Origin: a virus
Virus record (IMG/VR): IMGVR_UViG_3300030107_001023
Coordinates: 1-33,558 of that record
Length of the DNA stretch: 33,558 nt
Direction: 5' to 3' (one strand)
The translations under genes were made by a program, and so were the position numbers. Below are positions 1 to 33,558 of the stretch, piece after piece. The notes below the pieces were generated by a model that saw nothing but the letters and a program-made list of their open reading frames with translations, searched no databases and was not told the origin of the DNA. Position 1 is the stretch's first letter. Each line of letters opens with the position of its first letter.

Positions 1-2
1 AT

Positions 3-2909
3 ACTAATCCTTATGGTTTAACTCCTGAACAGCTTGCAAATTTACAAGGTATTCTTTCTTCTGGAACCTATACAGGTGCTGCAGGTGCTACAGGTGCTGC
101 AGGTGCTACAGGTGCTACAGGTGCTACAGGTGCTACAGGTGCTACTGGACCAGCAGGAGAAAGTTACGATGATGCTGCTATACGAGCAATGATTGAGGCT
201 AATAAAAAAGCTATAACTAAGCAACCTAAGTATGATGATAAAGCTATAAAAGATATGATTGCTGCAAATACTCAAGCTATTCAAGCAGGTCAATTTGATC
301 CTTCACAAATACAAAAACAAATAAAAGCTCTTCAAAACCAACCCGGATTTGATTCTTCAGCTATAGAAAAACAAATTAAGGCTCTTCAAAACAGACCTGA
401 ATTTGATTCATCAGCTATAGAAGCCCAACTAAAAGATCTTCAAAATAGACCACAGTTTGATGCTTCAGCTCTTGAGGCTATGATTAAAGCCAATCAAGAA
501 GCAATAGCTGCTGCAGGACAACAGAATACTGGAGCTTATGATCAAGACGCTGTTTCTGCACAAATACAAGCTGCTTTAGCAGGCTATCAACCTTCTTTTG
601 ATACTTCTCAGTTTGAAGAAAGATATACTCAATCTCAATCAGAACTTGAAGAGTTAAGAAAACAACTAGCTGCATTACAAGAAAACTATGGTCAAGCAGA
701 AAACGGAGGAGGTAGTCCGACAAAAGATGATGAAGATATAGACGATACTTCAGACACACCTACTCCTCCTGAAAATCCTCAAATAGGAGATTCTTGGGAA
801 GTTGATACTCCTTATGGATCCATGACTCTATATTGGAACGGTACAAATTGGACTCCAACTCCTCCTGAACCTACAGAAACAGATGAAGAAGAAGAGGAAG
901 AGGATAACGATGATACTCCTACTGATGATGATGATGATGAGGATAAAGAAGAGGAAGAAACAAATAATTATCGACAATGGATTCCGGGAACTCCTGAATA
1001 CGCACAAAGAACACAAGAACAATCTGCTGAAAGTAGAGAGTTAGTTCAAGCTGCTGCAGAAGGAAGAGTTCCTGCTGATGCAACAATTCCTGATGCTGTT
1101 CAGGTTGGTGGTTATCAAACAGACGCAGAAGGAAATCCAATATTAGACGAAGAAGGAAACCCTATACCTGTTGTAGCCGATGCAGACACAATGGAAATGG
1201 ACAAAACAAAAAGAGCTAAAGCAAGAAAAGCAAAACTTCCTTCAGAAGAAAAAGTAGTAACAAAAAGAGCAGCGCCTACAGTAACAGCAGAAGAAGCAAA
1301 AGCAGCAAGATATACAGCAAAAGAAGTTGAAGAAAGTGTTATTATTGATCCAGCAACAAAAACACTTAGTCCTGAAGCTACAGCAGAATTAGGTGAAAAA
1401 GCACTTACTTTCTCTGCAAGCGGAGTTAGTTTTAGTCAAGAACAAAAAGATAGAGAAATTATAGATAGAGTTGTAGGAACTTTAGACGAGGAAGCAAAAG
1501 CAAAAGCAGTAAAAGTTGCAGGTACAACACTTCCTAAAGTATTAAGAGCTAAAAAACAATTAAGAAACGCAGGCTTATCTGAAGAAGATATTGATTTACT
1601 TGGTAATGATCCTTCAGCTTTAGAAGATCGTTTAATGGATTTTACAGAAGCTGAAAGAGGAATGGTAGGTAATCTTCCTGAAGAAGCTTTAGTTGGAAAA
1701 CAAATAGAAAATCTACTTGAAGGAATGGAAAACGGTGAAGTTCCTATATGGGCTAGACCTGCTGTTGCTGCAGTTAATCAACTAATGGCTTCAAGAGGTT
1801 TGAGTGCTTCGACTGTAGGTAGAGATGCTTTATTTAATTCTATTATTCAAGCAGCAATGCCTATTGCTTCGCAAAATGCACAAACCATAAAAGAAGGTGC
1901 AATGCAGCAAATAAACATTGAAGCACAAGCAGAACAACAAAATGCTCAGATGGCTCAACAAAGAGCTATGACAAACTCAGAAAGAGTTTTTAATTTAAAT
2001 ATGGCACAATTTAATGCTGATCAACAAGTATCAATGTCTCGAAGTAAATTTTTACAAACGACAAGTTTAACAGAAGTAAGTAATGATCAACAAGCAGTTA
2101 TGCAACAAGCCGTTAGCCAAGCACAGCTTGATGTTGCTAATCTTAACACACAAGAAAGACTTGCTGTTCAACGCTCACAAGCTTTTTTAGGTAGAGACAT
2201 GGCTGAATTAAACAATGATCAACAAGCTAGAATGATGGTAGCAGAAAAAGAACATCAAAGAATATTAAGCAATCAAAGTGTTGTTAATGCCCAAAGACAA
2301 TTTAACGCTGCTAACCGACAACAAGCTGATCAGTTTATGTCTAATCTAGCAGCACAAATAGATTTAAAAGAAGCACAAAGACTAGATTCTATGAAACAGT
2401 TTAATGCTAGTCAAAGAAACGCAGCAGAAGCTAGACGAGTTGGTATTGAAGCAGATATTAATAAAGCAAATGCTATGATGATTACACAAATATCTCAGTT
2501 TAATGCACAGCAAAGATTCAATAGAGAACAATGGAACACTGCAAATGCACAAGCTGTAGAGATGTCAAATGTAGAGTGGAGAAGAAAAGCAAATCTTGCG
2601 GACACTGCTGCACAGAATGCAATCAATCAACAAAATGCACAAAATGCTTTTGGTATGAGTATGCAAGGAATGTCTATGCTTTGGCAAGAAATGAGAGATC
2701 AAGCAGATTATTCATTTAAAGCTGCTGAGAACGAAGCAACTCGTAAGACACAGTTATTAGCTACAGCTTTAGGAAACGAAGGAGCAGGTTCTCAAGATAA
2801 CTGGTCTTCTAATATTTCTGGTTTAATTAATAGTGTTTTAAATGCAACTTATGGAGCAAGCGCTAGTTATAATACTACTCCGGGAAGTGGTGGTGGAGCA
2901 GATAGATAG
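3..2909 (+). CDS. Collagen-like, Gln-rich virion protein (5' end missing)
   Basis: The reading frame is open from the left edge (codons in register with position 3) to a TAG at 2907-2909, so at least 968 residues are present and the true start lies outside. The first ATG at 189 is internal to the repeat region and is probably not the start. In order, the protein has a Gly-Ala-Thr collagen-like tract (about residues 25-50 of the visible part), three 18-residue repeats of the QIKALQN type, an Asp/Glu-rich linker encoded around 860-970, and a long Ala/Gln-rich helical region with recurring FNA-Q-Q/R motifs (about 1980-2560). Collagen-like tracts are common in phage tail fibres and other virion proteins. 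The Gln-rich C-terminal half resembles proteins annotated as structural in marine phage contigs, from memory. A tail, fibre or internal virion role is inferred from position next to other late genes. Confidence 0.75.
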   Translation, partial: TNPYGLTPEQLANLQGILSSGTYTGAAGATGAAGATGATGATGATGATGPAGESYDDAAIRAMIEANKKAITKQPKYDDKAIKDMIAANTQAIQAGQFDPSQIQKQIKALQNQPGFDSSAIEKQIKALQNRPEFDSSAIEAQLKDLQNRPQFDASALEAMIKANQEAIAAAGQQNTGAYDQDAVSAQIQAALAGYQPSFDTSQFEERYTQSQSELEELRKQLAALQENYGQAENGGGSPTKDDEDIDDTSDTPTPPENPQIGDSWEVDTPYGSMTLYWNGTNWTPTPPEPTETDEEEEEEDNDDTPTDDDDDEDKEEEETNNYRQWIPGTPEYAQRTQEQSAESRELVQAAAEGRVPADATIPDAVQVGGYQTDAEGNPILDEEGNPIPVVADADTMEMDKTKRAKARKAKLPSEEKVVTKRAAPTVTAEEAKAARYTAKEVEESVIIDPATKTLSPEATAELGEKALTFSASGVSFSQEQKDREIIDRVVGTLDEEAKAKAVKVAGTTLPKVLRAKKQLRNAGLSEEDIDLLGNDPSALEDRLMDFTEAERGMVGNLPEEALVGKQIENLLEGMENGEVPIWARPAVAAVNQLMASRGLSASTVGRDALFNSIIQAAMPIASQNAQTIKEGAMQQINIEAQAEQQNAQMAQQRAMTNSERVFNLNMAQFNADQQVSMSRSKFLQTTSLTEVSNDQQAVMQQAVSQAQLDVANLNTQERLAVQRSQAFLGRDMAELNNDQQARMMVAEKEHQRILSNQSVVNAQRQFNAANRQQADQFMSNLAAQIDLKEAQRLDSMKQFNASQRNAAEARRVGIEADINKANAMMITQISQFNAQQRFNREQWNTANAQAVEMSNVEWRRKANLADTAAQNAINQQNAQNAFGMSMQGMSMLWQEMRDQADYSFKAAENEATRKTQLLATALGNEGAGSQDNWSSNISGLINSVLNATYGASASYNTTPGSGGGADR
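74..149 (+). repeat. 9-bp tandem repeat encoding Gly-Ala-Thr/Ala triplets
   Basis: A 9-bp unit (ggtgctaca, with ggtgctgca variants) is repeated about eight times in frame. It encodes collagen-like Gly-X-Y triplets in the first virion gene. The copies are almost identical at the DNA level, so the tract is likely to change length by slippage or recombination. Confidence 0.9.
318..479 (+). repeat. Three 54-bp in-frame repeats
   Basis: Three consecutive 54-bp units (318-371, 372-425, 426-479) encode 18-residue repeats that begin QIKALQN or QLKDLQN and continue with a FDSSAIE or FDASALE segment. The first two are nearly identical and the third has diverged. The preceding 50 or so residues look like older, decayed copies. 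The likely role is a repeated helical rod segment between the collagen-like tract and the acidic linker. Confidence 0.85.
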
Positions 2910-2938
2910 TAATAATTTTTACAGGAGAATAATTTAAA

Positions 2939-3997
2939 ATGTTTAAAAAAATAGCTAAGTTTGTAAAACGAGGACTCAAAAAGGTCGGTAAGTTTTTCAA
3001 AAGAGCTTTCAAAAAAGTAGGTAAGTTTGTCGGTAAACTTGGTCCTGTAGGTATGTTAGGTATGATGTTAATTATGCCACAGTTAGGAGCTTGGTGGTCC
3101 GACTTTGGAGCATGGGCAAAAGAATTAACAGGACCTTTTGGTGGTTTAATGAAAGGAATACACGGTGCTGGAGAGTTTGTAGGAACTGCTGCCTCTAGTG
3201 TAACTGAAGGTATATCTAGTCTTATTAAATCAATTCCCGGAGTTGGAGATGCTTATCAAGGTTTTGAAACTTGGGCGCAAGAACAAATGAATAGCGCTAG
3301 AGACTTTTTAGGATTAGAAACAACTAAGCCGATACCTACAAAAGAAGTAACAATTGGTTCAGAAGATTTTAAATATACAACAGGCGATAAAACACTAAGA
3401 GAACAAATGGGTGATGTTGCAAGACAACAAGGAGTACCGGAAGAACTTATTGATGTTCCCGGAGCTTCTGAAAGATCATTGATGTCTCCACAACAAGACG
3501 TAACATTACAAAAGATAAGCACTCAAACAACAGATAGTCAACTTTTTGGAGGCAGGGGAACACCTAGTTTTGAGAGTCTTGATGATGTTAAAGGTTTTAT
3601 AACACAAGCAGAAACAAGTGGTTATTCTTTTTCACCAGAAGAAATGAGTGTGTTAGAATCTGAAACTGTTCGTTTAGGAGGAGCTTCAACAGCTACTACA
3701 GGAACTAAATGGTACGACAAAGCTAAAAATATTTATGGCGGTATCGAAGCAACACGAGGAGTATTAGGAGAATTAGGAATAGGTGTAGAAGACTATGAAC
3801 CTTATTATCAAGCTTATGTTGCTGATAACTATGTTCCTATGTATGAATCTGCTCAAGTTGATTGGACACAACAAGGTTATGCAGGAACTCCTACATATGG
3901 TATGGGCAATCAAAATTATTTACAATCTATATATGCTTCCTTCCAAACTGATCCTTATTATCAATGGATGGCAGAACAACAAACTAGGAGAGTTTAA
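2939..3997 (+). CDS. Virion protein with basic amphipathic N-terminus
   Basis: 352 residues; a clear ribosome site (AGGAGA) lies about 11 bases before the ATG. The first 35 residues are built from Lys/Phe/Val repeats (FKKIAKFVKRGLKKVGKFF, then similar units). They would form strongly basic amphipathic helices resembling membrane-active peptides. A hydrophobic Gly/Met-rich stretch at about 35-50 and a Trp-containing segment follow. The rest is Gly/Thr/Ser rich with a Tyr-rich C-terminus. No enzyme motif is seen. Position between two late genes suggests a virion protein, perhaps one ejected into the host that touches or crosses membrane. That role is inference. Confidence 0.7.
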   Translation: MFKKIAKFVKRGLKKVGKFFKRAFKKVGKFVGKLGPVGMLGMMLIMPQLGAWWSDFGAWAKELTGPFGGLMKGIHGAGEFVGTAASSVTEGISSLIKSIPGVGDAYQGFETWAQEQMNSARDFLGLETTKPIPTKEVTIGSEDFKYTTGDKTLREQMGDVARQQGVPEELIDVPGASERSLMSPQQDVTLQKISTQTTDSQLFGGRGTPSFESLDDVKGFITQAETSGYSFSPEEMSVLESETVRLGGASTATTGTKWYDKAKNIYGGIEATRGVLGELGIGVEDYEPYYQAYVADNYVPMYESAQVDWTQQGYAGTPTYGMGNQNYLQSIYASFQTDPYYQWMAEQQTRRV

Positions 3998-4003
3998 GAA
4001 GAC

Positions 4004-4636
4004 ATGGCAAACTTAGAAAGAGAAGTTAAAAACCAAGAAATATTAGACTATCTTGGTCAAATGAATGGACCTACTCCGGGTCAAAGCTTAACAAATAGTC
4101 CTGATGAGCCTTATCCTTGGGAAAAACCTCCTGTACATACAAAGTTAAATGAAGCGCTGTATAGTTTATTTGATATGCTAACAGAAGAAGAAATGTATAT
4201 TGATGTCGTTAGTGCAATTGGACAAGGTATGCCTATCATAAATTTAACAGAAGCTATATTAACCGATGGGTTTCAAAAAGGAGCATGGAATCCTGATTTA
4301 ATGGTAACACTTATCGAGCCTACTATGTATATGCTTATGTCTATGGCTGAAAAAGCTGGAGTTAAATATCGTATAGACGAAGAAGACGATCCAGATATGG
4401 AAGAAGCAACACCTGAAGAAGAACTAGAAATGTTTAAAGGTTTAACTAAGATTGCTGAAGACAGAATAAGAGGAAATAAAAAACCAGCACAAGAAATGTT
4501 ACCAAGAGAGATTGTAAAAGAAATTGAAAACATAGAAGTTCCAGAAAGCTTGTTAAGTAAAAAAGACGAACCTATGACAACAGAAACAAACAACAGTTTA
4601 CTAGCACCGCCTAGTCAACAACAAGGAGTAATGTAA
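4004..4636 (+). CDS. Acidic virion-associated protein, unknown function
   Basis: 210 residues, starting 6 bases after the previous stop. The N-terminal third contains a Pro-rich PYPWEKPPVHTK segment. The middle is predicted helical and rather hydrophobic (about 50-115), followed by an acidic stretch of Asp/Glu (about 125-150) and a Lys-containing tail. No catalytic motif is visible. Similar proteins with a PWE-PP motif occur beside internal virion genes in marine phage contigs as I recall them, but I cannot name a family. Its place in the late block supports a structural or chaperone-like role in virion assembly. Confidence 0.65.
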   Translation: MANLEREVKNQEILDYLGQMNGPTPGQSLTNSPDEPYPWEKPPVHTKLNEALYSLFDMLTEEEMYIDVVSAIGQGMPIINLTEAILTDGFQKGAWNPDLMVTLIEPTMYMLMSMAEKAGVKYRIDEEDDPDMEEATPEEELEMFKGLTKIAEDRIRGNKKPAQEMLPREIVKEIENIEVPESLLSKKDEPMTTETNNSLLAPPSQQQGVM

Positions 4637-4637
4637 A

Positions 4638-6464
4638 ATGGCATTAGGAGATTTTGATTCAAAACAATCATCTTTGGATTTTGGAATGTCTTTGTTAGGA
4701 GACAAAGAAGAAAGAGATAGAAGAGCTAGAAAAAAACAAAAGAAGATAAAAAATGTTAGTTATCTTTTAGGTGCTATTGGTGTTTCTGATATGTTTCTTG
4801 CGAATAAAGCAGCTAAAAAAGCAGACTTGTTTAAAGAAAGTTTAATATCTGAAAAAGCTTATGAATTAAATAAACAAGCTCAAGCCCAACAATTTTACGA
4901 TGATAAATTAAAAGTTTTGTTACAAGACAATCCCGGTATAGATATGGAAAGCGCTGGTGTTTTTGATAAAGATGGTTCTTTATGGAATGCTATGGAAAAA
5001 CTTATGGCTGCTGAAGTAAAAGGAAGTGCAAACATTGGAACAGCGACTACAGTAGAAGGAGCTAAACAATTCTCTGAGACTGAGTATCAAAAATTTATAG
5101 CTGAAACTAATAGACGAACAGAAAATGCAATCAAAACTTTACAAGCTCAATATCTAAAACATAAAGGATATATAGGCGAAACAGAAAAAATGATTGAGTC
5201 TCGTTACGAAGACATGATAAATCATGGTGTTCGAGATATAATGAGTGCTAAAAATACAAGCAGTATTCGTAAACTTCTTGGAAAGTTTAATATAATGAAT
5301 GATATTAGCCCTGATTTAGAATTATTAGAAGATCGTGTTGCTGGTGGAGTTGGTAAGGTTTATATTAATAAAGATATTGTAAGAAGATATAGAAATAAAA
5401 TATTAGAAAACACAGCTAATATAAAAGCTTATAATGATCAATTAGCAGGAATGAGTTTAAATTTACAAGAGATTCCTTTACAACCGCCTATTAAAAGTAA
5501 AAGACAAAGTGGAGACTTAAAAACTTTAAAACAAGAACATTCAAGAGCATATGATGAAAACAGAACAATCTTTGGTCAAATAGATGGTGAAGGAAAATAT
5601 TTAGGAACATCAGAATCAGAAGCATGGGCAAGTGCTTATGGTAACGGAAATATTCCAGCAAATCCAAGAATAAGAAGATTAGATTCTGTAGAGGTTGACG
5701 GTGAAACACCGTTGGGTAATTTCCCTGATTTAGTTTCTGAAGATCCAGATACTATTCAAAATTTTTCTAATTTTTGGGATACTCTGTACGAACAAGAACA
5801 AGACCCCTCAATAGGAAATCAGAATAAACAAGATTTTATAGATGCATATGAAAGTAGATTATATTCTATTTTATCTTCTAAAGAAGTTCAAATAATTGGA
5901 GATGATGATTTTGATACAAGAATTATTTCTAAACCAGTTCCTACTGATGTAGATAGAGCAGAGGCAATTAGAGATACAATATTAAATGATGTAGGGTATG
6001 ATTCTGAAACAAGTAAATATTTTATTAAGAAGCAAGAAAAAACTTTAAAGCCTTCTAATGTTCCACCAATTGACAATGAAGAACAAGTACAAGGAGAAAG
6101 CGGAAATATCTATGCGATAGATACATTAGAAAATGTTATACCTAGAATAGTAGAACAAGATGTTCCTGTTGCAGAAAAAATAAACTTAATAGAAAGCGCT
6201 AAAGAAGAGTTTTCAGAGTATAGTGAAATAATTGATTTATTTAACGAGCAGATAAATGAATTAGAAGACTCTGAATTATCAAAAGCATTAAGTTTTGCTT
6301 CTAACAAAAAAGCTTTAGAGCAGCAAAAAGAAGAAAGAGAAAGAAGAATAAGAATAGCCGAAGAAAATAAAAGAATAGCGGAGTCTCTTTCTTTAGAAAA
6401 TGAAGAAGAAAACCAACAACAAAATGAAAGTCTTTTAGAAAAATATCCTTGGCTTGAAGATTAA
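4638..6464 (+). CDS. Large helical virion protein (internal/ejection type)
   Basis: 608 residues; AAGGAG lies 12 bases before the ATG and the gap to the preceding stop is 1 base. The N-terminus is charged (DKEERDRRARKKQKK, about 24-38), then a short hydrophobic segment with Gly (about 42-60), then long mostly helical sequence rich in Lys, Glu, Gln and Asn. The C-terminal 60 residues are a highly charged Glu/Arg coil. No enzyme motif is recognised. Size, composition and position directly before the 1565-residue lysozyme-bearing protein resemble the internal core proteins of T7-like phages (gp14-gp16 region). The homology is not established here. Confidence 0.65.
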   Translation: MALGDFDSKQSSLDFGMSLLGDKEERDRRARKKQKKIKNVSYLLGAIGVSDMFLANKAAKKADLFKESLISEKAYELNKQAQAQQFYDDKLKVLLQDNPGIDMESAGVFDKDGSLWNAMEKLMAAEVKGSANIGTATTVEGAKQFSETEYQKFIAETNRRTENAIKTLQAQYLKHKGYIGETEKMIESRYEDMINHGVRDIMSAKNTSSIRKLLGKFNIMNDISPDLELLEDRVAGGVGKVYINKDIVRRYRNKILENTANIKAYNDQLAGMSLNLQEIPLQPPIKSKRQSGDLKTLKQEHSRAYDENRTIFGQIDGEGKYLGTSESEAWASAYGNGNIPANPRIRRLDSVEVDGETPLGNFPDLVSEDPDTIQNFSNFWDTLYEQEQDPSIGNQNKQDFIDAYESRLYSILSSKEVQIIGDDDFDTRIISKPVPTDVDRAEAIRDTILNDVGYDSETSKYFIKKQEKTLKPSNVPPIDNEEQVQGESGNIYAIDTLENVIPRIVEQDVPVAEKINLIESAKEEFSEYSEIIDLFNEQINELEDSELSKALSFASNKKALEQQKEERERRIRIAEENKRIAESLSLENEEENQQQNESLLEKYPWLED

Positions 6465-6473
6465 AAAAGTATT

Positions 6474-9400
6474 ATGTCAATACTGAAACTACAAAACTCA
6501 GATCCTTTTTTTTCTTTTATGGAAGAAAATGGTTTTATTGTCTCTCCAGAAATAGAGGAAGAAACAGAAGAAGAAAGACAGCAAAGGTTGGAAGAAGAAA
6601 GACAAGAAAGAATTAGATTAGAAGAAGAAAGGAAACAAATACAAGAGGAAGAACTTAAAAAAGCAGAAGAAGAAAAAATAAAACTTAAAGAACTTAATAG
6701 AAAAAAAACTAACTCTTTTACTTCTTTTGTTAAAGAAAATAATTTAGCTGTTACAGAAGTACAAAAAGATTTTAAATTTCCAAAACCAGTACCAACAGAA
6801 AAAGGCTCTGCTGTTTTATTAAAAAGAAAATTAGCTTATGGGGCTGCACAAGAACCTACTATTGCTGGTAATGTATATAGACTAGGAAAAGCTCGGTTAG
6901 AATCTTGGATGTCTAATAAGACATACAAACAAGCTGCTAGAGAAATAGAAGCCGAAAGACAAAAAGCAATCGCTATAAAATTTCCAGAACTCATAAATCA
7001 AGAAGAAGACGCTGCTATTCTAATGGGAAGAATGGGAGTAGCTATTGCTGATCCTGTTACTCTTTTTATTCCTTGGTTTAAAATAGCTAAAGCAGGTAAG
7101 TTAGCAACTACTGTTACTGGTGCTGGAGTTTCTGGAGTTGATATTGCTTTACGAGATGAAGCTTTGTATGGTGGAACTAATCCTACATCAGTAGGAATTG
7201 CAATGGCTTTAGGTGGAACAAGTTCATATATTAGCTCTTTAATATCTCCTATTACTAGAAAAACGGCTGATGAGTTTGTTGAGGTTACAGGAACTACAGG
7301 TAAAACCAACAGAAAAAAAGTTAATTTTAACAAAGAAAAAACTAACTTTAATCCTACGTCAGAACAAATTGATATGTTTGAAGAACTAGGACAAGAAGGA
7401 GCTATTCAAAACGCAAAACAAATTGCAAATATATTAGACCATAGTGATAATGCAGGATTAATTCATAATCAAATAGCTATTATTAGAGCAGAAAAACAAT
7501 TATTATCAGACGACATAAAAAAACTAAATAATGAAATTAAAAGCCTTATATCAAAAGATAAATCAACTGAAGTAAGAGATAAGGCAAAAATAAGAATTAA
7601 CGAACAAATTACTGCTAAAAATAAAGAGATAAATAAATTAACTTTAGAAATAGAACAAATTTATGTAGACAGATTACCACGAGAGTTTGCTGATATTGGA
7701 TATACAAATTTTATTAACGCTTATAAAAAAGGAGTTTTGACTAAAGATTTTGCATCTGCTTTAATGCAGGAAACAGTTAGACCTTTTGTTGGAATGATAG
7801 GTGGTTTTGCAGTAGGAGTAACTACTGCTGACGAAGACGATACTATGAATTATGTTTATACTATGATGGGCATGGGTGCTTTTTTAGGTGGACTACAAAA
7901 GAAAATTCAAGTTTCTGATTTTAAAATTAAAAAAACTGATCCTGTCTTAGCTGAATATATTAACACAGGAGAAGATATATACAGAAAAACAGTATGGGCT
8001 GGTTTAAAAAGATTAACAGCAGGTACTCATTCAGCTAAATTACAATCTGGTGTAGAAGCAGTAAGAGATTTTGGTGCGAGAATGTTTAAGGTTCAAGGGG
8101 CTGGTATTAAAACTGGTGTTCCAATAAAAGAATCTGTAGAAGAATCTAAACAAATATCTTTAAACTATTGGACTTCTATTGCTTTACCAGAAATTATTGG
8201 AGATTATTCTATGGACACTGTTATGGCAGCAGGTCGTTTAGTTAATCAAAGAGGAATGAGAACTAATGCAAAACATTCTTTCTTAAAGGAGGGAGATCTT
8301 CAGAATTTTGAAGCAAGAGAACTAGCTAGTAAAATTATAAATATTACAGATGAATTTAAAAAATATACTAAATCAGTAGGTATAAATTTAAAGGAAGAAG
8401 ATTTTTATGGTTTAACTCAGTTAGTAAAAAACCCTAACACCATAAGAGCTTTTAGAGATGATTTAAAAGAAGCATTTAAGATTCAATTTGTAAATGATCA
8501 TAAAACAGGAAAGTTAAAATTTACAGACGGTAAGTGGGTTCATCAAAGAGATATAGGAAAAGAAAACATACCTAGAGATAGGCTTTATAGTAAAAAACAA
8601 ATTGAAGATGCTTTAAAAGACGGTAAATGGTTAAATGAATGGGCAGAGAAACAAGCCAGAAATTATGTTAGAGGAGCATCTCAAGAAAGAAAAACATCTT
8701 TGTGGGCTTTAGATGAAACAGCAACTGTTAATGATCATCTTAGAAAAGGTAGTTTATTTAAGTCAAGAGGTGGAGAAGAAGAAAATTTAATTATAACTGC
8801 TGCTAGACATTTTGAAAATGAAAGAGTGTTGTATGATCAAGAAGCAAGAGCATTTATGGCAAGCAAAGATTTTTTTGAAGATGATCCTATAAATACTCTT
8901 CTTAATTTATTTGAGCAAACAATACCTGTTGCAGAATTTTCTAGGGTTTTTGGATCTAAAGGAGAGGGAATTAGACAAGTATTTCAAAATATAAACTCTC
9001 AAATAAGAAGAGGATCAGATAATATAAGTTTAGAAAATTTAGCAAAAAAACAAATAAAAGACGTTAAAGATTCTGTTGAAGCTTATTTTGGAATGTATGG
9101 AAAAATAGATGATTTTGGAGAAGGAGAACTTGCTAAAACTTTAGTTGCTTCTTTACAAGCAGTTTTATCTACCACAAAACTAACAAAAGTAGCCCTACCG
9201 AGTTTAGGAGATTTGATACAAACATATAAAAACAGTGGGTTTAAAGCTGCTGGTTTATCAGCAATTAGAAGATTTAATAGAGAAGAAAATTATATACCTT
9301 CTGAGTCTTTAGGTTTCAGAGCAAAAAGACCGCAACAAATAAAAGAAAAAGAAAGATATGGAGATGTTCTTTGGAATAACAGAAGATATAATGGTTTATT

Positions 9401-11171
9401 AGAACGAGAAATGAGAGCGTGGATGATTGAATCTAGTCAGAGTGGGGGTCTTGGACCTACAATACAAAGAGGATTATCTTCATATCAAAGGAAATTTTTT
9501 GAAATTGTTCAGCTAGGTCGTATAACTAGGTTTGCTAGAGAATATGCATTTGATGCAGGAGCAATACGAGCTTGGCAAATAGGTAAAGAAATAGGTGATA
9601 GCACTAATAAAGTTTCAAGAAAAATTCAAAAAGAATTAGATACATTAGGATTATCAGTAGATAATGCTCGTTATCTTAGCAAGTTTAAAAACATGAATGA
9701 TATAGAAGGAGATAAACTAGGAGAAAGATTTATAAATCGAGCAGGAATGAAATCAGCAGATCGTGATGCTTTGATACCTACTGTTGGAAACAGAAGATTA
9801 TTTTCGCAATCAAGAAACCCTACTGTTCGTTTCTTAGGAAGTTTTCTTTCTTGGGCGCAGGCAAAATCTAGTCAACTAAATTCGTTAGTATCTCGTGTAG
9901 AAAACGGAGATGCTGTTTTAGCTTTAAGAATGGCTTCGGCAATTCCTGTTTTTGGTGCTGTTCGTTATGCACAACTAGAGCTAAATCCTTCTTCTTCTTT
10001 TAAAAAAGATTCTATTGTGGCAGAAAGTAAATATATAAAAAACGAATTGAAACAACTTGGAGATGCTTTAATATTTTCAGCAGAAACAATGCCTTGGTAT
10101 TTAGATAAAGTTGTTAATGAAGTTAGATATGATTATGGTAGCACTCCTGTTAGTGGTCTCGCTCCTGTTATAGAACTAATGGATCAATTCGCAAGCAGTG
10201 CTATGAATGTAGGCTTTAGTAGAGACAGTAAAGAACAAGTTAAAGCTTTATGGGGAACAAAAGGAATACTAGGAACAACCATTCCTTTTTATAAAGATTT
10301 TGAAAAATGGGTTGATCTTGAAAAGAGAATGCTTGGTGAGTATGTTTATCGAGGAGAAGAACTTGAAGAACAAGAAGAAGAAAGAGTTGATGATAAAACT
10401 AGATTTTTCAAAGGCGGTGAAGTCTCAGAAGAAAACCCTGTACCTAACGCTGCTCCAGAACCTTCTGAAAGAGTCAACCCTTATACTGGACAGCCTTACG
10501 AAGCTGAGATGGAACGTCTTGGTTTTAAAGACGGCTTACTCGTATCTATAGGTGTTGCTCCTGTATCAGAAAAACAAATAGACAAACTTAAAAAAGGTTT
10601 GAAAAAACGTAAAGCAATGCGAGAAGGAAGTTTAATAAAAAAAGCTATAAAAGATTATTTTAGAGTAGAAGAACTAAAACAAGAGATAAGAGAACGAGAA
10701 GGATTTAAAGAAGAAGCTTACAAGCCTGATCCTACAGAAGAACATTATACTATTGGTTATGGTTTTTATGATCCCAATATAAAAGAAAACGACAGAATGA
10801 CAAGAGAAGAAGCTGAAGAAAGATTAGATAAAGAAGTAAACAAAAGAATAGAAAAAATTTATAAAGATATTCCCGGTATTATAAACTTTAGTCCAAGCGC
10901 ACAGAAAGCTCTTTTTTCAGAAACTTACAGAGGATCATTAACAACCGAAGGTAGTCCTAAAACTATTGCTTTGATAAACGAAGGAAGATACATGGATGCA
11001 GGCAAAGAGTTTTTAAATAACGATGAATACAGAAATGCAGAAGCATTAGGTATTCCCGGAATCAGACCACGTATGGAAGCAGTTAGAGATGAGCTATTTA
11101 AAATGGATGCTGGTTTTCAAAAACAACAATCTGATTTTTATCAAAGCGTAGTTCCTTACGGACAACAATAA
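6474..11171 (+). CDS. Giant internal virion protein with C-terminal lysozyme domain
   Basis: 1565 residues. The N-terminus is a Glu/Arg/Lys coiled coil (about 20-80), followed by Gly/Ala-rich hydrophobic segments (about 185-260 and 435-475) that could insert in membrane, then a long helical body. Residues about 1400-1550 form a T4-type (GH24) lysozyme domain. E1409 in REGF, D1419 in YKPDP and T1426 in HYTIGYG match the Glu-Asp-Thr triad of T4 lysozyme (E11, D20, T26), and a later ALFSETYRG helix also fits. T7 gp16 is a comparable giant ejection protein, but its murein-cleaving domain is N-terminal and of the transglycosylase type. The likely role is local peptidoglycan cleavage and channel formation during genome entry. 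The ribosome site before ATG 6474 is poor; coupling to the upstream gene is probable. Confidence 0.8.
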   Translation: MSILKLQNSDPFFSFMEENGFIVSPEIEEETEEERQQRLEEERQERIRLEEERKQIQEEELKKAEEEKIKLKELNRKKTNSFTSFVKENNLAVTEVQKDFKFPKPVPTEKGSAVLLKRKLAYGAAQEPTIAGNVYRLGKARLESWMSNKTYKQAAREIEAERQKAIAIKFPELINQEEDAAILMGRMGVAIADPVTLFIPWFKIAKAGKLATTVTGAGVSGVDIALRDEALYGGTNPTSVGIAMALGGTSSYISSLISPITRKTADEFVEVTGTTGKTNRKKVNFNKEKTNFNPTSEQIDMFEELGQEGAIQNAKQIANILDHSDNAGLIHNQIAIIRAEKQLLSDDIKKLNNEIKSLISKDKSTEVRDKAKIRINEQITAKNKEINKLTLEIEQIYVDRLPREFADIGYTNFINAYKKGVLTKDFASALMQETVRPFVGMIGGFAVGVTTADEDDTMNYVYTMMGMGAFLGGLQKKIQVSDFKIKKTDPVLAEYINTGEDIYRKTVWAGLKRLTAGTHSAKLQSGVEAVRDFGARMFKVQGAGIKTGVPIKESVEESKQISLNYWTSIALPEIIGDYSMDTVMAAGRLVNQRGMRTNAKHSFLKEGDLQNFEARELASKIINITDEFKKYTKSVGINLKEEDFYGLTQLVKNPNTIRAFRDDLKEAFKIQFVNDHKTGKLKFTDGKWVHQRDIGKENIPRDRLYSKKQIEDALKDGKWLNEWAEKQARNYVRGASQERKTSLWALDETATVNDHLRKGSLFKSRGGEEENLIITAARHFENERVLYDQEARAFMASKDFFEDDPINTLLNLFEQTIPVAEFSRVFGSKGEGIRQVFQNINSQIRRGSDNISLENLAKKQIKDVKDSVEAYFGMYGKIDDFGEGELAKTLVASLQAVLSTTKLTKVALPSLGDLIQTYKNSGFKAAGLSAIRRFNREENYIPSESLGFRAKRPQQIKEKERYGDVLWNNRRYNGLLEREMRAWMIESSQSGGLGPTIQRGLSSYQRKFFEIVQLGRITRFAREYAFDAGAIRAWQIGKEIGDSTNKVSRKIQKELDTLGLSVDNARYLSKFKNMNDIEGDKLGERFINRAGMKSADRDALIPTVGNRRLFSQSRNPTVRFLGSFLSWAQAKSSQLNSLVSRVENGDAVLALRMASAIPVFGAVRYAQLELNPSSSFKKDSIVAESKYIKNELKQLGDALIFSAETMPWYLDKVVNEVRYDYGSTPVSGLAPVIELMDQFASSAMNVGFSRDSKEQVKALWGTKGILGTTIPFYKDFEKWVDLEKRMLGEYVYRGEELEEQEEERVDDKTRFFKGGEVSEENPVPNAAPEPSERVNPYTGQPYEAEMERLGFKDGLLVSIGVAPVSEKQIDKLKKGLKKRKAMREGSLIKKAIKDYFRVEELKQEIREREGFKEEAYKPDPTEEHYTIGYGFYDPNIKENDRMTREEAEERLDKEVNKRIEKIYKDIPGIINFSPSAQKALFSETYRGSLTTEGSPKTIALINEGRYMDAGKEFLNNDEYRNAEALGIPGIRPRMEAVRDELFKMDAGFQKQQSDFYQSVVPYGQQ

Positions 11172-11187
11172 ACATATTAAATAACAC

Positions 11188-11216
11188 TTGACAAAACTTA
11201 AAAAGGACACTATACT
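11188..11216 (+). promoter_or_regulatory. Consensus sigma-70-type promoter
   Basis: TTGACA at 11188-11193, a 17-base spacer and TATACT at 11211-11216 match the vegetative bacterial consensus at 11 of 12 positions with ideal spacing. Transcription should start near 11222-11224. It would serve the membrane-protein, hsp20 and curli genes downstream and allow them to be expressed by host polymerase independently of the virion genes. Confidence 0.75.
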
Positions 11217-11393
11217 ATGTTACTGTACACAGAAGACCAATTAGAAAGTGCTTACGAAATTTATAGAACTCATCAAGCCAGACAAGACTTAGGCTTTATG
11301 AGCTTAGAACATTTTCGATTATTCTATGAACAACTGGCTGAAGAAGTCTTAACAGGTGACATAGAGGAGAGTTATGGTGGGTTTTCCATTTGA
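11217..11393 (+). CDS. Small hypothetical protein (58 aa)
   Basis: 58 residues beginning MLLYTEDQLESAYEIY, rich in Glu, Tyr and Leu and predicted helical. AAGGA lies about 9 bases before the ATG. The last 20 bases overlap the next gene, whose ribosome site (GAGGAGA) lies inside this one. Similar short proteins starting M-L-YTE-QL--AY occur in phages from memory; the function is unknown. The ATG directly follows the -10 box of the promoter at 11188-11216, so a transcript from that promoter would miss this start. The gene would need read-through from the virion genes. Confidence 0.6.
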   Translation: MLLYTEDQLESAYEIYRTHQARQDLGFMSLEHFRLFYEQLAEEVLTGDIEESYGGFSI

Positions 11394-11811
11394 GATAATT
11401 ACGATGCTTGGCTCTACTTTGCTAAGTAGTTTGCTAAGTATATGGTCGCAAAGCAGAAAAGCCAAGGCTGACGAACAACAGCTTCTAATAACTAGAGGTG
11501 AGTTTCAACTACAAGCCATAGAAGCTGCAAGAAACGTACAAGACAAAGGCTTTACATTTACTAGAAGATTAATTGCCTTAACTTCTATATTTTCAATTAT
11601 TGTGTTGCCTAAGTTGGTTGCTGTATATGCGCCAGAAGTCTCAGTGACTGTAGGATATACTAATTGGCTGCCGGGATTTTTGTTCTTTAGAGAAGGTAGA
11701 GAGGTTTTTGAATGGATTACTTTTCAAGGTTTGGTAATAACGCAATTAGATACCAATTTAGTATCGGCTATAATTGGCATGTACTTTGGTGGTAGCCTAG
11801 TTAAGAAGTAG
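11374..11811 (+). CDS. Three-helix membrane protein, holin candidate
   Basis: 145 residues. Hydrophobic segments lie at about 5-24, 65-86 and 122-142, separated by a charged helical loop (about 27-60, KAKADEQQLLITRGEFQLQ) and a Phe/Trp/Gly-rich loop. GAGGAGA sits 5 bases before ATG 11374. The size and three membrane segments fit a class I holin or a related phage membrane protein. It is followed by a second small membrane protein, as in many lysis cassettes. No family match is certain, so holin is a contextual inference. Confidence 0.6.
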   Translation: MVGFPFEIITMLGSTLLSSLLSIWSQSRKAKADEQQLLITRGEFQLQAIEAARNVQDKGFTFTRRLIALTSIFSIIVLPKLVAVYAPEVSVTVGYTNWLPGFLFFREGREVFEWITFQGLVITQLDTNLVSAIIGMYFGGSLVKK

Positions 11812-11821
11812 AGGAATGAAT

Positions 11822-12196
11822 ATGCAAAATCAAATGGGTGGCTTTCAAGGAGACATGGATAGGAACGAGGTCGAGATTGATCTTAATAAATTCATGGCAC
11901 TCCTTCAAGAGAAGTCAGATTTAAAAGACAGAATAAGGGAACTTGAAGATGAGAAGAACGACAACCCTTATCAAAAATTTATATTTGTAGCAGAAGCAAT
12001 AGACAGTTGGAGAATAATTCCAAGAGCTTTCTTAGGTGTCTATATGTATCTGTTATATTTTACAACATTTTGGTTTATGGACTTGCCTGAACCTAGCTTT
12101 GAACAGTCAGGATTGATTTCCATTGTTGTCGGAGCAGGCGCAGCTTGGTTTGGATTATATACAAACAGCCATAAGCCAGATAGTAAAAAAGACTAG
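11822..12196 (+). CDS. Small membrane protein with coiled-coil N-terminus
   Basis: 124 residues from ATG 11822. An alternative ATG at 11816 abuts the GAGGA ribosome site, which is too close, so the second ATG is preferred. Residues about 20-50 form a charged coiled coil (KSDLKDRIRELEDEKND). Two hydrophobic segments follow (about 68-88, FLGVYMYLLYFTTFWFM, and 97-113, ISIVVGAGAAWFGLY), and the tail is Lys/Asp rich. It lies between two other small membrane protein genes. A lysis (antiholin or spanin-like) or membrane-remodelling role is possible; nothing specific is recognised. Confidence 0.6.
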   Translation: MQNQMGGFQGDMDRNEVEIDLNKFMALLQEKSDLKDRIRELEDEKNDNPYQKFIFVAEAIDSWRIIPRAFLGVYMYLLYFTTFWFMDLPEPSFEQSGLISIVVGAGAAWFGLYTNSHKPDSKKD

Positions 12197-12208
12197 AGGT
12201 AAAAACTA

Positions 12209-12388
12209 ATGAGTTTAATATTATTTTTAATAATTATCGTTATGGGTATTATGTGGCATTGTGAGCCAAACATGATGCGAGACATGGTTGCTAAATCTAA
12301 AATTGTTTTAGAAAAAGCAAAAGTTCTTGCAGTTAAGTGTAAAAAATACGTAGCTGATACAATAGATTTGTTTAAGTATAAAGGATAA
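12209..12388 (+). CDS. 59-residue single-span membrane protein
   Basis: A 59-codon frame begins with an N-terminal hydrophobic helix (LILFLIIIVMGIMW, residues 3-16) followed by a basic amphipathic helix rich in Lys, Val and Ala (about 25-55). AGAGGT lies 9 bases upstream of the ATG. The spacing from the previous gene is 12 bases and the composition matches the neighbours. The small size and single span could fit a pinholin or a spanin-like component. The function is unknown. Confidence 0.55.
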   Translation: MSLILFLIIIVMGIMWHCEPNMMRDMVAKSKIVLEKAKVLAVKCKKYVADTIDLFKYKG

Positions 12389-12408
12389 TCTTTAGCTTAA
12401 CAATAGGA

Positions 12409-12487
12409 GTCTCTTAGAACGCTCATATGGAGGTCTGAGAGGCATTTATAAACAGCATTCTTGCTTATAATAAGGAGAAGAAAAATG
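12409..12487 (+). promoter_or_regulatory. ROSE-like RNA thermometer in the hsp20 leader
   Basis: Two hairpins precede the hsp20 start. The first pairs 12409-12418 (GTCTCTTAGA) with 12434-12443 (TCTGAGAGGC), ten pairs with two wobbles. The second pairs 12458-12467 with 12471-12479 around a UAA triloop. It contains UUGCU at 12461-12465 facing AGGA of the ribosome site at 12473-12476, with G63 bulged. This UYGCU-to-Shine-Dalgarno pairing with a bulged G next to the start codon is the hallmark of ROSE elements, which repress translation of proteobacterial small heat shock genes until heat melts them. The AUG at 12485-12487 follows directly. Confidence 0.65.
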
Positions 12488-12928
12488 GTCAGAAAAAGAA
12501 ATGACTTTTATGGAATGGTGGATTTTAGAGATCCAATATTCTCATCATTGTTTGTAGGATTTGATGGTCTTTTTAAGAACATGGCAGAGATGTCAGCAGG
12601 TTCTAAAAGCCTACCAAGTTATCCGCCTTACAATGTGCTTCAAGACGGAGATGATTACGTAATTGAAATCGCTCTGGCAGGCATCAATAAAAAAGATGTC
12701 GACATTACATTACAAGAAAGTACTTTAACAGTTTCTTATGAGTCTTCAGAAGACGAAGGAGATAACAAACTGTATAAAGGAATTGCACAACGCTCGTTCA
12801 AAAGACAATTCAATTTGTCTGAGGACATAGAGGTTGAAGGTGCAAACTTTGTTAATGGTATGTTAAATATTTTCTTGAAGAGAATCATTCCAGAAGAGAA
12901 GAAACCCAAAAAAATAAAAATAAAATAA
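12485..12928 (+). CDS. Small heat shock protein, Hsp20/IbpA family
   Basis: 147 residues from ATG 12485, which has AAGGAG 7-12 bases upstream; an in-frame TTG at 12461 is rejected. The alpha-crystallin domain covers about 35-135. Characteristic features are YPPYNVLQDGDDYVIEIAL-AGI near the domain start, the GIAQRSFKRQFNL segment with its R-F-R-F-L pattern, a N-GML-I-LKR strand, and a C-terminal PEEKKPKKIKIK containing the I-x-I oligomerisation motif. IbpA-type proteins hold unfolding proteins in a refoldable state. Hsp20 genes are known in cyanophages. It could protect virion or host proteins late in infection. Its leader carries a probable RNA thermometer. Confidence 0.9.
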   Translation: MVRKRNDFYGMVDFRDPIFSSLFVGFDGLFKNMAEMSAGSKSLPSYPPYNVLQDGDDYVIEIALAGINKKDVDITLQESTLTVSYESSEDEGDNKLYKGIAQRSFKRQFNLSEDIEVEGANFVNGMLNIFLKRIIPEEKKPKKIKIK

Positions 12929-12929
12929 A

Positions 12930-13082
12930 ATGGAATACGATTTTGAAAGAAAATGGACAAGGGTGAATAAGGAATATCTTGCGACCTTAGTAGATGACTA
13001 CAAAAGATATCGTTTTATGTTTCGTTTACTCTTTGCTTATTTAATTTTAGATGTCTTAATACATTTTGATTTATTGTCATAA
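12930..13082 (+). CDS. 50-residue membrane-associated protein
   Basis: A 50-codon frame starts 1 base after the hsp20 stop and ends in TAATG shared with the next gene. The N-terminal 30 residues are charged and aromatic (FERKWTRVNKEY). The C-terminal 20 are hydrophobic (FRLLFAYLILDVLIHFDLL), suggesting one membrane span. There is no separate ribosome site, so translation probably restarts after hsp20. The tight junctions on both sides support a real gene; the function is unknown. Confidence 0.5.
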   Translation: MEYDFERKWTRVNKEYLATLVDDYKRYRFMFRLLFAYLILDVLIHFDLLS

Positions 13083-13378
13083 TGGCTGATGCATTTTGGT
13101 TGATTGCGGAGCTAGGATTACCGATAGCTGGTGGTTTAATCATGGCTTTCTTTATATTCTTAGTGATGAAACAACTTATGGAAAACCTTGTAAAAGAAAT
13201 AAAAACTATACAAGGTATTTCAAAAATGCTGATAACTAGAGCAGCTACTATGAACAACGATATAATTCGCATTGATACTAGTGTTTCTTCAGCGCTTAAC
13301 TTGCCTCCTGATTTAGACAGGATAGCAAGAGCAGAGAACTTTGTAGAAGATGGGAAGATAGATGCTAGGAGAGATTAG
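13082..13378 (+). CDS. Small membrane protein A of a paralogous pair
   Basis: 98 residues with one strong N-terminal span (about 10-30, LGLPIAGGLIMAFFIFLVM) and a helical cytoplasmic tail ending in charged residues. It shares its plan with the next gene: an I-x-x-x-G-x-P motif before the span, then an amphipathic region with DIIRIDTSVSSALNLP matched by DMIRLQQKVNTALSL. The start ATG overlaps the previous stop (TAATG). The layout resembles BhlA/UviB or YvrJ-like phage and bacteriocin-associated membrane peptides, some of which act as holins. That link is tentative. Confidence 0.6.
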   Translation: MADAFWLIAELGLPIAGGLIMAFFIFLVMKQLMENLVKEIKTIQGISKMLITRAATMNNDIIRIDTSVSSALNLPPDLDRIARAENFVEDGKIDARRD

Positions 13379-13638
13379 TGGGATTCGACATAGTTCAGAT
13401 TGTTTCGGATTTTGGCTTTCCAGTAGTTATGGTAGTTGGTCTAGGCTATTTTGTTTATTTTGTTTGGCAAACTATAACAACAGTTATCAGTCCTGCAATA
13501 AAAGATATGAGTAAAACAATTATTAGATTAACAGACCAATTAAGATTGCTTGATCAAGACATGATCAGGCTACAACAAAAAGTAAATACTGCTCTGAGTT
13601 TACGAGAGCATGACGAAGAAAGTGAGAAGAAAAATTAG
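13378..13638 (+). CDS. Small membrane protein B of a paralogous pair
   Basis: 86 residues starting at GTG 13378, which overlaps the previous TAG by one base. AGGAG six bases upstream supports this start. A hydrophobic span (about 13-33, FGFPVVMVVGLGYFVYFVW) is followed by a helical tail with regular heptads (IIRLTDQLRLLDQDMIRLQ) and a charged end. It is a diverged copy of the preceding gene. Its last 29 bases overlap the csgF start, tying the pair to the curli-like genes. A holin-like or secretion-support role is possible; neither is shown. Confidence 0.6.
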   Translation: MGFDIVQIVSDFGFPVVMVVGLGYFVYFVWQTITTVISPAIKDMSKTIIRLTDQLRLLDQDMIRLQQKVNTALSLREHDEESEKKN

Positions 13639-14116
13639 TATCAATTTAGCATCTTTTATTACAGGTATATTAATAATGTACTTGTGGAGTGCTGCCGTAT
13701 TTGCAGATGAAATAGTTCATCAATTTAAAAGTCCTAGTTTTAATGGTGTTGCTACCTCTTCTCATTATTTAACTATTGATGAACAAGAAAAAACAAGAAG
13801 AGATGAAATTGCTCAAGAAATTGAAGATGCTTTAAAAGAAGCAGAACGTGAAGCGGAGAATACAACGCTTGCAAAATTTTTAAGAAACTTAGAATCAAGA
13901 ATCTATTCACAATTATCAAGAGATATTGCTGAGTCTTTGTTTGATTCTGAGAAAGGAGGCATAGGCGGAGAGTTTGAATTAGAAGGAAGCATTATAAAAT
14001 TTCTTAATGATGGAATTAATATAACATTAACAGTTATAGATGCAGATGGGAATGTAACTGAGATAGTGATACCTATTGGTATATTTGGAATATGTTCAGA
14101 CGAGTGTGGTATTTAG
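13610..14116 (+). CDS. csgF: CsgF-like curli assembly factor
   Basis: 168 residues with an N-terminal signal peptide (hydrophobic 12-30, likely cleavage after VFA before DEI). The mature start reads VHQFKSPSFNG, matching the conserved F-x-F-x-N/S-P-x-F-x-G start of CsgF, the segment that inserts in the CsgG pore. A helical middle (NLESRIYSQLSRDIAESLF) corresponds to the N-F-x-x-x-I-x-S-Q-x-x-x-x-L region of E. coli CsgF. The C-terminal strands (IIKFLNDGINITLTVIDADG, then TEIVIPIG) match its beta domain. An extra acidic helix (about 58-85) is inserted compared with E. coli. CsgF works at the cell surface to couple subunit export to nucleation. The csgG start overlaps its end by 25 bases. Confidence 0.85.
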   Translation: MTKKVRRKISINLASFITGILIMYLWSAAVFADEIVHQFKSPSFNGVATSSHYLTIDEQEKTRRDEIAQEIEDALKEAEREAENTTLAKFLRNLESRIYSQLSRDIAESLFDSEKGGIGGEFELEGSIIKFLNDGINITLTVIDADGNVTEIVIPIGIFGICSDECGI

Positions 14117-14919
14117 TTTTTTTATTGCCACTGCTTTATAGTTGTGCAAGTTTTGCTCCTGTAGGACATACAGGATGTGCTAACTTTTTGGAGTGTGTTG
14201 AGAAACCAGAAATTGTAAGACCAACACAAGATAGATTAATTAACTTACCTGTTCCTAATCAGAAAGCTGTGGTGGCTGTTTACTCTTTTAAAGACTTAAC
14301 AGGTCAAAGAAAGAGTTCACAAAAGATGGCATTGTTTAGTACAGCCGTAACTCAAGGAGCTGACAATTATCTTATTGACGCTTTAAGAAGTGCAGGCAAA
14401 GGCAGGTGGTTTGTTGTAGTAGAGAGAGCTGGGTTAGATGGTTTAACCAGAGAACGACAGCTTATTAAGAATACTAGACAAACTTACAACGGAGAAAAAG
14501 GAAATACTTTAAAACCTTTACTCTTTGCAGGGTTAATTATTGAGGGAGGAATCGTTCAATACGATACAAATATTGGAACAGGTGGAAACGGAGCAAGATA
14601 TTTAGGTATAGGTTCTAATAATCAATGGAGAAGAGATGAGATTACAGTGTCATTAAGAGCTGTTCTTGTCCAAACTGGTGAGGTTATGATCAATACTATG
14701 GTTAGTAAAACAGTATTAAGCGCAGGAGTAAGCCGTGATGTGTTCCGTTTTATTGAAATGGGAACTGAGTTGGTTGAATTAGAAACAGGATATAGTCAGA
14801 ACGAAGCAATGGGTTATGCGACACGATCTGCAATTGAGGAAGCTGTTTATTCTTTAATACAACAAGGTTTGGAACAACAATTATGGGATTTTAATTATGA
14901 AGAAGAAATTATTAATTAG
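14092..14919 (+). CDS. csgG: CsgG-like outer-membrane curli secretion channel
   Basis: 275 residues, close to the 277 of E. coli CsgG. A lipoprotein signal ends in LLYSC with the lipid-acceptor Cys18. Family motifs follow in order: LPVPNQKAVVAVYSFKDLTGQ, FSTAV-QGAD, GRWFVVVERAGLDGLTRERQ, LLFAGLIIEGGIVQYDTN, GARYLGIG, then SLRAVLVQTGEV, SKTVLSAGVSRDVFRFIE and ETGYSQNEA, each with a direct counterpart in E. coli CsgG. The protein should form the nonameric outer-membrane pore that exports curli subunits. At the constriction the Phe before STAV is kept, but the Tyr and Asn of E. coli (Y51, N55) appear replaced and one residue is inserted. The next gene starts inside its last 23 bases. Confidence 0.92.
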   Translation: MFRRVWYLVFLLPLLYSCASFAPVGHTGCANFLECVEKPEIVRPTQDRLINLPVPNQKAVVAVYSFKDLTGQRKSSQKMALFSTAVTQGADNYLIDALRSAGKGRWFVVVERAGLDGLTRERQLIKNTRQTYNGEKGNTLKPLLFAGLIIEGGIVQYDTNIGTGGNGARYLGIGSNNQWRRDEITVSLRAVLVQTGEVMINTMVSKTVLSAGVSRDVFRFIEMGTELVELETGYSQNEAMGYATRSAIEEAVYSLIQQGLEQQLWDFNYEEEIIN

Positions 14920-15586
14920 TTTTATAGCGCTGTTTGTTGCTTCTGTAGGGTATGCTGGCAACAACGACATTTATATAACTCAATCAGGTACTGGTTTAAC
15001 TATGAACATAGATCAAATCGGTGACACAAACAAAGTAGGTACTTCACAAACTAGAGCAACCTTCAGTGGAACTTCTATGACTGTGGATATTGACCAAGTA
15101 GGAGACAGCAACACGATGGCTGCCTCAGTAGCACAAGGTAACAGTACTTCATTTACTGCATCAACAACAGGAGATAGCAACACAACTACACTAGCTTTAG
15201 GTGCTACAGGAGATGTTGCTAATACTGATTTTGATTATGCTGCTACAGGTGACTCAAACACAGTAACCTTTACTCAGGGTGCAGACGCAACAGCAACTGC
15301 AGGTAATCAAGATATAGTAATAGCAGGAACCTCAAATAATTTAAACGCAAAATGCGAAGTTGTAGGCTGTATTAACAATTGGGATGTCGATGGAGACTCA
15401 AACGATATAGATACTACACAAACAGGAAACGCAGACCATTCAATTACAGCAGATATTACTGGTAGTACAAACGATATTGACATCGATCAAACAAATAGTA
15501 CAGGTAGTACTTCGGGTGTAGTTGTCATAACAGCAACAACAAGCAATGGTACTATAGACATAGACCAATGCACAAGTGGCTGTTAA
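14897..15586 (+). CDS. Curlin-repeat secreted protein 1
   Basis: 229 residues. A signal peptide (KKKLLISFIALFVASVGYA) is followed by imperfect strand-loop repeats such as IYITQSGTGLTMNIDQIGD-N, VDIDQVGDSNT, NDIDIDQ and GTIDIDQ. These match the curlin pattern S-x-x-x-I-x-Q-x-G-x-x-N. Composition is dominated by Thr, Ser, Asp, Asn and Gly with few charged Lys or Arg after the signal, typical of secreted amyloid fibre subunits. The middle repeats are degenerate (GDSNT units without Gln). Two Cys pairs (CEVVGC and a C-terminal CTSGC) are unlike E. coli CsgA, which has none. Adjacent CsgG and CsgF make export through that channel likely. It could be the major fibre subunit. Confidence 0.8.
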   Translation: MKKKLLISFIALFVASVGYAGNNDIYITQSGTGLTMNIDQIGDTNKVGTSQTRATFSGTSMTVDIDQVGDSNTMAASVAQGNSTSFTASTTGDSNTTTLALGATGDVANTDFDYAATGDSNTVTFTQGADATATAGNQDIVIAGTSNNLNAKCEVVGCINNWDVDGDSNDIDTTQTGNADHSITADITGSTNDIDIDQTNSTGSTSGVVVITATTSNGTIDIDQCTSGC

Positions 15587-16665
15587 TATTATTTCTTTTT
15601 ATATCTAACGCATATTCTGAAATAGGTGAGATATCGGAACTTCGTGGTAACGGAGAGATTCTAAGACAATCAGGAGGAGATAAACTACTTGCAGAATTGG
15701 CATTGGATATTCTTTCTTATGATGATATACGGACAGGCAATGGTCGTATTGCTGTCAAGTTTATTGATGATTCTGTTATAAAACTTACAGAGCATTCAAA
15801 GATTGTTGTTGATGAATATATCTTTGATCCTGATCCATCTAAAAGTAAGCTTGCACTTAACATGGCTAGCGGTACAGCAAGATTCATTACAGGTGCATTA
15901 GGAAAGATAGATAAAAAAAATATTAGAATAAATACACCTAGTGCTACAGTAGCTATTAGAGGTACGGATTTCACGACAACAGTAGACGAACTAGGCAGAT
16001 CTTTAGTAATTCTTTTACCGAATCCTGACGGAACTTCTTCAGGAGAAATCACAGTAGAGACAATGGCAGGCATAGAGGTTTTAAATAAACCTTATCAAGC
16101 AACAATGGTTAGTATGTCTGAAAGTCCTCCAACCAAACCAGTGACTTTGGTTAATATGTCATTGAATTTTATAGATAATCTTTTGATAATCAACCCACCA
16201 GATGAAGTTCAACAAGCTGTAGAAGAACAGTCTCAAAGTTCAAACAATGTACTTGACGTAGACTTATTAGAAGAAAATGATTTAGATGATAATGATCTTG
16301 ACAAAGATGAGTTAGAAGAAGAGATAACAAGATTAGATATTGACTTCTTAGCGGTAGACTTTTTACAAGATCTATTAGAAATAATGGAGACAACAGCTTC
16401 AGGTAAAAAAGAAAAAGGAACAGACGGAGAACTAGACGGAGTACAACTAGAAGGAATTATACCTACCTTTGATCAGAATGCGCAAGTATATAGTTTTGTA
16501 GATGGAGAAGTTTTAACATTAGTGAGACAAGTAGAAAACACAGTTGACTTGGAACTTGACAAAGGTGGTGCATATAATATACAAATACTTTCTGCTGGAA
16601 AGTTAATAAATATAACAGTAAACGGAGGCGGAGAAAATGAGATTGTTATCAATCAGTCTGATTAG
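15568..16665 (+). CDS. Secreted FecR-domain protein with curlin-like tail
   Basis: 365 residues. A signal peptide (LLILFLFISNAYS, cleavage near residue 17) is followed by a FecR-type domain (about 18-170). Its diagnostic core is TPSATVAIRGTDFTTTVDE, about 128-146. An acidic Asp/Glu/Leu linker follows (about 225-300). The last 65 residues are beta-rich and end GGGENEIVINQSD, with the same INQSD end as the second curlin protein. No membrane span follows the signal, so this is an exported stand-alone FecR domain and not an anti-sigma receptor. FecR domains of this kind are found in surface and polysaccharide-associated proteins. It lies between two curlin genes and overlaps both, so an anchor or nucleator role for the fibres is a reasonable inference. 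Confidence 0.8.
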   Translation: MHKWLLILFLFISNAYSEIGEISELRGNGEILRQSGGDKLLAELALDILSYDDIRTGNGRIAVKFIDDSVIKLTEHSKIVVDEYIFDPDPSKSKLALNMASGTARFITGALGKIDKKNIRINTPSATVAIRGTDFTTTVDELGRSLVILLPNPDGTSSGEITVETMAGIEVLNKPYQATMVSMSESPPTKPVTLVNMSLNFIDNLLIINPPDEVQQAVEEQSQSSNNVLDVDLLEENDLDDNDLDKDELEEEITRLDIDFLAVDFLQDLLEIMETTASGKKEKGTDGELDGVQLEGIIPTFDQNAQVYSFVDGEVLTLVRQVENTVDLELDKGGAYNIQILSAGKLINITVNGGGENEIVINQSD

Positions 16666-17350
16666 TTTATTTTGTTTTAGTCTCTATGCAGGAGACAACA
16701 GTGTTGAGGTAAGAACCAAAGGCAGTAACTCGTTAATACATATTGATCAAATAGGTAATGGAAACACTGCTAGAGTTTGGTGTGGTTTATCTCAGGGTAA
16801 TTACACTACTCATAAATGCAAGAATGCAGAAATAGATATAGACCAAAACGGAACAAGTAATGTAGCAAGAGCATACAGTCAAGTCGCAAACCACACTGGA
16901 AACGAATACAAGATTGAACAAGATGGAAACGATAACTTTGGTTATATCGATGCAGACGATGACGGCAATGACATGGATATTGTACAAGACGGAAACAACA
17001 ACGATGCTGAAATCTATATGCAAGGTGATAACAACATCTACTCCATAACACAAACTGGTGATGATAAAGAAGGAGAGATCAGAGCATTCGGTGATAATTC
17101 AAACTTCTCAATTACGCAATCAGGAAGCGGTGAACACTATGCCAAGATATATGCAAGCGGTTCTGCTGATAATAACGATGCAACAATAACACAAACAGGT
17201 AGTGGTGATCATTATATGAAATTAAATTTTTATACTGATGACTATAATGTAACTGCTAGTCAGTCTGGAGCAACAAACAAATCAATCACAGTAAATTATA
17301 ATTGTGTTACAAACTGTAATAAAACAATAACGATTAATCAAAGTGATTAG
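16637..17350 (+). CDS. Curlin-repeat secreted protein 2
   Basis: 237 residues with a signal peptide ending near SLYA before GDNSVEV. At least seven curlin-like repeats follow: SLIHIDQIGNGNTARV, AEIDIDQNGTSNVARA, YKIEQDGNDNFGYI, MDIVQDGNNNDAEI, YSITQTGDDKEGEI, FSITQSGSGEHYAKI and ATITQTGSGDHYMKL. This is a clearer set than in protein 1 and fits the I-x-Q-x-G-x-x-N-x-A pattern of CsgA and CsgB. Four Cys occur, two near residues 55-66 and two near the end (CVTNC). GGAG precedes the ATG and 29 bases overlap the FecR gene. The INQSD terminus matches the FecR protein. It is probably a fibre subunit or nucleator. Confidence 0.87.
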   Translation: MRLLSISLISLFCFSLYAGDNSVEVRTKGSNSLIHIDQIGNGNTARVWCGLSQGNYTTHKCKNAEIDIDQNGTSNVARAYSQVANHTGNEYKIEQDGNDNFGYIDADDDGNDMDIVQDGNNNDAEIYMQGDNNIYSITQTGDDKEGEIRAFGDNSNFSITQSGSGEHYAKIYASGSADNNDATITQTGSGDHYMKLNFYTDDYNVTASQSGATNKSITVNYNCVTNCNKTITINQSD

Positions 17351-19136
17351 AGTTAAACAACTATTTTGTTTGTTAGTATTATTGGCAATGCCTTTGGTAT
17401 TCCAACCAACATTTTATCAAGTATTAAAACTTAAAACATTTGATGCGCTTGTAGAAGAAAGAGAGCCATCAAATTATTTTTCAATTCTAAACATAACTGA
17501 ACAAGACGTAGCAGATGAAGGAGGCTATCCGCTTCCTCGTAAACGTCTAGCGGAGATACAAAATGAACTTATTAATCAAGGTGCGCTTGGTGTTGGTTGG
17601 GTTATATCCTTTCCTCAACCAGATCGTTTTGATGGTGACATTGCATTCGCAGAAAGTCTTTCATCTGCTCCGAGTATTCTAGCAACCTTTGAAAATGAGA
17701 ATGGTACATATCCGTTAACAACAGGTACAGTTATTTTAGGTGAAGATCGTGGAGGCTTTCAAGCAAAAGGAGTTGTTGAGAACATACCAATACTAAGAGA
17801 GTCTGCATTTCAAGGTATCGCAGTAGCTCCTGCAGATGTAGATCAATTGGTCAGACGAATGCCTTTATTATTACGGACTCCCGATGGATGGGTATCTGCA
17901 TATGGCACAGAAGTTTTAAAAGTATTGGCAGGTGCTGATACTTACGTGATAAAAACAAACGAGAATGGTATTCAAGAAGTAAGAGTCAAAGGAATACCTG
18001 CTGTACCCACAGATAGTCTTGGTCGTAAATGGATCAGTTGGGTAGATACTCCAGAGTTTTCTTTATCTGACATAAAAAGAACAGACTTAATTCAAAATCG
18101 TTTTGTATTTGTAGGTGTCACAGCTTTAGGAGTGATGCCTCAAATAGCCACACCTGCTGGGCTTTTAGAGCCTCACAAAATACAAGCAGCTTTATCTGAA
18201 TCAATACTTATTCAAGACAGTCCATCTATTCCTGACTTTGCAATTTCAATAGAACTTTTAATGTTTGTTTTTGGTGTTCTTTTTGTTTGGGGAATGATTA
18301 TATTGGCAGGCATAAACGTAGGTTTAATTCTTGTGTCAATGATGTTTGCTTTTACAATAGCAATGCAGTTTTATTTTGTAAGAACAGAAGGAATGTTACT
18401 TGACTTTACATGGTCTTTAATATCTCAATTCATTACAGCAAGCATTGCATTCTATATAAGATTCAGAGAACAATACAAACTAAGACAACAAATTAAAAAA
18501 CAATTTGAACATTACTTAGATCCTAGACAAGTTAAAAGACTGCAAAGAAATCCTGATCTATTAAAACTAGGTGGAGAAAAAAGATATGCAACGTATCTGT
18601 TCACAGACGTAAGAGGTTTTACTTCTATGTCAGAGTCATTACCACCTGAAGATGTAACTTATATCATGAACAAAGCTTTGACTGCTCAACAAAAAGCAGT
18701 ACAAAAGAACGAAGGCATGGTCGATAAATATATTGGTGATGCAATGATGGCTATATTCAATGCGCCTTTGGACCAACCAAACCACGAAACAAAAGCAGTC
18801 AGTTGTGCATTAGATATAATAAAAAATATGGAAGAACTAAACGAAGAACTGTCACAAAAAGGATTACCATCGATAGCCATAGGTATTGGGATCAACAGTG
18901 GTGAGGCTGTGATAGGCAATATGGGTAGTGCTTCTAGATTTGATTATACTGCTATAGGAGATGCAGTTAATACAGGAGCAAGACTAGAATCAGCTACCAA
19001 GGAAGCAGGGGTTGATCTTCTTATAGGAGAAACAACAACTATGTTTAATAAGCACGAAGGTTTTGAGTTCGTAGATGAGATCTCAGTCAAAGGAAAAGAA
19101 AAACCACTTAAAGTTTTTACTCTACATATTGAATAG
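17343..19136 (+). CDS. CHASE2-domain membrane adenylate cyclase
   Basis: 597 residues from GTG 17343, overlapping the curlin stop by 8 bases. An N-terminal span (about 7-22) leads into a CHASE2-type extracytoplasmic sensor (about 25-295), then three spans (about 298-318, 322-342, 352-372) and a class III nucleotide cyclase domain (about 410-595). Metal-binding D422 (FTDVRGFT) and D466 (KYIGDAMMAIF) are present. K462 and D534 (FDYTAIGD) are the adenine-selecting pair, and N543 and R547 (VNTGARLE) stabilise the transition state. The enzyme therefore looks intact and ATP-specific, making cAMP in response to an envelope signal. It is the last gene of the curli-like cassette. The ligand is unknown. 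Confidence 0.9.
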   Translation: MIRVKQLFCLLVLLAMPLVFQPTFYQVLKLKTFDALVEEREPSNYFSILNITEQDVADEGGYPLPRKRLAEIQNELINQGALGVGWVISFPQPDRFDGDIAFAESLSSAPSILATFENENGTYPLTTGTVILGEDRGGFQAKGVVENIPILRESAFQGIAVAPADVDQLVRRMPLLLRTPDGWVSAYGTEVLKVLAGADTYVIKTNENGIQEVRVKGIPAVPTDSLGRKWISWVDTPEFSLSDIKRTDLIQNRFVFVGVTALGVMPQIATPAGLLEPHKIQAALSESILIQDSPSIPDFAISIELLMFVFGVLFVWGMIILAGINVGLILVSMMFAFTIAMQFYFVRTEGMLLDFTWSLISQFITASIAFYIRFREQYKLRQQIKKQFEHYLDPRQVKRLQRNPDLLKLGGEKRYATYLFTDVRGFTSMSESLPPEDVTYIMNKALTAQQKAVQKNEGMVDKYIGDAMMAIFNAPLDQPNHETKAVSCALDIIKNMEELNEELSQKGLPSIAIGIGINSGEAVIGNMGSASRFDYTAIGDAVNTGARLESATKEAGVDLLIGETTTMFNKHEGFEFVDEISVKGKEKPLKVFTLHIE

Positions 19137-19335
19137 CTGTGACTTCATCCTCAAGGTACTTATGTATGCCTTGTAATTTTATAGTGCCTTCACGAATAAT
19201 CTTCTTAATAACGTAGGCATCGTCTTCATTTCTAAAAACTTTATCAACATCAGTGATGGGAAGTCCACCAAGATCAGATACTATGTTTCCTTTCACATCC
19301 AGTACAATTTTAAAAGTTAATAATGTTGCTTCCAT
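19117..19335 (-). CDS. Small hypothetical protein (72 aa)
   Basis: 72 residues, beginning MEATLLTFKIVLDVKGNIVS and with a charged mid-section (DDAYVIKKIIREGTI). No motif is recognised. It follows the ribonucleotide reductase stop directly (adjacent, 1-base overlap) and is the last gene of the minus-strand operon. Its stop region overlaps the cyclase end by 20 bases, tail to tail. The function is unknown. Confidence 0.6.
   Translation of the reverse strand: MEATLLTFKIVLDVKGNIVSDLGGLPITDVDKVFRNEDDAYVIKKIIREGTIKLQGIHKYLEDEVTAIQYVE
19152..19180 (+). terminator. Possible weak terminator at the convergent junction
   Basis: CAAGG at 19152-19156 and CCTTG at 19169-19173 can pair across a 12-base loop, followed by TAATTTTAT on the plus strand. 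It lies just past the cyclase stop, inside the end of the opposing gene. The stem is only 5 pairs and the U tract is broken, so termination here is uncertain. Confidence 0.25.
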
Positions 19336-21254
19336 TATACTATCTCACAAGCGCCTGCTGTACAGGCTAGTTCTTTCGTGTTCTCAGTCATGTCTTCCTT
19401 TTCATAATCTGTAATTAAATCCCAATCAATTTCATGTACAGTCTTTTTCATCCATTCATTATATTCGTCTTCAAATATTTCTTGATAAGGTGCTTGTTGA
19501 TACGAGTGATCTGCATACGGAAGGAACGAAACTCCTGATATTCTATCGAAGTTATCCCATACCCATGCACCAACCTTCAACCATTCAGATTCTCTAACAG
19601 AGATGGTAGCTGATGGTTTGTGTTCGCACCAATGATCTTGATAAAGTTTCCAAATTTCTAAATGCTCTATGGCTGATAGATCTATTCTTGTTAAAGACTT
19701 ACTAGGAGACTTAATAGGAAAGTAAAACACTAAGGTATGTTCAGGCTTAGTAATATCATCTTCGTGATACACTCCTTGATCAACCATCAACTGTGCAATA
19801 GGATCTTTCTTATCGGCACGAACAGTCCTTAAATAATATTCGCTATGTCTTGTATGTATTCCACTAGCACTATCAACCAACTGACTAACAGTTCCACTAG
19901 GTTTAACACAAGTAATTGCTACGGATTGTTTGATTCCTAATTTATTTGCCCACTCTTTATTCTTAGCGACAGATACATTTTTAAAGTTTTGTAATCTTCT
20001 TGGTAAGTTATCTCCTTGATACATCTTTGTATTATCCATAATGCCTGTAAGAGACACACCAAGAAGAGCTTCTTCTTCTGTGTTGTCTTTCCAAGCCTTT
20101 GTTAAATATCTAAAGTTAGTTAATGTTGCTTGGAAAGTACCAAGAATAGTAGCCAGTTCTACTTTTCTTTCTAAGCTTTTCCAAGTATCTTCAGGTCTAA
20201 CAACAACTTCTGTTAAATTACAGAACTGTTTATTGCGTAGTATGATTTCACTGCATGGATTACATCCAAAGTCTTTGTAATCTTCTCGTCTTCCATTCTT
20301 AGCAGCTTGTTCTTCAGCAGCTTGACGATTAAAAATACCACGTTCACCGCTTTTAGATTCATATAAAGATAGCCACTCTTTCATGAATGCGCCCATCTCT
20401 GCTGAGTCTGTATATGCTACTGAGTTATTAGACAATGCTCTGTGTTGACTATGCTCCCACCAAGAACCTGATTTAGCATTGCGCATACGCTCGTCTGAGA
20501 GGTTGCTGAGTGAGATCAAAGCGCTACGTCTAACACCACCCACCACAACAACTTCTGCGATCTTACACATCAAATCATGACAATCAATTGAAACAAGTTT
20601 CTTTTGGTTTTTACTGAGTGCATCTTTAAAAATGTTAATAGTAAAATGCATGAGATCATCTAAAGGTGCTGGACCACTGGCACGACCACCAAAGGTTTTA
20701 AGTCTTGCGCCTTGAGGTCGAATATTACTCAGATCCCATTGAGGAATATGTCCTGCATAAAGCAAAGACATGAGTTCTTTATAAGCTTTAGCCCATCCAA
20801 TCTTTGAATCAGCTACTTTAATTATAGTATCTGTAGGATGTAGTTCTTCAGGAAGATCAGGAAGTTTATTTATGTACTGTCTTTCAACACTAAAGCCAAC
20901 ACCTGTGCCACACATTAGTATATAAAGTGTTTCATCAAAAGCTCTAGGTGTATCAACAGCAACATAACTGCAGTTGAATCCTGCTACGTTGTCTCGTTCT
21001 AAAGCTGTACCTGCTGACATTAAAGCTCTCATGCTCGGCATAATTTCTAAATTAAGAACTGCTTGTTCTAGTTCTTTTCTAATTTTAGATATGTCTGTTT
21101 TGTTATTCTTTTTTAAATGATCTTGCATAAAGTCAAAGTATCTTGCAACTGTCTCTTGCCAAGTCTCTCGTCTTCCTGTATCTTCGTTCCATCTAGCATA
21201 TCTGCTAAGATGTATGAACTCTTGATAAGTTGTAGGTAGTTTAGTTTGTTCCAT
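19335..21254 (-). CDS. nrdJ: Class II (B12-dependent) ribonucleotide reductase
   Basis: 639 residues, starting at ATG 21254 after AAGGAAAG. The sequence matches monomeric adenosylcobalamin-dependent ribonucleoside triphosphate reductase. The N-terminal MPSMRALMSAG and NCSYVAVDTPRAFDET segments surround the first redox Cys. GTGVGFSVER follows, then the finger-loop NPCSEIIL near 334 with the thiyl-radical Cys and catalytic Glu, CVKPSGTVSQL near 440, and a C-terminal CTAGAC pair that re-reduces the active site. It supplies deoxynucleotides for phage DNA synthesis and needs no oxygen but does need cobalamin from the host. No separate NrdB or NrdA is present. Its start lies within the last 14 bases of the DUF3310 gene. 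Confidence 0.93.
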   Translation of the reverse strand: MEQTKLPTTYQEFIHLSRYARWNEDTGRRETWQETVARYFDFMQDHLKKNNKTDISKIRKELEQAVLNLEIMPSMRALMSAGTALERDNVAGFNCSYVAVDTPRAFDETLYILMCGTGVGFSVERQYINKLPDLPEELHPTDTIIKVADSKIGWAKAYKELMSLLYAGHIPQWDLSNIRPQGARLKTFGGRASGPAPLDDLMHFTINIFKDALSKNQKKLVSIDCHDLMCKIAEVVVVGGVRRSALISLSNLSDERMRNAKSGSWWEHSQHRALSNNSVAYTDSAEMGAFMKEWLSLYESKSGERGIFNRQAAEEQAAKNGRREDYKDFGCNPCSEIILRNKQFCNLTEVVVRPEDTWKSLERKVELATILGTFQATLTNFRYLTKAWKDNTEEEALLGVSLTGIMDNTKMYQGDNLPRRLQNFKNVSVAKNKEWANKLGIKQSVAITCVKPSGTVSQLVDSASGIHTRHSEYYLRTVRADKKDPIAQLMVDQGVYHEDDITKPEHTLVFYFPIKSPSKSLTRIDLSAIEHLEIWKLYQDHWCEHKPSATISVRESEWLKVGAWVWDNFDRISGVSFLPYADHSYQQAPYQEIFEDEYNEWMKKTVHEIDWDLITDYEKEDMTENTKELACTAGACEIV

Positions 21255-21513
21255 TTCTTTCCTTGTTTAATAATATTTCTTTTAGTTTTGTTTCGTACCA
21301 ATCTGCTTTATCTAAGTCTTGTACTCCATTCTTGTATCTAAATCTCCAACGATACTTCAATGAGTTTCCTCTTAGATAACCAATAAATTCTTCGTGTGTT
21401 AGCATGGCTTCAATAGCTTCAATGCATTCTATCTTGCCGTTGTTGTAGTGCGGTGGATGATTAACTAAATCTTCATCCATTATCTTATGTGCTTGTTCCA
21501 TTAGTTCTTCCAT
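21241..21513 (-). CDS. DUF3310 family phage protein
   Basis: 90 residues. The family signature VNHPPHYNNGKIECIEAIEA (about 17-36) is followed by GYLRGNSLKYRWRFRYKNG and DLDKADWY-KL, the typical DUF3310 pattern. Proteins of this family are widespread in phages, often near nucleotide metabolism genes, and have been compared with nucleotide kinase-associated domains; the activity is not established. Start at ATG 21513 with AGAGGG upstream, right after the thioesterase stop. Its end overlaps nrdJ, so coupled expression with the reductase is likely. Confidence 0.85.
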   Translation of the reverse strand: MEELMEQAHKIMDEDLVNHPPHYNNGKIECIEAIEAMLTHEEFIGYLRGNSLKYRWRFRYKNGVQDLDKADWYETKLKEILLNKERNGTN

Positions 21514-21912
21514 TTATTTACCCTCTTTCTTTGTATATTTCTTTTTAACTCTTTCGCTGATAGGTACTGGATTTCCATATTCATCTATACGAACAAACTT
21601 CATATCAGTATTGACTACGATCTCTTGTGAGTCTGTTCTTACATTATGTCTTCTTGCTTCGATGTTGAGTGTAATACTAGACCTACCAACTTTTCTTACT
21701 TTTCCCCATATCTCTATAAGCTGTCCTGATTTAACAGGTCTTCTGAACTCCATCTTCTCAACCAATACTGTAACAACTCTTGGTGAATTACAAATTCTAG
21801 AAGCCATTGATGCACCTGCTTCATCCAACCAAGACATCATGTGACCACCAAATAAGTTATCATGATAGCCTAAGTCTCCTTCCTTACACATCTTTGTACT
21901 AATCAGTTTCAT
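21514..21912 (-). CDS. Hotdog-fold acyl-CoA thioesterase (YciA-like)
   Basis: 132 residues from ATG 21912. The open frame extends upstream to 21999 but would overlap the endonuclease by 100 bases, while starting at KLISTKM aligns with the usual family start. The core GDLGYHDNLFGGHMMSWLDEA carries the N-x-x-G-G loop and the catalytic Asp in LDEAG of YciA-type thioesterases. VEKMEFRRPVKSGQ and GKVRKVGRSSITL give the later strands. Such enzymes cleave acyl-CoA thioesters. In a phage this would be an auxiliary metabolic gene acting on host lipid or CoA pools. Substrate and benefit are unknown. It overlaps the endonuclease stop by 14 bases. Confidence 0.85.
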   Translation of the reverse strand: MKLISTKMCKEGDLGYHDNLFGGHMMSWLDEAGASMASRICNSPRVVTVLVEKMEFRRPVKSGQLIEIWGKVRKVGRSSITLNIEARRHNVRTDSQEIVVNTDMKFVRIDEYGNPVPISERVKKKYTKKEGK

Positions 21913-22336
21913 CTTTCCATTCTTTAGGTAAACTCTCGGTGCTATACCACCTGAATCCATTCTTTGATGCCCATTCAGCGTGACTTCTTTTTGTTCCATC
22001 TCTTCTCATCTTTGCATTAGGCATAGGTGCTGAAGGATTAGAAAATAAAAATACTAATTCACAATCCTCTGGCAGTATCTCTTTAATCCATTTGTATTTA
22101 TTGTATTCAGCATAATCCCAAAATCTTCCCTTTGCTTCTAAGTATATAACCTTACCTTCTAAGATGCGAATAAAATCAGGATGATATTTATGTGGAATAG
22201 AATACTCTATGATTCCTTTGTGGTGTTCCCAATGTTGAAGTTCTTCTTGATGTAGGTCATACTCCCATTTAGAATCATAACCTTTGGGTAATCCTTTTTC
22301 AATTGGTCTTTTCTTTCTTGGTTTTCTTTTTGGCAT
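21899..22336 (-). CDS. T7 endonuclease I-like Holliday junction resolvase
   Basis: 145 residues, near the 149 of T7 gp3. A basic N-terminus (PKRKPRKKRP) precedes the catalytic core: E in SKWEYDL (about 24), D in YHPDFI (about 54) and E-x-K in YLEAKGRFWD (about 67-69). These match E20, D55, E65 and K67 of T7 endonuclease I. The C-terminal HAEWASKNGFRWYSTESLPKEW segment also corresponds to the end of gp3. It should resolve branched replication and recombination intermediates and help degrade host DNA. The ATG shares TGATG with the stop of the preceding gene. Confidence 0.88.
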   Translation of the reverse strand: MPKRKPRKKRPIEKGLPKGYDSKWEYDLHQEELQHWEHHKGIIEYSIPHKYHPDFIRILEGKVIYLEAKGRFWDYAEYNKYKWIKEILPEDCELVFLFSNPSAPMPNAKMRRDGTKRSHAEWASKNGFRWYSTESLPKEWKDETD

Positions 22337-22557
22337 CAGTGTACTGTTTCATCTGTTGGCATATCCATACCAAGTTCTCTTAGGTTTATTTCGTTCTCTA
22401 ATAAATCAATTAACTTTGTTAGTAATACTGTATCTATTTCTTGAAGTTCTGCTCCTGAAAAAAGAACACCTCCAATTGCGATAATCAATTCATCTAAAGG
22501 AATAGCATTAACATCTATTTCTAAAGTGTCTTTTGTTTTGTCATTTGTCATATTCAT
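22336..22557 (-). CDS. Small acidic hypothetical protein (73 aa)
   Basis: 73 residues, acidic and predicted helical (LLTKLIDLLENEINLRELGM), with no recognised motif. It sits between the nuclease genes with a 4-base ATGA overlap upstream and a TGATG overlap downstream, so it is clearly part of the operon. The function is unknown. Confidence 0.65.
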   Translation of the reverse strand: MNMTNDKTKDTLEIDVNAIPLDELIIAIGGVLFSGAELQEIDTVLLTKLIDLLENEINLRELGMDMPTDETVH

Positions 22558-22859
22558 AAGTCGTATATATTATTTTGTATTGTATCGAATGCTCTTTGTT
22601 CTCTGTCTAAATCTTTTTGTAGTTGCTCAAAGGTTAGATCAGGGTTTCGCTTAACTCTTTTATAAATCCATTTAAGAGAATAAGCACTGAGTAAAAACTT
22701 TCTGTTTGCGTATATATGGGTCTGGTCAGAAAGATACGACTCAATGTTATCAACATTAATTTCTTTTCCGTCTTCTTCATTTGGAAGTATGTTGCGCAAC
22801 CAATCAACTAATATCTGTTTACCTTTTAGTCTTAGTCTCTTAGCTCTTTTGCCATTCAT
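22554..22859 (-). CDS. Small basic hypothetical protein (101 aa)
   Basis: 101 residues with a very basic start (NGKRAKRLRLKGKQ) that could bind nucleic acid, followed by a helical body (SLKWIYKRVKRNPDLTFEQL). It overlaps the exonuclease end by 20 bases. Small basic proteins in this position occur in related marine phages as I recall them, but I cannot give a family or function. Confidence 0.65.
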   Translation of the reverse strand: MNGKRAKRLRLKGKQILVDWLRNILPNEEDGKEINVDNIESYLSDQTHIYANRKFLLSAYSLKWIYKRVKRNPDLTFEQLQKDLDREQRAFDTIQNNIYDL

Positions 22860-23712
22860 TCGTAACCTCTTCTACTCTTGGTTGTTTAACTACAGTCGTA
22901 AAAAATGCTAGGTTTTTCGCATACTTAAATACTCTCAAACCTTGTCCGTTGTTTGAATCTTTATGACATGTGAATTTATGACGACAGTAGATGCACTGTT
23001 TAGGAAGCTTCATGTTCCCTGATTTACCGTCAGGTATAGGATTATAGCACATACTAGGCGGATTGTCAAGCTTTAATTCTCTTTTTAATTTAGCGATCCT
23101 GTGTTTGATGTTTGGTTTATCCATTTCTGCTGGAATTAGAAGAGCAAGTTCTCCCGTTTCTTTGTTGATTGCTAAGAAACCTCCGTTGTTTGTACCTTCG
23201 CTTGCTTCATAACCTGCAAGTTGCGCCATATAACCAAACGGATCGTCTTCAGGCAGTGTTCCATTTCTAAATTTCTGGAAAGCAAAACCTGAAGCTGACT
23301 TAACATCAACAACTTCTCCGTCTATGATACAATCCATGTGACCAAGCACACCTGATACCTTGACTTCTTTTTGTTCTCCTTCAACTTTATGTCCTGCTAA
23401 ACGAACCAACATCAATACGACTTCTTCTAAGATATGTCCATACAGAAACTTAATCTGTGTTGAAGGTTTCATAGGCAATGGTTCATCTTCTGATTTAAAG
23501 TCATACCAAAGCTGACGATTTGGTTTACCTACATTAGACATTCTCAAAGTTTCTTTCTTTCTTTCGTAAGGCTTTGCCCATTGAAGAAGAATATCTTTCA
23601 TGGCATTGCCAAATTCTTCAGCATCTTTTTCAGATATGTCTAGTGCTTTGCCGTTACTAAGCCCATCAAGTTCTTTGTAGATGTCTCCTATTAATGTATT
23701 TAATTTTTTCAT
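22840..23712 (-). CDS. PD-(D/E)XK (Cas4/RecB-like) exonuclease
   Basis: 290 residues. The nuclease core is E96 or E97 in GHILEEVV, D127 in GHMDCIIDG, the D136-x-K138 pair in EVVDVKSAS, and a later Q-x-x-x-Y type motif in MAQLAGYEA, the order seen in RecB/Cas4-type nucleases. A C-terminal group of Cys (CIYCRHKFTC) could hold a metal or iron-sulfur cluster as in Cas4-like proteins. In T7-like phages the equivalent slot is filled by the gp6 5'-3' exonuclease, so this may process host DNA or phage ends for recombination. ATG 23712 overlaps the upstream stop by 4 bases. Confidence 0.83.
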   Translation of the reverse strand: MKKLNTLIGDIYKELDGLSNGKALDISEKDAEEFGNAMKDILLQWAKPYERKKETLRMSNVGKPNRQLWYDFKSEDEPLPMKPSTQIKFLYGHILEEVVLMLVRLAGHKVEGEQKEVKVSGVLGHMDCIIDGEVVDVKSASGFAFQKFRNGTLPEDDPFGYMAQLAGYEASEGTNNGGFLAINKETGELALLIPAEMDKPNIKHRIAKLKRELKLDNPPSMCYNPIPDGKSGNMKLPKQCIYCRHKFTCHKDSNNGQGLRVFKYAKNLAFFTTVVKQPRVEEVTNEWQKS

Positions 23713-24224
23713 AGTTTTACTGGTAGCTTTTCTATAATTTGTTGAGCAGTATTTCTATCTGTCTTAAACCATTCTCCGTTATGTTCTTTAACAATCTTTT
23801 TAAGTTCTCGCATAACTTTTGTTTCTGCTTTTCTTCTGTCGTTAAATCTTCTTGAATAGATAAGTTTATAATCTCTATGTGGACTGCTTGTTTGATAACC
23901 ATTACATCTGTCTTCTGCATCAACAGCCATACCAATCTTGAGCCAACCATCAAAAGAAGGATTAGCTATTATATATACATAACCTTCTGTAGTTTTTTCA
24001 TATCCTTTTAAAGATGAGAAAGCAGCGCCTTCAAATGTTTTATATCTTCCTGCTTTGTACAGAGGATGAGACTTAGGTATGTATTTTCCATTAACAAACA
24101 TGCGTGTATTGTTTTTCTTTTCATGTGAGTTTACTCGTCTTCTTCCGTCTGCTTGTCCAACGTACCACCATTCTCCGTCTTCAAATCTTATGTTTTTTGT
24201 TTTAGTGTGTTTCACTCCAGTCAT
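23709..24224 (-). CDS. GIY-YIG-like nuclease, T5orf172 family
   Basis: 171 residues. The N-terminal half (about 1-75) is basic with Lys, Asn and Tyr and may bind DNA. Residues about 82-165 carry a GIY-YIG-type core: GYVYIIAN (GIY strand), WLKIGMAVDAEDR (YIG strand plus Arg), the RKAETKVMRELK helix with the metal-binding Glu, and GEWFK near the end. This is the pattern of the T5orf172/MUG113 subfamily. It lies between polymerase and exonuclease genes with 23- and 4-base overlaps. It could be a repair, host-degradation or homing-type nuclease; no intron is seen beside it. Confidence 0.78.
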   Translation of the reverse strand: MTGVKHTKTKNIRFEDGEWWYVGQADGRRRVNSHEKKNNTRMFVNGKYIPKSHPLYKAGRYKTFEGAAFSSLKGYEKTTEGYVYIIANPSFDGWLKIGMAVDAEDRCNGYQTSSPHRDYKLIYSRRFNDRRKAETKVMRELKKIVKEHNGEWFKTDRNTAQQIIEKLPVKL

Positions 24225-25965
24225 CTCCTACTTTATATTCGGCATCTAATGGACACCTCATGTTATAATAATCTCCTGCATCTTCAATTGCTTTGACTGC
24301 AAGAGAACCAAAATCTTTAGCGTGGTCTTCTCTAACTTCAACTTGCCACTCGTCATGTATGTTTGCAACAAACTTATAATCTAAATTGTTTTTAGTTGCT
24401 TCTTTATCTAACATGATCAATGCTCTTTTCATTACGATTGCTCCACCGCCTTGTAGTAAACTATTCAGAGAAGCGTGTGCGTTTCTTATAAATATCTTTC
24501 TACCATCTATTCCTTTGAGATAACCTTTTGCCGATGCTTTTGTAACTCTCTCTCGAAGTCGTTTAAATGAAGGTTGATTAGCAAAGAAGCGTTCCTTAAG
24601 TCTAGCTCCATCTTCTTTGCTTCCTCCAACCACTTGTCCAATTTTGGTATCTCCTGCTCCGTATAAGAGTGCATAGATGAAAGTTTTTGCCTGATCTCTT
24701 GATTGAAGTCCTGCAGTTTTTTGATTCCTTGTATGGATATCTCCGTTAATAATTTCATTTGTAAATTCCTCGTCTTTCATATAATGTGCTAACATTCGTA
24801 GCTCCAACCCTGAAGCATCAATGCCTACTAATTTATTTCCTTTTTTAACTGTCCAACAAGACCTACATTCTTCTCCGTAAGGACTCTTAACAGAAGGAAC
24901 TTGAGCCATATTGGGATTACGATGGGTCATTCGACCTGTGATTGTGCCGTTAGGTATCACAAACCCATGTACTCTTCCATCATCTTCAACAAACTTGATC
25001 CAAGATTCTACTTGAGCAATTCTTTTCTGAAGAAGAAGATACTCTGCAATAAGTTGAGCTTCAGGTATGTCTGTTATTTTATGTAGAACTTTCTCGTCAA
25101 CAATCGGTTGCCCTGTCGGTGTAAATTTCTTAGGCTTCCAACCAAAGTCTTGTAAGTATTCTCCAATTTGTTTTCTTGATCCTAAATTAAAAGGGATCTC
25201 GTATGTACGAATAACAAAAGGTTCTCCATCTAATAGATGTTGTAGTTCATCGTCAAGAAGTTTTGTTCTCTTTTTTGTTGTTTCATTCTGAGCCATACGA
25301 CCTAACTTACCACTCTTTAAAATAATGGGTGTCAGTTTTTCTTTCATTACTTTAGGCTTGAAAGTTTCGTGTACTTCTTCCTCAACCTCATTCATTCTTT
25401 TATAAAGACTGGCTAATAAACTCTCGGCTTTTGTTTGATTAAACTCGAAGCCATCCTGTTCTTGTTCTTTTAATATTAAACTTACTCCTTGTTCTAGACG
25501 TGCGCTTTCTTTTGAAAATCCTGCCGACTCTTGTTGAATAAGTCTATGATAAACTTGAGTATTAAGCTTAACATCTCTAACACAGTAGTCCATCATCTCT
25601 TCAGAGTATTGTGAGTAGTCTTCAAACTCAATCTTATTGTAGTTAAGTTTGTATCCCCACATCTCTAAGCTATGTCCTCCCTCTCTTACTGGATTGAATA
25701 GTCTAGACAATACAAGCGTATCAATTACTTTCTTGTTTGAGAGATCAACTCCTGTTAATTTTTTAATAACAGGAATATCAAACCCTATAATGTTATGCCC
25801 TAATAACACGTCTGCTGATTTCAATAACTCAAGACCTGACTCTAACTGGTGAGGAGCAAACCGATAGATTTTGTTAGAATCAAGATCTTGAGCCACGATA
25901 CACCACAGTTTTGTGGCTTTCAAATCGTCTGTTTCAATGTCAAATACAAGCTTAAGCATAGTCAT
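24202..25965 (-). CDS. T7-like family A DNA polymerase
   Basis: 587 residues from ATG 25965 (a second ATG at 25959 is also possible), shorter than the 704 of T7 gp5. The 3'-5' exonuclease domain starts with VFDIETDD and continues with LLGHNIIGFDIPV and MMDYCVRDVKLN. Polymerase motif A is GIDASGLELRMLAHY (near 380), motif B is RDQAKTFIYALLYGAGD (near 421) and motif C is HDEWQVE (near 538). The residue equivalent to E. coli Phe762 and T7 Tyr526 is Tyr. No DnaJ-like insertion as reported for phage HMO-2011 polymerase is seen. It replicates the phage genome with the adjacent primase-helicase and ssDNA-binding protein. Confidence 0.95.
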   Translation of the reverse strand: MTMLKLVFDIETDDLKATKLWCIVAQDLDSNKIYRFAPHQLESGLELLKSADVLLGHNIIGFDIPVIKKLTGVDLSNKKVIDTLVLSRLFNPVREGGHSLEMWGYKLNYNKIEFEDYSQYSEEMMDYCVRDVKLNTQVYHRLIQQESAGFSKESARLEQGVSLILKEQEQDGFEFNQTKAESLLASLYKRMNEVEEEVHETFKPKVMKEKLTPIILKSGKLGRMAQNETTKKRTKLLDDELQHLLDGEPFVIRTYEIPFNLGSRKQIGEYLQDFGWKPKKFTPTGQPIVDEKVLHKITDIPEAQLIAEYLLLQKRIAQVESWIKFVEDDGRVHGFVIPNGTITGRMTHRNPNMAQVPSVKSPYGEECRSCWTVKKGNKLVGIDASGLELRMLAHYMKDEEFTNEIINGDIHTRNQKTAGLQSRDQAKTFIYALLYGAGDTKIGQVVGGSKEDGARLKERFFANQPSFKRLRERVTKASAKGYLKGIDGRKIFIRNAHASLNSLLQGGGAIVMKRALIMLDKEATKNNLDYKFVANIHDEWQVEVREDHAKDFGSLAVKAIEDAGDYYNMRCPLDAEYKVGDDWSETH

Positions 25966-27664
25966 CAAACTCTATGTCTTTACCATCGTCTTCATAATCT
26001 TCTGTTGGAATCTCATTTAAACGACCTGTATCTCTGTCGTAAAGAAGCCGACAAGCCAGACCAACATCACCTGTGTATCTTGATTTCAATACACGAAGCT
26101 GTGTTGTATTGGATTCTTGAATATCCTCTGCTTGTTGATTTCTTTCTAATGCGATTACACAATCACTTAACTGTGCAATAGATTGACTACCTCTCAAATG
26201 ACTTAGACTTACTTGGACTCCATTCTCATGTCCTTTGTTGCCGTCTACTCGTCTAAGGTGAGACACTAAGATAAGTCCTGCACCTGTTTCTTCGCAAATA
26301 GATCTTAACTTTGTCATAATAGAATCAATAGCTCTTCGTTCATCTCCTTCGTACATTGCACTAACTAACATGTGTAAGTGATCGACCACTACCCATTTAC
26401 AACCACAACCAACAATCATGTATCTTAGTTTAGAGAAGATGTCTTCGATAGAGTTCGTTCCGAAATGTGCATGTACCCATACACGATTCTCATTCTTTCC
26501 GTTATAAAGTATATCAAAGTAATCATTGATTTCTTCTTTAGAAAGCTGTTCTAATTCTTGTTCAATGTATAGTCTCTTGTTGGCTTCGATAGATAGGATA
26601 CCACTGATGGTTCTGTTAGGATCTTCTTCTAAAGCAATGATACCTACATTATCTTCTGTGTTTTTAATGAGCCAATGTTCTAGTTCTCTAGTGACTGAAG
26701 ACTTACCCAAGCCTGTACCACCTGTAAAGGTGACAAGTTCTCCTTGTCTCAAGCCATACAGTTTCTTGTTGAGTCCTTCATAAGGATAAGGAACGCTCGC
26801 TTTCTTTTCTCTTGTAAAGAACTTATCTTTAAACTCTGATACATTAATAACACCTGCAGGAGTATAAGTCTTTGCTGACCACCATGCTTGACTAAATGCG
26901 TTTCCTTTGTTGGCAATCAACATATCATTTGGATCATTGAACTGTTCAGGTAAGGTCATGATCTTTGCTTTGCTTGGAGTAAATAACCTAGCAACTTTCT
27001 TTGATGCTTCTTTTCCTGCTTTGTCGTTGTCAAAACAAATGACGATGTTATCAAAAGATTCTAAAAACTCTAGGCTTTCTTTGACATCTTTGACTGCGCC
27101 TGAAGCACCTCGTTTGATAGATACGACTGCCCATTTTGATCCAAGCATTTCGTAACCTGCCATTGCATCACACTCACCTTCAACAAGAGTAACATACTTA
27201 CCGCCACCACTAAAGAGTTGCTCTCCGAATAGACCTGCCTCTGTAGTAGCGCCAGTCCAACTAAAGTTTTTAGATATTCCGTCATGGCTTTTGTATCGTA
27301 CCTTTGTAGCAACCATTTGATTGCCTGAATAAAAAGGATAGATGTGATCACCTGTTGCTTCGACAACTTTAACTCCGTACTTAATAGCTGTTGCCTTAGA
27401 TATTTTACGATCTGTTAAGTCTGTGAATGTTCCGTTGGAAGGAACGCTTAACTTATTTCTGTGATCTTTTATTTTAGATACAGTGGTTGTTTTTCTTTCT
27501 AATCCTTGAGACTCACATGCCTTGTCATAATCGTGGAAGTGTGTGTCGCAACTAAAACAGTGCGCTGATCCGTCTTTGTTCTTACCGACTGGATCTGATC
27601 CACCACACTCAGGACAAGGCAGTTTGTATTCATCCCAATTTGATCCTTCATGATCTGTCATCAT
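25952..27664 (-). CDS. T7 gp4-like primase-helicase
   Basis: 570 residues (T7 gp4 has 566). The N-terminal zinc finger uses C17, C20, C36 and C39 (CPECGG, HCFSCD). A TOPRIM primase domain follows, with VTLVEGECDAMAGYEML and ICFDNDKAG. The RecA-type helicase domain has Walker A GGTGLGKSS, Walker B WVVVDHLHML, and the later LRGSQSIAQLSDCVIAL motif. The acidic C-terminal tail (EDDGKDIEFDDYA) is like the gp4 tail that binds polymerase. Start at ATG 27664 with AAGGAG 8 bases upstream. The polymerase start overlaps its end. Confidence 0.95.
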   Translation of the reverse strand: MMTDHEGSNWDEYKLPCPECGGSDPVGKNKDGSAHCFSCDTHFHDYDKACESQGLERKTTTVSKIKDHRNKLSVPSNGTFTDLTDRKISKATAIKYGVKVVEATGDHIYPFYSGNQMVATKVRYKSHDGISKNFSWTGATTEAGLFGEQLFSGGGKYVTLVEGECDAMAGYEMLGSKWAVVSIKRGASGAVKDVKESLEFLESFDNIVICFDNDKAGKEASKKVARLFTPSKAKIMTLPEQFNDPNDMLIANKGNAFSQAWWSAKTYTPAGVINVSEFKDKFFTREKKASVPYPYEGLNKKLYGLRQGELVTFTGGTGLGKSSVTRELEHWLIKNTEDNVGIIALEEDPNRTISGILSIEANKRLYIEQELEQLSKEEINDYFDILYNGKNENRVWVHAHFGTNSIEDIFSKLRYMIVGCGCKWVVVDHLHMLVSAMYEGDERRAIDSIMTKLRSICEETGAGLILVSHLRRVDGNKGHENGVQVSLSHLRGSQSIAQLSDCVIALERNQQAEDIQESNTTQLRVLKSRYTGDVGLACRLLYDRDTGRLNEIPTEDYEDDGKDIEFDDYA

Positions 27665-27975
27665 TTGTTTTGCTCCTTCTCGTTATTAAAATCTGTGGTA
27701 GTTTTTTAGTTCCGAAGATAACTACCAACTCCTCCAACAGCAACATAACTATCGGTTTTTTAAGTGCCTGTCAACACTAGTTTGTAAGTAAACTAAACTC
27801 CTGACCCTAGGATTTTAAGTCATACTCTCAGGACTGATGACTTGATAAAGCGTTGTTCATTAACAGGATTTATACTTTAAATGCTATCCTCTTTTCCGCA
27901 TACTTTATCTTTTATGGCTTGAGTTTTAACATGTCTCATTTAACTCACCACGTGAATCAGTGAGTACCATAGTTG
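27665..27975 (-). other. Non-coding gap with several inverted repeats
   Basis: About 310 bases without a convincing gene, upstream of primase-helicase. Inverted repeats: GGTAGTT 27697-27703 with AACTACC 27720-27726; TAGTTT with AAACTA around 27778-27796; AAGTCAT with ATGACTT near 27820-27846; ACTCAC with GTGAGT around 27943-27965. A TTGACA box reads on the minus strand at 27774-27769 but the -10 at 17 bases is poor (TAGTTA). Two tiny frames (20 and 32 codons) exist without support. It may be a structured leader, an origin or an RNA gene; nothing decides between these. Confidence 0.45.
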
Positions 27976-28254
27976 TTAGTCCTCTTCAGGAGGAAATGCA
28001 TCTGTCTCTTCGATGTCAACTTCAGGAAGTGCTACTTCAGCGCCATCACTGTTGACTATATCTACGATTCGGTTAGAAAAGAAATTGATACTTGCTTGTA
28101 TCTCTTCCAAATCAAGAGTCATGTTAGCCTTCTTCTGATTGAGTCTTTGAAGTCTACCAAAGATGGCTTGTCCTTCTTCAGGTAAATCATCTACAGATAT
28201 TTTTACTCCATCGATCTCAATATAAGGCATCTCGTTTTGTAATTCTTCGTTCAT
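27976..28254 (-). CDS. Small acidic hypothetical phage protein (DUF6447-like)
   Basis: 92 residues from ATG 28254, chosen because GGAGA lies 7 bases upstream; an ATG four codons earlier has no ribosome site. The sequence contains a YIEIDGVKISVDDLPEEGQA segment, then a helical region (LQRLNQKKANMTLDLEEIQA) and an acidic tail. This pattern of a short strand, a 'DLPEEG/LSEEA' turn and a helical pair resembles DUF6447-type phage proteins, as I recall them. It follows the ssDNA-binding gene by 18 bases. Function unknown. Confidence 0.7.
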   Translation of the reverse strand: MNEELQNEMPYIEIDGVKISVDDLPEEGQAIFGRLQRLNQKKANMTLDLEEIQASINFFSNRIVDIVNSDGAEVALPEVDIEETDAFPPEED

Positions 28255-28272
28255 ATTGTTCTCCATTTTAAA

Positions 28273-28740
28273 TTAAAATTCGTCATCGTCAAAGTCGCTT
28301 TCACCGCCACCACCTGTATATTCAACAAGGTCAATGATCTTTACTTTGACTAGATCAAGTCCTTGAAACTTACCATAGGAGTTATCAACTGCCCACTCTC
28401 TATACTTGACTAATACTCTTGAGCCATTACCTACAGTCAGGTCAACTTGCTCTCCGTTAGCATCGTATAGTTTGGGTTTGATATTAGGTGTTCCGTCTTT
28501 ACGACTTACCTTTCTTTTAATCATAACGGCTCTGCCTTCGTAATGATCGGAAGTTTTTTGGCTTCCGTCTTTTTTCTTAGCTGTTCCGTTAATAGTAGGG
28601 AAACCCTTTGCTTCTAAATCATCTGCTACTGCATCATCAATGACCAGTTCTATTTGATAAACTGGTTCAAAGGTAGTGCTAGGCACAGTGATGTTAGCCC
28701 AATAAGCAATTCCTTCTACTGTTTTAATACTGTTATCCAT
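28273..28740 (-). CDS. T7 gp2.5-like ssDNA-binding protein
   Basis: 155 residues. The body is a beta-rich OB-fold-like domain starting VEGIAYWANITVPS, with conserved positions ARD-type replaced by YQIELVIDD, then VMIKRKVSRKDG and VLVKYREWAVDNSYGKFQGLDL. The tail ESDFDDDEF is acidic and ends in Phe, as in T7 gp2.5, where it contacts polymerase and helicase. It is the first gene after the consensus promoter at 28785-28813 and precedes the primase-helicase, fitting a replication operon. The GAGG upstream is 12 or so bases from the ATG. Confidence 0.85.
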   Translation of the reverse strand: MDNSIKTVEGIAYWANITVPSTTFEPVYQIELVIDDAVADDLEAKGFPTINGTAKKKDGSQKTSDHYEGRAVMIKRKVSRKDGTPNIKPKLYDANGEQVDLTVGNGSRVLVKYREWAVDNSYGKFQGLDLVKVKIIDLVEYTGGGGESDFDDDEF

Positions 28741-28784
28741 AATTATATATTTACCTCATTGTTGTTAGATTAAACTTGACAGGC

Positions 28785-28813
28785 ATTATACCACATCTTG
28801 TCATAAATGTCAA
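28785..28813 (-). promoter_or_regulatory. Perfect consensus sigma-70-type promoter for the replication genes
   Basis: On the minus strand TTGACA (28813-28808), 17 bases, TATAAT (28790-28785) match the bacterial vegetative consensus at all 12 positions. Transcription should start near 28778, about 38 bases before the ssDNA-binding protein ATG. CTTGACA at 28775-28781 and TGTCAAG at 28808-28814 form a 7-base inverted repeat bracketing the core, a possible operator. Confidence 0.85.
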
Positions 28814-29020
28814 GTCTTTTTTTTCGTTCTGGATAATAGGGAGTAAAGAAAAGTGCGCTGGTTTTTTTCGAGCCATCAGAAAAACCAACTAGAAAAACTA
28901 ATCTGTTCTGGACAGAACGGAACTCACCTCGTAGTTGTTGAATCAAACCACAAAAAGAAAAAGTGTGGGCAAGATTCCGTTGGGTCTTATTGTTTTTTAC
29001 TTTTATATTATCCATCTGTT
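28814..29020 (-). other. Intergenic transcribed region, candidate leader or small RNA
   Basis: About 200 bases lie between two strong minus-strand promoters. They contain AACGGAA 28916-28922 pairing with TTCCGTT 28975-28981, a 14-base palindrome (GTTCTG-GA-CAGAAC) at 28905-28918, and runs of T/A. An 81-codon frame exists but starts at the expected transcription start of the upstream promoter and ends in the downstream promoter, with no ribosome site, so it is not called a gene. A structured leader, small RNA or regulatory region is possible. Confidence 0.4.
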
Positions 29021-29049
29021 AGTATAAGTCTTTATTAAGTTCTTGTCAA
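29021..29049 (-). promoter_or_regulatory. Consensus sigma-70-type promoter
   Basis: On the minus strand TTGACA (29049-29044), 17 bases, TATACT (29026-29021). It has the same hexamers and spacing as the plus-strand promoter at 11188-11216. The -35 box overlaps the stop of the upstream gene. Transcription should start near 29014, giving a long leader that reads through the second promoter into the replication genes. Confidence 0.8.
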
Positions 29050-29546
29050 GTATTATTTTTAGTGGTCCACCAATCGGGCTTGGCTCTGCCTTGTTCCCAT
29101 TTAGCATAATGCTTTTCGTTGATACAGTAATCACGATAGGCTTGAATAGGATCATACAATCTTTTGTATTTGTCAGGCATAGCCTGTGCAACTGGTGTCA
29201 TAGTTTTTAAAGGTATGTTGTTTGGCGGTTCAGACAAAAGAATATACAAGTCATTTACGCTTTTATGTTTTTTATTGTAGCGAAAAGCATACTCATCACC
29301 TAATGCTAGGAAATGTCTAAGAAGCCAATAATAATTTTCACTGGTTTCTCTTGCCCAAACAGTGCAAGGATGATTCCAGTAAGCTCTCTTGTATAAACCT
29401 ACCTTGTCTGCATACTCATCACCATCTAACTCTCGGTGTGCTGTGCATAACATCTGTGCTGTTTCTAAGGGCATCTTGACTAACATCTTATCAGGCTGTG
29501 CTTTAGCTGAAGCTACTGGACAGTCATAAAAATAAAATATGTTCAT
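29046..29546 (-). CDS. Conserved phage protein of unknown function (166 aa)
   Basis: 166 residues. Recognisable conserved segments are DKMLVKMPLETAQMLCTAHR (about 19-38), YWNHPCTVWARETSENYYWL, RYNKKHKSVNDL, AMPDKYK and a C-terminal Trp-rich KPDWW. This pattern recurs in hypothetical proteins of cyanophages and other marine phages from memory. The many His, Asp, Lys, Tyr and Trp in fixed places suggest an enzyme or nucleic acid-binding protein, but I cannot assign an activity. It starts 1 base after the stop of the preceding gene. Confidence 0.75.
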   Translation of the reverse strand: MNIFYFYDCPVASAKAQPDKMLVKMPLETAQMLCTAHRELDGDEYADKVGLYKRAYWNHPCTVWARETSENYYWLLRHFLALGDEYAFRYNKKHKSVNDLYILLSEPPNNIPLKTMTPVAQAMPDKYKRLYDPIQAYRDYCINEKHYAKWEQGRAKPDWWTTKNNT

Positions 29547-29547
29547 C

Positions 29548-29718
29548 TTAATATCTCTCTACTTCATAGACTTCTGTTTCGTTGGTGCAATGTTCGTATC
29601 TTTGAACCTGATCTCCGTCAAGCCAACGATCTCTTGCATCTTCTTCTGACTCTGCTTCGACTTGATATTCTTCATACCAATGTCCGATTACTTTAACATG
29701 AACGCTGTAAGTTTCCAT
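29548..29718 (-). CDS. Small hypothetical protein (56 aa)
   Basis: 56 residues from ATG 29718, chosen because AAGGAG sits 8 bases before it; a longer frame to 29760 lacks this. The protein reads ETYSVHVKVIGHWYEEYQVE then an acidic helix (AESEEDARDRWLDG), the plan of short phage proteins with a YxV-A-S-EEA pattern. Function unknown. Confidence 0.65.
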   Translation of the reverse strand: METYSVHVKVIGHWYEEYQVEAESEEDARDRWLDGDQVQRYEHCTNETEVYEVERY

Positions 29719-29734
29719 TTGTTTTACTCCTTCT

Positions 29735-29974
29735 TTATTTATTTCTTTTAGTATAATCATAGTGATAGACTTTGGGATTATCTAAACCATTAACAATCTT
29801 TATTCTACCTAATCCATGCATCTTAAACTTAGCCTTATTAAGTAATTCATAATCATTATTATTATTTAATCTAATCACTACTGACATGTCTTTAAACTGT
29901 CTTAGATAATCTCTAGCTGTTTCTATATCTTTTAGGTTTAGGTTTAGTCCAGTCCAATTATAATTATCATTCAT
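29735..29974 (-). CDS. Small hypothetical protein (79 aa)
   Basis: 79 residues, Asn/Asp/Leu/Lys rich, with DIETARDYLRQFKDMSVVIR in the middle and a basic C-terminus (YDYTKRNK). AAGGAGTAAAACAA directly precedes the ATG, the ribosome-site form shared with several minus-strand genes. No motif is recognised. It is the first gene after the promoter-like motif at 30000-30028. Confidence 0.65.
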   Translation of the reverse strand: MNDNYNWTGLNLNLKDIETARDYLRQFKDMSVVIRLNNNNDYELLNKAKFKMHGLGRIKIVNGLDNPKVYHYDYTKRNK

Positions 29975-29999
29975 TTGTTTTACTCCTTTGTGAAGTTAG

Positions 30000-30028
30000 A
30001 GGGTATCATAGTTTAGATCAAAAGTCAA
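30000..30028 (-). promoter_or_regulatory. Promoter-like element before the 29735-29974 gene
   Basis: TTGACT (30028-30023), 17 bases, then TACCCT (30005-30000) on the minus strand: a good -35 and a weak -10. The 23 bases from 30028 to 30006 (TTGACT to TATGA) recur with 4 mismatches at 32868-32846, which strengthens the case for a shared regulatory element. Confidence 0.45.
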
Positions 30029-30042
30029 GCATTATTTTTTAT

Positions 30043-30219
30043 TTAACTGTTGTATTTTTCCAACACTTCTTTTAATTTAAAGACTCTGAAGGTTTCTCTT
30101 TCTAAGTTTTCTTCTTTGTAAACTCCCAAGTAATAATCTCCAGTCATACCATCTCTAAATACTTTTAGGTCGTAGTCCTCAAAGACTTCTATGAAGTTGT
30201 TAAATGCTTCTTGATTCAT
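30043..30219 (-). CDS. Small hypothetical protein (58 aa)
   Basis: 58 residues beginning NQEAFNNFIEVFEDYDLKVF and ending in a Lys/Glu helix (VFKLKEVLEKYNS). AGAGGA lies 6 bases before the ATG. The start overlaps the previous gene's end by 20 bases. It looks like a compact alpha/beta protein with a DYY-GVY strand. No family known. Confidence 0.6.
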   Translation of the reverse strand: MNQEAFNNFIEVFEDYDLKVFRDGMTGDYYLGVYKEENLERETFRVFKLKEVLEKYNS

Positions 30220-30388
30220 AACGATCCTCTAATATTATTTCTAAGATAACATCTAAGTCATCGTCTGCATGTAAATTTTTAGAGTATGCAATCTCATTGA
30301 TTTCTTTTGAAAGCTTACCTGCATTTAGTTCATCTTCAATATCTTCGTAGATATTCTCAATGATCATTTCGTTTATTAAGTGGCTCAT
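30200..30388 (-). CDS. Small acidic hypothetical protein (62 aa)
   Basis: 62 residues, acidic and helical (IYEDIEDELNAGKLSKEI and DDDLDVILEIILED). GAGAGGA precedes the ATG, which overlaps the preceding stop by 4 bases (ATGA). No motif. The high acidity resembles small early phage proteins that mimic DNA or bind host factors, but there is no direct evidence for this. Confidence 0.6.
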   Translation of the reverse strand: MSHLINEMIIENIYEDIEDELNAGKLSKEINEIAYSKNLHADDDLDVILEIILEDRYESRSI

Positions 30389-30567
30389 AGTTCCTCTCCA
30401 TTATAAAATTCATCTACATAATCTGCTATGCTATCAGTAGAAAATCCTTTAGAAATCAATAAGTTATGTTGTCTTTCTAATTCATCTTCTAGATCGTAGC
30501 TCATGCCATTCAGATAATATAAATCGTTTTCGTCTTGGTAATCGTTGTCGTTAAATTCGTAAGTCAT
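30385..30567 (-). CDS. Small acidic hypothetical protein (60 aa)
   Basis: 60 residues, strongly acidic and Asn/Tyr rich (FNDNDYQDENDLYYLNGMS), with a helical C-terminal half. AAGGAGTAAAATAAA precedes the ATG. Function unknown; coupled to the next gene by an ATGA overlap. Confidence 0.6.
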   Translation of the reverse strand: MTYEFNDNDYQDENDLYYLNGMSYDLEDELERQHNLLISKGFSTDSIADYVDEFYNGEEL

Positions 30568-30568
30568 T

Positions 30569-30745
30569 TTATTTTACTCCTTCTATCCATTGTTCAAATT
30601 GTCTAGTGCTTTTTACACTACAGATTTCTAAAATTATTCTGGCTCTAACAGTTGGAAAATTAGTCTTTAAAATTTCATTTTCTAACTCATGATTTAACCA
30701 TTTTAATTTCTTCATATGTAGTTCAGTATTAGCTTTGATTTTCAT
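30569..30745 (-). CDS. Small basic hypothetical protein (58 aa)
   Basis: 58 residues, Lys-rich and helical (MKKLKWLNHELENEILK, then RARIILEICSVKSTRQF). TGGAGGA lies 8 bases upstream and the ATG overlaps the previous stop by one base (TAATG). No family is known. The following gene's ribosome site lies within its 3' end. Confidence 0.6.
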   Translation of the reverse strand: MKIKANTELHMKKLKWLNHELENEILKTNFPTVRARIILEICSVKSTRQFEQWIEGVK

Positions 30746-30933
30746 TATTGTGATCCTCCACTATGTTTCCATTGATTAAAAAATGTTTCTCTTACCCAGT
30801 CAATAACCTTTTCTTTATCTTCTTCTGATCTAAATTTAGCTTCAACAAGTAAAGGCTCCATTTCATTTGCGTATTCGTTTAGTTTTTTAAAGTCTTTTCT
30901 TACATCTAAGTATCTATTATAACTCATTGTCAT
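30745..30933 (-). CDS. Small hypothetical protein (62 aa)
   Basis: 62 residues from ATG 30933, which has GGAGGAGG 3-4 bases upstream; a second ATG two codons on gives better spacing and may be used. A longer frame from 30963 would bypass the ribosome site. The protein is charged and helical (YLDVRKDFKKLNEYANEMEP, EEDKEKVIDWVRETF). Function unknown. Confidence 0.6.
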   Translation of the reverse strand: MTMSYNRYLDVRKDFKKLNEYANEMEPLLVEAKFRSEEDKEKVIDWVRETFFNQWKHSGGSQ

Positions 30934-31165
30934 AGTCCTCCTCCGTTTCTCTTTCCATCTCATCTAATCGATAAGACATTAGTTCTCTTAGCATTTCATC
31001 TTGGTTGAGCCTGTTATGGATCTCATCCTCAATAAACTTTTGTTGTTCTGCCTTTGTCCATGTTAAGCCCAGTCCAAGCATCGTTTCCATCATCTTCTCA
31101 GCCTTTTGCCGTGCTTGTAGCTTGATCAAAGCCGTGTTTATTTTTTTATCTATTGGTTCATTCAT
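30917..31165 (-). CDS. Small helical hypothetical protein (82 aa)
   Basis: 82 residues from ATG 31165, chosen over 31192 because AAGGAGGAGGTG sits 9 or so bases upstream. Long amphipathic helices (LIKLQARQKAEKMMETML and AEQQKFIEDEIHNRL) and an acidic end. It starts inside the last codons of the zinc-ribbon gene at a copy of the recurring junction repeat. Function unknown. Confidence 0.6.
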   Translation of the reverse strand: MNEPIDKKINTALIKLQARQKAEKMMETMLGLGLTWTKAEQQKFIEDEIHNRLNQDEMLRELMSYRLDEMERETEEDYDNEL

Positions 31166-31430
31166 TATCAGACACCTCCTCCTTACAAACATTACAAGTC
31201 ATTACTATCGTTGGTTGTTCCCCTATTAAAAGCGAGCCACAATCAGGACAAGATAGAGTAGAGTTCTCCAGTTCAAAACACTTTAGACATAAAGTTCCTT
31301 CGTCTGTGTTGATCACATAAAAGTCCTCAACATCTGTAGTTTTTTCTGAATACTCATCTCCACAATGAACACAAGTCCAACCATCAGGATAGGCATGAAC
31401 AGCTTCTTCTTTAAATAATACTTTACTCAT
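31158..31430 (-). CDS. Double zinc-ribbon protein (90 aa)
   Basis: 90 residues with eight Cys in four C-x-x-C knuckles: C20/C23 (CVHC), C48/C51 (CLKC), C61/C64 (CPDC) and C79/C82 (CNVC). The spacing supports two zinc ribbons (first pair with second, third with fourth). Small zinc-ribbon proteins in phages often bind nucleic acid or host polymerase; no specific family is claimed. The gene starts in ATGAGTAA shared with the upstream stop and ends in EEVSDNE encoded by the junction repeat. Confidence 0.7.
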   Translation of the reverse strand: MSKVLFKEEAVHAYPDGWTCVHCGDEYSEKTTDVEDFYVINTDEGTLCLKCFELENSTLSCPDCGSLLIGEQPTIVMTCNVCKEEVSDNE

Positions 31431-31581
31431 CAGACACCTCCTCCTCTAAAAAGTTTTCTATTATTGTTAGTTGATCTTGAATATGCTCGACATCTTTTTG
31501 TAGTTCCTCTCCATACACAGCATCAAATAAACAGGCAACAGATATACTTGCTTCTTCAACTGCTTCTTTTACTTTACTCAT
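31423..31581 (-). CDS. Small hypothetical protein (52 aa)
   Basis: 52 residues, acidic, beginning MSKVKEAVEEASISVACLF and ending LEEEVSDE. The end is encoded by the junction repeat that also supplies the ribosome site (GGAGGAGG) for the zinc-ribbon gene. Start and stop overlap neighbours by 8 bases each (ATGAGTAA). The function is unknown. Confidence 0.6.
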   Translation of the reverse strand: MSKVKEAVEEASISVACLFDAVYGEELQKDVEHIQDQLTIIENFLEEEVSDE

Positions 31582-31777
31582 CACTAGACACCTCCTCTAA
31601 ATCATCAGGGTTAGAAATACACTCCCAATCACCTCCATTAGCATCAACTTCGTCAGTAGTGCCACCACCACTTAAAAAGATATCAACTGCTTCTTCATAA
31701 CTGTTAGCTATAACCTCTGTTTCTTCTGTTATTGTTAATGTATTACTAAATATGTATTCTTTGTTTCTCTTACTCAT
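31574..31777 (-). CDS. Small acidic hypothetical protein (67 aa)
   Basis: 67 residues from ATG 31777, which overlaps the upstream stop in ATGAGTAA and has AAGGTGAAG before it; longer frames upstream ignore this site. The sequence shows TLTITEETEVIANSYEEAVD followed by a Gly-rich acidic C-terminus ending LEEVSSDE. The strand-then-'A-SYEEA' pattern resembles other short phage proteins. Function unknown. Confidence 0.6.
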   Translation of the reverse strand: MSKRNKEYIFSNTLTITEETEVIANSYEEAVDIFLSGGGTTDEVDANGGDWECISNPDDLEEVSSDE

Positions 31778-31976
31778 CATCTTCACCTTGTTTCCAAGCT
31801 TCTTGCCTAAGTTTAAAAGCATCTGTTTCTGCTTTATCTGTATTTATAAATTTAGAAAGGCTTGTATCCCCCGCTACCCTAACCCATATTTCACGCCTAC
31901 TTAAAAGTTCAAGTAAATCACATACAGTTTCTACCACTAAAACATCACTATTTTGTTTATCAACAGTTATGCTCAT
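31770..31976 (-). CDS. Small hypothetical protein (68 aa)
   Basis: 68 residues from ATG 31976, overlapping the upstream TGA in TGATG; an in-frame TTG just before is rejected. A beta/helix start (VDKQNSDVLVVETVCDLLEL) is followed by RREIWVRVAGD and an acidic end (KQGEDDE). No motif. The ribosome site GGGGGTG is a decayed copy of the junction repeat. Confidence 0.6.
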   Translation of the reverse strand: MSITVDKQNSDVLVVETVCDLLELLSRREIWVRVAGDTSLSKFINTDKAETDAFKLRQEAWKQGEDDE

Positions 31977-32275
31977 CAAACACCCCCTTTATTATCTAAC
32001 TTCATTAAAAGTTCAGCTATATAAACAGCTAAATCATAATCACTTTCTAATGCTTCCATAGTTTCTTCTGCATCTTGCATATAGTTTCGAGACTGATTAT
32101 TGTTTTCATCAGACACCTCCTCAACATGATCTATATCGATTTCACCCATAATAATCTCAACATCTTTTTGATTAAAAGGATTTTCTCTTATTCTTTTCTT
32201 AGCTTCTTCTTTGTCTTTAGCTTCTACTATTCCTGAATAAGTAGTTATATCTTTATATTCAATTCTAAACTTCAT
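31976..32275 (-). CDS. Hypothetical protein, apparent fusion of two small genes
   Basis: 99 residues; GGAGAAAG precedes ATG 32275. The first part (about 1-57, KFRIEYKDITTYSGIVEAKD to HVEEVSDE) has the size and EEVSDE end of a separate gene. The second part (about 58-99, ending AVYIAELLMKLDNKGGV) looks like another. The join falls exactly on a copy of the junction repeat (32109-32122) that elsewhere ends one gene and starts the next. Here the stop is lost, so the two read as one frame. Confidence 0.6.
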   Translation of the reverse strand: MKFRIEYKDITTYSGIVEAKDKEEAKKRIRENPFNQKDVEIIMGEIDIDHVEEVSDENNNQSRNYMQDAEETMEALESDYDLAVYIAELLMKLDNKGGV

Positions 32276-32286
32276 ACTCTTTCTCC

Positions 32287-32475
32287 CTATTTATTATAAA
32301 CATTAATTAAACTTACTACAATGATACACAATCCTATCACACCTGTCAAGCTACTGAAGATTGGATCATCATAAAAGTAATACCATACAATTCCATTTGC
32401 AATGGTATACCAACCTATAAAATTGATAAGTAAAAAGCTTATCACTTTATCTATTTTTATTTTATGTATAGACAT
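32287..32475 (-). CDS. Small two-span membrane protein (62 aa)
   Basis: 62 residues from ATG 32475, with GGAGGAG 7 bases upstream. Two hydrophobic spans (VISFLLINFIGWYTIANGIV and LTGVIGLCIIVVSLINVY) are separated by a short acidic loop (DDP). A Lys-rich start suggests both ends inside the cell. Small membrane proteins in early phage blocks can act in superinfection exclusion or inner-membrane remodelling; there is no direct evidence. Confidence 0.6.
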   Translation of the reverse strand: MSIHKIKIDKVISFLLINFIGWYTIANGIVWYYFYDDPIFSSLTGVIGLCIIVVSLINVYNK

Positions 32476-32690
32476 TTTTCGCTCCTCCATCCTGCATATT
32501 TAGCATCTAATAATTTATCGAATACTGTATTGACAGGTTTATTTCCTTTTCTTAAAAAATCTAAAGGCTTTATTTTTTTACCTGTTATTATATCATTTGA
32601 AGCATACGCTCCGTTTAATGTTTCTGAATCATATAATGCCCATAATAATTCTTGTGCTTCATCTTTTGTAAGTTCCATTTTTATTTTCAT
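32457..32690 (-). CDS. Small hypothetical protein (77 aa)
   Basis: 77 residues. AGGAGA lies 6 bases before ATG 32690, which overlaps the upstream stop (ATGA). Residues ELTKDEAQELLWALYDSETL form a helix typical of short phage proteins. KPLDFLRKGNKPVNTVFDKL and a C-terminal W-R-x-E segment follow. Function unknown. The membrane protein gene starts within its last 19 bases. Confidence 0.6.
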   Translation of the reverse strand: MKIKMELTKDEAQELLWALYDSETLNGAYASNDIITGKKIKPLDFLRKGNKPVNTVFDKLLDAKYAGWRSEKCLYIK

Positions 32691-32830
32691 TTATACTCTC
32701 CTAATAATTCGTCTGTTCTTTGTTCGATAAATTGCCAACGATCAATCTTACTGTCGTGTTTAAACTTGCTTGAATCTTTGATGGCTTGTTTGAGTGCTGA
32801 CAATCTTTTTTTTCTTTTTAGTTTTTTCAT
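32687..32830 (-). CDS. Small very basic protein (47 aa)
   Basis: 47 residues, strongly basic at the start (KKLKRKKRLSALKQAIKDSS), with a Trp-containing helix after it. GAAAGGAT precedes the ATG and its stop overlaps the next start (ATGA). The repeated 23-base motif at 32846-32868 lies just upstream. Nucleic acid binding is plausible from charge alone. Confidence 0.55.
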   Translation of the reverse strand: MKKLKRKKRLSALKQAIKDSSKFKHDSKIDRWQFIEQRTDELLGEYK

Positions 32831-32845
32831 ATTGTGTAAATCCTT

Positions 32846-32868
32846 TCATAGTTTCAGTCAATAGTCAA
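32846..32868 (-). promoter_or_regulatory. Second copy of the TTGACT...TATGA motif
   Basis: On the minus strand TTGACT (32868-32863), 12 bases, then TATGA (32850-32846). It shares 19 of 23 bases with 30028-30006. It is 16 bases before a small gene start and after a gene-free stretch (32869-32961), consistent with a promoter or operator for the downstream genes. A second TTGACT at 32861-32856 is nested in it. Confidence 0.45.
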
Positions 32869-32961
32869 TAGTTAAATTGTAAGCCATTGATTTATAAAGA
32901 TATTTATTTTACTTTACCTGTCATAATCATATATAACTTGCGCATTCTATCGTTATAACTT

Positions 32962-33042
32962 TTAGTTATATGTTGCTAGTATTCCTAATATTCCTATTAC
33001 AAATGCTATCGCTATTGCTATTATAAATGCTGTTTCTGCCAT
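32962..33042 (-). CDS. 26-residue single-span membrane peptide
   Basis: A 26-codon frame starts MAETAFIIAIAIAFV and is hydrophobic to the end. AAGGAG lies 7 bases before the ATG, and the gene begins 1 base after the previous stop. The strong ribosome site and full-length membrane helix support a real micro-gene. The function is unknown; it could be a membrane regulator of lysis or of a host protein. Confidence 0.5.
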   Translation of the reverse strand: MAETAFIIAIAIAFVIGILGILATYN

Positions 33043-33043
33043 C

Positions 33044-33205
33044 TTATCTACTCCTTCTATATTGTTTAGTTTCTTTTATTCTCATATAGTTTTTTTGTGG
33101 GTTGTTGGTGTAGTTTCTTCGTGGTCTTTCTTGTATCGATCTAAAGCCACTTGACTGATTACCATATCCCAACATCATTAATATCTCTTTTTCTATTGGT
33201 GTCAT
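33044..33205 (-). CDS. Small basic hypothetical protein (53 aa)
   Basis: 53 residues. A short acidic helix (TPIEKEILMMLGYG) leads to an Arg/Asn/Gln/Tyr-rich basic tail (FRSIQERPRRNYTNN). AGAGGAGGT is 4-5 bases before the ATG, which directly follows the previous stop (TAAATG). Its 3' end carries the AAGGAG of the membrane peptide gene. Function unknown. Confidence 0.55.
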   Translation of the reverse strand: MTPIEKEILMMLGYGNQSSGFRSIQERPRRNYTNNPQKNYMRIKETKQYRRSR

Positions 33206-33484
33206 TTATACCTCCTCTAATAGTTTGTTAAATGTTTCGCTGTCTACTCTGATAGAATGATCCCTGTTGATCCAGTTTAAGTGCTTTCCTGTCGTATTAC
33301 CCCAGTAATTCTCCATGATAACAAGCCCTGTATTTCGACTTCTGAAGGCTACTAAAGTATCATAGCTAAAATAATAGTCATTATTATAGTTATCTGTGAA
33401 GCCTTGAGTATGTCCTCCATAGTTGCTACTTGAGTAGTTGCCATAGTTCCATTTTTTAACGATGTTATTTTTGATTTGATTCAT
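33206..33484 (-). CDS. Conserved small phage protein (DUF8033-like)
   Basis: 92 residues. The pattern NYSSSNYGGHTQ, then YYFSYDTLVAFRS, a middle with GLVIMENYWGNTTGKHLNW and a C-terminal RVDSETFNKLL occurs in many phage proteins of unknown function, grouped as DUF8033 to my recollection. AAAGGAA precedes ATG 33484. It is the first gene of the visible minus-strand series. The 74 bases to its right hold no gene that can be called. Confidence 0.75.
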   Translation of the reverse strand: MNQIKNNIVKKWNYGNYSSSNYGGHTQGFTDNYNNDYYFSYDTLVAFRSRNTGLVIMENYWGNTTGKHLNWINRDHSIRVDSETFNKLLEEV

Positions 33485-33558
33485 TTTTATATTCCTTTTT
33501 TTTAAGCTTGCCCAGAGCGATTCGAGACTGTATCAGATGCGAAGGATCATATTTGGAA

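Follow-up and report, generated by a model that had tools for sequence, protein, structure and literature searches.

A candidate ROSE-class RNA thermometer before hsp20 in a marine phage, with counterparts in other phages and in SAR11 bacteria

The hsp20 gene and its neighbors

The window analyzed here is a viral record of 33,558 bases from a marine phage. It encodes a small heat shock protein of 147 amino acids with an alpha-crystallin domain (Hsp20; Table 1), whose ATG start at 12485 is conserved among close relatives of the window. This ATG was preferred over a TTG at 12461, which would give a protein of 155 amino acids and falls within the Shine-Dalgarno (SD) hairpin of the leader. Shortly downstream of hsp20, two adjacent small paralogs (13082-13638) both belong to phrog_18771, and one of them has a weak holin match. 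Toward the C-terminus of a 1,565-residue protein encoded at 6474-11171 is a phage lysozyme domain (residues 1407-1530).

Also downstream of hsp20 lies a module of the curli (type VIII secretion) type, which spans 13610-19136. Curli modules have been published for pelagiphages (PMC9599517), and the primase-helicase of the window is closest to those of the Pelagibacter phages HTVC115P and HTVC103P (46-47% identity). The phage is therefore likely to infect a SAR11-like host.

Table 1. Features of the window around hsp20
Feature	Position	Strand	Basis
Upstream hairpin, helix GUCUCUUAGA/UCUGAGAGGC	12405-12444	+	Minimum free energy fold, -17 kcal/mol
Best match of refined covariance model R2 in the whole window	12425-12482	+	19.4 bits, E 0.005
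ROSE SD-sequestering hairpin (predicted), TTCTTGCTTATAATAAGGAGAA	12458-12479	+	Fold; UUCUUGCUUA paired with UAAGGAGAA
UUGCU anti-SD motif (ROSE signature U(U/C)GCU)	12461-12465	+	Motif counts at viral hsp20 starts
Shine-Dalgarno sequence AGGAG	12473-12477	+	Sequence
hsp20 (small heat shock protein, 147 aa, alpha-crystallin domain)	12485-12928	+	PF00011, E 4.5e-16; phrog_432, E 8e-36
CsgF	13610-14116
CsgG	14092-14919
Curlin-repeat protein	14897-15586
FecR	15568-16665
CHASE2-adenylate/guanylate cyclase	17343-19136

Structure of the hsp20 leader

The predicted SD hairpin, UUCUUGCUUA-UAA-UAAGGAGAA, has a three-base loop and nine pairs, including one U.G, with G12463 bulged. Its outer pairs (last two digits of positions 124xx) are U58-A79, U59-A78, C60-G77, U61-A76 and U62.G75; inside the bulged G63 follow C64-G74, U65-A73, U66-A72 and A67-U71. 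The UUGCU motif is thereby paired imperfectly with AGGA at 12473-12476. The first-pass annotation had described this hairpin as burying AGGAG with a G bulged in UUGCU, which is confirmed, sequence and coordinates included; its count of ten pairs has to be corrected to nine in the ROSE register. At 20 C a register-shifted hairpin spanning 12458-12482 is isoenergetic with that register (-6.35 versus -6.32 kcal/mol), which predicts breathing over part of the SD.

A further hairpin, which the same annotation had placed just upstream, is real and carries a bulged G of its own. Beyond the GUCUCUUAGA/UCUGAGAGGC helix it continues with a C-G pair, the bulged G at 12421, a CUC/GAG helix and the loop AUAUG. 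It is predicted to be more stable than the SD hairpin and is conserved in 11 relatives of the window clade, with 95% of alignment cells paired. Folding of the leader, proposed earlier as a check, gave ROSE-like hairpins and an energy better than that of 199 of 200 dinucleotide shuffles (z -3.6). Among the close relatives, L001-L008 share the window's leader. In L009 and L011-L015 the SD hairpin closely resembles that of the window, and an insert or a third hairpin separates it from the upstream one; the window thus has two hairpins, and relatives as close as L013 and L015 have three.

ROSE-like elements are defined by a U(U/C)GCU motif paired imperfectly with the SD, a bulged G and at least two hairpins (PMC11182007, PMC11342760). 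Their hairpins number two to four, the last one containing the SD, and classical members lead small heat shock genes. In bacteria, ROSE elements in the leaders of such genes are thermometers of established function (PMC4166951). The window leader combines motif-SD pairing, a bulged G, two hairpins and a small heat shock gene. Judged by this anatomy, it is a member of the ROSE-like class, in a setting that appears to be new and widespread among phages.

The predicted accessibility of the SD at 20 C has a median of 0.13 in hsp20 leaders versus 0.55 in controls. For the window leader the predicted value rises from 0.48 at 20 C to 0.62 at 45 C, but the melting prediction is uninformative because it also fails for the Salmonella ibpA ROSE element, which it moves only from 0.00 to 0.02.

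Occurrence of the motif before viral hsp20 genes

Relatives of hsp20 were compared across 205 viral records or loci, isolates included. The pattern U(U/C)GCU followed by AGGA within 14 bases was found upstream of 172 of 192 viral hsp20 starts having an SD versus 3 of 376 starts of other genes at the same loci, which places the hairpin beyond chance. Counted by protein cluster, 43 of 49 viral hsp20 clusters have it, and all ten isolate phages carry the element before hsp20.

Covariance models and compensatory changes

Diverse leaders aligned with MAFFT had the SD hairpin out of place, and these alignments were discarded; those used were a small structural seed (A4) and a model-based alignment of 55 phage and SAR11 leaders (A5). 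A first covariance model (R1), built from five phage leaders and searched against 319 kb, returned 62 matches at E values up to 10, all but two of them at hsp20 or ibpB leaders. R1 recovers chromosomal SAR11 hsp20 leaders with E values down to 1e-7, its first off-target match has an E value of about 7, and it found no match in 20 cyanobacterial loci.

A5 is biased toward the structure because it was fitted to it. Pairing holds in 92.8% of its cells, and both partners change in 11 of its 15 pairs. Its covariation score of 0.577 compares with 0.167 for shuffles and no more than 0.129 when partners are slid. The first helix shows double changes at all eight pairs, and its bulged G is present in 52 of the 55 sequences. 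In the SD helix the outer pairs covary and the core is nearly invariant, as expected for a helix one arm of which must match 16S rRNA; the inner core pairs (UA, YG, CG, UA) and the bulged G are kept in 55/55 leaders. An alignment of 44 clusters by the motif only has the same sign as A5 (first outer pair 98% versus 89%, second 45% versus 28%), and at most one in 2,000 shuffles was as good. The compensatory changes for which the first-pass annotation had looked to related phages thus occur across the 55 phage and SAR11 leaders; the window's own clade, upstream hairpin included, shows no covariation, its sequences being too similar.

A refined model (R2) was made from A5 with the window sequence left out and its relative L014 included; its E values are rough because calibration was shortened. 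Its best match in the window (Table 1) covers the SD hairpin and has an upstream half that departs from the window's own predicted hairpin; the next-best match in the 33.5 kb has an E value of 1.5. Each of ten complete isolate phage genomes (54-205 kb) has exactly one strong R2 match, which ends at the hsp20 start or a few bases off; seven of the ten contributed rows to the model, and L203, L204 and L207 did not. There is practically no prospect that the hairpin arose by chance in an AT-rich leader: short AT-rich hairpins are common and the motif alone occurs at 3/376 control starts, but this explanation is refuted by the count at viral hsp20 starts, the covariation of both helices and the single match per phage genome.

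Several leaders negative for the pattern carry the element or a variant of it. In L300, L309 and L080 it sits before a short open reading frame upstream of hsp20 (R2 E 8e-10 to 6e-8). The order of ROSE element, open reading frame of 71-79 amino acids and hsp20 (L300:1187-1484, L309:1178-1451, L080:2673-2957) suggests a two-gene operon under thermometer control; one of these reading frames has a sub-threshold phasin match (E 0.014). Pattern-negative L231 matches R2 at E 0.002. Three variant phage leaders (L058:2896-2951, L055:2895-2933, L301:1437-1485) are weak or degenerate, with weak R2 matches and a bulged-G hairpin that is seemingly displaced relative to the SD, for example AACGCUU...GGAGGUU.

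Relation to the Rfam ROSE families

The Rfam ROSE models, against which the first-pass annotation had proposed scoring the leader, have no match in the window at either gathering or relaxed thresholds. None of the viral relatives scanned reaches a gathering score and two phages score weakly; phage Melnitz-3 matches ROSE_3 over both hairpins at 34.1 bits (E 0.0011; gathering score 43). Four SAR11 hsp20 loci scanned with Rfam were not recognized as ROSE either, so the miss of the window looks like a gap in the library.

ROSE_3 (RF02523) shares a two-hairpin plan with the phage family: AUGCC...GGGU with a bulged G comes first, followed by (U/C)GCU...AGG, also with a bulged G, before the start codon. 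The window is nevertheless unmatched; its first hairpin is longer and has a different loop. In ROSE_2 (RF01832), the family of enterobacterial ibpA, the SD hairpin (UCUCGCU...AGGAG) has the same core as that of the phage element, whereas the upstream hairpins differ and the ROSE_2 gene is bacterial. Salmonella ibpA matches ROSE_2 at 95 bits, and the Salmonella ibpB leader matches R2 at E 0.0004.

SAR11, cyanobacteria and the origin of gene and leader

The element is found in the hsp20 leaders of all 25 SAR11-family loci (L339, L366-L389), where it follows the same two-hairpin plan as in phages, and R2 matched 43 of 60 SAR11-family genomes, nearly always once. Cyanophage hsp20 genes also carry it. 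Among marine picocyanobacteria, 0 of 20 hsp20 leaders have the element, and R2 gave weak matches in 5 of 61 genomes (E 8e-4 to 0.01), one of them on a phage-like contig of G004. Cyanobacteria as a whole are not without such elements, since a ROSE-like element is reported for one Anabaena hsp gene in work cited in PMC4166951. Two hsp20 genes with a phage-type leader (L342, L344) lie on contigs of 19 kb and 11 kb in Pelagibacter and Synechococcus metagenome-assembled genomes; these are probably phage contigs binned into bacterial genomes.

In an Hsp20 tree, phages, SAR11, most Rhodospirillaceae and IbpA stand apart from cyanobacterial Hsp20 at 100/100, and within the SAR11 clade lie the Hsp20 proteins of HTVC008M-type phages (100/96). 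At least five changes of the phage label are needed on this tree, in which finer placement is limited by long branches. Cyanophage Hsp20 had been described as nearer to class A bacterial than to cyanobacterial Hsp20, and lateral transfer was proposed (PMC3827213); the leader evidence agrees with that proposal. Because phage Hsp20 sides with proteobacterial IbpA in the tree, the phage gene and its leader probably travelled together. The earlier suggestion that the gene came with its leader from a proteobacterial host is accordingly well supported, by the tree and by the 25/25 SAR11 loci, and it applies to a large set of phages, with acquisition probably repeated several times, rather than being an oddity of one phage.

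Promoters

A late-promoter-like TATAAATA lies upstream of hsp20 in 12 of 43 phage clusters versus 7 of 361 controls, and a sigma-70-type promoter in 7 of 43. Promoters of the RpoH type were found with a stricter pattern in 0 of 43 phage clusters and with a looser one in 14 of 25 SAR11 leaders; this contrast, in which SAR11 leaders often have an RpoH-like promoter and phage copies none, is suggestive only, because the two patterns were not identical. For hsp20 of the window itself, the search yielded no promoter.

The late-promoter-like sequences would fit a T4-style switch between early and late expression, in which the hairpin silences read-through early transcripts and late ones start inside it. 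Such a switch is very improbable. In isolates where a TATA-type box is seen close to the leader it lies 60-82 nucleotides before the start codon, so transcripts should start at the 5' hairpin or immediately ahead of it and hold the whole SD hairpin; moreover, the element is conserved equally in bacteria.

Thermometer or constant brake

The SD hairpin could instead act as a constant brake or as a protein-binding operator, for example for RegA. The gene regA precedes hsp20 in the cyanophages ACG-2014e, S-CRM01, S-PM2 and Bellamy, and the thermal response predicted for the window leader is weak. However, HTVC103P, HTVC115P and P-SSM4 have the element with no regA annotated beside hsp20, and the same element occurs in SAR11 chromosomes. 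Mutation of a bacterial ROSE-like element identified the U.G pair and bulged G, both conserved here, as the features that govern its heat induction, which was lost when the bulged G was deleted and the U.G pair strengthened together (PMC11342760). The target is a heat-shock chaperone, before whose bacterial homologs ROSE elements act as thermometers (PMC4166951). A brake or operator that does not respond to temperature is thus unlikely.

Taken as a whole, the evidence is best explained by the window hsp20 leader being a ROSE-class RNA thermometer, probably acquired together with its gene, and we hold this reading with high confidence. On sequence comparison, the SD is sequestered by a conserved, covarying hairpin with a ROSE core; heat-induced translation of the phage hsp20 is inferred by analogy with studied ROSE elements. 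As in those elements, the second hairpin would block ribosome binding at low temperature, and on warming its weak U.G pair and bulge would let it open, so that the chaperone would be made in the heat-stressed infected cell. The first hairpin probably stays folded and holds the second in register.

The source was probably hsp20 genes of SAR11-like or other class A (IbpA-type) proteobacteria, and many marine and freshwater phages have retained both gene and leader. Some of these have a late-type TATAAATA or sigma-70-type promoter in the place of the bacterial RpoH-type one, so that expression would be gated by infection at transcription and by temperature at translation. The wider proposition is that ROSE control spans the chaperone genes of cyanophages, pelagiphages, methylophages and others, moved from proteobacteria into cyanophages, whose hosts' sampled cyanobacterial hsp20 genes are without the element, and was rewired to phage promoters; we consider it reasonably probable.

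Significance

In the literature searched, the RNA thermometers reported from phages are lambda cIII, the fourU element of SPbeta blyA and a sigma-70 fourU element in a gut phage (PMC11182007, PMC4166951); by one count, SPbeta blyA was only the second to be found in any phage (PMC11182007). These leaders are also temperature-responsive, but they belong to other classes and other genes, and lambda cIII responds in the opposite direction (PMC4166951). The open-licence papers searched contained no report of a ROSE element from a phage or from SAR11, although work in subscription journals could exist. The hsp20 gene is counted as core in T4-like cyanophages (PMC9004378), and nothing on its regulation there was found in the literature searched.

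The phage elements are best regarded as a new, widespread branch of a known class of RNA thermometers. They add to ROSE a large branch, in phages and SAR11, that Rfam does not recognize, and they offer a clear example of a regulatory RNA seemingly carried along with its gene across host phyla. If nearly every copy of the phage gene does carry a thermometer, the mRNA of these phages would itself be a direct temperature sensor, which would bear on infection under ocean warming and heat waves.
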